Below are positions 1 through 64,000 of a stretch of 64,000 nt of DNA, in pieces. Position 1 is the first letter of the stretch. Each line of letters starts with the position of its first letter. The stretch is from Nonomuraea sp. NBC_00507 (GTDB taxonomy: Bacteria > Actinomycetota > Actinomycetes > Streptosporangiales > Streptosporangiaceae): contig NZ_CP107853.1 of the NCBI RefSeq assembly GCF_036013525.1, forward strand, positions 7,068,001 to 7,132,000. Reading direction: 5' to 3'. A program made the position numbers and the translations under genes. The notes beneath the pieces were generated by a model that was given only the letters and a program-made list of their open reading frames with translations, searched no databases and had not been told where the DNA came from.

Positions 1-1
1 C

Positions 2-454
2 CGCAGAGCCGGGTTCGGGGTCGGGACCGTCTACCGGCATTTCCCGACCAAGGAGGCCCTGTTCGAGGCGGTGCTGCTGGGGCGGATCGAGCGGTTCGTG
101 GCCGACGCCCGCGCGCTGGGCACGGCCGAGGACCCGGGCAAGGCGTTCTTCGGGTGGTTCGCGCAGGTGGTGGAGCTCGCCTCGGCCAACCAGGCGCTGT
201 GCGACATGCTGGACAGCGGCTCCGGGATGGCGTTACGCCCGGGCTCGACGCTCGCGGACGACTTCGCCGGCGCGCTCGGCCGGCTGCTGACCAGGGCGCA
301 GCAGGCCGGCGCGGTGCGGCCCGACCTGGTGACGGAGGACGTGCAGGACCTGTTGCGAGGGTGCCTGGCGGCGGAGCGGCGAGCCCGGGCCAGGGGCGGA
401 GCCGTGCGGCTCGCGGAGGTCATCTGCGACGGGATGCGCGTCAGGCCAGGGTGA
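2..454 (+). CDS. TetR-family transcriptional regulator, 5' end outside window
   Basis: Partial gene. The open frame enters at base 2 already inside a helix-turn-helix: GVGTVYRHFPTKEALFEAV is the classic recognition helix and following segment of TetR regulators. The remaining residues form the all-helical ligand-binding domain, about 150 codons in all, ending in TGA at 452-454. TetR proteins are usually dimeric repressors that release DNA on binding a small ligand. The N-terminal arm and first HTH helix lie before the window, so the start cannot be given. The last 14 bases overlap the 3' end of the convergent RNB nuclease gene. The target is unknown. Confidence 0.85.
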   Translation, partial: RRAGFGVGTVYRHFPTKEALFEAVLLGRIERFVADARALGTAEDPGKAFFGWFAQVVELASANQALCDMLDSGSGMALRPGSTLADDFAGALGRLLTRAQQAGAVRPDLVTEDVQDLLRGCLAAERRARARGGAVRLAEVICDGMRVRPG

Positions 455-1853
455 AGCGGACCTCGCGGGTTGCCGGGTCCGCTTGCGCCAGGCGTACCGT
501 GACCTGCTCGCCGAGCGGGAGGGCCCCGTCGCAGCGGGCGATCACCGCGGGGTCGGTGAGCTGCACCTGCCCGCCGCCGCGCCGCTCGTCCACGTCGATC
601 ACCACCGCCTCAAACGCCTGCCCGAGCCGGTCCCGCAGCAGGAACGCCTCCACCAGGTCCACGCACGCCCGGTCCATGGCCGCCGCGCGCCGCCCCGAGG
701 ACGACATGACGGCGGGCAGGCTCGCCAGCCCCGCCCGCACGTCGGACGGCACCGGCTCGCCCGCGGCGACCGCCAGGCACACCTCGGTCGCGTACCGGTC
801 GACCAGGCGCCGCAGCGGGGCCGTGACGTGCGCGTACGGAGCCGCCACCGCGGCGTGCCCGGCCTCCTTCGGCGGCGCCCCGTCGAAGGCCTCGTAACCG
901 GAGCCGCGCAGCAGCACTCTCGACTCGTGCAGAAACGCCGCCTGCTGCGGGTCGCGCGGATCCAGGTCGTGCACCACCGCGCCGTAACCGGCGCCGTCAG
1001 GCCACGGCACGCCCAGCGCCCCCGCCACCCTGCGGACCTTGGCCAGGTCGTCGGGACGCGGCGGCGGCAGCACCCGCAGGATGCCGATCTCGGCGTCGAG
1101 CATCATGGCGGCCGCGGCCATGCCGGTCAGCAGCGAGATCTGCGCGTTCCACGCCTCGGCCGGCAACGGCAGCCGGAACTCCAGCCGGTAGCCGCCGTCG
1201 GCGGGGACCACCTCCTGCTGGGGCGTGGGCAGGGTGACGCCGCCGCGCTCGCGCTCCAGGGCCAGCCGGAGCCGGCCGATCTCGGCCAGCAGCCCCAGGA
1301 CGCCGTCGGCGGTGCCGGTGTCGACGGCCGCCTGCACGTAGGCGTAGTCGAGGCGCTCGCGGCTGCGGACGAGGGCACGCTGCACGTCCGCGCCCACCGT
1401 GCGGCCGTCGGCGTCGAGGTCGATCCGCCACACCGCGGCCGGCCGCGGCGCGCCTGGCAACAGGCTGGCCGCGCCCTCCGACAGCACGCGGGGGTGCAGC
1501 GGCACCTTGCCCGCCGGCAGGTAGACGGTCTCGCCCCGGGAACGGGCCTCGGTGTCGATGATCCCGCCGGGCTGCACGAAGGCGCCGACGTCGGCGATGG
1601 CGTACCAGACGCGGTAGCCGGCGCGCAGCCGTTCCAGGTGCACGGCCTGGTCGAGGTCCATCGAGCCGGGTGGGTCGATGGTGACGAACGGCACGTCGGT
1701 GAGGTCCTTGCCGGTCGGTCGAGGCACCTCCGCCACCCATTCGGCCTCGTCGAGCACGGCCCGCGGGAAGGCGCCCGGCAGCGCGAGCTCGCGGCTGATC
1801 CGCTCGAAGCCGTCTTCCAGCTTGACCGGGATCTCTTCAGGAACCTGAATCAT
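441..1853 (-). CDS. RNB-domain exoribonuclease (RNase II/R-like), 470 aa
   Basis: Seen: an RNB catalytic block near residues 60-75 (FVTIDPPGSMDLDQAVHL), where the acidic residues that bind Mg2+ in RNase II sit, and a downstream RNB core with RSRERLDYAYVQ. Family knowledge: RNB enzymes degrade RNA 3' to 5' in the cytoplasm. The protein is shorter than E. coli RNase II or RNase R and has no clear N-terminal cold-shock domains, as in a compact actinobacterial subgroup. The fourth acidic position of the usual D-x5-D-x-D-D motif reads Q. I chose the ATG at 1853 because a GGGGGG purine run lies 8-13 bases upstream; an in-frame TTG at 1868 would swallow that run. Substrate unknown. Confidence 0.85.
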   Translation of the reverse strand: MIQVPEEIPVKLEDGFERISRELALPGAFPRAVLDEAEWVAEVPRPTGKDLTDVPFVTIDPPGSMDLDQAVHLERLRAGYRVWYAIADVGAFVQPGGIIDTEARSRGETVYLPAGKVPLHPRVLSEGAASLLPGAPRPAAVWRIDLDADGRTVGADVQRALVRSRERLDYAYVQAAVDTGTADGVLGLLAEIGRLRLALERERGGVTLPTPQQEVVPADGGYRLEFRLPLPAEAWNAQISLLTGMAAAAMMLDAEIGILRVLPPPRPDDLAKVRRVAGALGVPWPDGAGYGAVVHDLDPRDPQQAAFLHESRVLLRGSGYEAFDGAPPKEAGHAAVAAPYAHVTAPLRRLVDRYATEVCLAVAAGEPVPSDVRAGLASLPAVMSSSGRRAAAMDRACVDLVEAFLLRDRLGQAFEAVVIDVDERRGGGQVQLTDPAVIARCDGALPLGEQVTVRLAQADPATREVRFTLA

Positions 1854-1895
1854 CGACACGCCCCCCAACCTACCGGGGTGCGCGGGCGGCGCCGA

Positions 1896-2213
1896 TCAAG
1901 CGAGGTGGCCGTCGAGCCCGGTGATCCGCAGCAGCCGCCGCATGGCCGGCGGGACGCCCGCGATGCACAGCGGCGTGTGCTGGCGCCGGGCGTGGTCGTG
2001 GACGGAGACGAGCACGCTGAGCCCGGCCGCGTCGATGAAGGACAGGCGGCTGACGTCGATGACCACCGCGGCGTGCTGGGCGCGGCCGGCCTCCCGTAGC
2101 AGGGCGAGCAGGTGACCCCTGAGCAGCTCGGTGGTGGCGATGTCGAGCTCGCCGGACACGGCGACCGTCACGGTGCCGTTGCGGCGGCTGGTGGTCAGCT
2201 GTAGTGGATCCAA
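1896..2213 (-). CDS. STAS-domain protein (anti-sigma factor antagonist-like), 105 aa
   Basis: The whole protein is one STAS domain: N-terminal beta strands with VTVAVSGELDIATTELL, then VVIDVSRLSFIDAAGLSVLV. In SpoIIAA/RsbV-type antagonists this second block carries the serine phosphorylated by a partner anti-sigma kinase (D-S-S/T/A-G); here it reads D-A-A-G, so the usual phospho-acceptor is missing. It may act as a non-phosphorylatable antagonist or a scaffold; this is inference. No anti-sigma kinase lies nearby. The start is a TTG at 2213 with a GGAG seven bases upstream; an in-frame TGA lies just before it. It precedes the RNB gene on the same strand with a gap of about 40 bases. Confidence 0.8.
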   Translation of the reverse strand: MDPLQLTTSRRNGTVTVAVSGELDIATTELLRGHLLALLREAGRAQHAAVVIDVSRLSFIDAAGLSVLVSVHDHARRQHTPLCIAGVPPAMRRLLRITGLDGHLA

Positions 2214-2584
2214 GTCCGGCTCCGCGCTCTGTCAGGGCCGGGAACACTCCTGTCGCTGTGCGCGGACCCGCCCTTGTCGTCGACACCAGATGCGATGCGC
2301 AGGTCACTCAACGCGACTGCGTGCTTCCGGAATGGAGTTTACCTGCCTGCTCGCGAACGTCGAGAGGCTGCGATGGTTTCGGGTAGACAGGAGAATTCCC
2401 CGGGAAAGCAATTTCGAATACCCGGTGGGAAAAACATCCCCCTCAGCCGTCGGCCGGTCCGGCCGACTGATCCCGAGCAGGGCGGGCGGCTCATGGAAGA
2501 GGGGCCCGTGGGGGAGTCGTGCTGCGCCTGCGCCCGACGTGGCGGCGCATGCGCTGCCGCGTGAGGTGGGGCGGACGAGGCGGG
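2214..2584. other. Intergenic region without a recognised gene
   Basis: About 370 bases between the TTG of the STAS gene and the stop of the siderophore-interacting gene. Open frames here have no domain and are not supported by codon use. The middle part (about 2390-2450) is more AT-rich than its surroundings. On the minus strand it carries GGGTAT at 2423-2418, which resembles a stress-sigma -10, but I found no matching -35 at the expected distance. It probably holds the STAS-gene promoter; nothing firmer can be said. Confidence 0.4.
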
Positions 2585-3478
2585 TCAGGCGTTGACCTCG
2601 GCGCGGCCGTGCCGCCAGTAGCCCATGAACGCCACCGCGCGCCGGTCCATGCCGCGCTCGGCCACCAGATGCCGGCGCAGGTTTTTGATCACCGCCGCCT
2701 CGCCGGCCAGCCACGCGTACAGGGAGTCGGCCGCCTCCTCCTCCGGCACCTCCCACAGTTCCTCGGCGTCGACGTCCACGTCGTCGAAGGATTCGGGCTG
2801 GGGCAGCGCCGGCAGCAGCCGCTCGGCCGCGGCCCGCACGGCGGGGACGAGCAGGCCGCCGCGCTCGGCGTCGTTCCTGGCCAGCCACGAGACCGTCACC
2901 GAGCAGGCGGTCTCGACCGGCAGGAAGTCGTCCTCGCACGGAACCTCCATGAGAGCCTCGCCCTGGACGCCGGCCGGCAGGCGTTCGAGGACGGAGCAGA
3001 TCGCGGGCACGGCGGTCTCGTCGCCGGCGATGAGCACGGTCTTGCTGCCGGCCGGCGGGCGGAACTCCAGGCCGCCGTGCCATCCGTCGTAGCGGGCGTC
3101 GGGGCCCATGAGGACGGCCGTGTCGCCGGGCCGCACCTGCTCCGTCCAGCGGGCCACCGGGCCGTCGCCGCCGGGGTGCATGACCACGTCGACGTCGACC
3201 TCGCCGGCCTCCCGGCGCACCTGCCTGGCGGTGTAGGTGCGCATCGGGTTGCGCTTGTCGTCGTCGAGCCCCCGCCACCGCGTGAACCAGTCGGGGCCGG
3301 CCGGCAGGTGGGCCAGGCCGTGCTCCGGAACCGGCAGGATGAGCTTGATGCGCTGGTCGAACCCGTTGTCGGCGAAGTGATGGAGATCGGCTCCGGTGAA
3401 CGTCACCCGCAGGAACGACGGGCTGAGCCGCTGCAGCCGCTCGACCTGGACGTGGAACATGTGAAAGGGCTCGCTCAT
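2585..3478 (-). CDS. Siderophore-interacting protein (ferric-siderophore reductase), 297 aa
   Basis: A ViuB/SIP-family cytoplasmic flavoprotein that uses NAD(P)H to reduce ferric siderophores and release iron. Seen: an N-terminal FAD-binding barrel with RTYTAR at residues 80-85, AGDETAVPAI at 151-160 opening the SIP nucleotide-binding part, an acidic stretch near 225-245, and the C-terminal WLAGEAAVIKNLRRHL and FMGYWRHGRAE blocks typical of the family. Length is normal. The start is the ATG at 3478. An IdeR/DtxR box lies 21 bases upstream, so the gene should be repressed when iron is plentiful. No siderophore transporter or biosynthesis gene is adjacent; it stands alone. Confidence 0.93.
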   Translation of the reverse strand: MSEPFHMFHVQVERLQRLSPSFLRVTFTGADLHHFADNGFDQRIKLILPVPEHGLAHLPAGPDWFTRWRGLDDDKRNPMRTYTARQVRREAGEVDVDVVMHPGGDGPVARWTEQVRPGDTAVLMGPDARYDGWHGGLEFRPPAGSKTVLIAGDETAVPAICSVLERLPAGVQGEALMEVPCEDDFLPVETACSVTVSWLARNDAERGGLLVPAVRAAAERLLPALPQPESFDDVDVDAEELWEVPEEEAADSLYAWLAGEAAVIKNLRRHLVAERGMDRRAVAFMGYWRHGRAEVNA

Positions 3479-3498
3479 CCCCGGCCTCTCGATCGATA

Positions 3499-3517
3499 TT
3501 AGGTGAGCCTAACCTAA
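3499..3517. promoter_or_regulatory. IdeR/DtxR iron box
   Basis: TTAGGTGAGCCTAACCTAA is a 19-bp interrupted palindrome. It matches the DtxR/IdeR consensus TTAGGTTAGSCTAACCTAA at all but one base. It lies directly upstream of the siderophore-interacting gene and overlaps a possible minus-strand -10 (TAATAT, 3501-3496), the right place for an iron-loaded repressor to block transcription. Confidence 0.92.
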
Positions 3518-3627
3518 ACGATCGCGGCCGGGATGGCCAATGCCGCCGGGCCGCCCGGGAAAAGCGCACGTCAGGGGTGGTTCGCACAGTGGGCGCCGCA
3601 GGACTGTGATGAAAGTTTCACGCCTCG

Positions 3628-3656
3628 TTGACAGCGGGAAAGCGCTTACCTATGTT
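3628..3656 (+). promoter_or_regulatory. Sigma70-type promoter with LacI-like operator in the spacer
   Basis: A perfect -35 TTGACA (3628-3633), a 17-base spacer and -10 TATGTT (3651-3656) lie upstream of the pectate lyase gene. The spacer contains GGAAAGCGCTTACC (3637-3650), centred on the palindrome AAGCGCTT. A central CG in an AGCGCT core is typical of LacI-family operators. A repressor bound here would cover the space between the two hexamers, suggesting sugar-responsive repression of the lyase. Confidence 0.75.
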
Positions 3657-3665
3657 GTGGCGTGT

Positions 3666-3700
3666 TCGCTCACACGTATGGCAGCCACATATGTGAACGA
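3666..3700. repeat. Imperfect inverted repeat in the pectate lyase leader
   Basis: TCGCTCACA (3666-3674) and TGTGAACGA (3692-3700) are inverted copies matching at 8 of 9 positions. The right arm overlaps the perfect 10-bp palindrome CACATATGTG (3686-3695). It lies between the promoter and the start codon, so it could be a second operator or an mRNA leader hairpin. Confidence 0.45.
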
Positions 3701-3768
3701 TGCTCACCTGGGGGGCCACCATCTCGCAGGCCGGCTCGGCCTGCACGGGCCAGCAAGGAGCTTGTATC

Positions 3769-5208
3769 GTGCGACACAGAATCAGCGGCAGGACAGCCGC
3801 GGTCATCGCGGGCGCCATCGCCCTCGCCGGCACCACCGTGGCCGGCATCGTGGCGGCCTCCTCCGCGGCGGCGGCGCCAGCGCCCGGGACGTACACCGTG
3901 GTGAACAACGGCAGTGGCCTGTGCCTCACCGTGCCGGGGGCCACCACGTCCGACGGCGTCCAGCTCACCCAGACCGGCTGCGGCGGCTCCGGTCAGACCT
4001 GGAACCTGGCCGCGAGCGGGAGCGGCTACACGCTCAAGGCCGCCCACAGCGGCAAGTGCGCCGGCGTGCGGGACGCCAGCACGTCCGCGGGCAAGGCCGT
4101 GCAGCAGGAGAGCTGCACCGGCGCGTCGTCCCAGACGTGGACGCTGCCCGAATCGGGCAGCACCGTCCGGGTCGTCAACGCCAACGGCGGCAAATGCCTC
4201 AACATCAAGGACAACTCGACCGCGTCCGGCGCCCTGGTGCAGCAGAACTCCTGCGACTCGGTCGCGACCAAGCAGTGGCGGCTCGTCCCCGCCGGCGGCG
4301 GCGACCCCACCCCGACCGTGACGCCGACGACACCGCCTCCCGGCCCCGGGAACCCGACCGGACTGGTCGGCTGGGCCACCCAGGGCGGCGGCACCACCGG
4401 CGGCGGCGGCGCCTCGCCCGTCACGGTCACCTCGGCCTCGGCTCTGACCAGCGCCCTGTCGGCCAGCGGCGCGTCGGTGATCCGGGTGTCCGGCACGATC
4501 TCCTGCTCCGGCATGCTGCGCGTGGCGTCCAACAAGACCGTGCTGGGCAACTCCGGCGCGACCATCGCGGGCTGCGGGTTCAACATCTCCGAGGCGTCCA
4601 ACGTGATCGTCCGCAACCTGACCTTCCGTGACTGGAACGACGACGCCATCAACATCCAGTACGCCACCCGCGTCTGGGTCGACCACAACTCCTTCAGCAA
4701 CGGCTACGACGGCGCCGTGGACGTCAAGCGGGCCAGCGACTACGTCACGATCTCGTGGAACAAGGTCTCCAGCCACAGCAAGACCATGCTGCTCGGCCAC
4801 GACGACGGCAACAGCGCCGAGGACCGCGGGCACCTGCGCGTGACGTACCACCACAACTGGTTCGACGGCACCAACAGCCGCCACCCGCGCGTGCGCTACG
4901 GCAACCCCGTGCACGTCTACAACAATTACTACGGCAACATCGGCGACTACGGCGTGGCCTCCACCCAGGAAGCCGGCGTGCTGGTCGAGGGCAACTACTT
5001 CGAGAACACCGACGACCCCTTCCACCGTGGCGAGGGCGACTCCGACCCGGGCAACCTGGTCGCGCGCAACAACCACTTCGTCAACTCCGGCGCCGGCGAC
5101 CAGGGCGGCAGCGTCGGCTCCATCCCCTACTCCTACACGCTCGACACCCCGGCCAACGTCAAGTCCATCGTGACCGGGGGCGCGGGCGCGGGCCGCATCT
5201 CCGTCTGA
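3769..5208 (+). CDS. Secreted pectate lyase (PL1) with N-terminal ricin-type CBM13, 479 aa
   Basis: An extracellular enzyme that cleaves polygalacturonate by beta-elimination. Seen: a signal peptide in residues 1-40 (twin Arg early, hydrophobic core, AAAAPAPG end); a ricin-B lectin/CBM13 domain about 42-165 with repeated GKC and QQxSC motifs; a Pro/Thr/Gly linker; then a PL1 beta-helix with WVDHNSF and the R-x-P-x-x-R signature (Arg371, Pro373, Arg376) that carries the catalytic arginine. The GTG at 3769 is chosen because CAAGGAG ends 8 bases upstream; an earlier in-frame ATG at 3700 would place residues before the signal peptide. It is controlled by the promoter/operator at 3628-3656 and followed by a strong terminator, so it is monocistronic. 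Confidence 0.92.
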   Translation: MRHRISGRTAAVIAGAIALAGTTVAGIVAASSAAAAPAPGTYTVVNNGSGLCLTVPGATTSDGVQLTQTGCGGSGQTWNLAASGSGYTLKAAHSGKCAGVRDASTSAGKAVQQESCTGASSQTWTLPESGSTVRVVNANGGKCLNIKDNSTASGALVQQNSCDSVATKQWRLVPAGGGDPTPTVTPTTPPPGPGNPTGLVGWATQGGGTTGGGGASPVTVTSASALTSALSASGASVIRVSGTISCSGMLRVASNKTVLGNSGATIAGCGFNISEASNVIVRNLTFRDWNDDAINIQYATRVWVDHNSFSNGYDGAVDVKRASDYVTISWNKVSSHSKTMLLGHDDGNSAEDRGHLRVTYHHNWFDGTNSRHPRVRYGNPVHVYNNYYGNIGDYGVASTQEAGVLVEGNYFENTDDPFHRGEGDSDPGNLVARNNHFVNSGAGDQGGSVGSIPYSYTLDTPANVKSIVTGGAGAGRISV

Positions 5209-5220
5209 CGCCTCCCGCAC

Positions 5221-5251
5221 GGCCCCTCCGGCTCCCGCCCCCGGAGGGGCC
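5221..5251 (+). terminator. Hairpin terminator after pectate lyase
   Basis: GGCCCCTCCGG (5221-5231) and CCGGAGGGGCC (5241-5251) form a perfect 11-bp stem with a 9-base loop, 12 bases after the lyase stop. No T-tract follows, as is common for actinobacterial terminators. Confidence 0.85.
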
Positions 5252-5293
5252 TCCCCGCGCCCGGTGACCATGAGCGCTTCAGGTAGCGTCTCC

Positions 5294-5320
5294 ACTCAGG
5301 TCACGAACCCCCGCCTGAGT
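5294..5320 (+). promoter_or_regulatory. Leader hairpin or operator before the alpha-galactosidase SD
   Basis: ACTCAGG (5294-5300) and CCTGAGT (5314-5320) are perfect inverted 7-mers, 13 bases apart. The right arm touches the AAGGAG ribosome site at 5321-5326, so in RNA it could hold a hairpin next to the SD. A TAGCGT -10-like hexamer (5284-5289) lies just upstream, so as DNA it would overlap the transcription start and could be an operator. Confidence 0.4.
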
Positions 5321-5334
5321 AAGGAGCCCGAACT

Positions 5335-7431
5335 TTGTCCCCCGTCATCCTCTCCGCCGCGGGCACGGCCCTGCTGCTCCTCACCGACGGCCAGGGCCTG
5401 CCGCGAGTGCGCCACTTCGGTGCGGACCTTGGCCCCGTCGCCGGGCCCGAGCTGCTTCCCGCGCTGACCTCATCGGCTCCCGCGCTGCCGCTGCTGCCCG
5501 CCCAGGGCGACGGCTGGTACGGCAGGGCGGGCTTGTCGGGCACCAGGACCGGCGAGCACTGGGCGGTGCGGTGGACCCTCGACCGGATCGACGCGCAGGC
5601 CACCCCCGGCGCCGGTGGCACGGTGACCGTCGCCGCCTCCGATGAGCGGGCGGGGCTGGCGCTGGTGAGCGAGCTGGCCATGGACGCGGGCGGCCTGGTG
5701 ACGCTGCGGCACACGGTGACCAACACCGCCGCCACGCCGTACCGGCTGGCGGGGCTGACCTGTGCGCTGCCGGTGCCCGCGCGGGCCGGCGAGCTGCTGG
5801 ACTTCACCGGCCGCTGGGCGCTGGAGAAGGTGCCGCAGCGCAGGGCGTTCGGGCATGGGGTGTGGAGCAGGGAGAACCGGCGGGGCCGCACCGGGCACGA
5901 CGCCGCCGGGCTGCTCGTGGCCGGGACCGAGGGGTTCGGCTTCGGCGGCGGCGAGGTGTGGGCGGTGCACGCCGGCTGGAGCGGCAACCACGTGCACTAC
6001 GCCGAGCGCTTCCACGAGGGGGTCGCTCTGCTGGCCGCGGGCGAGCTGCTCGAGCCCGGCGAGATCACCCTGGCCCAGGGGGAGAGCTACCGCACGCCGC
6101 CGGTGTACTTCACCTGGTCCGGGAGCGGCCTGGACGAGGCGAGCGCCCGGCTGCACGAGCACCTGCGGGCCGCCCACCCGCTGCCGGTCCGGCCCGTCAC
6201 GCTCAACAACTGGGAGGCCACCTACTTCGACCACGGCCTCGACCGGCTGCTGGAGCTGGCCGAGAAGGCCGCGGCGGCCGGGATCGAGCGGTTCGTGCTC
6301 GACGACGGCTGGTTCCGGCACCGCCGCCACGACCGCGCCGGGCTCGGCGACTGGTACGTCGACGAGGGGGTCTGGCCCGACGGGCTGCACCCGCTGGCCG
6401 ACCACGTGCGCAAGCTCGGCATGCAGTTCGGGCTCTGGTTCGAGCCGGAGATGATCAACGAGGACTCCGACCTGGCCCGCGCCCACCCCGACTGGATCCT
6501 CGGCCGGCCGGAGCGGATGCCGCCGCCGTATCGCCACCAGCAGACGCTCGACCTGGCCCGGCCGGAGGCCTACGACTACCTGCTGGAGCGGCTCGACACC
6601 CTGGTCGGCGAATACGCGCTCGACTACATCAAGTGGGACCACAACCGCGACATCGCCGAGCCCGTCCACGACGGCGTGGCCGGCGTGCACGCCCAGACGG
6701 AGGCGACCTACCGGCTGCTGGACGAGCTGCGCCGCCGCCACCCCGGCCTGGAGATCGAGTCGTGCTCGTCCGGCGGCGCCCGCGTCGACTACGGCATCCT
6801 CGCCCGCACCGACCGGGTGTGGACCTCCGACAGCAACGACGCCCTGGACCGGCAGGCCATCCAGCGCTGGACCGGGCTGCTCGTGCCGCCGGAGCGGATG
6901 GGCGCCCACGTCGGCGCGCCGCACGACCACGTCACCGGCCGGTCGCTGCCGCTGGCCTTCCGCGCCGGGACCGCGTTGTTCGGGCACATGGGCGTGGAGT
7001 GGGACCTGACCTCGGCGAGCGAGACCGACCTGGAGGAACTGGCCACGTGGATCGCCCTGCACAAGCGGCTGCGGCCGGTGCTGCACGCCGGGCGGGTGGT
7101 CCGGGCCGACCACCCCGACCCGTCGTCGCTGCTGCACGGCGTGGTGCTGCCCGAGCGCGGCGTGTATTGCTATGTGCAGGTGACCTCCCGGGTGGAGTCC
7201 GCGCCCGCGCCGCTGCGGCTGCCGGGCCTCGACCCCGCCGCCCTGTACGAGGTGCGCGTGGCGGGGCCCGTCCCGCAGGGCGCGGCGATGCCGCCGTGGG
7301 CCGCGATGCCGGAGTGGGCCGCGGCGCCGGTGCGGCTGCCCGGCGCCGCGCTGGCCGAGCTTGGGCTGCCGGCGCCGGGGCTGCGCCCGACGTCGGTGCT
7401 GGTCATCGAGGTGGAGCGGATCGCGGGCTAG
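5335..7431 (+). CDS. Alpha-galactosidase, GH36, 698 aa
   Basis: A retaining alpha-galactosidase that removes terminal alpha-galactose from raffinose-type sugars or galacto-polysaccharide side chains. Seen: an N-terminal beta-sandwich (1-290), then a TIM barrel with NNWEATYFD, LDDGWF, WFEPEMIN, the nucleophile motif YIKWDHNRD (Asp435) and the acid/base region WTSDSNDALDRQ (Asp499), and a C-terminal beta domain. About 700 residues is normal for GH36. No signal peptide, so it is probably intracellular and acts on imported oligosaccharides. The start is TTG at 5335 with AAGGAG upstream. Its TAG stop shares the CTAG at 7428-7431 with the convergent XpaC-like gene. Confidence 0.93.
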   Translation: MSPVILSAAGTALLLLTDGQGLPRVRHFGADLGPVAGPELLPALTSSAPALPLLPAQGDGWYGRAGLSGTRTGEHWAVRWTLDRIDAQATPGAGGTVTVAASDERAGLALVSELAMDAGGLVTLRHTVTNTAATPYRLAGLTCALPVPARAGELLDFTGRWALEKVPQRRAFGHGVWSRENRRGRTGHDAAGLLVAGTEGFGFGGGEVWAVHAGWSGNHVHYAERFHEGVALLAAGELLEPGEITLAQGESYRTPPVYFTWSGSGLDEASARLHEHLRAAHPLPVRPVTLNNWEATYFDHGLDRLLELAEKAAAAGIERFVLDDGWFRHRRHDRAGLGDWYVDEGVWPDGLHPLADHVRKLGMQFGLWFEPEMINEDSDLARAHPDWILGRPERMPPPYRHQQTLDLARPEAYDYLLERLDTLVGEYALDYIKWDHNRDIAEPVHDGVAGVHAQTEATYRLLDELRRRHPGLEIESCSSGGARVDYGILARTDRVWTSDSNDALDRQAIQRWTGLLVPPERMGAHVGAPHDHVTGRSLPLAFRAGTALFGHMGVEWDLTSASETDLEELATWIALHKRLRPVLHAGRVVRADHPDPSSLLHGVVLPERGVYCYVQVTSRVESAPAPLRLPGLDPAALYEVRVAGPVPQGAAMPPWAAMPEWAAAPVRLPGAALAELGLPAPGLRPTSVLVIEVERIAG

Positions 7432-8048
7432 TCCAGGTCCAGCCCGGAGCCGCCGAACCTGTCGCGCAGGAAGCGGCCCTGATCGCGCAGCGCCTGCTCG
7501 TCGCCCCGATGGATCGCCTCGGCGACCTTGCGCATCTGGGCGTCGAGCAGCGCCACCTGGGCCAGCAGCTCCTCGTGCGCGCTGCGCTCGCGGTCGGCCC
7601 GCTGGGTGAGGGCGTAGCGGCGCGGCAGGTTCGCGTACGCCTCCAGGCTGGCGGGCAGATAGCTGCGGATCGTCTGCGACACCACGTGCAGCTGGTCGGG
7701 GGAGGCGGTCAGCTGCTCGGCCCGGCCCAGCACGTCGTCGATGACCTCGCCCAGCGTCAGCACCGCCCGGTTCACGTCGGCAGGGAAGCGTCCCTCGATC
7801 CGCCGCAGCAGCGCGCGCAGGTCCTCGCGCAGCGCCCGCGTCTCGACCTCGGCGTGCGAGATCGTCAGCTTGACGCGGTCGGGCGGGGCCAGCAGCGCGC
7901 CGACCCCGTACAACGCGACCACGACCACCGGCCAGTACGCTCCGGCCAGCCCCAGGAAGTGGGCCAGCAGGCCGAGCAGCGCCAGGCACGAGCCGGCGAT
8001 GTTCCTGTTCGAGCCCAGATACCGCAGCACCCGGTCACTGATAGCCAC
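7428..8048 (-). CDS. XpaC-like membrane protein, last gene of the TelA operon, 206 aa
   Basis: Seen: two closely spaced hydrophobic helices (about residues 16-33 and 38-53) and a long, charged, helical cytoplasmic tail. This resembles the XpaC family (named for 5-bromo-4-chloroindolyl phosphate hydrolysis), whose biochemical role is unknown. In Bacillus subtilis xpaC sits next to the TelA-family gene yaaN, and here it lies in the same operon as a TelA-family gene, which supports the assignment. The GTG start at 8048 overlaps the end of the upstream VWA gene by 14 bases, indicating translational coupling. Family similarity is judged by architecture and context, so the name is tentative. Confidence 0.7.
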   Translation of the reverse strand: MAISDRVLRYLGSNRNIAGSCLALLGLLAHFLGLAGAYWPVVVVALYGVGALLAPPDRVKLTISHAEVETRALREDLRALLRRIEGRFPADVNRAVLTLGEVIDDVLGRAEQLTASPDQLHVVSQTIRSYLPASLEAYANLPRRYALTQRADRERSAHEELLAQVALLDAQMRKVAEAIHRGDEQALRDQGRFLRDRFGGSGLDLD

Positions 8049-9588
8049 GGATCTCCTTGAACGCGCTGCTCAGCGACGTCGAACGGGCGTCGAACACCGC
8101 GCCGCCGGTCAGCTGCGCCACCTGGCGCATCTCCTCGACGTCGCTCTCGCCGAACAACACGACGAACGTCGGCGTGCGCCGCCGCTCCTCCGGCAACGAC
8201 CGGTAGCGGGCCTCGAAGGCGGCGTAGTCGCCGCCGTCGGTGTTCTCGCCGTCGGTCATGAGCACGATCGAGTTGTAGCGGCCGGGGGTCACCGGCCGGT
8301 CGTAGGCCGCGCTGAGACTGTCGTAGATCGCGGTGCCGCCGCCCGCGTCCAGATCTTCGGCGAACGCCTTGATCTGCGCCAGCACCGGCTCGGGGTCCCG
8401 CTCGGGGATCGTGAACGGGACCGGCTCGTCCGGGTGGCCGCTGAACGGGATCATCGTCACGGTCTCCCGGTTGAGGAACCGCGTGAAGGCGCCGGACGCC
8501 GAGGCGTCCGCGCCGGTCAGCGCCACGAGTGCGGTGCGCAGCGCGTCGATCCTGTCGCCTTGCATCGACCCGGACGTGTCCAGCACGAACGTCGCCTCCG
8601 ACGGGACGCGCACCTTGTTGAGGTAGGTGGAGATCAGCTCGTCGGCGGTGCTGCGCCGGTTCGGGAACGGCAGCTCGATGAGCTGCGCCGAACCGAACTT
8701 GGGGTCCTGCGCCTCGCCGGGCACGATCGGCCGGCGGTGCGTGCCGGTCATGATGTCCTTCTGCACGGCGGGCGTGCGCAGCCAGGCGGCGAGCTTACCG
8801 TACAGGGCCTTCTTCTCCTCCGGGGCGGAGGCGAGCAGCGTGAGCGGGTAGTCGGCGCTGACCACGCCGTCGCTCGGGTAGATCAGCGTGACGGGCTCGC
8901 GCAGGCCCAGGAGCACCGACTCGTAGTTGACCATCCCGTCCACGCCTTGGTCGCGGGCGTACGCCTCGGCCAGCCAGCCCGACGAGCCGGCCGTCAGCCG
9001 CTGCGCCGAGAAGAAGTCCTTCAGCTTCGGCGTGACCCCGGCCACCTGCTCGGCGCTGAGCGCGCCGTCGGCGTCCGACAGCGCCGCCGCCACGCCCACC
9101 AGGGCGGAGAAGCCCGAGTTGGAGGAGGCCGGGTTCGTCATGCCGAAGCTGAAGCGGCCGTCCTTGGCCGCCGCCGCGATGTCGGCCCACGTCACCGGCT
9201 TGCCGTCCCAGCCGAGCTCGGCCGCCTTGGCCGGCTTCAGCCCCAGCACCACAGGCGAGACCATGGTCTTGGTCTGGGTGGCCAGCTTGGCCTGCGCGCC
9301 GTCGATCAGCGACAGGTAGCGGTTGGAGGAGAACCAGATCGCGTCCACCCGTTCGGCGGCGCGGCCGCTCGCGACCTGCTCAGCGCCGTCGAGCGTGCCG
9401 GTGTAGGAGAGCCTCACCTTGACGCCGGCCTCCTGCTCGGCCCGGCGCAGCAGCGGCTCGAGGTCCTTGATCTCGCTGCCGGCCAGCACCCGCAGCACAT
9501 CCGGGCCGTCAGCCGGCCCCTCGCCCTCGCCGCCGGCCCCGCACGCGGCCGCCAGCAGCAGCGCGACCGCGATCAGCGCCCGCCTCAC
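8035..9588 (-). CDS. Lipoprotein fusing a substrate-binding domain to a VWA domain, 517 aa
   Basis: Seen: a lipoprotein signal peptide with cysteine in LLLAAACGAGG (about residue 16), a periplasmic-binding-protein type II domain (about 30-320; DAIWFSSNRYL, NPASSNSGFSALVG), then a von Willebrand factor A domain with a complete MIDAS: DTSGSM (about 336), the threonine of GGGTAIYDSL and aspartate of LMTDGENTD. VWA domains bind metal and protein ligands; solute-binding domains bind small ligands. Their fusion on a lipid anchor suggests an outer-face sensor or assembly factor, not a transporter component, since no permease is near. The GTG start overlaps the TelA stop as GTGA. Function unknown. 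Confidence 0.85.
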   Translation of the reverse strand: MRRALIAVALLLAAACGAGGEGEGPADGPDVLRVLAGSEIKDLEPLLRRAEQEAGVKVRLSYTGTLDGAEQVASGRAAERVDAIWFSSNRYLSLIDGAQAKLATQTKTMVSPVVLGLKPAKAAELGWDGKPVTWADIAAAAKDGRFSFGMTNPASSNSGFSALVGVAAALSDADGALSAEQVAGVTPKLKDFFSAQRLTAGSSGWLAEAYARDQGVDGMVNYESVLLGLREPVTLIYPSDGVVSADYPLTLLASAPEEKKALYGKLAAWLRTPAVQKDIMTGTHRRPIVPGEAQDPKFGSAQLIELPFPNRRSTADELISTYLNKVRVPSEATFVLDTSGSMQGDRIDALRTALVALTGADASASGAFTRFLNRETVTMIPFSGHPDEPVPFTIPERDPEPVLAQIKAFAEDLDAGGGTAIYDSLSAAYDRPVTPGRYNSIVLMTDGENTDGGDYAAFEARYRSLPEERRRTPTFVVLFGESDVEEMRQVAQLTGGAVFDARSTSLSSAFKEIRGYQ

Positions 9589-10727
9589 TCGGAACCCTCC
9601 CTGGCCCGCTCCAGGTAGGTCTTGGCGTGGTCCAGCTCGGCCGACAGGCTGTCCACCGTGGTCGCCATGCTCTCGACCGCCTTCGCGCGGAAGGAGTCGA
9701 TGAGGTCCATCGTGGCGTAGACGTTGTCGAACGCCTGCCGGAGCGTGTCCAGGTCCACAGTGGCCGAGGCCGCCTGGTTCTGGATCGCGCCCGCCTGCGT
9801 GCGCAGCATCTCACTGGTGGCCAGGATCAGGTCGCTGGTGGTGGCGTTCAGCGCGCTGATCTGGTCGAGCACCAGCTTCTGCCCGGCCAGCGCCTGCGCG
9901 ACCGTCACCGCCGTGCGCAGCGCCGCCACCGTGGTCGTGGTGGCGCGGTTCACACCCTTGCTCAGCTCCAGGTTGTTCTTGCGCACCAGGTCCAGCGCCA
10001 GGTAGCCCTGCGCCGAGACGGCCAGCTGGGTGAGCAGGTCCTGGTGCTTCTGCCGCACCGCGAACAACGCGTCCGAGCGCAGCGCCGTGGCCCGCTGCTC
10101 GTCGGCCTGCGCGATCCGCTCCTCCAGGGCCGCGTCCATGGCCTGGGCCATGACGGCGTACTCCTGCAGGCGCGTCATCGCCTCCCACAGGTTCGCCTTC
10201 TCGCCCTCGATGGCCGCGTTGTCGCGCAGCAGCTCGTCCTGGCCGGACTTCAGCGCGCGGATGATGTCGTCGATGTGCTTCTGCGCGGAGTGGAACTTGG
10301 CGAAGTAGTCGCGCAGCCGGTCGCCGAACGGGATCAGCCCCAGCAGCTTGCGCGCCCCGCTCGCGGCCTGCTTCGGATCCAGGTCCACGACGGTACGGCG
10401 CAGCGCCACGAGGTCACCCGCGACCTTGGCCTGGGCGTCGGAGCCCTCACCCTTGGCCGCGTCGAGCGCGGCCACCGGCCGCTTGAGCATGCGGTTGGCC
10501 ACCTGCGAGGCGGACCTGATCTCGGTGTCGCCCATCGAGGAGATGTCGTGCACCTTGCGGGAGAACTCCGGCGAGCGCGGGTCGAGCCCGCCGAGCTCCC
10601 CGGCGAACTCGCGCGCCTTGGCGGTCAGCTCGGCCGTGCGCTCGCCGGACATCGGCAGCATGCCTGCCGCCGTCTCGGCCGGCACCGGCGCGACCGGCGC
10701 GGGCGGCGTGAGCACCAGATCGGACAA
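9585..10727 (-). CDS. Toxic anion resistance (TelA) family protein, 380 aa
   Basis: A TelA/KlaA/YaaN-type cytoplasmic protein, predicted mostly helical with long amphipathic segments. Seen: FSRKVHDISSMGDTEIRSASQVANRML near residues 57-83, a GLIPFGDRLRDYFAKFHSAQKHID block, then EYAVMAQAMDAALEERI and the C-terminal VYATMDLIDSFRAKAVESM block, all family features. TelA was named for tellurite resistance on IncP plasmids, but chromosomal members are linked more broadly to envelope or toxin stress. The start is TTG at 10727 with AAGGAG seven bases before. It is 13 bases after the upstream gene and overlaps the next by 4 bases. Confidence 0.85.
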   Translation of the reverse strand: MSDLVLTPPAPVAPVPAETAAGMLPMSGERTAELTAKAREFAGELGGLDPRSPEFSRKVHDISSMGDTEIRSASQVANRMLKRPVAALDAAKGEGSDAQAKVAGDLVALRRTVVDLDPKQAASGARKLLGLIPFGDRLRDYFAKFHSAQKHIDDIIRALKSGQDELLRDNAAIEGEKANLWEAMTRLQEYAVMAQAMDAALEERIAQADEQRATALRSDALFAVRQKHQDLLTQLAVSAQGYLALDLVRKNNLELSKGVNRATTTTVAALRTAVTVAQALAGQKLVLDQISALNATTSDLILATSEMLRTQAGAIQNQAASATVDLDTLRQAFDNVYATMDLIDSFRAKAVESMATTVDSLSAELDHAKTYLERAREGSE

Positions 10728-10740
10728 AGGAACTCCTTGG

Positions 10741-11823
10741 TCAGGGCCGGGCGGCGTCGATGGTCGTGATCAGCTTGTCCAGCCGCTCGTACGCAGGCGG
10801 CTCGACGACGTCGACCAGGTCGGCCGCGGCCGGCGCCTTGGTCTTGGCCACCAGGTCGGCGAACGCCTGGGGGTCGGTGGTGCGAAAGCCGTACGCGGCC
10901 GCCAGGGCCAGCAGCTTCGGGTCCTTGGTCAGCAGCTCCCCGACCCGCGTGCCCTGCCCCGAGAGCGGAACCAGGGTGTGCTTGCTGAGCACGGTGGGCG
11001 ACGGGTAGACCAGGCGCATGTCCGGCTTGATCGCGCCGTCGCCGGCGAAGACGTGCGCCAGATACTGCGCCTCGTAGACCACCAGCATCGGCGTCTTGCC
11101 GGCGCCCAGCGCCAGGTAGTCGTCGAACGACGCCTCGCTGGTCGACTCGGCGAAGCCCTGGTCGAGCACGGCCGGCGCGAGAAGGGGCGCAACCTTGGCG
11201 ATCTGGGCGTCGGAGCTGATGACGTCATCGCCGTTGGCCACGTAACCGATCACCGACAGGTACATGGCGGCGGAGTTGGACGTGCGGATGTCGGTCGTGG
11301 TTAGCAGCACCCGTTTGCGAGCCTGGTAAGCCGAATTACCCGGAATTTGGTCCCATCGGGTGCCTTTGGCAACTAATTCCAGAAATTTCTTAATGTCGAG
11401 GGTTTGGTGGCCTTTGCCGGAATCGTGGAGCACGCCGGCCTTCGTCAGCAGCGCCGCGATCGGCTCGAACGTCGCCACCGCCATCGGCGAGTAGAACGGC
11501 GAGAACGTCGTCGTGGCCTTGCGGTCGCGCTTGATCCGCTCGGCCGCCGGAACGCTGGAGGGGAAGGCGAAGGCGTACCTGCTCAGGTCCACGTCGGTGA
11601 CGATCTGCCGGGAACCGGCCGTGTCCACCTCGACGCGCAGGCCGTGCTCGGCGAAGGCCGCCTTGACCCGCGGATCGTCGAAGAACGGCTTCTTCTCCGA
11701 CCCGATGACCCCCCGTACCAGGGCTAATTCCTGGCCCTTGTCCTCCCGGCCGCCCAGGAGGATCGCGACCACCGCCACCCCGGCCAGAACCACCGCCAGA
11801 ATGACGCCGATCCAACGCTTCAT
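10741..11823 (-). CDS. Membrane-anchored substrate-binding-like protein, first gene of the TelA operon, 360 aa
   Basis: Seen: an N-terminal signal anchor (MKRWIGVILAVVLAGVAVVAI) without a lipobox cysteine, then a type-II binding-protein fold: YAFAFPSSVPAAERIKR, YSPMAVATFEPIAALL, TTDIRTSNSAAMYLSVIGYV and MLVVYEAQYLAHVF. The layout matches the binding part of the VWA lipoprotein two genes downstream, but there is no VWA here. It probably sits on the outer face of the membrane. It opens the operon (SBP-like, TelA, SBP-VWA, XpaC-like) and the promoter should lie in 11824-12050. No permease or ATPase is encoded nearby, so uptake is unlikely. A ligand cannot be predicted. Confidence 0.75.
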   Translation of the reverse strand: MKRWIGVILAVVLAGVAVVAILLGGREDKGQELALVRGVIGSEKKPFFDDPRVKAAFAEHGLRVEVDTAGSRQIVTDVDLSRYAFAFPSSVPAAERIKRDRKATTTFSPFYSPMAVATFEPIAALLTKAGVLHDSGKGHQTLDIKKFLELVAKGTRWDQIPGNSAYQARKRVLLTTTDIRTSNSAAMYLSVIGYVANGDDVISSDAQIAKVAPLLAPAVLDQGFAESTSEASFDDYLALGAGKTPMLVVYEAQYLAHVFAGDGAIKPDMRLVYPSPTVLSKHTLVPLSGQGTRVGELLTKDPKLLALAAAYGFRTTDPQAFADLVAKTKAPAAADLVDVVEPPAYERLDKLITTIDAARP

Positions 11824-11848
11824 CGCACCCCGTCTCGTGAAATATCCC

Positions 11849-11866
11849 CCATAACTGAAATTATGG
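11849..11866. promoter_or_regulatory. Inverted repeat upstream of the TelA operon
   Basis: CCATAA and TTATGG are perfect inverted 6-mers, 6 bases apart, in an AT-rich patch 26 bases before the first start codon. It could be an operator or part of the promoter; no regulator gene is adjacent. Confidence 0.4.
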
Positions 11867-12054
11867 AAGAGCGGCCGGGGGATGCGCGCGGGCGGAAAGC
11901 CGACCGTACGTCAGAATTCATGCGCCGTTCACGGAAGGCCGGGCCGTCCCGGTCGCTCCATCAGAAGATCGTTGACGTTCCGCGGCCACGCGCCTCTTGA
12001 CGGTCAGCGCCTCCACGGTTAACACTCTCGCAACACCGATCACGCGCGGTGTGA

Positions 12055-12068
12055 TGTTAGCGCTAACA
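12055..12068. promoter_or_regulatory. LacI-family operator TGTTAGCGCTAACA
   Basis: A perfect 14-bp palindrome with the central CG and AGCGCT core typical of LacI-family operators. It ends two bases before the AAGGAG ribosome site of the double-GH43 gene, where a bound repressor would block initiation or elongation. It shares its core with the operator in the pectate lyase promoter (3637-3650). Confidence 0.8.
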
Positions 12069-12082
12069 ATAAGGAGTCGCTG

Positions 12083-15000
12083 ATGCGACGAGGTGCTCTG
12101 GCGTGCCTGGTGGCACTGGCCGCGACCACGCTGGTGGCGTTGCCCGCCCGGGCAGCGGCCGACGGTCCGGTGTTGTGGTACAAGCTCGACGAGCAGGCGG
12201 GAGCGGTGGCGGCGGACTCGTCCGGCAACGCCCGCCACGGCACGGTGCGCGGCACGCCAGGCTGGGGCGACGGGCTGACGTTCAACGGCGGCGACACCGA
12301 CGTGAAGCTGCCGGACGACGTCATGAAGGGCATGGACTCGATCACCGTCTCCACGGACGTCCTCGTCGACCCCGCGCAGCGTACGCCGTACTTCATCTAC
12401 GGGTTCGGCAACACCAGCGGCACGAGCGGCAATGGCTACCTGTTCGCGACCGGCAACCACCTGCGTGTCGCGGTGGCCAGCGGCAACTGGTCGACCGAGC
12501 AGAACACCCGCCTGTCGACCTCGTACAACCTGGCCCGCGGCGGCTGGAAGCACCTGGTCTACACCCAGACGGGCACCACCGGCGTCCTGTACGAGGACGG
12601 CGTGGAGATCGGCCGCAACGCCAACGTCACGATCACGCCGGGCTCCATCGGCGGCGGCACGACCACGGCCAACCATCTCGGCCGGTCGGTGTACTCGGCG
12701 GACCGGCTCTTCCAGGGCAAGCTGCGCGACTTCCGGATCTACGACCGGGCGATCAGCGCGGATGAGGTGAAGGCGCTGGCGCAGCCGACCGTCGCCGCCG
12801 CGATCGCGGCCGACAAGCAGGCCCTCACCCTCGGCGACACCAGCGCCGTCACCGCCGACCTGACGCTGCCGGCCGCCGCGCCCGGCGGCTCCAAGCTGAC
12901 CTGGGCGACCAGTGACGCCTCGGTGGTCACCACTACCGGCAAGGTCACCCGGCCGGCGAACGGGCAGCCGCCCGCCACGGCCACGCTCACGGCCACCCTG
13001 GCCAGGGGCGCGCTCACCGACACCAAGACGTTCGACATCACGGTCATGCCCGAGCACGACGACGCGAAGATCGCGCAGGACGCCGCCGCCGCGCTGACGG
13101 TGCACGGCGCCGACGACGTACGCGGCAACCTCACGCTCCCCGTCACCGGCCAGAACGGCACCACGGTCTCCTGGGCCTCCGGCAAGCCGTCGGTCATCAC
13201 GCCCACCGGAGAGGTCACCCGCCCGGCCCACGGCACCGGCGACGTCACGGTCACGCTGACCGCCACAGTCACCAAGAACGCCGCCACCGCCACCCGCGCG
13301 TTCACCGCCAAGGTGCGCGAACTGCCAGGTGAGCAGGACCTCAAGGGCTACCTGTTCAGCTACTTCACCGGCGAGGGGACCGCGGACGGCGAGCAGGTCT
13401 ACTTCGCCCTCAGCCGCGGCAACGACCCGCTGCGCTGGCGCGAGCTCAACGGCGGCAAGCCCGTGCTCACCTCCACGCTGGGGGAGAAGGGCCTGCGCGA
13501 CCCGTTCATCATCCGCTCGCCCGAGGGCGACAAGTTCTACCAGATCGCCACCGACCTGCGGATCTTCGGCAACGGCAACTGGGACGCAGCCCAGCGCACC
13601 GGCAGCAAGTCGATCATGGTGTGGGAGTCGACCGACCTGGTCAACTGGGGCGAGGGCCGGCTGGTGAAGGTCTCGCCCGACACCGCGGGCAACACCTGGG
13701 CGCCGGAGGCGTACTACGACGAGACCCTCGGCGCGTACGTCGTCTTCTGGGCCTCCAAGCTCTACGCCGCCGACGACCCGAACCACACGGGCAACACCTA
13801 CAACCGGATGATGTACGCCACGACCCGCGACTTCCGCACCTTCAGCGAGCCCAAGGTGTGGGTGGACCCGGGCTACTCGGTGATCGACTCGACGGTCATC
13901 AAGCACGGCGGCACCTACTACCGCTACACCAAGGACGAGCGGAACAACTCCTCGACCACCCCGTGCAGCAAGTTCATCCTGGCCGAGACGTCCACCTCGC
14001 TGCTCAACACCACGTGGGACTTCCTTTCCGAGTGCATCGGCAAGGGCGCCATGAGCCAGGGCGAGGGCCCCACCATCTTCAAGTCCAACGACCAGGAGAA
14101 GTGGTACCTGTTCATCGACGAGTTCGGCGGGCGCGGCTACATCCCGTTCGAGTCGACGAACCTGGCCTCGGGCGCCTGGACGCCGTCGGCGAACTACTCG
14201 CTGCCCGCCAGGCCCCGCCACGGCACGGTCATCGGCGTCACGCAGGCCGAGTACGACCGGCTGCTGCGTGCCTACGCGCCCGGCCAGCTCGTCGAGAGCG
14301 CCGAGGAGGCCAAGGTCGTCACCGGCATCGGTGACGCGCCGATCCTGCCGGAGCAGGTGACCGCCACGTTCGCCGACGGCAGCACCGGCCCGGTCGCCGT
14401 CACCTGGGACGAGGTCCCGGCCTCCGCCTACGCCCAGGCGGGCACGTTCACCGTGCAGGGCACGCTGCCCGACGGCGCGTCGGTGCGGGCCAAGGCGACG
14501 GTGACCGTCTCGGCCGAGGGCGTGCCGGTGGAGAGCCTCACCGTCTCGCCCGCCGAGCTGCGGCTCGGCGTCGGCGTGAGCCGCCAGGTCAAGGCCGTCG
14601 TCGAGCCCGCGAACGCCACCGCCAGGCGGCTCACCTGGACCAGCGCCGACCCGTCCGTCGCGACGGTCAGTGCCACCGGCCTGGTGACCACGGTCAAGGC
14701 GGGCACGACCGAGATCACGGTCCGCACCGCCGACGGCTCCAAGACCGTCACCATCCCCGTCGAGGCCACCACCGAGATCCCCGCCGACCTGCTGCTGCAC
14801 TACACCTTCGACGAGAAGGCCGGCACCGTCGTCCGCGACGCCTCCGGCCGCGGCAACGAAGGCTCCTACGAGCGCACCCCGGCCTGGAGCGACGGCGTGC
14901 ACGGCGCGTCGTTCAAGATGGCGGGCGGCGCCGGCACGTCTGCGACCGCACCGTACGTCACCCTCCCGTACGGCGTGCTCAAGGACGTCTCCGACGTGAC

Positions 15001-17488
15001 CGTGGCCTTCCACGTCAAATGGAACGCCTCCGCTACGGCCAACCAGTGGATCTACGGCCTCGGCCCGGACCGCAACAAGTACCTGTTCACCGGGCCCCGC
15101 AACGGCGCCGGCGTGCTGTTCTCGGCGATCACCACTGGCAGCTGGCAGGCGGAGTCGTCCATGCGGCACTCGGCGGCGCTGCCCGGCGGCGAGTGGAAGC
15201 ACCTCGCGGTGACGCTCGACTCGGCCGCGAAGACGATGGTCATGTACCTCGACGGCGTCGAGATCGCCCGCGCGCCGAACATCACGGTCAAGCCGTCCGA
15301 CCTCTATGACGCCGCCAAGACCTACGGCGGTTATATCGGCAGGTCGCTGTACGCCGAGGACCCGTACTTCGCCGGCGAGGTGGACGACTTCCGCGTCTAC
15401 GGCCGCGCGCTGCCGGCCGCGGAGATCTACGAGCTCGGCGGCGACCCCGCCGCGATCATCGGCGTGACCCTGCCGCAGCTCAAGGTCGACGCCATCGTGG
15501 ACGCCGACGGCGGCCGGATCACGCTGCCGCTGAAGGAGGGCAGCGACGTCACCAAGCTGGCGCCGCAGCTCACCCTCGCCCCCGGCGCCACCGTCAGCCC
15601 GGCCTCCGGCGCGGAGCGGGACTTCACCGAGCCCGTCACCTACACCGTGACCGGCGCGGACGGCACGAAACGGGAGTGGACGGTCACCGCGCTCGTCATG
15701 AAGAGCCCGGTGCTGCCCGGCCTGTACGCCGACCCCAACCTCGTGGTGTTCGGCGACCGCTTCTACCTGTATCCGACCACGGACGGCTTCGCGGGGTGGA
15801 GCGGGACCCAGTTCAAGGCGTTCTCCTCGACCGACCTGGTGCACTGGACCGACCACGGCGTCATCCTCGACCTGGGACCCGACGTGACATGGGCGGACAA
15901 CAGCGCCTGGGCGCCGGCGATCGCCGAGAAGGACGGCAAATACTACTTCTACTTCAGCGGCGGCATGGCCACCGGCAACACGGCCAAGCACCTCGGGGTG
16001 GCCGTGGCGGACTCGCCGACGGGACCGTTCAGGGACGCGCTCGGCAAGCCGCTCGTCCCGGCCGGGACCTACTCCGGGCAGATGATCGACCCGTCCGTGT
16101 TCCAGGACGACGACGGGCAGCACTACCTGTACTGGGGGAACGGCAACTCCTACCAGGTGCCGCTGAACGCCGACATGGTCTCGTTCGACGCCGCGAAGGT
16201 GAAGACGTACAAGCCGGCCGGATACAACGAAGGCTCGTTCGTCATCAAGCGGGACGGCACCTACTACTTCATGTGGTCGGAGAACGACACCCGCAGCGAG
16301 GACTACCAGGTGGCCTACGCCACCGGCGAGACGCCGCTCGGCCCCTGGACCAAGCGCGGCGTCATCCTGCGCAAGAACCTCGCGCTCGGGATCAAGGGCA
16401 CCGGCCACCACTCCGTGATCCGCGTGCCCGGCACCGATGACTGGTACATCGCCTACCACCGCTTCGCCATCCCCGGCGGCGACGGCACCCACCGGGAGAC
16501 CACGATCGACCGGCTGGAGTTCGGCGACGACGGGCTGATCAAGCCCGTGACGCCGACGCTGGAGAGCATCGATCCCGTCGCGGTCGTGACCGCAGGGCCC
16601 GACGCCTCCGGCGCAGAAGGCTCACCGATCGCGCTGGCGGGCACGTTCTCCGGAGCGGGCACGCCCGCCTGGCGGTACGAGGCCGCCGACGGGGCCGAGG
16701 GCACCTGCTCCTTCGCCGACCCCGCCACGCCGCGCACCACGGTGACCTGCACGGACGAGGGCGTCTACCGGGTCACGCTCACCGCCGGGCGCAGCCGGGA
16801 CACCGCGACCGTCACCGTCGCCAACGCCCGCCCCGCCATCACCCGCGTGTCGGGTCCGCAGGATCCCGTCGCGGCCGGTAAGACCGTGGAGCTGGCGGTC
16901 ACGTCCAGCGACCCAGGGGTGGACACGCTCACCTGCGAGGTCGACTGGACGGACGGCGCCACCGGACCGTGCGCGGAGGGCCACGCCTATGCGAAGGCGG
17001 GCATCTACCAGCCGGTGGTCACGGTCGCCGACGGCGACGGCGGCACGGCCGTGGCGACGGCCGATCCCGTCGTGGTCTACGACCCGACGGCCGGGTTCGT
17101 CACCGGCGGCGGCTGGATCGGCTCGCCGGCGGGCGCGCAGCCCGGCAAGCCGGCGGCGACGGGCAAGGCCGTGTTCGGGTTCGTGTCGGCGTATCAGAAG
17201 GACGCCACCCGCCCGGCCGGACAGACCGCCTTCGCCTTCCCGGCGGGCGGCGTCACCTTCGTCGCCACCCGCTACGACTGGCTCGTAGTGACCGGCGGCG
17301 AGGTCCGCTACCGGGGCGTCGGCAAGGTCAACGGCAAGCCCGGGTACGCCTTCACGGTCACCGCCCTCGACGGGGCTGCCGACAGGTTCCAGATCAGGAT
17401 CTGGAACGAGGCGAGCGGCGAGGTCCTCTACGACAACCGGGGCACCGACATCGGCGGCGGCGAGATCGTCGTCCATGAGAGGAGGTAA
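12083..17488 (+). CDS. Secreted multidomain protein with two GH43 domains, 1801 aa
   Basis: Domains in order: signal peptide (1-29); LamG/concanavalin-like (30-230); two Ig-like bacterial repeats (235-412); GH43 number 1 (415-732; Asp473 in RDPFII, Asp602 in VIDST, Glu661 in GEGPT); bacterial Ig/BIG2 (735-893); second LamG (898-1125); short linker domain; GH43 number 2 (1210-1490; Asp1217 in YADPN, Asp1336 in MIDPS, Glu1383 in NEGS); PKD-like repeats; and a C-terminal beta domain starting at TGGGWIGSP. GH43 enzymes are mostly arabinofuranosidases, arabinanases or xylosidases, so it probably strips arabinose or xylose side chains from plant polysaccharide. Both catalytic triads look intact. 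The ATG at 12083 follows AAGGAG and the palindrome at 12055-12068. Confidence 0.9.
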   Translation: MRRGALACLVALAATTLVALPARAAADGPVLWYKLDEQAGAVAADSSGNARHGTVRGTPGWGDGLTFNGGDTDVKLPDDVMKGMDSITVSTDVLVDPAQRTPYFIYGFGNTSGTSGNGYLFATGNHLRVAVASGNWSTEQNTRLSTSYNLARGGWKHLVYTQTGTTGVLYEDGVEIGRNANVTITPGSIGGGTTTANHLGRSVYSADRLFQGKLRDFRIYDRAISADEVKALAQPTVAAAIAADKQALTLGDTSAVTADLTLPAAAPGGSKLTWATSDASVVTTTGKVTRPANGQPPATATLTATLARGALTDTKTFDITVMPEHDDAKIAQDAAAALTVHGADDVRGNLTLPVTGQNGTTVSWASGKPSVITPTGEVTRPAHGTGDVTVTLTATVTKNAATATRAFTAKVRELPGEQDLKGYLFSYFTGEGTADGEQVYFALSRGNDPLRWRELNGGKPVLTSTLGEKGLRDPFIIRSPEGDKFYQIATDLRIFGNGNWDAAQRTGSKSIMVWESTDLVNWGEGRLVKVSPDTAGNTWAPEAYYDETLGAYVVFWASKLYAADDPNHTGNTYNRMMYATTRDFRTFSEPKVWVDPGYSVIDSTVIKHGGTYYRYTKDERNNSSTTPCSKFILAETSTSLLNTTWDFLSECIGKGAMSQGEGPTIFKSNDQEKWYLFIDEFGGRGYIPFESTNLASGAWTPSANYSLPARPRHGTVIGVTQAEYDRLLRAYAPGQLVESAEEAKVVTGIGDAPILPEQVTATFADGSTGPVAVTWDEVPASAYAQAGTFTVQGTLPDGASVRAKATVTVSAEGVPVESLTVSPAELRLGVGVSRQVKAVVEPANATARRLTWTSADPSVATVSATGLVTTVKAGTTEITVRTADGSKTVTIPVEATTEIPADLLLHYTFDEKAGTVVRDASGRGNEGSYERTPAWSDGVHGASFKMAGGAGTSATAPYVTLPYGVLKDVSDVTVAFHVKWNASATANQWIYGLGPDRNKYLFTGPRNGAGVLFSAITTGSWQAESSMRHSAALPGGEWKHLAVTLDSAAKTMVMYLDGVEIARAPNITVKPSDLYDAAKTYGGYIGRSLYAEDPYFAGEVDDFRVYGRALPAAEIYELGGDPAAIIGVTLPQLKVDAIVDADGGRITLPLKEGSDVTKLAPQLTLAPGATVSPASGAERDFTEPVTYTVTGADGTKREWTVTALVMKSPVLPGLYADPNLVVFGDRFYLYPTTDGFAGWSGTQFKAFSSTDLVHWTDHGVILDLGPDVTWADNSAWAPAIAEKDGKYYFYFSGGMATGNTAKHLGVAVADSPTGPFRDALGKPLVPAGTYSGQMIDPSVFQDDDGQHYLYWGNGNSYQVPLNADMVSFDAAKVKTYKPAGYNEGSFVIKRDGTYYFMWSENDTRSEDYQVAYATGETPLGPWTKRGVILRKNLALGIKGTGHHSVIRVPGTDDWYIAYHRFAIPGGDGTHRETTIDRLEFGDDGLIKPVTPTLESIDPVAVVTAGPDASGAEGSPIALAGTFSGAGTPAWRYEAADGAEGTCSFADPATPRTTVTCTDEGVYRVTLTAGRSRDTATVTVANARPAITRVSGPQDPVAAGKTVELAVTSSDPGVDTLTCEVDWTDGATGPCAEGHAYAKAGIYQPVVTVADGDGGTAVATADPVVVYDPTAGFVTGGGWIGSPAGAQPGKPAATGKAVFGFVSAYQKDATRPAGQTAFAFPAGGVTFVATRYDWLVVTGGEVRYRGVGKVNGKPGYAFTVTALDGAADRFQIRIWNEASGEVLYDNRGTDIGGGEIVVHERR

Positions 17489-17576
17489 GGGCGGGGTAAT
17501 GCGGTGAACGCGCTTTAATGCCGCCGCAATCGCGCCGACCGTGATCATGTAACAACCCGTGCGGACACTGGGTGCC

Positions 17577-18428
17577 ATGAGCGATGCACCTCAGGTCATG
17601 AACCTACGTTCCGGACATGTCACCAAACAGGGCACCAAGCAAGGACGCTCGTGGCGGCGGGAGATCGCGGAGCTCGCCGCCCTGTTCCTCGCGGTGGGCC
17701 TGGCGCACCTGCTCGCGACGTTGCTCGGGCACGAGGACCCGGGGCCCGTCGTGCTGATCGGGCTCGGCGTGGCGTTGATCCTCGGAGCCGCGATCCACAA
17801 ACGGATCGGCCGCCGCCCCGCACGCAGGAGCGCCGCGCTCCCGGTGGCCGAGGGAGCCGGCTCGCCGATGGCGTTGTGGCGCGTCCGCATGCGGGTGGTG
17901 GAGCGCCCGGGACGGCTGGCGACGGTGGCCGGCGCGTTCGGCCGGCTGGGCTGCAACATCCTGGCGTTGCACATCGCGCCGACCGGCAGCAGCGCCATCA
18001 CGCCCGCCGGTTGTGACGCGCTCGACGAGTTCGTCATCGAGGCGCCCCGCGAGCTGGCGCTCGGCGTGCTCGCCCAGGCGCTGACCGACGCCGGCGGGCA
18101 CGACGTCGTCCTCGTGCCCGCCCAGGTCAAGGACCTCACCGACCCCGGCGTGCAGGCGCTGGTCCTGGCCCAGCGGGTCAGCGCCGACCCCGACCGGCTG
18201 CCCGAGGCGATGGCCGAGCTTTTGCGGGTCTCACAGGTCGAGTGGCGGCGGCCCGGTGACACCGTGGACGAGGGCGCCGAGCTCAACACCACGATGGTGA
18301 TCTCCGTCAACCCGGACCGGGCCCTGCTGATCAGACGGCCCGAACTGCCGTTCACCCCGACCGAGGCCGCCCGCGCAGCCGCCCTGACCGCAACCGCCCG
18401 CCAGGCCCGCTACACCCCCTCGCCCTGA
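17577..18428 (+). CDS. Membrane ACT-domain protein, 283 aa
   Basis: Seen: an N-terminal basic segment, two membrane helices (about residues 35-55 and 60-75: ALFLAVGLAHLLATLLG and VVLIGLGVALILGAAI), a basic loop, then an ACT-like fold starting at WRVRMRVVERPGRLATVAGAFGRLGCNILAL and a second, more degenerate ACT-like half. ACT domains bind amino acids and regulate attached enzymes, but no enzyme domain is present. It may be a membrane-tethered amino-acid sensor; this is inference. The start is the ATG at 17577; an in-frame GTG at 17559 is possible and neither has a strong SD. It stands alone. Confidence 0.7.
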   Translation: MSDAPQVMNLRSGHVTKQGTKQGRSWRREIAELAALFLAVGLAHLLATLLGHEDPGPVVLIGLGVALILGAAIHKRIGRRPARRSAALPVAEGAGSPMALWRVRMRVVERPGRLATVAGAFGRLGCNILALHIAPTGSSAITPAGCDALDEFVIEAPRELALGVLAQALTDAGGHDVVLVPAQVKDLTDPGVQALVLAQRVSADPDRLPEAMAELLRVSQVEWRRPGDTVDEGAELNTTMVISVNPDRALLIRRPELPFTPTEAARAAALTATARQARYTPSP

Positions 18429-18619
18429 CCCACCACCGCCCCACCCCACCCGGCCGTCTCGCGCCCGCCCGGCCCGCCTGCGTTCGGTCGGGCGGCTGTG
18501 CCGAAGTGGGGCGGTGTGCGCCGGGTATCGGGCTGGCCAACATCCCGGCGTGGACGCGTATGCCCGGCCGGGTCCAGGCCCGAGATGGCCCGTGGGGCTA
18601 TGAACGCGTGGGCAACTGG

Positions 18620-19612
18620 TCATCGTGAGTCGGTGAAGAAGGTCTGGAGGTGGCGGTTGACCGGTTCCGGGCAGTCCAGCTGAGGGGCGTGGCCACAGCC
18701 ATCCAAGATCACGAGCTGTTCGTTCGGGAGCAGCTCGGCGAAACGGTGGGCGCGCTCGACAGGCTGGACGGTGTCCTGCTTGCCCCACAGCACCAGGGTC
18801 GGGGTATTGGTGGCGGGGAGGGCGCGTTCGGTCTGCGCCCAGTCCAGGCGGCGTTCCAGCAGGTAGGTGGCGCGGATGTTGTCATGGAAGGTCATCGGCG
18901 CCCACCACTCGTCCAGCAGTTGCTCGGTGACGCGCTGCTTGTTGACCATCATGCCCTCGGACAGGCTGCGGACGGTGGACTTGCCGGTGGACAGCTTGAC
19001 GGCCAGCTCGCCGATGACGGGGATCTTCAGGGATTCCCACATCAAGGTCCCGGGCAGGTCCAGTCCGGTGGCGTCCAGCAGGGCGAGCTTGGTGACGCGG
19101 TCGGGATGGCGCTGGGCGAAAGCCAGGGCCCAGCCACCGCTCCAGGAGTTGCCCGCCAGGGCGGCCTGCCGTACCCGAAGGCTGTCCATGAACGCGCCGA
19201 CGGCAGCCACCATGGCATCCAGGTCGAAGGCGAAGCCGGAGTCCTTCAGCTGGGTGTAGCCCTGGCCGGGAAGGTCGACCACGTACACGGTGTGGTCGCG
19301 GGCCAGCACGTCGAGTTGATCCTTCCAGCCGATGACCGAGGTGCCGCCGGGCGAGAGCAGGATCACCGGTGTGCCGGATCCGGCTTGGATGTAGTGGAAG
19401 CGGGCGATCGGGGTGTCGGCGTAGCGTGAGCCGGCCTGGGCCAGGTACGGCGAGCGGAATGCGCGGCCGTCCTCGGCCGGCTGCCAGCCGTACGCGCCGA
19501 ACAGCAGTGCGGCGATCAGCAGCGCTAGCGCAGCCGCCGACCAGCGGCGCTAGCGCCGCTTGCGCGCCGGCTGGGCGGTGGCGCTCTGAGATGTGTTGTC
19601 CAGGCGAACCAT
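18620..19612 (-). pseudogene. Membrane-anchored alpha/beta hydrolase interrupted by an amber codon
   Basis: Read from the ATG at 19612, the first 20 codons (MVRLDNTSQSATAQPARKRR) are followed by TAG at 19552-19550. The same frame then continues as a signal anchor (ALALLIAALLFGAYGW) and a complete alpha/beta hydrolase: SPGGTSVIGW oxyanion region, VVDLPGQGYT, nucleophile elbow GNSWSGG, WGKQDTVQP and the histidine in DGCGHAPQL. No ATG, GTG or TTG occurs between the stop and the GTG at 19366, which would start inside the hydrolase fold. Changing TAG to TGG would restore a 330-residue protein. It is either a recent pseudogene, an amber readthrough gene or a sequence error. It lies 191 bases after the MFS exporter gene. 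Confidence 0.75.
19543..19560. repeat. 18-bp perfect palindrome containing the amber codon
   Basis: AGCGGCGCTAGCGCCGCT reads the same on both strands and contains the in-frame TAG of the hydrolase gene at its centre. A related 10-bp palindrome, GCGCTAGCGC, lies 11 bases away at 19522-19531. It could form a hairpin around the stop or be a protein-binding site; chance is possible in GC-rich coding DNA. Confidence 0.5.
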
Positions 19613-19803
19613 GGTGACCCCTTGGCTTGGTCGGGGAGGTGTGCATACGTCTGGACGGGCGGGTGCGAGCAACCGTGACAGCCGCGGCACGTGATCCGGC
19701 TCACACAGAGAGGCCAGACGCACCTTCCCCTCGGGAGGCTGGAAGGATCAGCTCGATGGACTGGCCCGCGACCAGTCCACCGCCAAGTCAGTGCCGCGGC
19801 GAG

Positions 19804-21357
19804 TCATCGTCGAGGGCCGCCCCTTCGACCTCGATACCGCGGCCGTCCTCGCCGCGACGACCCCGTGACGTGCACGGATTGCGTGGAACCGGGACCGCGT
19901 CCGACCGACTGGTCGCGCCCGGCTGACCGGTCGGCCGGGGCAGGTCGCGATCGGGGCAGTAGCCAGGCGGGGATGAGGGCGATGAGAGCGAAGCCGACCG
20001 TCCACCAGAAGGTTTCGCCGAACGCGCCTTCCAGCGCGGCGGGGGTGCCGTTGCCAGCGGTGACCCGTTGGAGGACGACGGCCAGGACAGCGGTGCCCAA
20101 CGAGCCGCCGACGCGCTGGACGACACTGGTCAGACCGGTGGCGCCGGGGATCTGGTCGGAACGCAGTCCGTGGTAGGCGCCGGCCATCATCGCCACGCCC
20201 GCCATGCCCAGTCCCATGCCCCGGACCAGCAGGGTGATGATCTGGAGCAGGTCGCCGGTGCCGGACAGGGCGAACGGGATCGTCGCCGCGACAGTGACGC
20301 CCAGCCCGACCAGGACCAGAGGGCGGGCGCCGATGTGGTCGGTGAGCCGCCCAGCGATCAGCAGCGACAGGGCGGTGCCCACCCCCTGGGGGGCGAGCAT
20401 GAGCCCGGTCTCGACGGTCGTCAGGTCGTGGACCTGCTGGTAGTACAGCGGTAGCAGGAACATCGGCCCGAAGATCGAGGCTCCGGACAGGAACGTCAGG
20501 GTCGCCACAAGCGCGTACGAGCGGTGGCGGAAGAGCCGAAGATCGAGAAGGGAGGCGGTTCCGGTCCGCAGGGCGTGCCAGGCGAACGCCGCGACCAGGC
20601 TCACCCCGGCCACAAGGCTGATGATCGCCACGGTGCTGCCGAGGCCCCGGCCTTCCGCACCGTCCTCACCGCCGATCTGCGCGAGTCCGTACACCAGTGC
20701 GGCCAGGCCGGGTGACAGCAGGACGAGGCCCAGGACGTCCAGCGGCGGCCGGCCGTCCGGCCGGCCGGAGGGCATCGCGCGCCAGGCGAGCAGCAAGGCC
20801 AGACCGACCACCGGCACGTTGACGAAGAACACCCAGCGCCAGCCCGCACCGTCGATGAGCACGCCGCCCAGGATCGGCCCGATGATCGGTGCGAGCTGGC
20901 CCGGGATCGCCACCAGCGCCATGACCCGCCCGAACCGCGACGGCCCGGCGGCCTGAGCCAGGATCGTCTGCGCCAGCGGCAGGATCGTGCCGCCCGCCAG
21001 TCCCTGCATCACCCGAAAGGCGATCAGGCTCTCGATCGACCAGGCCAGGCCGCACAGCACCGATGCGACGACGAAGACCGACAGCGCCGACATCCACATC
21101 GCCTTCGCGCCGAAGCGCTGCACCGACCAGCCGGTGAGCGGGATCGCCATCGCCATGGCCAGCAGGTAGGCCGTGGCCACCCACTGCACCGTCGCCAGGG
21201 GCGCGTCGAACCGCCGCCCGAGTCCGTCGATGGCGACGCTGAGGATCGTGGTGTCCAGCAACGACGCCAGCGCGCCCACCACCACGACGCCGGCGAGCCT
21301 GAGCAGGGCGGGATCCAAGCGTGCGGGCCGGGCCGCCCGATTCGCCTCCGGGGTCAC
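19804..21357 (-). CDS. DHA2-family (EmrB/QacA-type) drug exporter, 517 aa
   Basis: An MFS antiporter, probably 14 membrane helices. Seen: SLLDTTILSVAIDGLGRRF in helix 1 (motif D1 region), WVATAYLLAMAMAIPLTGW, and the motif-C-like ALVAIPGQLAPIIGPILGGVLI, all family marks. It would export a toxic small molecule, perhaps a substrate or product of the monooxygenases encoded upstream. The GTG start at 21357 overlaps the FAD-monooxygenase stop as GTGA, so it is co-translated. The last 45 residues after WLLPRSRP are Arg/Gly-rich and unlike a normal tail; opposite them runs a good-codon plus-strand frame without a start, suggesting a rearranged 3' end. Confidence 0.88.
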   Translation of the reverse strand: MTPEANRAARPARLDPALLRLAGVVVVGALASLLDTTILSVAIDGLGRRFDAPLATVQWVATAYLLAMAMAIPLTGWSVQRFGAKAMWMSALSVFVVASVLCGLAWSIESLIAFRVMQGLAGGTILPLAQTILAQAAGPSRFGRVMALVAIPGQLAPIIGPILGGVLIDGAGWRWVFFVNVPVVGLALLLAWRAMPSGRPDGRPPLDVLGLVLLSPGLAALVYGLAQIGGEDGAEGRGLGSTVAIISLVAGVSLVAAFAWHALRTGTASLLDLRLFRHRSYALVATLTFLSGASIFGPMFLLPLYYQQVHDLTTVETGLMLAPQGVGTALSLLIAGRLTDHIGARPLVLVGLGVTVAATIPFALSGTGDLLQIITLLVRGMGLGMAGVAMMAGAYHGLRSDQIPGATGLTSVVQRVGGSLGTAVLAVVLQRVTAGNGTPAALEGAFGETFWWTVGFALIALIPAWLLPRSRPAPADRSAGRDQSVGRGPGSTQSVHVTGSSRRGRPRYRGRRGGPRR

Positions 21358-22571
21358 CGTCTCTGCTCCGGACGCCGCGCGTACGCTGGGGCGTGCTCGG
21401 GCCGGGGACCGAACGCGAGCAGCTTCGAGGGAATCTTCTTGAACGATGGGAAGTACCTGGCCAGGAAGACCAGCGGGCGCGGCGGCCTGGCGCCCTTGCC
21501 GGAGAAGGCGGGCACGAACATCGCGCGATGCAGCACCTGCTGGTAGCGCTGAACGAGCACAGTCGGCCACCAGCGACGCTTTTGCACCTTGGCCAGGTCA
21601 GCGGTGGAGAGCCGCCCAGCGCGCAGCGCTTCGATCAGAATCGTCGCGGCGGCGACCGCGTCCTGCACGGCGAGATTGATGCCCATACCGCCGGCTGGTG
21701 ACATGGCGTGAGCGGCGTCACCGATGAGCAGCACACCCTCGGCATACCAGCGCTCCAGCCGGTTCAGCTTCACGTCGAGCAGATGCAGGTCGTCCATGCT
21801 CCGAAGGTGGTCCACTCGGTCGGCGAACTGCGGCAGCAGCCCGGCGATCCGCTCGCGGAAGCGTTCCACTCCCTCGGCCCGAAGCTGCGGGTCGGCGCCC
21901 TTCCTGGTGAAGTAGGCGATCTGGTAGTAGTCCTCCCGGGTGAAGCAGAGCGCGATCTGGTCACCTTTGAACTGTCCGTTGAGCCGCGCGATCTCGTCGC
22001 GTTCCTCCGGATGGCGGGGCAGCCGGAACCACCAGGTGTCGAAGGGCACCGGGAACTCGCGGGCCGCCATTCCCAGCTCATGGCGGATGGTCGAGTGCCG
22101 CCCGTCGCAGGCCACCGTCAAGTCGGCACGCAGCTCCAGATCACCGCAGCGCACACCGACGACCTTGCCGCCCTCCCTGAGCAGCCCGGTTACCGCCGTG
22201 TTCATCAGCAGGGTGAAAGACGGCTCTCGTGCGGCCTCCTCGGCCAGGAAGTTCAGCAGGTCCCACTGGGGCATCATCGCGACGTAGTTGTACGGCTCCG
22301 GCAGTCCGGCGATGTCGCTCAGTGCGATCCTGCTCCCGTCGGGCAGCGGGGCCTCCAGTTCTCCGAGGCGGCTCTGCGGCAGCCGGCGGAACTTCGCGCC
22401 CAGCCCGAGCTCGTCCATCAGCCGGATCGTCGAGGCGTGCACGGTGTCGCCGCGGAAGTCACGCAGGAAGTCGCCGTGTTTCTCCAGCACGGTCACCTCG
22501 ATGCCGCCCCTGGCCAGCAGGAGCCCCAGCATCATTCCGGCCGGACCGCCGCCGGCGATGACAACGCTCAT
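21354..22571 (-). CDS. FAD-dependent aromatic monooxygenase, tandem copy 1, 405 aa
   Basis: A group A flavoprotein monooxygenase (PHBH-like). Seen: N-terminal GxGxxG FAD site in VVIAGGGPAGMMLGLLLARGG, the conserved RGDTVHAST, the DG motif CDGRHSTIRHELG and the GD motif LLIGDAAHAMSPAGG with GINLAVQDA. It inserts one oxygen from O2 using NAD(P)H and FAD; the substrate is unknown, probably an aromatic or polyketide ring. It closely resembles the next gene and overlaps it by 4 bases (ATGA); it also overlaps the exporter gene downstream. The start ATG at 22571 is fixed by the alignment with its twin, both beginning MSVVIAGGGPAG. Confidence 0.93.
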   Translation of the reverse strand: MSVVIAGGGPAGMMLGLLLARGGIEVTVLEKHGDFLRDFRGDTVHASTIRLMDELGLGAKFRRLPQSRLGELEAPLPDGSRIALSDIAGLPEPYNYVAMMPQWDLLNFLAEEAAREPSFTLLMNTAVTGLLREGGKVVGVRCGDLELRADLTVACDGRHSTIRHELGMAAREFPVPFDTWWFRLPRHPEERDEIARLNGQFKGDQIALCFTREDYYQIAYFTRKGADPQLRAEGVERFRERIAGLLPQFADRVDHLRSMDDLHLLDVKLNRLERWYAEGVLLIGDAAHAMSPAGGMGINLAVQDAVAAATILIEALRAGRLSTADLAKVQKRRWWPTVLVQRYQQVLHRAMFVPAFSGKGARPPRPLVFLARYFPSFKKIPSKLLAFGPRPEHAPAYARRPEQRR

Positions 22572-23752
22572 CTCGGGATCTCCTGGATGTGCTCGGGTCG
22601 GAAGCCGAAGGCGAGGAACCGCCCGGCCAGGTAGCGGGGGATGGCGGTGCGCTGGATCAGGAAGCGGGCCAGGGCGGGCAGCCGGCCGTCCTGGCGCTTG
22701 TCGTCGAAGGCCTGGCGCTGCAGGACTCCCTGCACCCGCTGGGTGAGGACGGTGGGCCACTCGCGGCGGTGCTCGACCGCGGCGAGGTGGGCGTCGTCGA
22801 GCGTGCCGTCCAGAAGCGGGCGGATGAGGATGTTGGCGGCAGCGATGGCGTCCTGGACCGCCAGGTTGATGCCCACCCCGCCGACCGGTGACATGGCGTG
22901 CGCGGCGTCGCCGATACACAACAGCCCGGGCTGGTGCCAGGTGTGCAGGCGGTTGACCCGCACCTCCAGGAAGCCCATCGCCTCGAAGGAGGCCAGTTCG
23001 CCGGTGCGGTCGGCGAACATCGGGGCCACCTCGGCCACGTCCCTGCGGAAGGCCTCGATGCCCTTGGCCTTCCAGGTGTCGAAGCCGCCCTTGCCGATGA
23101 GGTAGCCGCACTGCCAGAACTCGCCGCGGTCGATCGCGACCATGCCGCGGCCCCGGGCGAGCTGGAAGAGCAGGTTCTCCCGGTCACCGGCGTGTCTGGT
23201 CAGGCGGAACCAGATCACGTCGATGGGTGCGCCGAGCTCGTGCACCCGTATTCCGGCCGCCTGCCGTATCGCCGAATTGCGGCCGTCGGCGCCGACGACC
23301 AGATCCGCGTGGAACTCGCGCCCGTCGTCGCAACGGACCCCCACGACCTTGCCGACGCGGCGGATGACGTCGCGCACCGGGGTGCTCATGTGCAGGGTGA
23401 AATTCGGATATCGCAGGGCCTCCTCGGCGAGCAGATTGAGGAAGTCCCACTGCGGCACGAAGGCGATGTACGGAAATTTCACCTTCATCCCGGCGAACGC
23501 CTCGATGGGCGTCAGCCCGCCGTCGAGGGGCACGTTGAGCTTGGTGACCTTGCGATGGTCGAGCTGGTGGAAGCGCTCCGAAAGGCCCAGTTGGTCGAGC
23601 GCCTCGAGGGTGGAGGGATGCACGGTGTCGCCGCGGAAGTCGCGCAGGAAGTCCTTGTGCTTTTCGAGCACGGTGACCTCGATCCCGGCACGGGCCAGCA
23701 GCAGGCCGAGCATCATCCCAGCCGGACCTCCTCCGGCGATCACCACGCTCAT
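22568..23752 (-). CDS. FAD-dependent aromatic monooxygenase, tandem copy 2, 394 aa
   Basis: A paralogue of the preceding enzyme: MSVVIAGGGPAGMMLGLLLA FAD site, RGDTVHPSTLEALDQLGL, ADGRNSAIRQAAG (DG motif) and LCIGDAAHAMSPVGG with GINLAVQDA (GD motif). Motifs are intact, so both copies should be active. The two copies share the N-terminal 45 residues almost entirely and diverge in the substrate-binding middle, as expected after duplication and specialisation for successive or different hydroxylations. The start ATG at 23752 overlaps the CMD-family stop (ATGA). Confidence 0.93.
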   Translation of the reverse strand: MSVVIAGGGPAGMMLGLLLARAGIEVTVLEKHKDFLRDFRGDTVHPSTLEALDQLGLSERFHQLDHRKVTKLNVPLDGGLTPIEAFAGMKVKFPYIAFVPQWDFLNLLAEEALRYPNFTLHMSTPVRDVIRRVGKVVGVRCDDGREFHADLVVGADGRNSAIRQAAGIRVHELGAPIDVIWFRLTRHAGDRENLLFQLARGRGMVAIDRGEFWQCGYLIGKGGFDTWKAKGIEAFRRDVAEVAPMFADRTGELASFEAMGFLEVRVNRLHTWHQPGLLCIGDAAHAMSPVGGVGINLAVQDAIAAANILIRPLLDGTLDDAHLAAVEHRREWPTVLTQRVQGVLQRQAFDDKRQDGRLPALARFLIQRTAIPRYLAGRFLAFGFRPEHIQEIPR

Positions 23753-24414
23753 GCGCCCTGCCTCGGCTGCGGGAGCAGCGCCTGCGCGGCGGCCCAGACT
23801 CGCGGCATGCCGAACTCGGCCACACCACGGAGCAGATCGCGCAGGGTCTCGTCGGTGGCCCCGGCCGACCTGGCCAGCTCGGCGTGCAGGCGCAGGGATT
23901 CGCCGAGCGTCTGGTAGAAGACGTCCACGACCAGGCAGGCGAGCGCGCGCTCGCGGACGCTGAGGTACGGGCGGGCCCAGCGCTGGGCGAACTGGTCCTC
24001 GGTGAAGGCGGCCAGGCCCGAGTCCACGTCCTCCAGGGCGCGTACGGCTCGCGCGAGCGGTCCGGTCAGCGGTGTGGGTTCGACGGGCTTGTCGTCCTGG
24101 GCCTGGGGTAGTCCGAGCTCGGTCAGGCGTTGGAGGGCGGTGACCACGATCGGGTAGCCCACGTAGGGCGCCAGGTGCCGGTAGAGCTCGCGGATCGCCT
24201 CGGAGTCGACCCCCTGGGCCAGGGCCATCTGAAGGTGCATGGCGAGGGGCAGGTCGAGGTGGGGGTGGCACAGGTCGGCGGTCAGGCAGATGAAGGCCTT
24301 CTCCCGCGTGGTCAGGTGGGGGAGGCCCCACAGGTTGTGGCCCGCGCCGACCGCGCACTGGGCGAAGACAGGGTCGAGCGCGGTCAGGGCCTCGGCTCCG
24401 GCGAGCTGGGTCAT
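23749..24414 (-). CDS. Carboxymuconolactone decarboxylase (CMD)-family protein, 221 aa
   Basis: Two CMD-like helical repeats: residues 35-100 (TTREKAFICLTADLCHP, HLQMALAQGVDSEAIRELY) and 140-210 (SVRERALACLVVDV, HAELARSAGATDETLRDLL). The AhpD-type CxxC redox pair is absent, so it is closer to gamma-carboxymuconolactone decarboxylase than to AhpD peroxidase partners. The real substrate is unknown; next to two aromatic monooxygenases, a ring-derived acid or lactone is plausible. Start ATG at 24414. It begins 13 bases after the SDR stop and overlaps the monooxygenase downstream. Confidence 0.82.
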   Translation of the reverse strand: MTQLAGAEALTALDPVFAQCAVGAGHNLWGLPHLTTREKAFICLTADLCHPHLDLPLAMHLQMALAQGVDSEAIRELYRHLAPYVGYPIVVTALQRLTELGLPQAQDDKPVEPTPLTGPLARAVRALEDVDSGLAAFTEDQFAQRWARPYLSVRERALACLVVDVFYQTLGESLRLHAELARSAGATDETLRDLLRGVAEFGMPRVWAAAQALLPQPRQGA

Positions 24415-24427
24415 GGGGGTGCTCCGT

Positions 24428-25246
24428 TCAGGACAGTCCGAGCGCGCGCAGGCGCAGGCGGTCGAGGGTGTATTGGGGGACGATGCGGCCGAGCGTGCTC
24501 ATCAGGCGTGACTTCTTGCCGACCGGGTAGCGGGAGCGGGGCTTGCGGGCGGCCAGGGCGTGCAGGACCGCCTGGGCGACCACGTCGGGGCTGGAGCCGG
24601 AACGCTCCTCCTCGAGCCCGGCTGTGGTCATGGTGCGGTAGGCGGTGCCGTACAGGCGCCTGCCCTCCTCACCGAGGGAGGCCAGGCGCGGTTCGACCTC
24701 GTCCTCCAGCTTGTCGACCGCGTCGGTGTGGATGGAGCCGGGTTCGATGAGGACTGCCGCCACGCCGTACGGCTTGAGCTCCATGCGCAGGGCGTCGTTC
24801 AGCGAGCGGATGGCGTGCTTGGAGGAGCACAGCGGCCCGCCGAAGGGCAACGTGATCCAGCTGCCCACCGAGCCGACCGTGATCACCCGCCCGCGTGAGG
24901 CCCGCAGCTTCGGCAGCATCGCCTGGGTGACCGCCACCTGGCCGAACACGTTGACCTCGTACTGCCAGCGCAACGCGTCCAGCGGGACGAACTCCACGGG
25001 CCCGGTGACGCCGATGCCGGCGTTGTTGACCAGGGCATCCAGGTGGCCCAGGCGCTCGGCGGCCGCGGCGATCTGGCGGGCGTCGGTCACGTCGAGAATG
25101 ATCGGGGTGACGGTGGGGCCGAGCGCGGCGCCGTCGGCCTCCTTGCGAACTCCGGCGTGGACGTTGAAGCCCTCGCGGGCCAGCAGCAGCGCGGTGGCGC
25201 GCCCGATTCCGGTGGAGGCGCCGGTCACCAGGACGGTCTTCGACAT
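24428..25246 (-). CDS. Short-chain dehydrogenase/reductase lacking the catalytic tyrosine, 272 aa
   Basis: A classical SDR fold: TGASTGIG cofactor loop at residues 8-15, NNAGIG strand-4 motif, the serine in GSVGSW, and the active-site helix. The usual Y-x-x-x-K reads L-C-S-S-K (PLCSSKHA), so the general-acid tyrosine is replaced by leucine while lysine and serine remain. It could be a non-catalytic or altered-chemistry member. A frame error cannot explain it, since the flanking sequence aligns with no gap. The ATG at 25246 is chosen over an upstream in-frame start because AGGGAG lies 7 bases before and the SDR motif begins immediately. Confidence 0.85.
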   Translation of the reverse strand: MSKTVLVTGASTGIGRATALLLAREGFNVHAGVRKEADGAALGPTVTPIILDVTDARQIAAAAERLGHLDALVNNAGIGVTGPVEFVPLDALRWQYEVNVFGQVAVTQAMLPKLRASRGRVITVGSVGSWITLPFGGPLCSSKHAIRSLNDALRMELKPYGVAAVLIEPGSIHTDAVDKLEDEVEPRLASLGEEGRRLYGTAYRTMTTAGLEEERSGSSPDVVAQAVLHALAARKPRSRYPVGKKSRLMSTLGRIVPQYTLDRLRLRALGLS

Positions 25247-25278
25247 GAAGGGCTCCCTAGGATTGTTGACATGTGGGC

Positions 25279-25743
25279 TCAGTAATAGGCACGCATCAGC
25301 TCGGTCGCCCACTCCGGCTGCACCGTCTCGCCCTGCGGGCCGAACTCGGTCATGTAGGGCTTGATGTCCAAGACCGGGCTGCCGTCGATGGCGTCCAGGC
25401 CGCGGACATGGATGTCCAGGCCGTCCACGGCAAGCAGTCGGCAGCGGGAGACGCCCAGCAGGTTCGGGCGGTTCTTGCCCCGCTGAGCGAAGATGCCGAC
25501 CTTGGGCCAGTCCAGGTTGCCCCGAGGGTGACGGGCGGAGGTGTTGATCGAGGACGGGTCCACGAGATGGAACTGGAACACCACCTCCAGGTGCGAGAAG
25601 GCGTCCAGGCCGGCGAGCGCCTCCGGCGCGAAACGGGTCCCGTCGAGGCGGATCAGCGCCTTCTCGGTATTCCAGTCGTCGTCGAGCGCCTCAGCGCGTC
25701 CACCGACGACCGTTCCCACTGGCTGCACGACGATTCGTTCCAT
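25279..25743 (-). CDS. trmO: TrmO/TsaA-family tRNA methyltransferase, 154 aa
   Basis: TrmO enzymes N6-methylate t6A37 of tRNA-Thr, using S-adenosylmethionine bound by a beta-barrel. Seen: VQPVGTV at the N-terminus, LRY-like region replaced by IRLDGTRF, LDAFSHLEVVFQFH, STSARHP-type motif as INTSARHPRGN, VGIFAQRGKNRPNLLGVSRCRLL (core signature) and LDAIDGSPVLDIKPYM at the C-terminus. It is at the short end for the family and lacks the C-terminal extension of E. coli TrmO. It lies 32 bases upstream of the SDR start and may share the transcript, though no metabolic link is obvious. Confidence 0.85.
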   Translation of the reverse strand: MERIVVQPVGTVVGGRAEALDDDWNTEKALIRLDGTRFAPEALAGLDAFSHLEVVFQFHLVDPSSINTSARHPRGNLDWPKVGIFAQRGKNRPNLLGVSRCRLLAVDGLDIHVRGLDAIDGSPVLDIKPYMTEFGPQGETVQPEWATELMRAYY

Positions 25744-25960
25744 GTTGTCTTCCGTAGTCGAGTCAAGGTCATCGAGTGCCTTCTTCCCGGAGGCCGACGG
25801 CCGGCAGCAGCATCAGCGTCCGCCGAGCCGGGCCGACGCCCGCTGCATCACCGCGACGAGCAACTCGCGTCTTCTCTGCATGGCACGCAGCAGGTCCACC
25901 GGCACCGATCCACCACGCAAGAGGGCGCCGGACAGGATGTTGGACGGTCCGGCCGTGTCG

Positions 25961-26566
25961 CTACCTGACCAGCGACTGGATCGGGCGGGCCGCTCGCTCC
26001 TCGGCCTTGAGCAGGCGGTTCTCCTTGATGAGGAAGTAGATGAGTAGCCCGCTCATGATGAAGTGGCCGCCGGCGGTGTACAGGCCGGGGAAGTAGCCGC
26101 CCTTGATGATCGGAAAGACGAAGTGGGCGATGCCGTTGAGCAGGCCGGCGCCGAGGGCGTACCACCACAGGAAGAAGTTGGACACGCGGATCTGGTAGAG
26201 CGCGCCCGCGCCGGCGAAGAAGTACAGCGCGCCGAAACCGAAGACGAAGACGAGCAGGAACTCGTTCATCGGCCAGTCCCGAGGCGAGTCGAACAGCTCG
26301 ACGATCTCGTGCGGGAAGCCGCCGGTGTACTCCTCGGCCATGTGGATGAGCTGGAAGCCCACCGCGCACAGGTAGACGGCGATCACCTTCCTGGATTTCA
26401 CCGGGCGGGCGTAGCTGAAGGTCATCCAGCCGCTCCAGGCGAGCACGCTGGCCACCACGAGGACCATCGCGCCTTGAAGCGGGAGGGTGAGAAGCGCCCA
26501 GGCACAGAAGGCCGCGGCTAGGATCGCCATGATGGTCGCCGAGTAGGGTTCAGGTCGTTTGGTCAT
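25961..26566 (-). CDS. HXXEE-domain integral membrane protein, 201 aa
   Basis: Five or six hydrophobic segments and the motif HMAEE (H-x-x-E-E) in FQLIHMAEEYTGGFP, followed by conserved NGIAHFVFPI and GLYTAGGHFI. These His and Glu residues inside the membrane resemble metal-binding sites, but the family has no proven function. The start ATG at 26566 lies 7 bases after a TAGTGT -10 hexamer, so the mRNA is probably leaderless. It is controlled by the first of three identical promoter/operator modules (26574-26618) and lies 217 bases upstream of the TrmO gene. Confidence 0.8.
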   Translation of the reverse strand: MTKRPEPYSATIMAILAAAFCAWALLTLPLQGAMVLVVASVLAWSGWMTFSYARPVKSRKVIAVYLCAVGFQLIHMAEEYTGGFPHEIVELFDSPRDWPMNEFLLVFVFGFGALYFFAGAGALYQIRVSNFFLWWYALGAGLLNGIAHFVFPIIKGGYFPGLYTAGGHFIMSGLLIYFLIKENRLLKAEERAARPIQSLVR

Positions 26567-26573
26567 GGCTTGG

Positions 26574-26618
26574 ACACTATGAAGATCGTGATGTGTGTCG
26601 CCTCTGTCACCTGACTGA
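26574..26618 (-). promoter_or_regulatory. Promoter/operator module, copy 1 (drives the HXXEE gene)
   Basis: On the minus strand: near-palindrome TCAGTCAGGTGACAGA (26618-26603), 23 bases, then -10 TAGTGT (26579-26574), 7 bases, then ATG at 26566. Copies 2 and 3 have the same operator and spacing. The ATG position implies a leaderless transcript. Confidence 0.75.
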
Positions 26619-26635
26619 TGTGCATGCCGGTCACA

Positions 26636-26680
26636 TCAGTCACCTGACGGAGGCGATGCCCCAAGGGCCATGGCTAGCGT
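26636..26680 (+). promoter_or_regulatory. Promoter/operator module, copy 2 (drives the YtkA-like gene)
   Basis: TCAGTCACCTGACGGA (26636-26651), 23 bases, then TAGCGT (26675-26680). It is head-to-head with copy 1, the operators 17 bases apart, and an 11-bp inverted repeat (26612-26622 with 26632-26642) links them. At the place of the leaderless ATG there is CCG, so this transcript must use the ribosome site at 26755. Confidence 0.7.
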
Positions 26681-26768
26681 CCCGCGACCGGGCCGCTACC
26701 TGGCCTGGCCCAGTACGCCACCGGAGACCGACTCGTGACGCGGCCCTTCACCGTGGAGGCGGCGGGGC

Positions 26769-27032
26769 ATGCGGTACGCCGTCAGCGTGCTGCCCGCCGA
26801 TCCAGTAGAGGTGCGGGTGACCTCCGGCGAGGCCGACACGGTCACGGTGGCGGCGGTCATGCCGAGCATGGGCCACGCCCTGCCGCCGGTCGGCACCGTC
26901 CAAGCCGATCCCGGCCACTTCGTCGCCGAGGAGAGGATGTTCGTCATGGACGGCGTGTGGGAGCTGTCTATCACCGTCTCCGGGGCTCAGGGACAGGAGA
27001 CGATCAGCATCAGCACGGTAGTCGACCGGTGA
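26769..27032 (+). CDS. Small YtkA/FixH-like domain protein, 87 aa
   Basis: Seen: VTVAAVMPSMGHALPPVG and FVMDGVWELSITV, which match the YtkA-like/FixH beta-sandwich pattern (MPGMGH...MPP...G.W.L). Such domains are usually exported and often near copper or cytochrome oxidase genes. Here there is no signal peptide or membrane anchor, so the gene may be a shortened derivative or a cytoplasmic form. The ATG is supported by GGAGG at 26755-26759. It lies between promoter copies 2 and 3. Confidence 0.6.
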   Translation: MRYAVSVLPADPVEVRVTSGEADTVTVAAVMPSMGHALPPVGTVQADPGHFVAEERMFVMDGVWELSITVSGAQGQETISISTVVDR

Positions 27033-27035
27033 ACA

Positions 27036-27080
27036 TCAGTCAGATGACGGAAGCGATCCTCGAGCGCCTCTGGCTAGCGT
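27036..27080 (+). promoter_or_regulatory. Promoter/operator module, copy 3 (drives the 27088 gene)
   Basis: TCAGTCAGATGACGGA (27036-27051), 23 bases, TAGCGT (27075-27080), 7 bases, then ATG at 27088. It is exactly 400 bases from copy 2, and TGGCTAGCGT is identical in both. It implies a leaderless mRNA, co-regulated with the HXXEE gene. Confidence 0.75.
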
Positions 27081-27087
27081 CGGCGCC

Positions 27088-27804
27088 ATGAAGCTGATCA
27101 ATGACCACTTGGCTGTCAAGGCCCGCGTGCTGCCCCCGACCGGCGACGGCTTTCTCATGCTAGCCGGCGAGGTCGGCTCCTGGCGTGGTCCCTTCGCGTC
27201 CCCTCCCGTTCAGCTGGCCGCCCACCTCAAGGCCCTGGCCGCGGGCAGCGAGGCGCGCGAGGGGAACGTGTTCCGCGCGGTCCTGCGGCCACCCGGCGAG
27301 GGCGACGAGCTGCTGGCAGCCCGGGGCATCCGGCCGGCCCGCTTCGACGTCGTCGTGCTGATCCGCACCGCGTCCGTGGAGGCGGCCCTGGAGTTGCGCG
27401 AGAGCGCCGCCTACAAGGAGCTCGCCCAGACGCTCCGCGCGGTCGCCCGCCGTACCCACGAGATCGTCGCGAGCAACGCCGGACGGCTCGGCGACGTGGA
27501 CCACAGCCAGGACCATTGCTTCCTGTTCAACTACTTCTACGCCGACGACCGCGAGACCCTGCTGAAGGTATGGCAATACACCGCCGGGTGGTTCCAGGCC
27601 AAGACCGCGCTGCCCAACTCCGCGCTGATGCAACCGCTGGAGGGCGAGCCCGCCGACTACGGGCTCGTGAACCACGCCAGCTGGCCGAACTGGCGGACCT
27701 TCCTACCCAGCCTGATCTTCCGGCCCACCTTCCGCAGCTTCGTGCTGGCCAACTTCAAGGCCAACGGCATCGCCGCGCAGCCGATCATCTACCGCCAGGT
27801 GTGA
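27088..27804 (+). CDS. Protein of unknown function co-regulated with the HXXEE gene, 238 aa
   Basis: I do not recognise a named family. The protein is soluble, with no signal peptide or membrane segment. It seems to have two halves of alpha/beta character: residues 60-130 (RFDVVVLIRTASVEAALELRES) and 150-238 (CFLFNYFYADDRETLLKVWQYTAGWF, FKANGIAAQPIIYRQV). These resemble dimeric ferredoxin-like barrels of the ABM/EthD type seen in small monooxygenases, but this is only an impression. Codon use is normal. It has its own promoter module and is convergent with the LuxR gene, 7 bases away. Confidence 0.7.
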   Translation: MKLINDHLAVKARVLPPTGDGFLMLAGEVGSWRGPFASPPVQLAAHLKALAAGSEAREGNVFRAVLRPPGEGDELLAARGIRPARFDVVVLIRTASVEAALELRESAAYKELAQTLRAVARRTHEIVASNAGRLGDVDHSQDHCFLFNYFYADDRETLLKVWQYTAGWFQAKTALPNSALMQPLEGEPADYGLVNHASWPNWRTFLPSLIFRPTFRSFVLANFKANGIAAQPIIYRQV

Positions 27805-27811
27805 TCTACCC

Positions 27812-30529
27812 TCAGGTCAGTCCCGGGAGTCTGGTCAGCTCGGCACGCGAGGAGACGCCTAGCTTGGGAAAGGCCTTGTACAGATGAGAGGCGACCGTGC
27901 GCGGGCTCAGGAACAGCTGCGCGCCGATCTCGCGGTTCGAGGCGCCCGTGACGGCCAGCCGTACCACCTGGAGCTCCTGGGGGGTCAGCACGGCCAGTGG
28001 ATCTCCGGCACGGGAGCGATCCGGTAGTAGGGAGAGCCCGGTGGCGCGCAGCTCGGCGGCCGCGCGGGCAGACCAAGGAGCCGCGCCGAGCCGGTCGAAG
28101 GCGTCCATGGCGGACTGGAGGTGGGTGCGTGCCTCGGCGCGGCTGTTGTGGCGGCGCAGCCACTCCCCGTAGACCAGGCGGGTGCGTGCCTCGTCGAAGG
28201 GTTGCTCGCCCTCGGCGTGCAGGGCCAGCGCCCTCTTGTACAGGCCCGGGGCGGCGCTGTCCGGAGCCACCAGCGCACGGAGTCGATGCAGGACGGCAAG
28301 CGGCCTGGCCCGCCCTGTGGCCCGCGCCCACTCCGCGTACCGGCGCAGCGGTTCCGTCGCGCGCTGGGGATTTCCCGCCCGCGCAGCGGCCTCGACGTAG
28401 TCGGGCCAGGCGTACCGCCAGAGGAAGGCGTGGCGTGTGGGCCCCGTCGCCGCCTGCTCGATCCGCTCGAGCACGGCCTCGTAGCGTCCCGCTCCGAGGT
28501 CGAGCATCAGCCGCGCGTACTCCGCCCAGTAAGCTCCCGGCATCCACCTGCGGTGGTCGGCGTCACGGATCGCCTGCTCGGCCATCGCCGCGCATTCCTC
28601 TTCCGCGCCGGCGACCGCGGACAGCCAGGCGTGCACGCCCGCCAGGTAGCTGCTCCACTGCGGCTGGCCGACGTCGGAGGCCAGGGCCAGGCCCGCGGCC
28701 ACGGTGGCTCGCGCGGACCGGTGGTGTCCGCTGATGAGCTGGGCGATAGAGAAGATCGTCATGGCCTGGGGCATGCGTCCAAGTCGTCCCTCGGCCCGGC
28801 AGTCCTCGACGAGCCCGGTCGTGTCGTCCAGCATGCCGTCGTGATCGGCGCGGACGATGGCCTGGTAGGTGAGGATGAAGCGCACCTCGAACGGTATGCG
28901 ATCAGACAGGTCCGGCATCGGGTAGGTCAGCGTGGTCACGGGGTCCCCCTCGAGGATCAGACGGAAGGCATGGTTGAACGTGCGCACGACAGCGGCCAGC
29001 CCGTCGCCGTCCGGGCACAGTTCCTCGGTACGGCGGGCCAACGCGAGCTGGTCGGGGTGCGTTGCACTGGCCCAGGTGTAGAAGCCCGCCATGCTCAGCA
29101 GCGACAACTTGGCAGTCATGTCGCCGACCGCCCCGGCTCCCTCGTGCAGCAGGCGAACACCCTCCAGGGGCCGGCCCGCCTCAATCTCCAGCTTCGCTCT
29201 CACCTGGGCCAGCTCGGCCAGCACGGCCACGGCCGGCGTTGTATCCTCCGCCAGCCGCCGCGCCCGGTCCACGAGTTCACGCGCGCGCTCCCATAAGCCC
29301 GCCTCGGCCGCGGCCTCGGCTGCGGCCGTCCACCGGCGCGTTGCCTCGGCGGGATCGGCCGACAGCTCGGCCGCCCGCGCGTAGGCCGCCGACACCGCCG
29401 TCTGCCCGCCGCGCTGCCGGGCGCGCAGCGCCAGGCACTCCATCTGGCCGGCCACCTCCTCGTCGGGCTGCAGGGTGACAGCAGCCAGGTGCCAGGCCCG
29501 CCGATCGTCGTCGACCGCCTCGGCCAGCGCCCGGTGCGCCGCCATCCGGGCGGCGAAGTCGCAGGCCAGCAGCACCGCGCTACGCACCAGCGGGTGGCGG
29601 AAGGCGACGCCCCCTGGGCCCACCCGGATCAGGCCGGCCCGTTCGGCTTCGGTGAAGTCGATCAGTGAGGCGCCGAGCAGGCTGACCGCCCGTGCGAGCA
29701 CGCCCAGCTCGGCGCGGTCGTCGAGGGCCGCCACCAGCAGGCAGGAGCGGGTGGCCGCGGGTAGCGCCGCGATCCGGTCGCGGAAGCCGGTCAGCACCCG
29801 GTCGGTCACCAGCGTCGCCGTACCGAGGGAGAAGGACAGCGGGAGGAGGCCGCCCCTGCGCTGCTCGGCGGTGAGCATGCGGGGCAGCTCGATCAGCGCG
29901 AGCGGGTTGCCCCTGGCCTCGGCGACGAGCTGGTCGCGTACGGCCGGCGGCAGGTCAGCCGCCTGCTCGGCGAGAAGCCTCTGGGCGGCCTCGGCATCCA
30001 GCTCGCCCAGCCACAGCTCGGGCAGCCCCCGTGCGGGGAAGGTCCCGTCGCCCTCCCGCACGGCGAACAGGACAGCCACGGGCTCGGCATGCAGGCGGCG
30101 TGCGGCGAACAGCAGCGCGTCGGCCGACTCGCCGTCCAGCCACTGCGCATCGTCGACCAGGCAGACCACTGGGCCCGCCGCCGACAGCTCCACAAGGAGA
30201 CTGAGCGTCGCCAGCCCGACGAGAAAGCGGTCCCCCCGGGTGGCGCCGCCGAGGCCGAGCGCGCCGCGTAACGCCTCCGCCTGTTGTGGTGGCAGCGCCT
30301 CGACATGATCGAGAACTGGGCAGAGCAATACGTGCAAGGCGGCGAACGGCAGGTCTGCCTCGGACTCGACACCGGTCACCCGCAGCACCCGCGCCCGCGC
30401 TTTCGCCGCGGCATAATCCAGGAGGCCCGACTTGCCGATGCCCGCCTCGCCACGCACCACCAGAGCGCCGGACCGGCCCTCCAGCAACTCGCCGATGACG
30501 GACTGCTCCGCTTGACGTCCGTACAACAT
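27812..30529 (-). CDS. LuxR-family ATP-binding regulator (LAL type), 905 aa
   Basis: A large ATP-binding LuxR regulator. Seen: MLYGRQAEQ at the start, Walker A GEAGIGKS, Walker B VVCLVDDAQWLD, a long helical repeat region (about 300-820), and a C-terminal GerE/LuxR HTH with LTPQELQVVRLAVTGASNRE and LFLSPRTVASHLYKAF. LAL proteins usually activate carbohydrate or secondary-metabolite genes, with ATP binding controlling activity. I use the ATG at 30529, which has GGAG 5 bases upstream and the conserved MLYGR opening; an upstream in-frame start at 30580 is possible. It may control the adjacent oxidative genes, but this is inference. Confidence 0.9.
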   Translation of the reverse strand: MLYGRQAEQSVIGELLEGRSGALVVRGEAGIGKSGLLDYAAAKARARVLRVTGVESEADLPFAALHVLLCPVLDHVEALPPQQAEALRGALGLGGATRGDRFLVGLATLSLLVELSAAGPVVCLVDDAQWLDGESADALLFAARRLHAEPVAVLFAVREGDGTFPARGLPELWLGELDAEAAQRLLAEQAADLPPAVRDQLVAEARGNPLALIELPRMLTAEQRRGGLLPLSFSLGTATLVTDRVLTGFRDRIAALPAATRSCLLVAALDDRAELGVLARAVSLLGASLIDFTEAERAGLIRVGPGGVAFRHPLVRSAVLLACDFAARMAAHRALAEAVDDDRRAWHLAAVTLQPDEEVAGQMECLALRARQRGGQTAVSAAYARAAELSADPAEATRRWTAAAEAAAEAGLWERARELVDRARRLAEDTTPAVAVLAELAQVRAKLEIEAGRPLEGVRLLHEGAGAVGDMTAKLSLLSMAGFYTWASATHPDQLALARRTEELCPDGDGLAAVVRTFNHAFRLILEGDPVTTLTYPMPDLSDRIPFEVRFILTYQAIVRADHDGMLDDTTGLVEDCRAEGRLGRMPQAMTIFSIAQLISGHHRSARATVAAGLALASDVGQPQWSSYLAGVHAWLSAVAGAEEECAAMAEQAIRDADHRRWMPGAYWAEYARLMLDLGAGRYEAVLERIEQAATGPTRHAFLWRYAWPDYVEAAARAGNPQRATEPLRRYAEWARATGRARPLAVLHRLRALVAPDSAAPGLYKRALALHAEGEQPFDEARTRLVYGEWLRRHNSRAEARTHLQSAMDAFDRLGAAPWSARAAAELRATGLSLLPDRSRAGDPLAVLTPQELQVVRLAVTGASNREIGAQLFLSPRTVASHLYKAFPKLGVSSRAELTRLPGLT

Positions 30530-30618
30530 GGCACTCCAACAACGCTTATCCGTCATGACGTGGGAAAAGGCTTCGCTCACCTTAGCGGCGCACCCTCTGG
30601 CGACGCCGTCCGACGTTC

Positions 30619-32220
30619 TCAGGTCGCGCTCGGTGTGGCGGCCGCGCGGGTGGGAGACAGGATTCGGTCGAGGTAGTCGGCCACGACCCGGGCGTCGTCG
30701 GTGCGCACGGCGATGTGGCCGTCGGGGCGGATCAGGACCAGGGTGCCGGGGCGAGCCCGGTAGAGCCGGGGTGCCTCCTGGCCGATGAGGGCTTGTGGGG
30801 AGCCGGTCCGGCCGGAGCCAGCGACCTGCAGGGCGCTGACGTGCGGGCCTTGGAGGGTGGCGAGGGGTTGGGTGGTCTCCGCGCCGAAACCCAGAAGGGT
30901 CCAGTGCGGACCGCGGGTGACGTCGAACAGGCGGAGCGGGGCGCCGTCGGGGGTGGTGCCGCGGGCGTCGGGCGCACGGTCACCAGCCTTGGGGCCGCGG
31001 CGCGGGCCGCCGGCCAGGGTGAGGGGCGAGTCGGGGTAGGCGATGTCGAGCTGGCTGGTCATGGCCAGCAGGCGGCTCATGACGGCAGGCCGCTTGATGA
31101 GCGGGAAGATCACATGATCGCGCAGGAACCGGCGCACGCCCTTGAGCGTGAAGACGGACTCGAAACCGCGGGAGCTGCCGGCAAGGACCTTGGCAGCGAC
31201 AGGGATCCGCTCGGCGCCGTAGCTGTCCAGGATCGCCTCGGGCGCGCCGGCGAGGGCCGCGGCCAGCTTCCAGCCGAGGTTGTAGGCGTCCTGGATGCCG
31301 GTGTTCATGCCCTGGCCGCCCGCTGGGGAGTGCACGTGCGCGGCATCGCCGGCCAGGAAGACGCGGCCATACCGGTAGCTGCGGACCATCCGGGCGTTGA
31401 AGCGGTAACGCGACAGCCAGGTGGCCTCGCTCAGCGTCACGCCGGTGCGGCCGGACCGCTCGCCGAACAGCTCGCGGAAGAGCTTCAGCGTGGGCTCGGC
31501 AACCGCGCCGTCGGGGCCGGGAAGCACGCTGGCCTGGTACTGCCAGGCGCTGTCGGCGTTCGGCAGCGGCGCGACGGCCAGGTAGGAGCCGTCCTCGCCG
31601 AACCAGGCGTAGGAGGCGTCGCCGGCCAAGCCGTGGATCTTCACGTCGCCGACGAGGAAGACCTGGTCGGTGCGGGTGTGGCCGTCCATTGTCGTGCCGA
31701 GGAGGTGCCGGACGGTGCTGTGCCCGCCGTCGCTGCCGACCAGGTAGCGGGCCCGGACGGTCTGGCCGTTGGCCAGCGTGGCGGTGACGCCGCCGTCGTC
31801 TTGTGCGAAGGCGCTCAGCGCGGCGCCGTAGATCACCTGGCCGCCAAGGGCAGCCAGCCGGTCACGCAGGATCTGCTCCACGCGCCACTCGGGCAACATC
31901 ACCAGGTCGGGGTACGGCACGCCCGGCCGTGGTCCCCCAGCGGTGGCGGTGGCCAGTTCCACGGCGAGCTCGTGTCCCTGGTAGACCCGCAGTGGCAAGC
32001 CCACGGTGCCGTTGGTCAGGATCTCATCGATCACGCCCAGGTCGTCCAGCACCTCCAGGCTGCGCGGCTGGAGCCCCTTGCCGCGCGATCCGATCGCGGG
32101 CGCCTGGCCGGCATCGACCAGCAGGTGATCGATGCCCCGGCGGGCGAGTTCGACGGACAACGTCAGACCGGTCGGGCCGGCGCCCGCTACCAGGACCTGA
32201 GTGGTGGTGCCGGTCGTCAT
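30619..32220 (-). CDS. FAD-dependent monooxygenase with C-terminal thioredoxin-like domain, 533 aa
   Basis: A group A flavoprotein hydroxylase of the PgaE/MhpA/rifampicin-monooxygenase kind. Seen: VLVAGAGPTGLTLSVELARRG (FAD site), RSLEVLDDLG, SDGGHSTVRHLLG (DG motif), VFLAGDAAHVHSPAGGQGMN and GIQDAYNLGWKLA (GD motif), then a C-terminal extension from about residue 400 (GDRAPD, TLLGFG, LIRPDGHIAVR) of the thioredoxin-like type. The substrate is unknown; polyketide or antibiotic rings are usual. ATG 32220 is used because an in-frame GTG at 32235 overlaps the GAAGGGAA ribosome site. The divergent TetR gene and shared operator predict induction by a ligand. Confidence 0.93.
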   Translation of the reverse strand: MTTGTTTQVLVAGAGPTGLTLSVELARRGIDHLLVDAGQAPAIGSRGKGLQPRSLEVLDDLGVIDEILTNGTVGLPLRVYQGHELAVELATATAGGPRPGVPYPDLVMLPEWRVEQILRDRLAALGGQVIYGAALSAFAQDDGGVTATLANGQTVRARYLVGSDGGHSTVRHLLGTTMDGHTRTDQVFLVGDVKIHGLAGDASYAWFGEDGSYLAVAPLPNADSAWQYQASVLPGPDGAVAEPTLKLFRELFGERSGRTGVTLSEATWLSRYRFNARMVRSYRYGRVFLAGDAAHVHSPAGGQGMNTGIQDAYNLGWKLAAALAGAPEAILDSYGAERIPVAAKVLAGSSRGFESVFTLKGVRRFLRDHVIFPLIKRPAVMSRLLAMTSQLDIAYPDSPLTLAGGPRRGPKAGDRAPDARGTTPDGAPLRLFDVTRGPHWTLLGFGAETTQPLATLQGPHVSALQVAGSGRTGSPQALIGQEAPRLYRARPGTLVLIRPDGHIAVRTDDARVVADYLDRILSPTRAAATPSAT

Positions 32221-32248
32221 CGGCGTTCCCTTCACCCGAAGCGATCTA

Positions 32249-32291
32249 CTACATCGTAGTACTACGTTGTAGTACGACGCTGTAGTAGAGT
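32249..32291. promoter_or_regulatory. TetR operator between monooxygenase and TetR gene
   Basis: CTACATCGTAGT (32249-32260) and ACTACGTTGTAG (32261-32272) make a 24-bp palindrome with one mismatch pair. Further copies of the (A)CG..TGTAGT unit continue to 32288. TAGAGT (32286-32291) lies 6 bases before the GTG of the TetR gene, so that mRNA is probably leaderless and the operator covers its promoter. Confidence 0.85.
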
Positions 32292-32297
32292 CAAGGC

Positions 32298-32876
32298 GTG
32301 CCGAAGGAAAGTGATCGACGCGAACTGCTGGCCGACACCGCGATGCGGCTCATCGACGAGGTCGGCCTCGCCGGGGTGACCCACCGCGCCGTCGACGCGG
32401 CCGCCGGTGTCCCGGTCGGCACCACCTCCAACTACTTCCGCACCCGGGCCACCCTCTACGAGGCGATCGCCCACCGGATCCTGGACCAGCAGCTCGCCGC
32501 CCTGCAGGCCGCACCGGCGACGCCACCCGACCGCGAGAGCCTCGTCGACAGCCTCACCGCCGCCATCGACGACGGGACCGGCCCGGCACGCAACCGCTAT
32601 CTGGCCCGGTTCGAGCTGTCCCTGGAGGCCGCGCGCAATCCCCGGCTGGCCGCCCTCATGCGCGAACTGCGCGCCGTGACCCTGCGCATCCGCGCCGCCC
32701 AGTTCCGCGCCATACATCCCGACGCGGCAGACGAGCAGCTCGACGCCCTCGGCTCCCTGCTGACCGGAGTGACCTTCGACCGCATCACCCTCGGCGTTCC
32801 CGGCATGGACACTCGGGCCCTCGTCCAGGCCCTGATAGCAGCGTTCCTGCCAGCAGAGGGCAGGAGTGAACCGTAG
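32298..32876 (+). CDS. TetR-family repressor, 192 aa
   Basis: Seen: N-terminal HTH (DTAMRLIDEVGLAGVTHRAVDAAAGVPVG then TTSNYFRTRATLYEAI) and a helical ligand domain with the conserved FELSLEAARNPRLAALMRELR. It is divergent from the FAD monooxygenase with a strong palindrome between them, the typical layout of an autoregulated repressor that controls its neighbour. The GTG start at 32298 follows a -10-like TAGAGT by 6 bases. The ligand is probably the monooxygenase substrate or a related aromatic compound. Confidence 0.9.
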   Translation: MPKESDRRELLADTAMRLIDEVGLAGVTHRAVDAAAGVPVGTTSNYFRTRATLYEAIAHRILDQQLAALQAAPATPPDRESLVDSLTAAIDDGTGPARNRYLARFELSLEAARNPRLAALMRELRAVTLRIRAAQFRAIHPDAADEQLDALGSLLTGVTFDRITLGVPGMDTRALVQALIAAFLPAEGRSEP

Positions 32877-33086
32877 GACACCTCCGTAATCCGTCCCGGC
32901 GGGGGAGGGGCTGACAGTCGGGGGCAGCACCACTGAAAACCAGGCCAGCGGCGCAGCCGGCAGAAACGCACATCGGAAACGTGCTTTCCGTGTTTGGGTC
33001 GAGGCTCAGGTTGTCCCTGGCCCCCACATGTGCAAAAGGTACGTGTCCGAGGGGAGGGGCCTCGTGCGGTGGGCAGGGGCGAGGGG

Positions 33087-34442
33087 TCAGGAGCGTTCCT
33101 TGGTCCAGCGCTCCAGGCCCGGCGCGTCGATGGGCAGGGCGGCGGAGAGGATCTCCGCACCTGTCGCCGTGACCAGCAGGTCGTCCTCGATCCGCACCCC
33201 GATCCCGCGCAGCTCAGGCGGTACCGTGCGGTCGTGGGCGTGGAAGTACAGGCCGGGTTCGACCGTCAGCACCATGCCCGGCGTTATCAGGGCCCCGTGG
33301 TAGGCCTCCGGCCGGGAGCGGGCGCAGTCGTGCACGTCCAGTCCCAGATGGTGGCCGATGCCGCAGATCAGGTAGCGCCGATGGTGCTGACCCTGGTCGG
33401 ACAGCGCCTCGTCCACCGAGACCGGCAGCAGCCCCCAGTCGTGCAGCCCCCGCGCGATGACCTCCATGGCGGCGTGGTGGAAATCGGTGAACGCCCGTCC
33501 CGGCGCGACCTGCGCCAGCCCGGCCCGGTGCGCTCGCTCCACCAGGTCGTGCACCTGCCGCTGGGCGGGCGAGAAGGCCCCCGACACGGGGAAGGTGCGG
33601 GTGACATCGGCGGTGTAGTGGCTGCGGACCTCCACCCCCATGTCGAGCAGCAGCAGCTCGCCCGCGCGCACCGGCCCGTCGCAGCGCACCCAGTGCAGGG
33701 TGGGCGCGTGCGGCCCGGCGCCCACGATGCTCGCGTAGCCGGGACCGTTGCCGTACGTCCTGGCGTACCGGTCGAACGTGCCCTGCAGCCAGCGCTCGCC
33801 CCCGCCCGCCACCGCCGCCGGAACCTCGGCGAGCACGGCCGCGAAGCCCTCGACGGTACGGTCGACCGCCTCGCGCAGCTGGGCGATCTCCCACTCGTCC
33901 TTGATCATGCGGAGCTCGGCCAGCGTCCGCGCCAGCTCCTCCGAACGCTCCTCCCATCCGGGACCCGCCACCAACGCGCCAGGGGGCGGCCCGGCGAAGG
34001 ACGGCAGCGGACGCACCTCGATCCCAAGCGCGGCCGACCACTCCTCCAGCGACGGCGACGGGCCCACCCACAACTCGCCGTAAGCGGCGTCGGAGAAGAA
34101 ACCCGGGTCGCCGGGGCGGGCCGGCGGCGGCAGGTACAAGGTGGCGTCACCGTCACGGACCACCGCCACCGCGTCCTCCACCGCGCAGCCGGTCAGCCAG
34201 AAGAAGTCGCTGTCCACGCGGAAGTCGTAGCCGGTGTCATTGCTGCGCACCGGCGCCCGGCCGGCCGCGACGACCACCGTCGCGCCGGGGAGCGCGGCGG
34301 CGAGGCGGGCCCGGTGGCCGGCGGCCGCCTCGGCGGCGCCCGGCACCAGGTCGGGGGTGCGGGCGGGGGTGTCCCAGCCCTGGGTGATGTACTCGGTGAA
34401 CGCGGGGATCTCCGACAGTTTGGGCAGCCTGCCGTCACTCAC
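33087..34442 (-). CDS. M24-family Xaa-Pro aminopeptidase, 451 aa
   Basis: A cytoplasmic two-metal peptidase releasing N-terminal residues before proline. Seen: N-terminal creatinase-like domain (1-180; DFRVDSDFFWLTGC), then a pita-bread domain with LRMIKDEWEIAQLREAV and the five metal ligands in LLLDMGVEV (Asp), HYTADVTRTFP (Asp), GIGHHLGLDVHD (His), VEPGLYF (Glu) and GVRIEDDLL (Glu). Length is normal for PepP. The GTG start at 34442 overlaps the stop of the upstream S33 hydrolase gene by 8 bases, so it is the last gene of the peptide-uptake operon. Its role would be to finish digestion of imported proline peptides. Confidence 0.92.
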   Translation of the reverse strand: MSDGRLPKLSEIPAFTEYITQGWDTPARTPDLVPGAAEAAAGHRARLAAALPGATVVVAAGRAPVRSNDTGYDFRVDSDFFWLTGCAVEDAVAVVRDGDATLYLPPPARPGDPGFFSDAAYGELWVGPSPSLEEWSAALGIEVRPLPSFAGPPPGALVAGPGWEERSEELARTLAELRMIKDEWEIAQLREAVDRTVEGFAAVLAEVPAAVAGGGERWLQGTFDRYARTYGNGPGYASIVGAGPHAPTLHWVRCDGPVRAGELLLLDMGVEVRSHYTADVTRTFPVSGAFSPAQRQVHDLVERAHRAGLAQVAPGRAFTDFHHAAMEVIARGLHDWGLLPVSVDEALSDQGQHHRRYLICGIGHHLGLDVHDCARSRPEAYHGALITPGMVLTVEPGLYFHAHDRTVPPELRGIGVRIEDDLLVTATGAEILSAALPIDAPGLERWTKERS

Positions 34443-35709
34443 CGGTGATTCCTCCTCCCATGTCGCGGACCAGCCCGGTCAGCCTGGCGAAGACGCGGTC
34501 CTCGCCGATGCCGTCGTGCTCATACTCGTTCGTCACCCACGCCTGCGCGTTGCCGACGCGGGCCGCCGTGTCCAGCTGCAGGCCGGAGTCGACGTACATG
34601 TCATCGAAGTAGACCGCGGCGGCCACCGGCACCTCGTTGGCGGCCAGCCGGTCCAGGTCGTACAGGCGTGGCCACTCCGCCCGCTCGGCGAGCAGCTCGA
34701 CGGCGGCGCGGAAGGGCCGCAGTGCGCGGATCTCCTCGAACATCCAGGGATAGATCATCTCCCCGGTGAACAGCAGCGGCCTGGCCTCCTCGGCGAAGGC
34801 CGGATGCCGGGCCCGCTCCCGCTCCGCAGCCCACGCGGTCGCGCCCGTACCGGAGCCGTAGATGCTTTCCTGCAACGCCGCGAACAGCGGGTTGTCGGCG
34901 AACGACGTACGCGCCAGCACCTGGTGCAGGAACGTCTCCGGCAATCCCTCCGCTTCGTCCAGCAGCCAGTGCATCCGCTCGTAGCCCGGCTTCATGCCGA
35001 AGTCGAGACCGAGGGACTGCAGCCGCCGCACGGTCAGCACGTCGCCGTCCGGCAGCCGCACGTCACCCTCGGCCAGCCGGTCGGCGAGCCGGGCGACGGT
35101 CTCGGCGTGGTGCGGATAGCGGCGGTAGAACGCGGCGTTCTTGGCCGCCACCCGGGGATAGGTGCGCCGGTAGACCTCCACGGCGTCCGGCTCCAGCGCC
35201 GGCAGCCCGCCCGCCACGTAGCAGACGCTCAGCCCCTCCGGCGCCGCCGACAAGTACGTCAGCGTCAGGAAGCCGCCGTAACTCTGCCCCAGCGTCGACC
35301 AGCGTCTGCCGCCGAAGACGGTCTTCCGCAGGTGCTCGGCGTCGGCCACGATCGAGTCCGCGCGGAAGCAGGTCAGATAGCCGGCCCCTTCCCGGGCGCC
35401 GAGCGCGCTCATCACCCGCCCGTCGATCCGCGAGCTGCGGCCGGTGCCGCGCTGATCCAGCAGGATCACCCGGTACGTCTCCAATGCCTTGCCCAGCCAC
35501 CCCGACGTACCCACCGGCCGCGGCCCCTTGCCGCCGGGCCCGCCCTGCAGGAACAGCAGGCACGGCAGGTCCTCGCGGTCGCGGTCCGGAGCCACCAGCT
35601 CCCGGGCGAACACCGTGATCGCGGCCCCCGGGTCCGACCAGTCGAGCGGCACCTCCACCACGTGGTCGCGCACCCGCATCCCGGGAATCGTGTACGTCGC
35701 GGTGATCAA
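34435..35709 (-). CDS. S33-family proline iminopeptidase-like hydrolase, 424 aa
   Basis: An alpha/beta hydrolase. Seen: FLQGGPGGKGP (HGGPG-type oxyanion loop), LLDQRGTGRSS, nucleophile elbow GQSYGG, and the late EYEHDGIG, which may carry the catalytic histidine. The family removes N-terminal proline from peptides. The TTG start at 35709 is chosen because GGAGGGAGA precedes it and TTGA overlaps the upstream ATPase stop; a GTG at 35736 would remove this site. It is placed between the peptide importer and the Xaa-Pro aminopeptidase, a coherent proline-peptide pathway. Confidence 0.9.
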   Translation of the reverse strand: MITATYTIPGMRVRDHVVEVPLDWSDPGAAITVFARELVAPDRDREDLPCLLFLQGGPGGKGPRPVGTSGWLGKALETYRVILLDQRGTGRSSRIDGRVMSALGAREGAGYLTCFRADSIVADAEHLRKTVFGGRRWSTLGQSYGGFLTLTYLSAAPEGLSVCYVAGGLPALEPDAVEVYRRTYPRVAAKNAAFYRRYPHHAETVARLADRLAEGDVRLPDGDVLTVRRLQSLGLDFGMKPGYERMHWLLDEAEGLPETFLHQVLARTSFADNPLFAALQESIYGSGTGATAWAAERERARHPAFAEEARPLLFTGEMIYPWMFEEIRALRPFRAAVELLAERAEWPRLYDLDRLAANEVPVAAAVYFDDMYVDSGLQLDTAARVGNAQAWVTNEYEHDGIGEDRVFARLTGLVRDMGGGITGE

Positions 35710-36518
35710 GACTTCTCCCTCCTGCGGCGCTCCCACTCCGGGTTGATGCGGGGAATGGCCGCCAGCAGCGTCCTGGTGTACTCGTGGCGCGGGTCGCCGA
35801 ACACCTGCCCGGTGTCGCCGAGCTCGACGATCCGCCCCTTGCTCATCACCGCCACCCGATGCGCGATCTGCCGGACGACCGCCAGGTCGTGGGCGATGAA
35901 CACGTAGCTGAAGCCGCTCTCCCGCTGCAGCCGCCGCAGCAGCTCGATCACCTGCGCCTGCACCGACACGTCCAGCGCCGACACGGCCTCGTCGCAGATG
36001 ACCAGCCTCGGGTTGACGGCCAGCGCGCGGCCGATGCCGATGCGCTGCGCCTGCCCGCCGGAGAACTGCGCCGGATACCGCAGCGAATGGTCCGGGTTCA
36101 GCCCAACCCGCTCCATCAGCTCCTTGGCGTGCGCTCGCCGGTTCCCGTTCGGCGCGATGCCCTGGTAGTCCAGCGGCGCCGTCAGGATCCGCTCCACCGT
36201 GTGGCGCGGGTTGAGGGAGGAGAACGGGTCCTGGAAGACGACCTGGACGCCGGCGCGGAAGTGGGCCAGCGCCGCCCCCTGGGCCCGGGTGACGTCCTCG
36301 CCCTCGAACTCCAGCGTGCCCGCGGTCGGCTCCATGAGCTTGGCGATCATGCGGGCGGTCGTGGACTTGCCGCTGCCCGACTCGCCCACCACGGCCAGCG
36401 TCTCGCCGGGCCGGACGTCGAAGCTCACCTGGTCGACGGCCATGAACTCGGCCTTCGCGCCCAGCGGGCCGCGCGAGACGAAGCGTTTGGTCAGGTCCCT
36501 CGCCCGCAACAACGTCAT
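35706..36518 (-). CDS. Oligopeptide/dipeptide ABC transporter ATPase (DppF/OppF-like), 270 aa
   Basis: Seen: Walker [11 protein letters not shown]-loop FQDPFSSLNPRHT, signature FSGGQAQRIGIGRAL, Walker B LVICDEAVSALDV and H-loop FIAHDL. ALDVSVQAQ is typical of OppD/F. It powers peptide import with the second ATPase. Its length is short for OppF; the C-terminal extension is brief (RINPEWERRRREKS). The ATG at 36518 overlaps the upstream stop (ATGA). Confidence 0.92.
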   Translation of the reverse strand: MTLLRARDLTKRFVSRGPLGAKAEFMAVDQVSFDVRPGETLAVVGESGSGKSTTARMIAKLMEPTAGTLEFEGEDVTRAQGAALAHFRAGVQVVFQDPFSSLNPRHTVERILTAPLDYQGIAPNGNRRAHAKELMERVGLNPDHSLRYPAQFSGGQAQRIGIGRALAVNPRLVICDEAVSALDVSVQAQVIELLRRLQRESGFSYVFIAHDLAVVRQIAHRVAVMSKGRIVELGDTGQVFGDPRHEYTRTLLAAIPRINPEWERRRREKS

Positions 36519-37321
36519 GCGGTCACCTCGTCGTCGATCGGGTCGTCGATGCGCGGGACGCTGTCCAGCAACATCCGCGTGTAGTCGTGGCGGGGCTCGG
36601 CGAACACCTGCTCGGCGGTGCCGTACTCGACCTGCTCGCCCTGCCGCATCACCAGCACGCGGGTGGCGATGGAGCTGATCACCGCCAGGTCGTGCGTGAC
36701 GAACACCAGGCCCATGCCGCCGCTGCGGTCGGCGAGCAGGCGCAGGATCTGCGCCTGTACGGTCACGTCCAGCGCCGTGGTCGGCTCGTCGGCGATCAGC
36801 AGCGCCGGCGAGCACACCAGCGCCATCGCGATCATGACACGCTGCCGCTGCCCGCCCGAGAACTGGTGCGGGTAGAAGCCGGCACGCCGCTCCGGCTCCG
36901 GCAGCCCGACCTGCTCCAGCGCCGCGACCGCGACCTTCCTCGCCTCCTTCCTGGAACCGCCGCGGTGCTCGCGGTAGACCTCCTCGATCTGCAGGCCGAC
37001 CGTGTAGTACGGGTTCAGCGACGACAGCGGATCCTGGAAGATCATCGACATGCGGTCGCCCCTCAAGCGCCGCAGATCCCGGTCCGGCCGCCCGAGCAGC
37101 TCCACGCCGTCCAGCCGCACGCTGCCACTCGCCCGGGCGCCCTTGGGTAGCAACCCCATGATCGCGAGGCTGGTCATCGACTTGCCGGAGCCGGACTCGC
37201 CGACGATGCCGAGGGTCTCGTCCCGGTCCAGGGTGAAGGACACGTCCTTGACCACGTCCACCGGCCCGCGCGTGGTCGGGAAGGTGACCGTCAGGTCCTC
37301 CACGACAAGCAGGTCGCTCAT
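36515..37321 (-). CDS. Oligopeptide/dipeptide ABC transporter ATPase (DppD/OppD-like), 268 aa
   Basis: Seen: Walker [27 protein letters not shown], signature [15 protein letters not shown], Walker [19 protein letters not shown] and [12 protein letters not shown]. It pairs with the next ATPase gene. It lacks the cysteine-rich C-terminus some OppD proteins use for Fe-S binding. ATG 37321 overlaps the permease stop (ATGA). Confidence 0.92.
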
Positions 37322-38313
37322 CTCGCCGCGATCCTCACTCTCGGGTCCAGCGCCGTGTACAGCAGATCCACCACCACGTTCCCGACCACCACGAAGAACG
37401 CCGCCAGCAACGTCACCGCCATGATCACCGGCTGGTCGTTCTTCGCGATGGAGTCGGCCGCCATCTTGCCGACCCCGTTCAGCCCGAACACCGTCTCGGT
37501 GATCAGCGCGCCGCCCAGCAGCGCCGCGAAGTCCATGCCGAAGATCGTGGCGATCGGCGTCAGCGCCGGCCGCAGCGCGTGCCTGCGCAGGGTCAGCGCC
37601 GGGTTCAGCCCCTTGGCCCGGGCCGTGCGCATGAAGTTCTCGGCCAGCGTGTCGATCACGTTGGCGCGGGTCAGCCGCGCGTACAGGCAGGCGTAGCCGG
37701 TGGCCAGCACGACCCACGGCATCAGGTACGACTGGAACCACACGACCGGGTCGTCGCCGAACGCCACGGCCTGCGGGAACGGCAGCACCTGCAGCTGCAC
37801 CACCAGCACGTACTGCAGGGCCAGCGCCAGCACGTAGTTCGGGATACTGGAGCCGCCCAGCGCCAGCCCCATCGCCGCCCGGTCCCACCACGTGCCCTCC
37901 CTCACCGCGCTCACCAGGCCCGCGACGATCCCGACGAGCAGCCACAACACCGCCGCCCCGATCGCGACGGTCGCGCTGACCGGCAGCCGCTCCACCACCA
38001 TGTCCCACACGGACTGGTTGGTCTGGAAGCTGTAGCCAAGGCACGGCGCCGCGCAGTGCACGAGGTTCGCACCCTCGCCGTAGTCCCGGCCGGCGAAGAG
38101 CCCGGCGAGGAACGACCCGAACTGCGTGATGAACGGCTCGTCCAGCCCCAGCACCGAGCGGATCTGGTCGATGCGCTCCGGCGTGCACGTCTTGCCGCAG
38201 ATCATCACCGCCGGATCCGGCGACAGCGTGAAGAAGATGACGAACGTGAACAAGCACACCAGGAAAAGGATCACCACGACACCGGCGGCCCGCCCGGCCA
38301 GGTAACGCGCCAT
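37318..38313 (-). CDS. Peptide ABC transporter permease (DppB-like), 331 aa
   Basis: Inner-membrane permease with an N-terminal helix (AAGVVVILFLVCLFTFVIFF), a large extracytoplasmic loop (about 35-110) holding four cysteines (ICGKTC, HCAAPC), then five helices. The EAA loop is NFMRTARAKGLNPALTLRRHALRPAL. The cysteines may form disulfides. ATG 38313 is used; GTG 38316 is equally close to the upstream stop. Confidence 0.9.
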   Translation of the reverse strand: MARYLAGRAAGVVVILFLVCLFTFVIFFTLSPDPAVMICGKTCTPERIDQIRSVLGLDEPFITQFGSFLAGLFAGRDYGEGANLVHCAAPCLGYSFQTNQSVWDMVVERLPVSATVAIGAAVLWLLVGIVAGLVSAVREGTWWDRAAMGLALGGSSIPNYVLALALQYVLVVQLQVLPFPQAVAFGDDPVVWFQSYLMPWVVLATGYACLYARLTRANVIDTLAENFMRTARAKGLNPALTLRRHALRPALTPIATIFGMDFAALLGGALITETVFGLNGVGKMAADSIAKNDQPVIMAVTLLAAFFVVVGNVVVDLLYTALDPRVRIAAR

Positions 38314-39224
38314 CACGAGGCCTCCCCGGCGTCCAAGGCGGCCCGCAGCCGGTCACCCAGCACCGTCAGCGACAACACGGTCAGGAACAGGAACGTGCCC
38401 GGGATCGCGAAGTACATCGGGTCCACGGCGTACCAGCCGACCGAGCTGGAGATCATCTGACCCCACGACGGCGTCGGCGGCGCCACCCCGACCCCCAGGA
38501 ACGACAGGCCCGCCTCCGTGCCGACGTAACCGGGCACGGCGAGCGTGGTCATCACGATGAGGGAACTGCGCAGATTCGGAAGGATCTCCTTGAACACCAG
38601 CGCCGCGGTGGATGCGCCGGAGGCCCGCGCGGCCTCCACGAACTCCCTGGTCACCAGCGTCAGCGTCTGGCCGCGCACCACCCGCGCGAGGTACGGCCAG
38701 CCGAACCCGCTGATCACCACGACCAGCAGCACCTCCCGGTTGCCCTGCGGCAACGACGACAAGATCGCGATCATGAAGATGAGTGCGGGAAAGGCCATGA
38801 GGAAGTCCATGACCCGGCAGATCACCTGATCCACCCAGCCCTGGCGGAACCCGGCCAGCATGCCCAGCACCACCCCCAGCAGGGTGGTCAGCGCGGTGGC
38901 GGCCGCCGCGATCAGCAGCGACACGCGCGCGCCGTACGCGATGCGGGCCAGGATGTCGCGCCCGTTCTGCGGCTCGACACCCAGGGGATGCTCGGCGCTG
39001 ATCCCGCCCAGCGCGCCGTGCGGCACCCCGCCCAGGTCGGTGTTGACGGCCGCGGTGTCGAAGTCGTTCGGGCCGTGCCCGGTGACGGCGCTGATCAACG
39101 GCGCGCAGACGGCCATCAGCACGATCAGGATCAGGAACGCGGCGCTGAGGACCGCGCCGCGGTCGCGCAGCAGCGCGCCCGCGACGCGGTGCGTGTGAGG
39201 GCGCGCAGAGGTTACGGCGGCCAT
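38313..39224 (-). CDS. Peptide ABC transporter permease (DppC-like), 303 aa
   Basis: Six membrane helices. The DppC signature HPLGVEPQNGRDILARIAYGARVSL follows a short extracytoplasmic loop, and the EAA loop is EFVEAARASGASTAALVFKEILPNL. It pairs with the DppB-like permease. ATG 39224 directly follows the binding-protein stop with no gap. Confidence 0.92.
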   Translation of the reverse strand: MAAVTSARPHTHRVAGALLRDRGAVLSAAFLILIVLMAVCAPLISAVTGHGPNDFDTAAVNTDLGGVPHGALGGISAEHPLGVEPQNGRDILARIAYGARVSLLIAAAATALTTLLGVVLGMLAGFRQGWVDQVICRVMDFLMAFPALIFMIAILSSLPQGNREVLLVVVISGFGWPYLARVVRGQTLTLVTREFVEAARASGASTAALVFKEILPNLRSSLIVMTTLAVPGYVGTEAGLSFLGVGVAPPTPSWGQMISSSVGWYAVDPMYFAIPGTFLFLTVLSLTVLGDRLRAALDAGEAS

Positions 39225-40907
39225 CTACTTCGTCGGCTTCGCCAGTCCGACGGAGACCAGGTCGATGCCGGCGGAGTACGCGTTGGACAGGTACGCGCCC
39301 GCGATGTTGGCACCCGCGACGTTGACCACCTTCTCGTACGCCAGCGGCACCACCGGCGCCAGCTCCATGATCTGCTTGTCCAGCTCGCCGTAGGCGGCGT
39401 TGGCCTGCTGGACGTCCTGCATCGCGGCGATCTCGTCGATCCGCTCGTTGATCGCCTTGTCGTCGATCTGCGCGATGTTCGCGTTGCCCTTGGACGTGAT
39501 GTTGCGGCCGTCGAACAGCGGCGGCAGGAACGTCGCACCCGACGCCCAGTCGGGGCACCAGCCGGTGACGGCGGCGTCGTTCTGCTGCGCCGGCGTGCCG
39601 ATCACCTCGTAGAACGTCGACGTGTCGATGTTCTTGATCTTGACGTCGATCTTGACCTGCTTGAGCGCCTCCTGGATCGCCACCGCCACCGCCGCCATCT
39701 TCGGGGTCGTCCGGCTGTCCAGCGTCATGGTGAACCCGTCGGCCAGGCCCGCCTCGGCCAGCAGCTGCCTGGCCTTCTCGACGTCATAGGGGTACGGGTC
39801 GTAGTCCACCCGGCCCGCGACCGTGGGCGGCTGGATCGACGTGCCCTTCTGCGCCAGGGTGCCGCCGCCCATCCCCGCGACGATGGTGTCCTTGTTGATG
39901 GCGTGGTTGATCGCCTGGCGCACGCGCACGTCGCTCAGGTGCTTCTTCGTGGTGTTCAGGCCCATGTAGGTGGTGCAGCCGTTGAGCCCGGACAGCGTGC
40001 GCGCCTTGATCTGCGGCGTCTGCACCCGCGCCACCGTCTGCGCCTGGATGGACGCGGCGATGGCGTCGGCGTCGGCGCCCTGCCCGGCCAGCATGCGCTC
40101 GTCGATCGTCGCCAGGTCCAGCCCGAACGTCCACTCGAACGCGTCCGGCTTGGCCGCGCGCAGGCTGTCGGTCTCGCGCTTCCAGTACGGGTTGCGCACC
40201 AGCTTCAGCGACACGCCCCGCTGGTAGCTCGCCACCTTGTACGGCCCGCTCGCGATCGGCTTGGTGTCGAACGCCGCCGCCGCGCCGGTGCCCTTGGGGA
40301 ACGGGGTGAAGTTGACCATCGCCAGCGCGCTCGGGAAGTCGGCGAACGGCTTCTTCAGGTGGAAGACGACCGTCTTGGCGTCGGGGGTCTCAATGGTGTC
40401 GAGATCCCCGGACAGGTAGGGGCCCTTGTAGTCCTTGGGCGCCTCCAGCAGCAGCCGCGCGTACGGCGAGCCGATCCCGGCCTCGGGGTCGAAGGCGCGC
40501 GAGAAGCCGAACTTCACCGCCTCGCTGGTGATCGGCGTGCCGTCCTCGAAGAACAGGTTGTCCTTGAGGGTGTACGTCCACGTCTTGGCGTTGTCGGACG
40601 GCTTTCCCGTGTCGGTCGCCAGGTCCGCCACGATCTTCGTGCTCTCGGCCCCCGGCCCCGCCCCGAACGTCGTCAGCCCCCGGTAGATGAGCCGGTAGAA
40701 GTTGTTCACACCGCCGTCCCAGCCGCGTGCCGGGTCCAGGTGCGAGAAGTCCGCGTTGGCCAGGAAGTGCACCGTGCCGCCGGTCGCCGCGGGCGCGCCG
40801 GGTCCGCCCGACGAGCCGGTGGCGGGAGCCCCGCCGCCCCCTCCGCAGGCGGTGAGCGCCAGCAGGACGGCCGTGGTGAGGCTCGCGAACGCCGCCGATC
40901 TCCTCAT
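39225..40907 (-). CDS. Peptide ABC transporter substrate-binding lipoprotein, family 5, 560 aa
   Basis: A DppA/OppA-like extracytoplasmic binding protein. Seen: signal peptide with lipobox LTAC at about residue 20, a Gly/Pro-rich linker, then the family-5 fold with LDPARGWDGGVNNFYRLIYRGLTTF, TYTLKDNLFFEDGTPITSE and RQAINHAINKD. It delivers peptides, or other ligands of this broad family, to the DppBC-like permeases. The ATG at 40907 has GGAAGGTG upstream and begins the signal peptide; an upstream in-frame start would add 20 residues before it. Confidence 0.93.
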   Translation of the reverse strand: MRRSAAFASLTTAVLLALTACGGGGGAPATGSSGGPGAPAATGGTVHFLANADFSHLDPARGWDGGVNNFYRLIYRGLTTFGAGPGAESTKIVADLATDTGKPSDNAKTWTYTLKDNLFFEDGTPITSEAVKFGFSRAFDPEAGIGSPYARLLLEAPKDYKGPYLSGDLDTIETPDAKTVVFHLKKPFADFPSALAMVNFTPFPKGTGAAAAFDTKPIASGPYKVASYQRGVSLKLVRNPYWKRETDSLRAAKPDAFEWTFGLDLATIDERMLAGQGADADAIAASIQAQTVARVQTPQIKARTLSGLNGCTTYMGLNTTKKHLSDVRVRQAINHAINKDTIVAGMGGGTLAQKGTSIQPPTVAGRVDYDPYPYDVEKARQLLAEAGLADGFTMTLDSRTTPKMAAVAVAIQEALKQVKIDVKIKNIDTSTFYEVIGTPAQQNDAAVTGWCPDWASGATFLPPLFDGRNITSKGNANIAQIDDKAINERIDEIAAMQDVQQANAAYGELDKQIMELAPVVPLAYEKVVNVAGANIAGAYLSNAYSAGIDLVSVGLAKPTK

Positions 40908-41005
40908 GTCACCTTCCCAGTAATGTGTGGCATTGCACTGGACCTTAGGTGTCAGGAAGGTGTTTGCCAAGGGTCAAGGGATCGACTTAAACAGAACGTA
41001 ACCAC

Positions 41006-41038
41006 GAAAACGGCCGCCCAGCTCTCGCCGGACGGCCG
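41006..41038 (-). terminator. Intrinsic terminator after the GntR/HutC gene
   Basis: On the minus strand CGGCCGTCC (41038-41030) pairs with GGGCGGCCG (41019-41011) over a 10-base loop, with one G-U pair, then TTTTC. It lies about 20 bases after the regulator stop and separates it from the peptide-transporter operon. Confidence 0.8.
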
Positions 41039-41056
41039 ATGATCGAGTCTGCGGGG

Positions 41057-41797
41057 TTACCGTTCGATGAGGGTGACCTCGAGGGAGTAGAGGGAGGCGC
41101 GGTAGACGTGCGAGCCGTGCTCGACGGCGCGGCCCTGGTCGTCGTACGTGGTGCGGATCATGGTGAGCAGCGGGGCGCCGCGGCGCTCCTCCAGCAGCCG
41201 GGCCTCCGCCTGGGTGGCGGCCCGCGCCCCGATGCGCTGGTTGGCCACCCGCATCCGCACGCCGGCCCCGCGCAGCAGCTCGTACAGGCCGCGGTCCTCC
41301 AGGCCGGCGGCGGACAGCGGGGCCAGCCCCGGCGGCAGCCAGTTGTGCAGCACGGCCAGCGGCTCCCCGGCCGCGAAGCGCAGCCGCTCCACGTAGAGGA
41401 TCTCGGCGCCGGTCTCCATGCCCAGGATGCGGGCGATCTCCTCCTCGGCCGGCCGCCGCTCCAGCGCCAGGACCTGCGTGGCCGGCTCCTGGCCCGCCCG
41501 GCGCAGGTCGTCGTACAGGCTCGTCAGCTCCACCGAGCGCTTGACCTGGCCGTGCACCACCTGCGTGCCGACGCCCCGCTTGCGGACGAGCAGGCCCTTG
41601 TCCACCAGGTATTGGATCGCCTGGCGGATCGTCGGCCTGGACAGGCCGAGCTTGTCGGCCAGCAGGATCTCGTTGTCCAGCCGGGCGCCGGGCGCCAGGT
41701 CGCCTCGCCGGATCGCCTCGGCGATCTGCTCGGCCACCTGGAAATAGAGCGGCACAGGGCTGGACCGGTCCAGGTCGATGGCGAGGTTCGCGGTCAT
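41057..41797 (-). CDS. GntR-family regulator, HutC subfamily with UTRA domain, 246 aa
   Basis: Seen: winged helix at residues 15-80 (PLYFQVAEQIAEAIRRGDLAPG, LGLSRPTIRQAIQYLVDKG) and a C-terminal UTRA ligand domain (EILYVERLRFAAGEPLAVLHNWLPPGL, HGSHVYRASLYSLEVTL). UTRA domains often bind sugar phosphates, amino sugars or urocanate. It is divergent from the inositol-monophosphatase-like gene. An inverted repeat lies 19 bases upstream of its ATG, so it may be autoregulated. A terminator isolates it from the peptide operon. Confidence 0.9.
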   Translation of the reverse strand: MTANLAIDLDRSSPVPLYFQVAEQIAEAIRRGDLAPGARLDNEILLADKLGLSRPTIRQAIQYLVDKGLLVRKRGVGTQVVHGQVKRSVELTSLYDDLRRAGQEPATQVLALERRPAEEEIARILGMETGAEILYVERLRFAAGEPLAVLHNWLPPGLAPLSAAGLEDRGLYELLRGAGVRMRVANQRIGARAATQAEARLLEERRGAPLLTMIRTTYDDQGRAVEHGSHVYRASLYSLEVTLIER

Positions 41798-41815
41798 GTG
41801 ATCAGCTTAACCGGG

Positions 41816-41831
41816 GTCAGAATGTCCTGAC
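41816..41831. promoter_or_regulatory. Inverted repeat between GntR and IMPase genes
   Basis: GTCAG-aatgtc-CTGAC, perfect 5-bp arms, in the 91-base divergent region between the HutC-type regulator and the inositol-monophosphatase-like gene. It is a good candidate operator for that regulator. Confidence 0.5.
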
Positions 41832-41888
41832 AAACGGCTCCGACCCGCCCGCTGCCGCCGCGATCAGGGCCGCTAGGCTGGAAGCGAG

Positions 41889-42671
41889 ATGGATGAGACA
41901 CAGCTGCTCGACACCGCGACCGAGGCGGCCAGATCCGTCGGCCCCCGGCTCCGCAAGGCGTTCCGCTCCCGGCCCGAGGTGAGCACCAAGCGCGACTTCC
42001 ACGACCCCGTCACCGAGCACGACCGGTCCGCCGAGGAGGCCATCCGCGCGGTCATCGAGGCGCGTGTGCCCGGCAGCGCGATCGTCGGCGAGGAAGTCGG
42101 CGCGACCGGCTCCGGCGACCTCACCTGGTATGTCGACCCCATCGACGGCACCGCCAACTTCGCGACCGGGCTGCCGTTCTTCTGCGTCTCCATCGCCGTC
42201 GCCGTGCGCGGCGAGCTGGTCGCGGGCGTCGTGTACGACCCGGTGCGCGAGGACGAGTTCACCGCCACCACCGCCGGCGCCTGGTGCAACGGCACCCCGA
42301 TCCGCAGCCGCGGCGCGCGCGCCGACCGCGAGGCGATGCTCCTGTGCGCCTACCCCACGCCGCTCGACCTCGCCACCGAAGGGGAGGCGGCGCTGCGGCG
42401 CTACGGGCGGCTCCTGGAGTCGTTCTCCACGGTGCGGCGGCCCGGTAGCGCCGCGCTCAACCTCGCCCACGTCGCCGCCGGGTGGTCGGACGCCACGTAC
42501 GGCACCGGGTCCCACCCGTGGGATGTGGCGGCCGGGGCGCTGCTGGTCCGCCAGGCGGGCGGCGTCTACGTGGGCGACCCGCTGGCGAAGGGCGACTATC
42601 TGGCGCACGTGGGCGGCTTCGACCTGGCCGGGTCGGTGCTGGCCGAGGTGAGCGTGCGCTCGTCCGGCTGA
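41889..42671 (+). CDS. Inositol monophosphatase-family phosphatase, 260 aa
   Basis: A Mg2+-dependent sugar- or nucleotide-phosphate phosphatase. Seen: SAIVGEEVG (metal Glu), WYVDPIDGTANF (WxDPIDGT signature) and WDVAAGALLVRQAGG near the C-terminus, all metal ligands present. IMPase relatives act on inositol phosphate, fructose-1,6-bisphosphate, histidinol phosphate or PAP; the substrate cannot be told from sequence. Length is normal. ATG 41889 with GGAAG upstream. Divergent from the GntR regulator. Confidence 0.92.
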   Translation: MDETQLLDTATEAARSVGPRLRKAFRSRPEVSTKRDFHDPVTEHDRSAEEAIRAVIEARVPGSAIVGEEVGATGSGDLTWYVDPIDGTANFATGLPFFCVSIAVAVRGELVAGVVYDPVREDEFTATTAGAWCNGTPIRSRGARADREAMLLCAYPTPLDLATEGEAALRRYGRLLESFSTVRRPGSAALNLAHVAAGWSDATYGTGSHPWDVAAGALLVRQAGGVYVGDPLAKGDYLAHVGGFDLAGSVLAEVSVRSSG

Positions 42672-42695
42672 GCTGCGCTGGCGTGGGAACGGGGG

Positions 42696-43379
42696 TCAGC
42701 GGACCAGGCCGGGCAGGTCGGTCAGCGTCGTGATGCGGGGGAAACCCGGCGGCGCCGGCTCGACGCCGAGGCGGTCGAGCCAGACCGAGCGCATCCCGGT
42801 CGGCGCCGGCCCGGTCACGTCCTTGTCCACGTCGTCGCCCACCAGCAGCACCTCCTCCGGCGCCAGCCCGAGCGCGGCGGCCGCCCCGGTGTAGGCGGCG
42901 GGCGACGGCTTGAAGAAGCCGCCGAGCACCTCACCCGTCAGCACCGTCCCCAGCGGCCCGGCCAGCCCGATCGCGTGGACCTTCGCCTCCTGCATGCGCT
43001 GCCCGCCGTTCGTCAGCACGCCGAGCGCGAGCCCGGACAGCGCCGCCACGGCCTCGGCCGCGTCCGGGTAGGCGGCCCAGCCCTGACGGTAACGCTCGGC
43101 GAAGTCGGCGTAGGCCGCGTCCAGATCGCCCGGCTCGTCCACCAGCAGCTCCCGGCAGAGCGCCCGCAGACGGTGGCGCCGCTGCTCCTGCAGCGAGCAC
43201 TCGCCCGCCTGCCACATCGCCAGATAGGGCCCCTCCAGCCCGGCCCAGAGCCCGGGCACATCGGCCAGGCGCGGGTGGCCGGGGGAGTGCGCCGACAGCC
43301 AGCCGGTGATCGCGGCGTCGGCGGCGGCCCGGTGGTCGAGCAGGGTGCCGTCGAGGTCGAACAGGATGCCATTGATCAT
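42696..43379 (-). CDS. HAD-family hydrolase, 227 aa
   Basis: A haloacid-dehalogenase-type phosphatase. Motif I ILFDLDGTLLD (nucleophile Asp8 and acid/base Asp10), an alpha-helical cap (C1, about 15-85), motif II LTNG, motif III lysine FKPSPAAY, and motif IV VGDDVDKDVTG are all present. The substrate is unknown. Convergent with the IMPase gene, 24 bases between stops. Confidence 0.9.
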   Translation of the reverse strand: MINGILFDLDGTLLDHRAAADAAITGWLSAHSPGHPRLADVPGLWAGLEGPYLAMWQAGECSLQEQRRHRLRALCRELLVDEPGDLDAAYADFAERYRQGWAAYPDAAEAVAALSGLALGVLTNGGQRMQEAKVHAIGLAGPLGTVLTGEVLGGFFKPSPAAYTGAAAALGLAPEEVLLVGDDVDKDVTGPAPTGMRSVWLDRLGVEPAPPGFPRITTLTDLPGLVR

Positions 43380-43399
43380 GACCCTCCCAGCCTACCGGC

Positions 43400-44119
43400 T
43401 CACGCCATGGCCTCGGCGGCGATGCGGGCGGCGGTCTCGCCGGGCGGGTAGCCGAGGGTGAGGCCGCGTACCGACAGCGGGGTCTGCGCGAAACGGACCT
43501 CGCCGTCGTCGCCCAGGACGTAGTCCAGCGCGGGGGAGCGGTGGCGGTGCGCCTCCAGCGCCGCCACCTCCCGCTCCGCAGGCTCCGGCGGGAGCACGTC
43601 CCGGTAGTCGGCGATCAGCGCGTCCAGGTCGAACAGGTGCGCGTACGGCTCCGCCCGCCCCGCCACCACCCGGATCACCTCCCCGATCACCCGCGCCTGG
43701 TACACCAGCCCGGCGCCGCCGCATTCGGCGAGCCAGGCCAGCGCCTCCTCGGGCGGCAACGTGAACGCCCCGTACGGCTTGCGCCCGTACAGCAGCGCCT
43801 CGGCGATCCACCGGTCACACCAGAGCTCATCCGCGTACGGCACGGGCGCGGTGGGGTCGAGCGCCACCCCCAGGGACAGCACCGGGTTCCAGGGCGACAC
43901 CATGGGGTTGCTGAAGCGCGGCATGCGTGGGCCGAGCCAGTGGCTGAGCGGGTAGCCGAACCAGACGGTCACGATCTCCGCCTGCCGATCCGGCAGGAGG
44001 CGCTCGTAAACGCCGTTCATGAGCTGGCCCCCGTCAGGGTGCCGCCAGGGGCCGGGCATGACACCCTGGGGGATCGGTGGAGTGCGGTAGTCGGGATGCA
44101 GGATCCACGCGTCCGCCAC
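43400..44119 (-). CDS. Protein of unknown function, 239 aa
   Basis: I do not recognise a family. The protein has no membrane segment or signal peptide. It is rich in Trp, Pro and Tyr (WILHPDYRTPPIPQG, VTVWFGYPLSHWLGPRMPRF, LPPEEALAWLAECGG) and the C-terminus carries YVLGDDGEVRFAQTPLSV. It ends 20 bases upstream of the HAD gene on the same strand, so they may be co-transcribed. The GTG at 44119 follows GGAAGGACGGAGACC; longer frames upstream are not credible coding sequence. Confidence 0.75.
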   Translation of the reverse strand: MADAWILHPDYRTPPIPQGVMPGPWRHPDGGQLMNGVYERLLPDRQAEIVTVWFGYPLSHWLGPRMPRFSNPMVSPWNPVLSLGVALDPTAPVPYADELWCDRWIAEALLYGRKPYGAFTLPPEEALAWLAECGGAGLVYQARVIGEVIRVVAGRAEPYAHLFDLDALIADYRDVLPPEPAEREVAALEAHRHRSPALDYVLGDDGEVRFAQTPLSVRGLTLGYPPGETAARIAAEAMA

Positions 44120-44172
44120 GGTCTCCGTCCTTCCGGGTCGCCGTCTGCCAGAGCACCAGAGTGGCACATGGG

Positions 44173-44826
44173 TCAGCGGTGGGCGCGGAACTCGCCGGCC
44201 TGGCGGACGTGGTCGATCATGATGCGCTCCGCGGCGTCGCCGTCGCCGGACTCCAGGGCGGCCAGGATGCCCTCGTGTGCCTCCAGCTGCACCTTGACCT
44301 GGGCGTCGTCCAGCCACAGCGACGCCTCGGCGGGCACGGGGAGGCTGTTGCGCACCGCCCTGGCGTGCGCGCCCAGGAACGCGGGCCCGCCGATGTCCAC
44401 GATGCGCAGGTGGAAACGCCTGCTCTGCTCGCCGAGCCGGTCGTTGCCGCCCTCCGCCGCGTCGGCGGCCATCGCGGCGTGCAGCTCGCGCAGCTCCGCC
44501 AGCTCCTCCGGGGTGATCCGGGCCGCCGCCAGGCGCGCGCCGAGGCCCTCGACCACCGCGCGCAGCCCGTAATACTCCGCCAGCGCCTCGTCCCCCAGGT
44601 CCACCACGGTCGCCCCGTGATGCGCCTCGTAGCTGATCAGCCGGTCCTTCTCCAGCCTGCGCAGCGCCTCGCGCACCGGCGTCACCGACACACCGAGCCG
44701 CCTGGCCACGTGCCCGGCGCGCAACGCCGTGCCGCCGGGGATCCGCGCGCTGCGGATCTCGTCGAGCAGCACGCTGTAGACGTAGTCGGCCTTGCTCATG
44801 GGCGGCCGCGGCTCGGTGCCTGACAT
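44173..44826 (-). CDS. GntR-family regulator, FadR/FCD subfamily, 217 aa
   Basis: Seen: winged helix at about 10-75 (YSVLLDEIRSARIPGGTALRAG, LGVSVTPVREALRRLEKDRL) and an all-helical FCD effector domain with Zn-binding-type residues (GLRAVVEGLGARLAA, RFHLRIVDIGG, HEGILAALESGD, DHVRQAG). FCD regulators usually sense organic acids. It is divergent from the CoA-transferase/lyase pair, with a palindrome between. The ATG at 44826 is preferred; a GTG at 44853 lies at the edge of the palindrome. Confidence 0.9.
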   Translation of the reverse strand: MSGTEPRPPMSKADYVYSVLLDEIRSARIPGGTALRAGHVARRLGVSVTPVREALRRLEKDRLISYEAHHGATVVDLGDEALAEYYGLRAVVEGLGARLAAARITPEELAELRELHAAMAADAAEGGNDRLGEQSRRFHLRIVDIGGPAFLGAHARAVRNSLPVPAEASLWLDDAQVKVQLEAHEGILAALESGDGDAAERIMIDHVRQAGEFRAHR

Positions 44827-44852
44827 ATCCCCAGTGTCCTGTATTACGGTCA

Positions 44853-44868
44853 CATAGGTTGACCTATG
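44853..44868. promoter_or_regulatory. Palindromic operator CATAGGT-TG-ACCTATG
   Basis: Perfect 7-bp arms around TG, in the divergent region of the FCD regulator and CoA transferase. It overlaps TTGACC (44859-44864), a candidate -35 for the plus-strand genes, and is followed by a strikingly AT-rich stretch (44869-44891) that would hold the -10. Size and form fit a GntR-family operator. Confidence 0.8.
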
Positions 44869-44894
44869 ACATATTTCTTATAAGTTATATACCC

Positions 44895-46082
44895 ATGACG
44901 AGCCTCGGCGACCTGCGGGTCATCGACGCGGCGACGTTGTTCGCCGGTCCTTCCGCCGCGATGATGCTGGGCGACTTCGGCGCCGACGTGATCAAGATCG
45001 AGCATCCCCGGCGCGGCGACCCGTCGCGCGGCCACGGCGCCTCCGTGGACGGTGTGGGCCTGTGGTGGAAGACCCTGTCGCGCAACAAGCGCACCGCGGC
45101 CGTCGACCTGTCCGGCGCGGAGGGACAGGAGATCCTGCGCGGCCTGGCCGAAGGCTCCGACGTGCTGATCGAGAACTTCCGCCCTGGCACCCTGGAGCGC
45201 TGGAACCTCGCCCCCGACGAGCTCATGAAGCTCAACCCGCGGCTGATCGTGGCGCGGATGACCGGGTTCGGGCAGAGCGGGCCGATGGCCCGGCAGCCCG
45301 GGTTCGGGACGCTGGCCGAGGCCATGAGTGGGTTCGCGGCCATGACCGGGCAGCCTGACGGGCCGCCCACCCTGCCGCCGCTGGCCCTTGCCGACGGCAT
45401 CGCGGGCCTCGCCATGTCGTACGCGATCATGGTGGCGCTGCACGCCCGTGACCGCACGGGACGCGGCCAGGTCATCGACATGGCGATCATCGAGCCCATC
45501 CTGGGCCTGCTGGGGCCGCAGATGACCGCCTACAAGGCCCTCGGCGTCGTGCCGCGGCGGACCGGAAACCGCTCGAGCAGCAACGCGCCGCGCAACACCT
45601 ACCGCACCCGCGACGGCCGCTGGCTGGCGATCTCCACCAGCGCCCAGCCCATCGCCGAGCGCGTCGTCACCCTGGTCGGGCGGCCCGACCTGGTCGAGCA
45701 GCCGTGGTTCGGCACGGGGCACGGCCGGGTCCAGCACGTGGACGAGCTGGACGAGGCCGTCGGCTCCTGGATCGCCGAACGCGACGCCGCCGAGGTCATC
45801 GCCCGCTTCGAGGAGGTCCAGGCCGCGGTCGCGCCCATCTACGACGTGACCGACATCGCCGAGGACCCCCAGTACGCGGCGCTGGGCACGTTCGTCGAGC
45901 TGCCCGACGAGGAGCTCGGCTCGCTCACCATGCAGAACGTGTTGTTCCGCCTGTCGGACACGCCGGGCGAGATCCGCTGGCCGGGGCGGCCGCTCGGCCG
46001 GGACACCGACGAGGTGCTCGCCGAGCTCGGCTACTCCGGCGAGCGGATCGCGGCGCTGCGCGCGGCCGGGGTGATCGCATGA
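44895..46082 (+). CDS. Family III CoA transferase (CaiB/BaiF), 395 aa
   Basis: Moves CoA from one acyl-CoA to another carboxylic acid. Seen: LRVIDAATLFAGPSAAMMLGDFGADVIKIEHP (CoA-binding N-terminus), NFRPGTLERWNL, TGFGQSGP and the aspartate in ALADGIAGL corresponding to the catalytic Asp of formyl-CoA transferase. The acid cannot be assigned. The next gene, a CitE-like lyase, overlaps by ATGA, so the pair could activate a hydroxy-diacid with CoA and split it. I use ATG 44895; a TTG at 44859 would start within the operator. Confidence 0.92.
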   Translation: MTSLGDLRVIDAATLFAGPSAAMMLGDFGADVIKIEHPRRGDPSRGHGASVDGVGLWWKTLSRNKRTAAVDLSGAEGQEILRGLAEGSDVLIENFRPGTLERWNLAPDELMKLNPRLIVARMTGFGQSGPMARQPGFGTLAEAMSGFAAMTGQPDGPPTLPPLALADGIAGLAMSYAIMVALHARDRTGRGQVIDMAIIEPILGLLGPQMTAYKALGVVPRRTGNRSSSNAPRNTYRTRDGRWLAISTSAQPIAERVVTLVGRPDLVEQPWFGTGHGRVQHVDELDEAVGSWIAERDAAEVIARFEEVQAAVAPIYDVTDIAEDPQYAALGTFVELPDEELGSLTMQNVLFRLSDTPGEIRWPGRPLGRDTDEVLAELGYSGERIAALRAAGVIA

Positions 46083-46948
46083 GCGTGCCCTGGTCGCCCG
46101 TGACCTGGTTGTACGTCCCCGGCGACCGGCCCGAGCGGTTCGCCAAGGCCGTCGCGTCCGGCGCCGACGTGGTCATCATCGACCTGGAGGACGCGGTCGC
46201 GCCCGCGCACAAGGACGAGGCCCGCGCCAACGCCGCCGCCTACCTGCGCGCGGGGATGAGCGACGTCCCCGTGCACGTGCGGATCAACGACCTGGCCACC
46301 GAGCGGGGGCAGGCCGACCTCGCGGCGGTGGGGGAGCTGGCCGCCGCCGTGCGGGTGCCCAAGGTGGAATCGGCCGCGGTGCTGGACATGGTCGCCGGCG
46401 GGCGTGCGTACGCGCTGCTGGAGTCGGCGGCGGGGATCGTCGCCGCCCGGGACATCGCCGCGCACCCGCGCGTGGCCGGCGTCGCGCTCGGCGAGCAGGA
46501 CCTGGCCGCCGAGCTGTCCATCACCGACGAGAGCGCCATGAACCACCTCAGGCTGCAGGTCGTGCTCGCCGCCGCCGCGGCCGGCCTGCCGCCGGTCCCC
46601 ATGTCCGTCTACCCGCACATCAACGACGAGGCCGGGCTGGCCGCCTCCTGCCGGGCCGGCCGCGCGCTCGGCCTGTTCGGCAGGACCGCCATCCACCCGC
46701 GTCAGATTCCCGCGATCAGGCGGGCGTTCCGCCCCACCGAGGAGGAGGCGGCCAGGGCCGCCGAGATCGTCGAGGCGGCCGAACGCGCCGAGCGTGCGGG
46801 GATCGGCGCGGTCGCGCTGCCCGACGGCCGCTTCGCCGACGCCCCGATCGTCGCCCGGGCCCGCCGCACCGTGGCCTTGAACCGACAGCTCGCGGACGAT
46901 GACGGTGGCGGCCGGGGCCTGTTCCACCGGACGGGCGGCGAGGACTAG
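46079..46948 (+). CDS. HpcH/HpaI-family CoA-ester lyase (CitE-like), 289 aa
   Basis: Seen: TWLYVPGDRPERFAKAVASGADVVIIDLEDAVAP (CitE-family N-terminus with metal-site Asp/Glu), VRINDLATERGQADL (substrate Arg), VRVPKVESAA, LLESAAGI, VALGEQDLAAEL (metal Glu/Asp) and GRTAIHPRQIPAIRRAF. Relatives cleave malyl-, beta-methylmalyl- or citramalyl-CoA. With the CoA transferase this suggests activation and retro-aldol cleavage of a C4-C6 dicarboxylate. The start overlaps the upstream stop (ATGA); the TAG stop shares a CTAG with the convergent TetR gene. Confidence 0.92.
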   Translation: MSVPWSPVTWLYVPGDRPERFAKAVASGADVVIIDLEDAVAPAHKDEARANAAAYLRAGMSDVPVHVRINDLATERGQADLAAVGELAAAVRVPKVESAAVLDMVAGGRAYALLESAAGIVAARDIAAHPRVAGVALGEQDLAAELSITDESAMNHLRLQVVLAAAAAGLPPVPMSVYPHINDEAGLAASCRAGRALGLFGRTAIHPRQIPAIRRAFRPTEEEAARAAEIVEAAERAERAGIGAVALPDGRFADAPIVARARRTVALNRQLADDDGGGRGLFHRTGGED

Positions 46949-47583
46949 GACGGTTGCCACCAGCGGGCCGACAGCTCCTCGTCCTCCGGGGCCGGCCCCG
47001 GGAGCCCTCGGTGCGCCGGCGGTACGCGCAGCGAGTCCATCACGAGCGCCAGGTAGCGGTGGCGCAGCTGCGAGGTGCGTTCGTCGTCGCCGAGCTTGAT
47101 CGAGGCGATCTGCTCGAACAGCAGCGCGATGTCCGCGGGTGTCACGTCCGGGCGCAACACCCCGGCCTCCACCGCCCGGTGGTGCATCTCGGTGGCCAGG
47201 CCGCCGGCCCTGACCGCCAGCCGGCCCAGCTCCTCCGTCGGGTGGAACGTCCCCGCCAGCTTGATCGTCAGGGAGTTGGTGTCGGCGTCCACGATGCCGC
47301 GCAGGTATCCGGCGAACGCCTCCCACGGGTCTCCTTCGTCGGCCAGCGCCCGCTCGGTCACCTCGATGTAGAGCTCGAGCCCGTCGCCGCACAACTTCTG
47401 CAGGAGGGCTTCCTTGCTGGGATAACGGCGGTAGAGTGCGCTGATCCCGACGCCCGCCTTCTCGGCCACGGCCGCGATGGGCGCGCCCGGATCGGCGGTG
47501 AAGACCGCGCGGGCCGCGTGGAGGATCAGCTCGTCGTTACGCGCTGCCTGGGCCTTGCGGCCGCTCATGGGAGTGGTGGTCAT
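46945..47583 (-). CDS. TetR-family transcriptional regulator, 212 aa
   Basis: Seen: N-terminal HTH (ILHAARAVFTADPGAPIAAVAEKAGVGISALYRRYPSKEALL) and a helical ligand domain of the subtype with FAGYLRGIVDADTNSL. It is convergent with the CitE-like gene and points away from the MFS transporter. The ATG at 47583 has GGAGG immediately upstream. A possible operator lies at 47599-47616. The target is unknown. Confidence 0.9.
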   Translation of the reverse strand: MTTTPMSGRKAQAARNDELILHAARAVFTADPGAPIAAVAEKAGVGISALYRRYPSKEALLQKLCGDGLELYIEVTERALADEGDPWEAFAGYLRGIVDADTNSLTIKLAGTFHPTEELGRLAVRAGGLATEMHHRAVEAGVLRPDVTPADIALLFEQIASIKLGDDERTSQLRHRYLALVMDSLRVPPAHRGLPGPAPEDEELSARWWQPS

Positions 47584-47598
47584 ACCTCCAGTATACGG

Positions 47599-47616
47599 GA
47601 ACGAATAATTCCGTTC
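47599..47616. promoter_or_regulatory. Inverted repeat upstream of the TetR gene
   Basis: GAACG (47599-47603) and CGTTC (47612-47616), 8 AT-rich bases apart, 16 bases before the TetR start. It is a candidate autoregulatory site. Confidence 0.45.
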
Positions 47617-47702
47617 TGCTAGTGAGGCTGCCGCGCCGCCACCATGCGGCTGTTTCGGCATGCTTGCGGGCCGCTTGCACGAGCACGGGCCGCACACGGC
47701 CT

Positions 47703-48968
47703 TTACCTGGGGGCGCGTGGGAGGACCATCCTGGCCGGGTTGACGAGGAGGAGGCCTGCGACGCCGACGATGGGGAGGACGGTGAGCTGCCAGAGGCCGG
47801 CGCCATCCCAGCCGAGGGCGCCTACCAGGCGGGCGAACAGGAGGCCGGAGAAGGCGGCGGCCACGTAGTAGGACAGGATGAACAGCCCGGCGCCCCGGCC
47901 GACGTGGTGCGGGCGGACGGCCCGCTGCATGGCGGTGGAGCAGTTGGTGAACAGGAAGCCGCTGGCGAACGTGCCCATGAGGAAGGACAGCAGATACTGG
48001 GCCTGCGCCGAGGTGGCGACCTGATACATCAGGTATGCGGTGGCCGAGGTGGCGACCATGGCGAACATCAGCAGGCGGGGCTGGTTGAGCCGGTCGCCCA
48101 GCCAGCCGGCCGGCAGGGCCATCATGGCGCCCAGGCCGCCCATGGACACGGCGAAGGCCGCCTGGTCGGGGGCGAAGCCGAGCCCGTCGCGCAGGAAGGT
48201 GGGGTAGAGGCCGAGGTAGCCGTAGAAGACCAGCCCGGACACGGCGCACGCGATGCCCATGCCGAGGGTGTTGCGGTTGTAGGGCGAGGCCGGCACATGG
48301 TCGTAGGACGCGGCGTCGCGTTCGGTGGTCGTGCCGGTGACCGCCTCGGTCATCGTGCGCGACACCGTGGCCGCGATGAGCAGGCTCATGACGAGACCGG
48401 CGGCGGCGAACAAGAAGAACGGCGCCCGCCAGGTCCCCCAGCTGCCTGCCACCGAGGAGCCGAGGAGCGGACCGAGGAAGACGCCCAGGCCGAAGGCCAC
48501 GCCCACGACACCGGCGGCCAGCGCGCGGCGGTGGAAGAAGAACGCCCCGATCACCGCGTACAGGACGGTGGCCTGGACGCCCTCACCGACCCCGGAAACC
48601 AGGCGGTAGACGCTCATGTCGACGAAGCCCGCGGCCAGCGGGATGGCCAGCGTGCCGAGGGAGTAGACGAGCACGCTGACGAGGATGATGGCCTTGCGCG
48701 AAAGCCGGTCGGCCAGATAGCCGGCCGGAGGCCCGGCGAGCGCGAGTCCCAGCGTGAACCCGGTGGCCAGCAGCCCGCCCTGGTCAAGGGAGAAGCCGAG
48801 CTCGGCCCGGATCTCCGGCAAGAGGGGATAGAAGATCTGCCGGTCCATCGCGTTGAGCATGTACGAGGCGCACAGGACCGCGAACCCGATCGCGATGGAG
48901 GCCTTCGTCACCTGCTGGGAGCTCACGGGGGAAGTGCCGCCTGGGGGACGGTCGGTGGCGCTGCTCAT
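47703..48968 (-). CDS. MFS transporter, 421 aa
   Basis: Twelve membrane helices. Seen: YMLNAMDRQIFYPLLPEI in helix 1, GYLADRLSRKAIIL (motif A, between helices 2 and 3), RLVSGVGEGVQATVLYAV and GWLGDRLNQPRLL (second motif A). It resembles the anion:cation/metabolite symporter group that imports organic acids. Two palindromic operators lie upstream. It could supply the CoA-transferase pathway, though they are not in one operon. Confidence 0.9.
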   Translation of the reverse strand: MSSATDRPPGGTSPVSSQQVTKASIAIGFAVLCASYMLNAMDRQIFYPLLPEIRAELGFSLDQGGLLATGFTLGLALAGPPAGYLADRLSRKAIILVSVLVYSLGTLAIPLAAGFVDMSVYRLVSGVGEGVQATVLYAVIGAFFFHRRALAAGVVGVAFGLGVFLGPLLGSSVAGSWGTWRAPFFLFAAAGLVMSLLIAATVSRTMTEAVTGTTTERDAASYDHVPASPYNRNTLGMGIACAVSGLVFYGYLGLYPTFLRDGLGFAPDQAAFAVSMGGLGAMMALPAGWLGDRLNQPRLLMFAMVATSATAYLMYQVATSAQAQYLLSFLMGTFASGFLFTNCSTAMQRAVRPHHVGRGAGLFILSYYVAAAFSGLLFARLVGALGWDGAGLWQLTVLPIVGVAGLLLVNPARMVLPRAPR

Positions 48969-49005
48969 GGAGTGCTCCTACGTGCGGGGGGAAGTGAGCC
49001 AGTGG

Positions 49006-49019
49006 CGGACAATCGTCCG
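49006..49019. promoter_or_regulatory. Palindromic operator, copy 1, upstream of the MFS gene
   Basis: CGGAC-aatc-GTCCG with perfect 5-bp arms, 37 bases upstream of the MFS start. The same arms recur at 49114-49127. Confidence 0.7.
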
Positions 49020-49113
49020 TATGCCGGTCGCACGGCTGGCCCCAGAATGATGTGCGGCGCGATTGCTGTCAAGAGCTGGGCAAGTGTGACGGTACGCAGC
49101 GTCACCACATGCG

Positions 49114-49127
49114 CGGACAGTCGTCCG
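49114..49127. promoter_or_regulatory. Palindromic operator, copy 2
   Basis: CGGAC-agtc-GTCCG, the same arms and spacing as copy 1, 108 bases away. On the plus strand it abuts TACCAT (49128-49133), a -10-like hexamer 6 bases before an ATG at 49140, which suggests the promoter of a divergent leaderless gene. Confidence 0.7.
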
Positions 49128-49139
49128 TACCATGGCGAG

Positions 49140-49205
49140 ATGCCGGCCGAGCCGGCCACACGGTCGCGGGGGCGCCGAAAGCGCAAGGAGCCGGATGGGA
49201 CGTGG
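49140..49205 (+). pseudogene. Possible stub of a divergent TetR regulator
   Basis: From the ATG at 49140 the frame reads MPAEPATRSRGRRKRKEPD, which resembles the basic N-terminal arm of TetR repressors. It then runs into a terminator hairpin and loses all similarity. A divergent repressor is expected here, with an MFS gene on one side and two identical operators between. The rest of the gene seems to be missing. It is a short match and may be chance. Confidence 0.25.
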
Positions 49206-49221
49206 GGTCCCATCCGGCTCC
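49187..49221 (-). terminator. Strong hairpin terminator after the GH95 gene
   Basis: Perfect 15-bp stem (49187-49201 with 49207-49221; GGAGCCGGATGGGAC and its complement), 5-base loop, 26 bases after the fucosidase stop. On the minus strand it is followed by TTGCGCTTT. It also separates the fucosidase and MFS transcripts. Confidence 0.9.
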
Positions 49222-49247
49222 GGACGCACGCCGTGAAGGAGCGGACG

Positions 49248-52200
49248 TCAGAAGGCGAGCTGCCGCCAGTTCTTCACCTCTTCGGCGGTCAGCGTCCTGG
49301 CAATGATGGCGGCCCTGTCCAGCCCGCCGGTCAGTCGCTGGCCGCCGCCCTGGTCGGCGCCGAAGCGCAGCGGGCGCGAGGTGCAGCCGGTGATGCCGTC
49401 GGAGGTGGCCTGGCCGGTGGCCTTGCGCTCGCCGTCCACATAGGCGGTGAGGGCTCCGGTGCGGTCCAGGGTGACCACGAGGTCGATCCAGCGGCCGGTG
49501 GGCAGGGTGGTGTTCAGGGTGACGTTCACGCCCGCGCCGATGAAGCGCAGCGTGTTGCTCGGGGTCACGTCGAGGAGCACGCCGTCCGTGCCGGGGTCAC
49601 CGGACCGCTGGGAGTCGAACAGCCGCCGGTAGCCGCTGCCCGCGATCTTGACCTCGGCGGCGAAGGTCGCCTCGCGTACCAGTCCGAGTGTGGTGTCCGC
49701 GGTGGTCAGGTAGGTGGTGCCGTCGAGGACGAGCCCGCTGCCCGATGGGGCGGTGGCGTCGTACGCGGCGGCGCCGGTCACGGTGGCGTTGCGGCCGTTG
49801 CCCGAGGCGTCGGCGACCGTGCTGCCTTCCTGCGGGTCCCAGGCGACCAGGACCGAGCCGCTCTCGGGCGGGGCGCAGGGTTCCAGGGCGAGCACGGCGG
49901 AGGCCGCGCCCTTCCAGGAGTCGCCGGTGACCGCCGTGGACAGCACCGCGCGGCGCGAGCCGTCGGCCGGTCCGGGCGTGACGGTGAAGGCGGCGGTACG
50001 CCTCTCGCCGGGCGCCACGGCCACCAGGTGCCGGGTGGCCGGCTCGACGGTCCAGCCCTGGGGCACGGTGAGCGTCACGGCGGCGGCGGGCACCGCACGC
50101 CGCCCGGTGGCGGTGACCATGACCTGGGCCTCGAAGGCGGTGCCCGGCCTGGCCGTGGCGGGCGTCTTCAGGGCGACGGCCGCCTCGTTCTGGATCGTGT
50201 ACGCCTTGCCCGCGCGGGCGTTCCAGCTCAAGGTGTCGCCGTCGCGGTGCGGGCCGACCTCGTGGCCCTGCTCGTCGTGGACGCGGTAGCGGCCGGCGAT
50301 GAACGGCGACCTGACCTTGATGGGCCCGGTCTTGCCCGGGCGCACGGTGACGGTGGCGGGGGCGCCGTCCTTCCAGGCGGCGTCCACGGTGACGTCGCCG
50401 CGGGCGCGCAGGCCGGACACCGAGCCGTCCCGCCAGGCGGAGGGCAGCGCGGGCAGCACGTGCACCACGTCGTGCTGGCTCTGCACCAGCATCTCGGCGA
50501 TGCCGGAGGTGGCGCCGAAGTTGCCGTCGATCTGGAACGGCGGGTGGGTGTCCCACAGGTTGTCCAGCGTGGAGGCCTTGAGCTGCTCGGCGAGCATCTT
50601 GTGCGCGTGGTCGCCGTCCAGCAGCCGCGCCCAGAAGTTGATCTTCCAGGCCTTGCTCCAGCCGGTGCCGCCGTCGCCGCGCGCGGTCAGCGAGACCTTG
50701 GCCGCCTCGGCCTCCGGGGTGCCGGGGGTGATCTGGTTGCCGGGGTGGAGGGCGTACAGGTGGGAGACGTGCCGGTGGGTGTCGGTCTTGGAGTCCCAGT
50801 CGCTCTTCCATTCCTGGAGCTGGCCCCAGGAGCCGATGCGCAGGCCCGGGTCGAGCTTGGCCAGGGCGGCGCTCACCCTCGGCCTGGAAGTCCTCGTCCA
50901 CGTTCAGCTTCTTGGCCGCGGCCAGGGCGTTGGTGAACACCTCGCCGACGATCTGCTGGGACATCGACGCCCCGGCTGAGAAGTCGCCGTGCTCGGGGGA
51001 GTAGCTCGGAGAGACGACCAGTTTGCCGTCGCGCGGGTCGGTGTGCAGGAAGTCGAGCCAGAACTCCGCCGCGCCCTTGATCACCGGGTACGCGGTCTCA
51101 CGCAGGTAGTTCACGTCGCCGGTGAAGCGGTAGCTGTCGTAGAGGTGCTGGGTCGTCCAGGCGGCGGCGTCGGGGAACCAGAAGGCGGTGGCCCAGTCGT
51201 GTACGCCGGTGAAGCCGAACGGGTTGGTCTCGTTGTTGACCACCCAGCCGCGGGCGCCGTACATGTCCTGGGCGGTCTTGCGGCCCGGCGCGACCAGGGC
51301 CGAGATGTAGCGGTCGTACGGCGTGGTGGTTTCGTGCAGGTTGGTCTGCTCGGCGAGCCAGTAGTTCATCTGGAGGTTGATGTTGACGTGGTAGTCGGCC
51401 GACCAGGGCGGGCTGGTCGACTTGTTCCAGACGCCCTGCAGGTTGGCGGGCAGCAGGTCGTTCTCCCGGGAGGAGGAGATGAGCAGATAGCGGCCGTAGG
51501 CGAAGAACAGCGCCTCCAGCGCACGATCGTCTGGCGAGGCGCCGCCGGTGTAGTTCCTGCGCAGCTGGTCGGTGGGGATCGTCGGAGCGGTCTGGCCGAG
51601 GTCCAGCTTCACCCGGTCGAACATCTTGCGGTAGTCGGCGATGTGCGCGGCCTTGAGCTGGTCGTAGCCCTTCGCGGCGGCCGCGTCCACGGCGGCGGTG
51701 ACCGTGGCGTGCGGGTCCTCGCCGCGGTAGGCGGGGTACGTGCCGGCGTAGTCGGTGCCGGCCGAGAGCACGAACACGGCGCTGTCGGCGCCGGTGACGA
51801 TGACCTTGTCCCCGGCGTCGGTACGGGTGCCGCCCTGGGTGATCACCTGCACCTGGGCCTCGAAGGTCATCTTGTTGTTGCTGAGCTGCCCGCGGATGGT
51901 GAGCCGCCCGCCGGCGGCCGTGACCGTCTTGTCGTTGCGCGGCGAGGTGTGGCGCAGGGTGAACGACACCTTGCCGCCCTGGTCGGCGGAGAGCCGGCCG
52001 GCGATCACGTTGCCGGGGTTGCCGGCGAAGTACTCGCGCTCGTAGCGGACCCCGTCGGTGGTGTAGCCGACGCGGGCGACGGCCTCGCGCAGGCTTAACT
52101 CGCGACGGTAGCCGGCCGGGTTCTGGGGCGCGCCGGCGAAGTCGAGGTGGAGGTCGCCGAAGGTCTGGTAAGCGCCGAAGCCCGTCTTGGGCTGGCCCAG

Positions 52201-52599
52201 CTTGGCGGCCACGGCGCCCGGCGCCATCTTGCCATCGCGGTCGATCTGCTGCTGTACCTCGGCGATGGCGCCCGGCCGTGGGGTCTTCCAGTTGCCGAAG
52301 TCGTAGCCCGGGGAGCCGGGGCCGCCGGTCCACAGGGTCTTCTCGTTGAACTGGATCTGCTCCGACGCCACGCCGCCGAACACCATCGCGCCCAGGGGAC
52401 CGTTGCCGATGGGCAGGGCCTGCGTCTCCCAGTCGGTGGCGGGCTTGTCGTACCAGAGCGTCAAGTCATCGGGTGTCCAGCCCGAACTGGCCGGCGGCTG
52501 CGGGCCTGGTCGCGCGGACGCAGGGGCTGAGAGCCCGGCTGCCAGGGCGAACGCGACGATCAGGCTGACGCTGATTCGTCGCCTTGGGGGGTGAGCCAC
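49248..52599 (-). pseudogene. GH95 alpha-L-fucosidase split by a one-base frameshift
   Basis: The first frame (GTG 52599, GGAGG upstream) gives a signal peptide (RISVSLIVAFALAAG), LTLWYDKPATDWETQALPIGNGPLGAM, the GH95 asparagine site NINLQMNYW and catalytic acid SYSPEHG, ending at LNVDEDFQAE near 50878. The next frame continues exactly with VSAALAKLDPGLRIGSW, HVSHLYALHPG, the catalytic aspartate in HPPFQIDGNFGATSG, then a NEW3-like domain and a C-terminal LamG. An extra C in the CCC at 50876-50878 explains the shift; restored length is about 1116 residues. The break separates catalytic acid and base, so the truncated products would be inactive. It could be a recent mutation or a sequencing error. 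Confidence 0.9.
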
Positions 52600-52780
52600 G
52601 GAGTCCTCCGATCACATGGGACATCGATCAAGGAGATAGCACCGAAATGAGCTCGTAACAAGAGTTGACATCCGATGTTTTCGGCGCAGCTTCACGGGAT
52701 CGGCGGGATCCCGCAGCAACAATGCACTATGCGGCCATATTGATCCGATGTCATGGCGACGCCGGGAACCCTGGCGACCC

Positions 52781-53758
52781 TTAGTCGAGCAGCGCGCGGG
52801 CCGTGGCGACGTCGGTGATGACGACGTTGACCCAGCCGCCGCTGATCGCCGCACGGATCGCCGCATGCTTGCGCTCGCCGCCGGCCAAGGCGATCCGGCG
52901 CGGAATCGCCCGGAAGACCTCAGGGTCGATCCCGACGACACGGCTGTTGAGGTCACTGCGGATCAGCTGACCGGCCGAGTCGAAGAACCGGTGGCAGACG
53001 TCGCCGACGGCGTGTGCGGCGAGCAACTGCTCCTGGTCGGCGGGCGCGATCGCGTTGCCGCTCTCCCGCAGCAACGGCGAGGGCTGCACACTGCCGACGC
53101 CCACCAGCGCCATCGTGAGGTGCCGCCACTCCTCGGCCACCGACTGCACCGCCGGATCCTTGACCAGGCTCCGGCGGATCGCGGCCGTGCCGACCAGGCC
53201 CGGCGCTTGGACGTAGATCGGTTCGGCGCCGATCAGCTCGGCGAAATGACTCAAAAGCCGGTTGGCCTTGGCCTGGACGGCACGCTCGCCGACGCCGCCG
53301 ACGAGCTGCACGACCCGGTCGGCGCCCGCGACCCGCAACGGGTGCAGCCTGTCGACGACCGACAGCAGGGTCTGGCTCCACGACGAGATGCCGATCCGCT
53401 CGCCGCCGGCCAAGGTCGCCTCGAGGTAGGCCGCGCCGGCCGAGCCGATGCCGGCGATGATCTCGGACTCGTCGCCTTCGACATCCACGACGACCGCCTC
53501 CCGCAGGCCGTAGTGGCTCTCCAGGGCCTGCTCGAGCGCGATGTGGACGCCTTGGGAGACGACGACGACGGTTCGGACGATGCCGATCTCACCCGCCCGT
53601 TTCAGCAACCGCGACACCTTCGTCTGCGAGATGTGCAAGGCGTCGGCGATGTCGGCCTGGCGGATGCCTTGCTCGTGGTACATGTGCGCGACCTTGGTGA
53701 TCAGCCGCACCCGTCCGTCGGGGGCGAACCGGCTGGAGCCTGCCGCGTGTACAGCCAT
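52781..53758 (-). CDS. SorC/DeoR-type sugar-binding transcriptional regulator, 325 aa
   Basis: Seen: N-terminal HTH (about 18-62: VAHMYHEQGIRQADIADALHISQTKVSRLLKRA), then a phosphosugar-binding domain (LEQALESHYGLREAVVVD, QLVGGVGE, TALVGVGSVQ-like MALVGVGSVQPSPLL, LALAGGERKHAAIRAAI), the SorC effector fold. These proteins usually bind a phosphorylated sugar made by the pathway. It is 61 bases downstream of the FGGY kinase gene, on the same strand, so it is probably co-transcribed. Its likely site is the palindrome cluster at 55354-55378. Confidence 0.92.
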   Translation of the reverse strand: MAVHAAGSSRFAPDGRVRLITKVAHMYHEQGIRQADIADALHISQTKVSRLLKRAGEIGIVRTVVVVSQGVHIALEQALESHYGLREAVVVDVEGDESEIIAGIGSAGAAYLEATLAGGERIGISSWSQTLLSVVDRLHPLRVAGADRVVQLVGGVGERAVQAKANRLLSHFAELIGAEPIYVQAPGLVGTAAIRRSLVKDPAVQSVAEEWRHLTMALVGVGSVQPSPLLRESGNAIAPADQEQLLAAHAVGDVCHRFFDSAGQLIRSDLNSRVVGIDPEVFRAIPRRIALAGGERKHAAIRAAISGGWVNVVITDVATARALLD

Positions 53759-53819
53759 CAGGATCCGGCCCCTTCACGATCGCCCGATTGTCGTCGCCCA
53801 TCATTTTCCATCCCCTGGG

Positions 53820-55274
53820 TCACTGCCCGCGCGCACGAGCCCGGACCGCCGCCACTTCGGCGGCCCAGTCCGTACGCCGCTGAGCGCGCGCGGCGTCATC
53901 GACCTCGGGCTCGAAGACCCGGGCCGGGGTGCGACGGGCGGCCCAATCCGTGGGCGAGCCCAGGGATTTCCAGGCCAGTTCGGCCACCCCGAGTGCGGAG
54001 ATCTCCGCGACGCCGGCGACCTCGACCGGCCGCCCGAGGAGGTCGGCCTGGGTCTGCATCAGCAGGCCGGACGCGCTCGCGCCGCCGTCGGCACGCAGCA
54101 GCCGCAGCGTGATGCCGGTGGCCTCGATGGCTTCGGCGAGGTCGCAGACCTGATGCGCGACGGCGTCGACGGCGGCGCGGGCCAGATGCGCGCGCGTCGT
54201 ACCGCTGGTCATCCCGGTGAAGGCGGCGCGTGCGTTGCGTTCCCAGTGTGGTGCTCCCAGTCCGGAGAAGGCCGGGACCAGGGTCACACCGCCGCTGCCG
54301 GGGACCGTGGCGGCGGCGGCGACGAGCTCGCCGACGCCGTCCAGGCCGAGCGTCGAGGCGGTCCAGGCGAGCGCCGCGCCCGAGGACACGATGTTGCCCT
54401 CGCGGGCGAACAGCGGACGGTCGGTCATCCAGGCGAGCGTCACCGGTACGGCCGTATGGGCCGGGTCGAACTTTTCGACCGGCGTCATCACCGACGTTCC
54501 CGTGCCATAGGTCGCCTTCGCCATCCCTGTCCTCGTGCATCCCTGCCCGTAGAGCGCGGCATGCGAATCGGCCAGGACGGCCGTGACCGGAAGGCCGTCG
54601 CGCAGTCCAGGGACGCCTGACGTGGTGCCGAAGTCGCCGTTGGACGGGACGACGTCGGGCAGGACGCCACGTGGCACGCCGAAGGCGTCGAGCAGGGCGG
54701 GGGACCAGTCGTGGTCGATGACGTCGTACAGGAGGGTGCGTGAGGCGTTGCCCGCCTCGGCGAGATGCCTGCGGCCGCCGGTCAGTTTCCAGACCAGCCA
54801 GGAATCGACCGTGCCGACGAGGAGGTCCGCGCCGCCGGATTCCTCCAGCAACCAACGGATCTTGGGCGCCGAGTACATCGCGTCCACCTGCAGTCCGGTC
54901 CGCTCGCGGGCGAGGTCGCGGGTGGCGGCCGGCAGGGTCTCGCACCACGCGGCCGTCCGGATGTCCTGCCAGCCGATGATCGGACCCAGCGGGTGACCTG
55001 TGTCGCGCCGCCAGCCCACGACGGACTCGCGCTGGTTGGTCACCGCGACCGCGACGACGTGCGCGTCAGCGGCGCCGAGACAGTGGTGGACGGCGCTCAG
55101 CACACTCGACCACAACTCGCCGGCATCCTGCTCGGCCCAACCGGGCCGCGGTGTCGTGAGCCCGACCGGGGCGGAACCGGTCGCCAGCACGGCTCCGTCC
55201 TCGTCCACCAGGATCGCCTTGGAGTTGGTCGTGCCCTGGTCGATGGCCAGCACCGCGGCTCGCTTGTCGCCCAT
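53820..55274 (-). CDS. FGGY-family carbohydrate kinase (glycerol-kinase-like), 484 aa
   Basis: Seen: phosphate-1 DQGTTNSKAILVDEDG, TTPRPGWAEQDAGELW, VTNQRESVVGWRRDTG, GWQDIRT, the phosphate-2 region YGTGTSVM and the C-terminal LLRADGGASASGLLMQTQADLLGRPVE (adenosine motif). The overall pattern is closest to glycerol kinase, but operon context (transketolase pair, sugar isomerase, sugar importers) points to a ketose or polyol. ATG 55274 with GAGGAG upstream; the longer frame upstream lacks a ribosome site. Divergent from the main operon. Confidence 0.9.
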   Translation of the reverse strand: MGDKRAAVLAIDQGTTNSKAILVDEDGAVLATGSAPVGLTTPRPGWAEQDAGELWSSVLSAVHHCLGAADAHVVAVAVTNQRESVVGWRRDTGHPLGPIIGWQDIRTAAWCETLPAATRDLARERTGLQVDAMYSAPKIRWLLEESGGADLLVGTVDSWLVWKLTGGRRHLAEAGNASRTLLYDVIDHDWSPALLDAFGVPRGVLPDVVPSNGDFGTTSGVPGLRDGLPVTAVLADSHAALYGQGCTRTGMAKATYGTGTSVMTPVEKFDPAHTAVPVTLAWMTDRPLFAREGNIVSSGAALAWTASTLGLDGVGELVAAAATVPGSGGVTLVPAFSGLGAPHWERNARAAFTGMTSGTTRAHLARAAVDAVAHQVCDLAEAIEATGITLRLLRADGGASASGLLMQTQADLLGRPVEVAGVAEISALGVAELAWKSLGSPTDWAARRTPARVFEPEVDDAARAQRRTDWAAEVAAVRARARGQ

Positions 55275-55353
55275 GAAACGGCTCCTCACTGTCGAGCGCC
55301 GCACGAAGTTATTGACAGCGCTCTCCCGATCGGACAACCTACCGGAACGGGAT

Positions 55354-55378
55354 ATTATGCGCTAGCGCATAATTATGC
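55354..55378. promoter_or_regulatory. Three-half-site operator of the sugar locus
   Basis: ATTATGCGCTAGCGCATAAT (55354-55373) is a perfect 20-bp palindrome. GCATAATTATGC (55367-55378) is a second, overlapping perfect palindrome. Half-sites are TTATGC (55355), GCATAA (55367) and TTATGC (55373). It overlaps a TATTAT -10-like hexamer of the plus-strand operon and lies 80 bases upstream of the kinase start, so it can control both arms. Confidence 0.85.
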
Positions 55379-55394
55379 AACACAGGAGACCGCG

Positions 55395-56276
55395 ATGCGC
55401 AGACGCAGAGTGATCATCAACAGTGACGCGAAGAACGAGGCGGACGACCAGTTCGCCCTGGTGCACGGGTTGTTGTCGCAGACCTTCGACGTGCGCGGGC
55501 TGATCCCGGCCCACTTCGGCACCCGCCGATCGCGGCGGAGCATGGAGGAGTCCCGCGAGGAGATCGACCTCCTGCTGGGTCTCCTCGTCCTCACGGGTTC
55601 CGTCACCGTCGCGGACGGCGCGGCGACGGCACTGCCGGACGAGCGGACCCCGGTGGACTCGCCCGGCGCGCGGCTGATCATCGAGGAGTCGAAGCTCGCG
55701 AGCGAGGACGACCCGCTCTATGTGGCGTTTCTCGGGCCGCTGACGGACATGGCCTCCGCGATCCTCCTGGACCCCGGCCTGGTACGCCGGCCGCTGATCG
55801 TGATCTGGATCGGGGGCCCCGGTTACCGCGGGTACGACGAAGGCTCGAGGATCGAGTTCAACCTCTCCAACGACATCCACGCCGCGAACGTCGTCTTCGG
55901 CTCCGGCATCGCCGTGTGGCAGGTGCCCAGAGACGTCTACACCAAGGTCTCGGTGAGCTACGCCGAGCTGGCGGAGAAGATCGGTGACGCCGGCCCCCTG
56001 GGTCGCTACCTGATCAAGCAGCTGCACGAATGGAACGCGACCCACCACCCTGAGCCGATCGAGTCCCGCTCCCTGGGCGACTCGCCGGCCATCGCGCTGA
56101 TGCTCTTCCCGCAGAGCGGAAACTTTCGCGTGCGACCCGCCCCCAGATTCGGTGCGGACGGCTCCTGCCTGCCCGGGTCCAACCACCCGATCCGGGTCTG
56201 CGAGGGCGTCGACGTGCGGTTCCTGCTGGAGGACATGTTCGCCAAGATCCGGGCCTTCGGCCGCGAGCACGGCTGA
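55395..56276 (+). CDS. Nucleoside hydrolase-like protein, 293 aa
   Basis: Seen: N-terminal VIINSDAKNEADDQFALVHG, a variant of the DTDPGxDDA calcium site of inosine-uridine nucleoside hydrolases (Asp retained, ADD retained, the rest divergent), then LYVAFLGPLTDMASAIL and IVIWIGGPGYRGYDEG. Relatives split N-ribosides into base and ribose, but this subgroup has no settled function. No signal peptide, so cytoplasmic. First gene of the plus-strand operon: ATG 55395, GGAG upstream, directly after the operator. It could free a sugar from a glycoside entering the pathway. Confidence 0.85.
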   Translation: MRRRRVIINSDAKNEADDQFALVHGLLSQTFDVRGLIPAHFGTRRSRRSMEESREEIDLLLGLLVLTGSVTVADGAATALPDERTPVDSPGARLIIEESKLASEDDPLYVAFLGPLTDMASAILLDPGLVRRPLIVIWIGGPGYRGYDEGSRIEFNLSNDIHAANVVFGSGIAVWQVPRDVYTKVSVSYAELAEKIGDAGPLGRYLIKQLHEWNATHHPEPIESRSLGDSPAIALMLFPQSGNFRVRPAPRFGADGSCLPGSNHPIRVCEGVDVRFLLEDMFAKIRAFGREHG

Positions 56277-56302
56277 CGCACCCCCCACGTAAGGAGATCG
56301 AC

Positions 56303-57598
56303 ATGACTGCCAGGTCGTACACCCGCCGGGGATTCCTCGCCCTCTCATCCGTCGCGGTCACCGGGCTCGGTCTCACCGCGTGCACCGGAGCCTCCCTCAG
56401 CAGCGGTGGCGGAACGGCGCCGGCCTCGAACAAGCTGCGCCTGTTCACCTACGAGGACGATGAGACCATCGGCCTGTTGAAGGCCCAGGTGAAGAAGTTC
56501 GACGAACAGAACGGCACGACCACCACGATCGACAGCCTTCCCGGGTCGGGCGCCGCCCAGTATCCCGACAAGCTCCGGACGGAGCTGCTGGGCGGCAGCG
56601 GTCCCGACATCTGGCGCATCTGGGGCGGGCAGATCGGCGCGCCGTTCGCCAAGGCCAAGCAGGCGGCGGATCTCGCGCCGTACTACCAGAAGTACGGCTG
56701 GGACTCCTCGATCAACACCGCGGCGATCGCGGGCATGACCTTCGACGGCGTCAAGGCCGGCGTCCCGTTCACGGCACGCGGCCTGGGCGCCTGGTACAAC
56801 AAGGAGCTGCTGGCCAAGGCCGGAGTCACCGCCCCTCCGACGACGTACGCCGAACTCGAGGAGATGAACGGCAAGCTCGTCGCCGCCGGCGTGACACCGT
56901 GCGGGCTGGGCGGCAAGTTCGGCTGGCACGTCATGCGCCTGTTCGAGTACCTGCTCGAGCACACGGCGGGTCCTCAGCTCCACGACAAGCTGCTGATCGG
57001 GCAGGAGAGCTGGGACCGGCCGGAGGTCGTCGAGGCGTTCACCCTGTTCAAGAAGTGGCAGGACGAGAAATGGCTGCCCGAGGGGGCGCTGGGCCTCGAT
57101 CCCGCGGAGATCGGGCGGGCATATGTGGAGGGCGATACCGCCTACAGCATCGAAGGTCAGTGGACGGAGATCTCGGCCATCCTGGCGGCCAAGAAAGATC
57201 CCGCGCAGTTCGGGAACTTCCAGCTGCCCACCGATCACACCCCGGCCCGGCACTCCGGGTTCGTCGAGGGCTACATGATCAACGCCAGGTCGGGCAACAA
57301 GGACAAGGCCGCGGCCCTGCTCGACTTCATCATGAAGCCGGACAGCCAGAAAGCCATGCAGATCACCTCGTCCACGGTCAAGGGCGCCGAGCCCGATCCC
57401 CAGCAGATGCCGTTGTCGGCGGAGTGGGCCGAGAAGTACGGCGCGAGCGCCTTCTACACCATCCAGGACCAGGCATTCCCCAAGAAGGAAGCGGACCAGT
57501 ACTTCAGCGTGCAGAGCGATCTTCTCCAGGGTTCGATGACGCCGGCCGCGGCGGCCAAGAAGATGCAGGAGATCGTCTCCGCCTGGGCCCGCAACTGA
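56303..57598 (+). CDS. Sugar ABC transporter substrate-binding lipoprotein (family 1), 431 aa
   Basis: Seen: a twin-arginine signal (RRGFLALSS) with lipobox LTAC at about residue 28, then the MalE/UgpB fold (LRLFTYEDDETIGLLKAQVKKFDEQNG, DIWRIWGGQIGAPFAKA, LGAWYNKELLAKAGVTAPPTTYAELEEM). It binds a sugar outside the membrane for the two permeases that follow. AAGGAG at 56290-56295 supports the ATG at 56303. No cognate ATPase is encoded in this operon; a shared MsiK-like ATPase elsewhere is usual in actinomycetes. Confidence 0.93.
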   Translation: MTARSYTRRGFLALSSVAVTGLGLTACTGASLSSGGGTAPASNKLRLFTYEDDETIGLLKAQVKKFDEQNGTTTTIDSLPGSGAAQYPDKLRTELLGGSGPDIWRIWGGQIGAPFAKAKQAADLAPYYQKYGWDSSINTAAIAGMTFDGVKAGVPFTARGLGAWYNKELLAKAGVTAPPTTYAELEEMNGKLVAAGVTPCGLGGKFGWHVMRLFEYLLEHTAGPQLHDKLLIGQESWDRPEVVEAFTLFKKWQDEKWLPEGALGLDPAEIGRAYVEGDTAYSIEGQWTEISAILAAKKDPAQFGNFQLPTDHTPARHSGFVEGYMINARSGNKDKAAALLDFIMKPDSQKAMQITSSTVKGAEPDPQQMPLSAEWAEKYGASAFYTIQDQAFPKKEADQYFSVQSDLLQGSMTPAAAAKKMQEIVSAWARN

Positions 57599-57611
57599 CA
57601 CGGGGCAGCTG

Positions 57612-58508
57612 ATGACAATCCAGAGCGTCCACCCTGGCCGGCGGGGCCGATGGCGGCCGTGGCTGTTCGCCCTCCCCGCGTTGGCGGTCTACGTCGTCTT
57701 CCTCGTCTATCCCGCGGTGTCGTCCCTGTGGTTCAGCTTCACCGACTGGGACGGCCTCAGCCCGGCGTACAACGTCGTCGGGCTGGACAACTACGCGCGG
57801 ATGTTCAGCGACCCGGTGGTGCTGACGGCGGCGAAGAACAATCTCATCTGGTCGCTGGTGACGATCGTCTTCCCGGTGACGATGGGCCTGGCGCTGGCGA
57901 TGGCGCTGAACGGCAAGGTTCGCGGCAAACCCGTGCTGCGGTTGATCTTCTACGCGCCAGGTGTGCTGCCGCTCGTCTCGATCGCCTCGATCTGGGGGTG
58001 GCTCTACAACCCTCAGTACGGCGCCATCAACTCCTTCCTCAGTCTGATCGGCTTGGACGGCCTGGCCCAGCCGTGGCTCGGGCAGGACTCCACGGCGCTG
58101 TGGGCCGTGATGGTGCCGGCGGTGTGGCTGCGGACCGGGTTCCCGATGTTGCTCTATCTCGCCGCCCTGCAAGGCATTCCGTCCGAGCTCTACGAGGCGG
58201 CGAGAGTCGACGGGGCGAGCCGCTGGCACCAGTTCTGGCACGTCACCATGCCGAGCCTGCGGTCGGCGCACTACATCGTGCTGGCCCTGTCCCTCATCGA
58301 CTCCTTCAAGGTCTTCGACATGGTCTACGCCATGACCTACGGCGGTCCGGGCACGGCCACCCAGGTGATGGGGACGTGGATGTACGCCAACGTCTTCCAG
58401 TACTACCAAGCCGGATACGGCACGGCCATCGCCGTCGTGATCACCATCGTGGCGATCGCGGTCGGCATCCCGTATGTGCTGTCGCAGACCAGGGAGCGTG
58501 CCGCATGA
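57612..58508 (+). CDS. Sugar ABC transporter permease (MalF/UgpA-like), 298 aa
   Basis: Six helices; the first is FALPALAVYVVFLVYPAVSSLWFSFTDWDG. The EAA loop is LYEAARVDGASRWHQFWHVTMPSL. It forms the channel with the next permease. Start ATG 57612 is 13 bases after the binding-protein stop. It overlaps the next gene by ATGA. Confidence 0.93.
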   Translation: MTIQSVHPGRRGRWRPWLFALPALAVYVVFLVYPAVSSLWFSFTDWDGLSPAYNVVGLDNYARMFSDPVVLTAAKNNLIWSLVTIVFPVTMGLALAMALNGKVRGKPVLRLIFYAPGVLPLVSIASIWGWLYNPQYGAINSFLSLIGLDGLAQPWLGQDSTALWAVMVPAVWLRTGFPMLLYLAALQGIPSELYEAARVDGASRWHQFWHVTMPSLRSAHYIVLALSLIDSFKVFDMVYAMTYGGPGTATQVMGTWMYANVFQYYQAGYGTAIAVVITIVAIAVGIPYVLSQTRERAA

Positions 58509-59392
58509 CCTCGGTTGTCTCCGCCCCCACGACCACGGCCGTCGCCCCGGCCGAGCCGGCGCAGCCCGCCAAGGGCAAGGGCGGCCTCGGCCTGACGATC
58601 GTGCTGGCCGTGGTGGCGATCTTCTGGATCTCGCCGCTGGCGTTGCTCCTCGTCACCGCGGTCCGGCCGCTCGCGGACTTCATCTCCAACGGTCCGCTGT
58701 CGTGGCCGTCGGCGTTCACCTGGACGAACTTCGCCGACGCCTGGGACATCGGAAACTTCGCCACGACCTACGGCAACAGCGCCCTGCTGGCGATGCTCAA
58801 AGTGCCGCTCGGCGTGCTGATCTCGGCGATGCTCGGGTTCGCCCTGGCGAAGCTGCGGATGAAGTTCCGCCGGACCGTGATGTTCTCGGTCTTCCTCGGG
58901 CTGACGATCCCGATCTACATCGCGATCGTCCCGGTGTTCATCATGATGCGCACCGCCGGCGCGACGGACAGCGTCATCGGCCTGATCGGTCCGTACCTCG
59001 CCTTCGGCATCCCGTTCGAGGTCCTGGTCCTGCAGTCGTTCTTCCGGCAGATCCCGAACGAGATCATCGAGGCGGCGCGCGTCGACGGCGCCGGGGACTG
59101 GCGCATCTTCTGGACCGTCGTGCTGCCGCTGTCCGCGCCTGCCCTCGTCACGGTGGCGATCCTGGACGCCGTGGCCACATGGAACGAGTTCCTGTTCGCC
59201 TTGATTCTGCTGAACTCCGACGCGAACAAAACGCTGCCGGTCGGCCTGCTCAACTTCCAGGGTCAGTTCTCCAACAACAACACCGGTCTGGCCGCGGGGA
59301 TCCTGATCGCGGTCGTGCCGATCCTCATCGCGTACACGCTGCTTCAGCGGTGGATCGTCGGCGGCCTGACCGCCGGGGCCACCAAGGGATGA
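58505..59392 (+). CDS. Sugar ABC transporter permease (MalG/UgpE-like), 295 aa
   Basis: A 27-residue Pro/Ala-rich N-terminus, then six helices (LTIVLAVVAIFWISPLALLLVTAV first). EAA loop: IIEAARVDGAGDWRIFWTVVLPLSAPAL. C-terminal RWIVGGLTAGATKG is the typical end of MalG-type permeases. It pairs with the preceding permease. Confidence 0.93.
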   Translation: MTSVVSAPTTTAVAPAEPAQPAKGKGGLGLTIVLAVVAIFWISPLALLLVTAVRPLADFISNGPLSWPSAFTWTNFADAWDIGNFATTYGNSALLAMLKVPLGVLISAMLGFALAKLRMKFRRTVMFSVFLGLTIPIYIAIVPVFIMMRTAGATDSVIGLIGPYLAFGIPFEVLVLQSFFRQIPNEIIEAARVDGAGDWRIFWTVVLPLSAPALVTVAILDAVATWNEFLFALILLNSDANKTLPVGLLNFQGQFSNNNTGLAAGILIAVVPILIAYTLLQRWIVGGLTAGATKG

Positions 59393-59411
59393 ATGACTAG
59401 GAGTGATCACC

Positions 59412-60413
59412 GTGACAGATATGCCGACCTTCGGCGCCGGAATCTGGCATTTCGCCACCTACAAGGACCGCTACGCCACCGACGGGTACGGCCCGCCGGT
59501 CGGCCTGCTGGAGCAGATCGACCGGGCCGGAGCCGTGGGTGACCTGTCGGTGGTGGACCTCAACTGGCCGTTCGTGGGTTTCGACGGCACGCTGGATGAC
59601 GTCAAGGCCGCGCTGGACACCAACGGCCTGCGAGCCATCGCGATCACCCCCGAGATCTACACGCGGGACTTCATGAAGGGCTCGTTCACCAACCCGGACC
59701 CGGCGGTACGCAAGCGCGCTCTCGCGTTGATGCACGATGCCACCGACGTGGCCCTGGAATTCGGCTGCTCCTACGTCAAGCTGTGGCCCGGCCAGGACGG
59801 CTGGGACTACCCGTTCCAGGTGGACTACCACGACATCTGGCAATTCGCGCTCGACGGGCTGACAGAGCTGTGCTCCGCACATCCGGAGATCAACTACGTC
59901 ATCGAGTACAAGCCACGCGAGCCGCGCGTGAAGATCATCTTCCCGAGTGTGGCCCGGACGCTGCTCGGCATCGAACGGATCGGCCTGCCCAACCTCGGCA
60001 TCCTGCTCGACTTCGGCCACTCCCTGTACGGGCAGGAGACACCCGCCGACGCGGCGCAGCTGGCCATCGACTACGGGCGCCTGTTCGCGATCGACGTCAA
60101 CGACAACCTGCGCGGCTGGGACGACGACCTGGTCGTCGGCTCCGTCCACCTGGTGGAGACCTTCGAGTTCTTCCACACCCTGCGCAAGAACGACTGGCAG
60201 GGGGTGTGGCAGCTGGACCAGTTCCCGTTCCGCGAGGACAGCGTCCAGGCGGCGAAGCAGGCGATCCGTTTCCTCAAGGCGGTGCACCGAGCGCTCGACG
60301 TGCTCGACGACGCGGCCCTCGCCGCCGCCCAGGCCGCGCACGACGCGATGGCCGCGCAACGGCTCGTCCAGAACGCCTTGCTGACCTCGATGGCGGGACT
60401 GGAGGACGCATGA
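59412..60413 (+). CDS. Xylose isomerase-like TIM-barrel sugar isomerase/epimerase, 333 aa
   Basis: Seen: an AP-endonuclease-2/xylose-isomerase barrel with candidate metal ligands in [12 protein letters not shown] (Glu), [10 protein letters not shown] (Asp, His), [16 protein letters not shown] (Asp, Asn, Asp) and [11 protein letters not shown] (Asp). Relatives interconvert aldoses and ketoses or epimerise them using Mn2+ or Co2+. It probably makes the ketose that the FGGY kinase phosphorylates. GTG 59412 is chosen because AGGAG at 59399-59403 is 8 bases before it; GTG 59403 would overlap the ribosome site. Confidence 0.88.
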
Positions 60414-61336
60414 CGGCCACACACCCGCTGGAGATCGCCGGGCACGTCACCATGCCCGTGCTCGGCCGGCTCGACGCGCACGCGGGCCGCGCGGAACAGA
60501 TCGCGCACATCGCCGAAGCCGCCCGGCAGATCCGCATCCAGGACCTCAAGCTCGTCCACCACGCGGGGGCCGGGCACATCGGCGGCGACTTCTCGGCGAT
60601 CGACATCCTGGCCACGCTGTACGGCGCGGTGCTGGACATCAGCCCCGACCGGCTCGCCGATCCGGAGCGCGACCGGTTCATCCTCAGCAAGGGCCACGTG
60701 GCCGGCGCACTGTACACGACGCTGGCGGCGTTCGGTTTCCTCCCGGTCGCCGCCCTCGGCACCTTCCTCCAGCCGCTGTCGGCGTTGAACGGGCATCCCA
60801 ACCGGACGAAGGTCCCGGGCGTCGAGGCCAACACGGGACCACTCGGGCACGGGCTTCCCGTCGCGGTCGGACACGCGTTGTCGGCCAAGCTGGATGTGTC
60901 CCTGCGCCGTACGTATGTGCTGGTCGGCGACGGTGAGCTGCAGGAGGGCAGCAACTGGGAGGCCATGATGGCGGCCGCGCAGTATCAGCTCGACCGGCTG
61001 ACCGTGATCGTCGACCGCAACCGGCTGCAACAGGGCGCCACGGTCAAGGAGACCAACGACCTCGATCCGCTGCCGGACAAGGCGGCCGCCTTCGGCTTCG
61101 CCGTCGTCGAGGTCAACGGGCACGACCACGGCGAACTGCTGGAGGTGCTGTCGTCCGTGCCGTTCCGGCCCGGAAAGCCCACCTTCGTGATCGCCCACAC
61201 GCACAAGGGGCATCCGATCTCGTTCATGAGCAACAGCGTCGCCTGGCACCACAAGGTGCCGAACACGGTGGAGTACCACCAGGCGCTGAGCGAGCTCGAG
61301 ACGGTGCGCCATCCCCGATTCGGCAAGGAGCGTTGA
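60410..61336 (+). CDS. Transketolase-like enzyme, N-terminal (TPP-binding) subunit, 308 aa
   Basis: Seen: [54 protein letters not shown] and the TPP motif [19 protein letters not shown] through IVDRN. It ends after the PP domain, so it must pair with the following gene, which has the pyrimidine and C-terminal domains. Split transketolases are common in sugar catabolic operons, where they act on pathway-specific ketose phosphates, not pentose phosphates. ATGA overlap with the isomerase gene. Confidence 0.92.
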
Positions 61337-62289
61337 TGCCGCGAACCTCGGTCGCCGACCTGCCCCGCCACGACTGCCGGGACGCCTACGTCGCGACCCT
61401 GTCCGAGCTGGCCCACGAGGACCACCGGATCGTGGGCGTGGTGAACGACTCGATCGGTTCCAGCAAGCTCAACAGCTTCCGCAAGTCCTTCCCCGACAGG
61501 CTCATCAACGTGGGCATCGCCGAGCAGGACATGGTCGGCGTGGCCGCGGGCCTCGCCAACGGCGGCCGGATCCCGTTCGTGTCGGCGGCCTCCTGTTTCC
61601 TCACCGCGCGGGCGCTGGAACAGATCAAGGCGGACGTCGCCTACTCCAACCACAACGTCAAACTCTGCGGCATGAGCCCCGGAGTCGCCTACGGCGAACT
61701 CGGGCCGACGCACCATTCCATCGAGGACATCGCCTGGCTGCGGGCCATCGCCAACCTGACCGTCATCGTCCCGGCCGACCCCGTCGAGACCAGTGCCGCG
61801 CTGCGCTGGGCGGCCGCGGTCGACGGGCCGGTGTTCGTACGGGTCAGCCGGATGAGCGTGCCCCAGGTCAACGCGGACGACTACGCGTTCGTCCCCGGCA
61901 AAGCGGTGACGCTGCGCGAGGGGACCGACGTGACGCTGATCGCCAACGGGACGGTGCTGTGGCGCGCGCTGGTCGCCGCCGAGCAACTCGCGACGGAGGG
62001 GATCGCGGCGCGGGTGTTGTCGATGCCGACGGTCAAGCCGCTCGACGTGGAGGCGGTCGTGGCCGCCGCACAGCAGACCGCCGGCATCGTGACGGTCGAG
62101 GAGTCGACCACCGCCGGAGGCCTCGGCGGGGCGGTCGCGGAGACCGTCGTCCGGCACCATCCGACGCGGGTCACGATCCTCGGCGTACCGGAGTTCGCAC
62201 CGACCGGATCCGCGGGATTCCTGCTCGACCGGTACGGGATGTCCCCCGAAGGCATCGCCGAATCCGCCCGGCACCTGGTGAACCGGTGA
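61336..62289 (+). CDS. Transketolase-like enzyme, C-terminal (pyrimidine-binding) subunit, 317 aa
   Basis: Seen: VVNDSIGSSKLNSFRKSFPDRLINVGIAEQDMVGVAAGLANGG (with the Glu that activates TPP), FVSAASCFLTARALEQIKADVAYS, ADPVETSAALRWA, VTLIANGTVLW and TVKPLDVEAV. It completes the enzyme with the preceding subunit. ATG 61336 shares one base with the TGA of that gene, with AAGGAG 5 bases before; TTG 61333 is less likely. Confidence 0.92.
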   Translation: MPRTSVADLPRHDCRDAYVATLSELAHEDHRIVGVVNDSIGSSKLNSFRKSFPDRLINVGIAEQDMVGVAAGLANGGRIPFVSAASCFLTARALEQIKADVAYSNHNVKLCGMSPGVAYGELGPTHHSIEDIAWLRAIANLTVIVPADPVETSAALRWAAAVDGPVFVRVSRMSVPQVNADDYAFVPGKAVTLREGTDVTLIANGTVLWRALVAAEQLATEGIAARVLSMPTVKPLDVEAVVAAAQQTAGIVTVEESTTAGGLGGAVAETVVRHHPTRVTILGVPEFAPTGSAGFLLDRYGMSPEGIAESARHLVNR

Positions 62290-62317
62290 TGGCACGGCCG
62301 GGCGAAAGGAGCACCAC

Positions 62318-62962
62318 ATGACGACGACGGCGCCGGACCGCCCCCGGCGCATCCCCACCCGCTGGATCGCGGCCGCGGCCATCGCTGTGCTGGTCGTTCT
62401 CATGGCGGCCAGCACCGAATACCGGACGGCCGAGACCGCGGCGGCCGCGGCGCCGAAGAAGTTCGACCCCGCCGCGTTCGGCGCCCAGAACTACGAGGCC
62501 AAGGTCGTGCCCGCCATCAAGAGCGCCGCCGTCGAGCTGCCCGTCCTGCTCGACGCCCTGGCCGCCGACAAGGATGCCGCGAGCCAGAAGTACGGCAAAC
62601 GCCAGGGCACCGGCCCCTACACCTTCGCCGTCAGGGCGGCAGGCGAGGCGGGCGCCGCCAAGTCGGGGCTGCTGCCGGTCACCGTCAAGGACCTGCCGGA
62701 CGACACCAAGGTCTGGCTGCAGATCGGTCCCGCCATCAACGGCACCGCGCTGCGCGACGCCGCCGGGTTCATCACGTTCGGCCAGTTCACCAACCAGGTG
62801 GAGTACGCCGACGCGGCCACCGCCCTGAACAACCAGATGCGCGACAAGCTGCTCAAGGGGCTGGACGTGGCCGCGCTGGAAGGCAAGGAGATCACCTTCA
62901 CAGGGGCGTTCACGTTGCTGACGCCCCAGACGGTGACGATCACCCCGGTGGAGATCTCATGA
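62318..62962 (+). CDS. DUF2291-family protein, membrane-anchored, 214 aa
   Basis: Seen: an N-terminal signal anchor (WIAAAAIAVLVVLMAAS), then DPAAFGAQNYEAKVVPAI and SAAVELPVLLDALAADKDAASQKYG, GTGPYTFAV and INGTALRDAAGFITFGQFTNQVEYADAATALN, the pattern of DUF2291. These proteins are encoded with RbsA/RbsC-type sugar transporters and have no known biochemical role. Here the gene overlaps an RbsA-type ATPase gene by ATGA. It may be an accessory part of that transporter. Confidence 0.85.
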   Translation: MTTTAPDRPRRIPTRWIAAAAIAVLVVLMAASTEYRTAETAAAAAPKKFDPAAFGAQNYEAKVVPAIKSAAVELPVLLDALAADKDAASQKYGKRQGTGPYTFAVRAAGEAGAAKSGLLPVTVKDLPDDTKVWLQIGPAINGTALRDAAGFITFGQFTNQVEYADAATALNNQMRDKLLKGLDVAALEGKEITFTGAFTLLTPQTVTITPVEIS

Positions 62963-64000
62963 CCGCGCCAATGCTCAGGGCCGGCGAGGTCACCAAGGTC
63001 TACGGCGGCACGCACGCGCTGAAAGGGGTCGACTTCGCCGTCGCGCCTGGCCGGGTGACCGCGCTGTTCGGCGAGAACGGCGCCGGCAAGTCGACCCTGA
63101 TGAAGATCCTGGCCGGGATCGAGCAGCCCACCACCGGCCATGTCGAGCTGGACGGGCGGCCCCTGCGCCTGCGCTCCTCCCGCGACGCGGCCGACCACGG
63201 CATCTCGATCATCCATCAGGAGCTCAGCCTGTGCCCGAACCTCAGCATCCAGGACAACCTGTTCCTGGCCCGCGAGGTCCGCACCGCGTACGGGTCCGTC
63301 GACCGCACGGCCCAGCGAGAGGCCACGGCCGCGGTCCTGCGCCGGCTCGAGGAGGACGTCGACCCCGACCGGCTCGTCGGCGACCTGCGGCTCGGCCAGC
63401 AGCAGCTGGTGGAGATCGCCCGCGCGCTGCTGCAGCGGGCCCGCGTCCTCATCATGGACGAGCCCACCTCCGCCCTGACCGCGCCCGAGGTCGAGGTGCT
63501 GTTCCGGGTGATCAGGGAGCTCACCGCCGCCGGCGTCGCCGTCGTCTACATCTCCCACCACCTGGACGAGGCCCTCGACATCGCCGACGACGTCGTGGTG
63601 CTGCGGGACGGGCGGCTGGTCGCCGCGGCGCGGGCCGGCGAGGTCGACATCCGCTGGATCGTCGAGCAGATGGTGGGCCGCGACCAGGACACGCTGTTCC
63701 CCAGCCGGGAGCCGGTCCTCGGCGAGGAGGCGCTGGCCGTCCGCGACCTCACCGTGGCCGATCCTGCGGTCCCTGACCGGCTGGTCGTGGACCGGCTGTC
63801 GCTCAGCGTGCGTGCGGGCGAGATCGTCGGCGTCTACGGGCTGATGGGCTCCGGGCGCACCGAGCTGCTCGAAGCGCTCGCCGGCCGGCTCCGGCCCGCC
63901 TCTGGCGAGATCCGGCTGTCCGGGACGCCGCTGACGCAGGCCCGCCGCGGCTCGATCCGCGACCGCATCGGGCGTGGCCTGGTGCTGGTGCCCGAGGACC
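62959..64000 (+). CDS. RbsA-type sugar ABC transporter ATPase, 3' end outside window
   Basis: A tandem-ATPase protein of the ribose/xylose/galactose class (about 500 residues when complete); 347 codons are visible. First cassette: Walker A GENGAGKST, Q-loop IIHQELSLCPNLS, signature LRLGQQQLVEIARAL, Walker B VLIMDEPTSAL and YISHHLDE. The second cassette starts at about residue 260 with GLMGSGRTELLEAL and is cut off by the window end. The permease and binding protein are expected downstream. ATG 62959 overlaps the DUF2291 stop. Confidence 0.93.
   Translation, partial: MTAPMLRAGEVTKVYGGTHALKGVDFAVAPGRVTALFGENGAGKSTLMKILAGIEQPTTGHVELDGRPLRLRSSRDAADHGISIIHQELSLCPNLSIQDNLFLAREVRTAYGSVDRTAQREATAAVLRRLEEDVDPDRLVGDLRLGQQQLVEIARALLQRARVLIMDEPTSALTAPEVEVLFRVIRELTAAGVAVVYISHHLDEALDIADDVVVLRDGRLVAAARAGEVDIRWIVEQMVGRDQDTLFPSREPVLGEEALAVRDLTVADPAVPDRLVVDRLSLSVRAGEIVGVYGLMGSGRTELLEALAGRLRPASGEIRLSGTPLTQARRGSIRDRIGRGLVLVPED

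Follow-up and report, generated by a model that had tools for sequence, protein, structure and literature searches.

A TelA operon with two solute-binding modules and a VWA domain, a candidate envelope-spanning sensing complex of Streptosporangiaceae

In the literature, TelA proteins are tied to tellurite, nisin and envelope stress, and their mechanism is not agreed. Several gene arrangements provide the closest described relatives of the locus considered here. In Ter-type operons TelA accompanies TerD, TerC and a helical partner, while in the xpaC-yaaN and xpaC-telA pairs of Bacillus and Listeria it adjoins XpaC, a small two-helix membrane protein with a YLPTTL-type motif. A Vibrio plasmid operon joins TelA to an extracytoplasmic VWA lipoprotein, to several binding proteins of an OmpA-linked kind and to the permease and ABC ATPase of an importer. 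Further points of comparison are the PspA envelope-stress operons, centred on a cytosolic helical membrane protein, and the ABC binding proteins of the sulfate/thiamine/ferric type.

The operon compared with these systems lies in the window, that is, the whole 64,000-nucleotide stretch of Nonomuraea sp. NBC_00507 DNA that was analysed. The four tightly packed minus-strand genes reported at 7428..11823 in a preliminary description are confirmed, with the gene order A-B-C-D and the following features:

11913..11931, minus strand: conserved TGAACN6TGAATTCT, a PHO-box-like element (comparison of upstream regions)
11860..11865, minus strand: CATAAT, a candidate -10 hexamer that recurs in related upstream regions (by eye, in unaligned upstream sequences)
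10741..11823, minus strand: gene A, 360 aa, N-terminal membrane anchor and type II solute-binding-protein fold (open reading frame, structure model and fold matches)
11755..11820, minus strand: predicted membrane anchor of A, residues 2-23 (model helix; hydrophobic by reading)
9585..10727, minus strand: gene B, TelA (PF05816), 380 aa, TTG start (Pfam search, 291.9 bits, E 7.9e-87, over the family cut-off)
8035..9588, minus strand: gene C, solute-binding and VWA lipoprotein, 517 aa (Pfam; lipobox LAAAC by reading)
8758..9495, minus strand: SBP_bac_11 domain of C, residues 32-277 (Pfam)
8074..8592, minus strand: VWA domain of C, residues 333-505, MIDAS intact (Pfam; residue alignment)
7428..8048, minus strand: gene D, two-helix membrane hairpin and cytosolic helical domain, 206 aa, GTG start (open reading frame; helices and location by reading)

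Near the operon, a sigma-70 consensus scan returned no promoter and an Rfam search no RNA. Among its neighbours in the window are putative glycosidases.

The four proteins

The structure predicted for A (pLDDT 87.6) has a helix at residues 2-23 followed by an alpha/beta fold, with 1sbp, 5um2, 2qry and 6ddn as its top structural matches, and A is accordingly predicted to adopt the two-lobed alpha/beta fold of ABC-type solute-binding proteins. Those of the sulfate/thiamine/ferric type (1sbp; SubI, 6ddn) share 15-18% identity with A, but A is membrane-anchored and its operon holds no permease or ATPase. The binding domain of C matches A by profile comparison, and the residues of the C motifs SE (38-39), SNSG (156-159), SS (202-203) and YE (222-223) are kept in 50-52 of 52 aligned C proteins. 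All MIDAS residues of the VWA domain (DxSxS, T and D) had been read as present in C, and an alignment count that leaves out L104, a Nonomuraea record, upholds this, as they are intact in all 51 readable C proteins; it supersedes a strict regular expression (39 of 53), whose patterns were too strict. The lipobox pattern occurs in 43 of 53 C proteins, and in that of a Methylomonas MAG a membrane helix seems, by reading, to stand in for it.

B is the only TelA found in the host genome. Its structure model is poor (pLDDT 67.4), and a structural search gave no fold match at E 0.001 or better; the TelA fold was therefore rejected as a guide to mechanism, and the alpha-pore and chemoreceptor rows of that search afford no basis for claims.

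By reading of the sequence, D has a two-helix hairpin and a helical domain and adjoins telA. This arrangement may resemble the xpaC pairs of Bacillus and Listeria, where XpaC would share its architecture with D. The earlier identification of D as XpaC-like nevertheless fails at the sequence level, as D has no match to PF10112 at E up to 1 and its relatives none at E up to 10; comparison with three XpaC-type proteins by hhalign gave E 0.0097 and a probability of 4%, and the YLPTTL-type motif is present here only in L105. A PF10112 protein does occupy the position of D in two loci, G099 (39.7 bits, over the cut-off) and G120 (22.3 bits, under it). The passages of the literature that describe the xpaC pairs name neither A nor C. 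Over its C-terminal 135 residues D can be aligned by hhalign (E 2e-24) with a profile of four TelA partner proteins from three other loci. Ter-type operons share with this one both TelA and a helical partner that has this D-like domain, and differ from it in that the VWA and binding modules here would lie outside the cell. The inner and outer placement of the four proteins put forward in the preliminary description fits their sequences.

Conservation and neighbouring genes

The four genes had been proposed to stay together in order, and a comparison of the 80 nearest TelA loci bears this out: complete A-B-C-D in the same order is present in 38, one has A-B-C running to the contig end, 39 have B-D without A or C, and none carries A or C singly. 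Among 396 actinobacterial genomes examined, TelA is over its cut-off in 17 and is present in all nine that hold both A and C. A also occurs by itself, lacking both C and TelA, in two genomes. The TelA tree (75 rows, comprising 16 of 32 Streptosporangiaceae loci, all other retrieved TelA loci and ten further rows) indicates that the operon is common to many Streptosporangiaceae genera. Outside this family its spread is patchy, the gene set also occurring in Betaproteobacteria, in a gammaproteobacterial MAG and in Deinococcus, the last without TelA (none in the 20 kb examined). The tree position of the Variovorax TelA was not used because its branch is very long (7.45). A search of the open-licence PMC literature found no description of the operon; the Ter literature may nevertheless have noted SBP-VWA genes beside TelA before.

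The A/C operon and TerD operons exclude each other. A direct search found no TerD relative in any of 52 A/C-type loci, and found TerD genes in 37 of the 41 loci without A/C among the nearest 80, a count that supersedes the 34 of 41 obtained by gene-family clustering. No TerD was found in the host genome. The two contexts are not exhaustive, since four of the 41 have neither A/C nor a detected TerD.

A parallel arrangement exists in other actinobacteria, where a related binding-protein-VWA family occurs with a two-helix protein and PspA, the latter standing alongside in 13 of 20 other loci. No homologue of A was found in these 20 loci, and a single PspA query at E 1e-3 matched nothing in the other loci it was run against. 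The PspA operons therefore differ in having PspA where the present operon has TelA and in lacking A, and their two-helix proteins are not detectably homologous to D: a remote relationship was considered and rejected, and the similarity is one of architecture only because just 29 columns align. The main text of PMC11237479, a survey of PSP systems, contains none of the terms 'VWA', 'von Willebrand' and 'substrate-binding'. It is conceivable, if somewhat doubtful, that both arrangements follow a general bacterial design in which a transporter-free extracytoplasmic binding-protein-VWA sensor acts through a two-helix hairpin on an interchangeable membrane-guarding protein of the cytosol, either TelA or PspA, the TelA branch being under phosphate control in Streptosporangiaceae. 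Under such a design TelA and its two-helix partner would gain an input signal, and the parallel suggests that TelA may have a function comparable to that of PspA, each acting downstream of a similar sensor.

The upstream element

Of the 32 Streptosporangiaceae loci, 28 have TGAACN6TGAAY upstream of A. Its 11-base repeat geometry is PHO-box-like, the standard form being GTTCAC-type direct repeats, and its second half, TGAATTCT, differs from the standard PHO repeat. Outside the family L054 alone was seen to have the full element; the sites in Streptomyces are weaker, and Cryobacterium and Janibacter lack it. Within the host genome the pattern has 15 matches against 6 for a reversed control and is not clearly enriched; phoU-phoR has only a partial PHO-box-like element, and the surroundings of the pstS-like gene yielded none. 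The operon in Streptosporangiaceae is possibly controlled by PhoP, which would be the binder of this element. In its available portion, PMC7244524 lists TerD-type proteins among those that change between two Streptomyces species; it does not name PhoP control of TelA.

A proposed sensing complex and its alternatives

The domains, the fold of A, the intact metal site, the conserved linkage, the exclusion from TerD operons and the conserved promoter element come directly from the analysis. We propose that the four proteins make up a single sensing complex that spans the envelope, a reading whose chances we consider evenly balanced. On the outer face, the related binding domains of membrane-anchored A and lipoprotein C would recognise one small ligand, or two similar ones, probably anionic, and ligand binding would govern a metal-mediated grip of the VWA domain of C on a partner. 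The D hairpin, with its cytosolic helical domain, would relay this state to the inside, where TelA, a protein of long helices, may, judging from the TelA literature, protect the membrane from beneath. The phosphate regulator PhoP may turn the operon on in Streptosporangiaceae when phosphate runs low. Weighing against the proposal are the poor TelA model, the two genomes that hold only A, the lack of TelA in the Deinococcus stretch, the four TelA loci with neither A/C nor TerD, and, for the promoter element, its uneven distribution, atypical second half and lack of clear enrichment. In this conserved operon TelA has constant partners on the outer face, among them a ligand-binding fold and an intact metal site, together with a conserved promoter element, and its role becomes testable through the ligand of A and C, contact between D and TelA, and phosphate control.

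The preliminary description had noted binding modules without a permease or ATPase, and the loci are indeed not consistently beside a transporter: in a neighbour scan that covered ATPases, 2 of 51 A/C loci had an ABC ATPase relative no farther than 1 kb away, 11 had one within 3 kb and 15 within 5 kb, while a motif check of the nearest genes (one called gene per side, rough gene caller) gave 1 of 51, having missed L084. An ordinary ABC transporter fragment was rejected, as the neighbouring genes do not bear it out. It is improbable, too, that A and C scavenge for a transporter encoded elsewhere, with TelA and D no more than passengers in the operon. The transporter binding-protein fold of A speaks for such a role, as do the ATPases within 5 kb, unrelated or not, and the Vibrio plasmid operon, in which TelA likewise goes with VWA and binding proteins outside the cytoplasm; that operon is distinct, and its binding proteins do not match A or C significantly. 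Against it stand the scarcity of ATPases within 1 kb and the strict pairing, at TelA loci, of two membrane-attached binding proteins, one of them fused to VWA, which would be unusual for scavenging. Cell-wall or membrane-lipid remodelling in phosphate starvation, in which A and C would bind a fragment of phosphorylated wall polymer or lipid and TelA and D would adjust the membrane, would account for the PHO-box-like element and agrees with the PspA parallel and with a PhoX gene that neighbours the operon in Sphaerotilus; with the complete element so rare beyond Streptosporangiaceae, we regard this as hardly more than an outside chance.

A role in envelope defence, also suggested in the preliminary description, found no support beyond a single neighbour, the Wadjet genes that adjoin the Variovorax copy of the operon. 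In its fuller form, Ter-type toxic-anion resistance or defence, A and C would detect a toxic oxyanion, a bacteriocin or phage attack and TelA would protect the membrane. The TelA literature, in the passages available, favours this, and the TerD split (0 of 52 A/C loci against 37 of 41 other TelA loci) is counted on the same side as the Wadjet neighbour. We nevertheless consider it unlikely, as a PADLOC search (E up to 1) assigned the four proteins to 0 families and a tblastn search with the TelA query found no relative in 50,697 phage records. Its presence across many Streptosporangiaceae genera suggests a trait of the family rather than a mobile defence island; the patchy spread beyond that family points the other way.

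Four genes and their linkage

The four minus-strand genes were re-found in the window with the coordinates and spacing claimed for them in the preliminary description. Together with the promoter element discussed below, they are as follows.

10741..11823, minus strand: A, membrane-anchored protein of solute-binding-protein fold
9585..10727, minus strand: B, TelA
8035..9588, minus strand: C, lipoprotein with solute-binding and VWA domains
7428..8048, minus strand: D, predicted two-helix membrane hairpin with a helical domain
11931-11913, minus strand: TGAACN6TGAATTCT, upstream of A

A Pfam search bore out the TelA assignment of B (PF05816, 291.9 bits), the single TelA copy found in this 12.9 Mb genome and, among the matches listed, closest to TelA relatives from Nonomuraea, and placed SBP_bac_11 and VWA domains together in C. 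The five MIDAS residues of the VWA domain, previously reported as intact in C, are also intact in the aligned sequences of all 51 readable C proteins, and RGY is present in the last eight residues of 46 of 53. A and D gave no significant Pfam family, and none of the four proteins had a hit above a curated NCBIfam cut-off or a match among the PADLOC models. By reading of its sequence, D combines a hydrophobic hairpin with a helical domain C-terminal to it, and its C-terminal 135 residues resemble the TelA partner of other loci (hhalign E 2e-24; the partner profile was built from four proteins of three loci). The earlier term XpaC-like is not borne out by the sequence of D: D itself is not classed as XpaC because it has no PF10112 match in the Pfam search, but a PF10112 protein occupies the D position in two actinobacterial genomes with the order C-XpaC-A-TelA (over the cut-off in G099, below it in G120).

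Gene linkage was assessed in the best 80 of at least 562 confirmed TelA stretches, a sample that consequently represents close relatives, with profile thresholds of 80, 25, 200 and 25 bits for A, B, C and D, respectively. The order A-B-C-D recurs in 38 of these loci, as expected of the proposed four-gene unit, while one (L054, a distant actinobacterial MAG) reads A-B-C up to the contig end, 39 carry B-D and two B only; A and C are thus never apart, being both present or both missing in 80 of 80. Among 396 genomes of the phylum searched with the A and C profiles, C exceeds 200 bits in nine and A is found in eleven, and A adjoins C in all nine C-bearing genomes, including G228, where the pieces are split over two small contigs and part of A adjoins C. 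TelA passes its cut-off in 17 of the 396 (23 at E 0.001), and all nine genomes with A and C fall among these 17 (hypergeometric 4e-14, kinship ignored). The A-only genomes, G050 and G235, belong to one genus, lack TelA and encode an A with an N-terminal extension. The lone A genes at L082:9526-11007 and L083:8980-10536, in genomes without C or TelA, have extensions of well over 100 residues. A second A-C pair of genome G128 (L090:8692-12345), without TelA in the 20 kb examined, is followed by an overlapping gene for a 257-aa protein of no Pfam family.

Alternative partners, variants and a PspA parallel

TelA loci were scanned for TerD relatives with two queries, both TerD by Pfam (phmmer E 1e-6; some loci are short). 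Such relatives occur in 37 of 41 TelA loci without A/C, whereas none was detected in the 52 loci with A/C. TelA, mostly accompanied by a D-type helical domain, is thus paired either with Ter genes or with the A/C module, and seldom with neither (L033, L037, L064 and L073); no TerD was found in the genome of the window.

A dedicated complex had been proposed as opposed to steady transporter neighbours, and a scan of 51 loci with three queries, covering ATPases only and including loci that end sooner, does not speak against that proposal. Just two loci (L084 and L091) have an ABC ATPase gene within 1 kb of the set, and an ATPase therefore does not consistently adjoin it; the counts are 11 of 51 within 3 kb, 15 of 51 within 5 kb and 1 of 51 in a nearest-gene check. 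A counter-example from a different lineage is provided by Vibrio plasmids (L148 and L149), where the operon of TelA also encodes a VWA lipoprotein, OmpA-linked binding proteins, an NMT1-like binding protein, a permease and an ABC ATPase; these binding proteins have no significant match to A or C.

With regard to REARRANGEMENT and spread, the order is A-C-D-B in genome G077, whose D-like protein was recognised by reading and missed by the D profile. Plasmid records of Sphaerotilus and Variovorax carry A-B-C-D, a small extra ORF separating B from C in the latter, and a Deinococcus plasmid record carries A-C-D with no TelA in the 20 kb examined. A MAG labelled Methylomonas holds all four genes, A being separated from B by two others (L077:5988-7913; 379 and 260 aa) that, by reading, encode an AAA-type ATPase and possibly a TOPRIM-like partner. 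On the Variovorax plasmid (L100:1-18000), the set has Wadjet genes on one side and an OB-fold/flotillin pair on the other. On a TelA tree of 75 rows, the label 'with A/C' changes six times; one supported set joins 30 rows with A/C and three without, and G099 and G120 are placed far from it, on one branch with L105, a locus without A/C. This suggests that the A/C module may have joined TelA at least twice, or once long ago with losses.

Weaker C relatives from the phylum search mostly align from about profile position 115-151 onward. In a sample of 20 such loci (18 of the 26 genomes with weaker C matches only, plus two plasmid records), 15 carry a two-helix coiled-coil gene on the same strand, L095, L097, L102 and L103 matching by construction as the sources of the queries. 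A PspA relative, found with a query from L095 (PspA_IM30 by Pfam, 2.4e-20), occurs in 13, and SBP-VWA, two-helix and PspA genes occur together in 12, some directly adjoining and others up to about 2.5 kb apart. Both partners are missing from L096, L121 and L123, PspA from L094, L102 and L103, and the two-helix gene from L122; L119 stops at a contig end. A search of these 20 loci for A homologues gave none, and no PspA-like gene was found in the loci outside them covered by the PspA scan. By analogy, the TelA and PspA loci can be said to share a design of outer SBP-VWA protein, two-helix protein and cytosolic helical membrane protein; their two-helix proteins give no convincing alignment, so the resemblance concerns architecture. 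The main text of a PSP survey mentions no VWA or substrate-binding partners (PMC11237479). In other actinobacteria (L095, L097, L110-L118 and L120) the three genes lie on one strand, with a MurJ gene inserted in L097.

Proposed mode of action

TelA, VWA and binding proteins are each of already known kinds; the four-gene set is real and conserved, goes beyond mere neighbours, and looks like a TelA-based device with a sensor-like outer module. Most likely, A and C would sense one ligand on the outer side, the VWA domain of C would form a metal-dependent contact, D would pass the state through the membrane, beneath which TelA would act. Support for membrane protection derives from TelA of other organisms: a Listeria mutant shows greater nisin and tellurite sensitivity (TelA; PMC12791056), xpaC-yaaN belongs to the sigma-W regulon (PMC3498285), and a jumbo-phage survey restates the proposal that TelA builds sub-membrane structures (PMC7824862). 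The TelA structure model is too weak to inform mechanism.

Promoter element and genomic surroundings

TGAACN6TGAAY lies within 300 bases of A in 29 of 44 upstream regions scanned, comprising L054 and 28 of 32 Streptosporangiaceae loci (27 of 31 excluding the window), and 26 of those 28 carry the full TGAATTCT. Only one further match occurs in the 504,788 bases of the 31 loci, both strands included. The element is missing from L005, L006, L020 and L049, of which L006 offers just 277 bases upstream and L005 and L020 contain near-matches; L054 carries TGAAC three times, the copies spaced exactly 11 bases apart. PHO boxes of Streptomyces coelicolor are 11-base direct repeats with the core GTTCACC (PMC4415409, PMC7866108), and TGAAC is the GTTCA of this core, reversed; the second unit is atypical for a PHO box. 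In the genome of the window, the motif, in three units, precedes a PhoU_div-PiT operon, and the region upstream of S. coelicolor pitH2 is bound by PhoP (PMC7866108). Like the atypical second unit, several findings speak against phosphate control: genome-wide, the motif has 15 matches versus 6 for a reversed control, none near a pstS-like gene; Streptomyces-like loci carry element sites only with one or two mismatches, and Cryobacterium and Janibacter have none. In Sphaerotilus, a PhoX phosphatase gene lies four bases from gene A. Putative phosphate control of the A-D operon is regarded as likely.

Carbohydrate genes, named by reading, surround the operon (window 3700-7431 and 12083-17488), among them a ricin-type/pectate-lyase-like protein, a large LamG-containing protein and an alpha-galactosidase-like gene that at its end shares 4 bases with D. 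A perfect palindrome, TGTTAGCGCTAACA (window 12055-12068), precedes the large divergently oriented gene at 12083 and, by reading, resembles a LacI-family operator.
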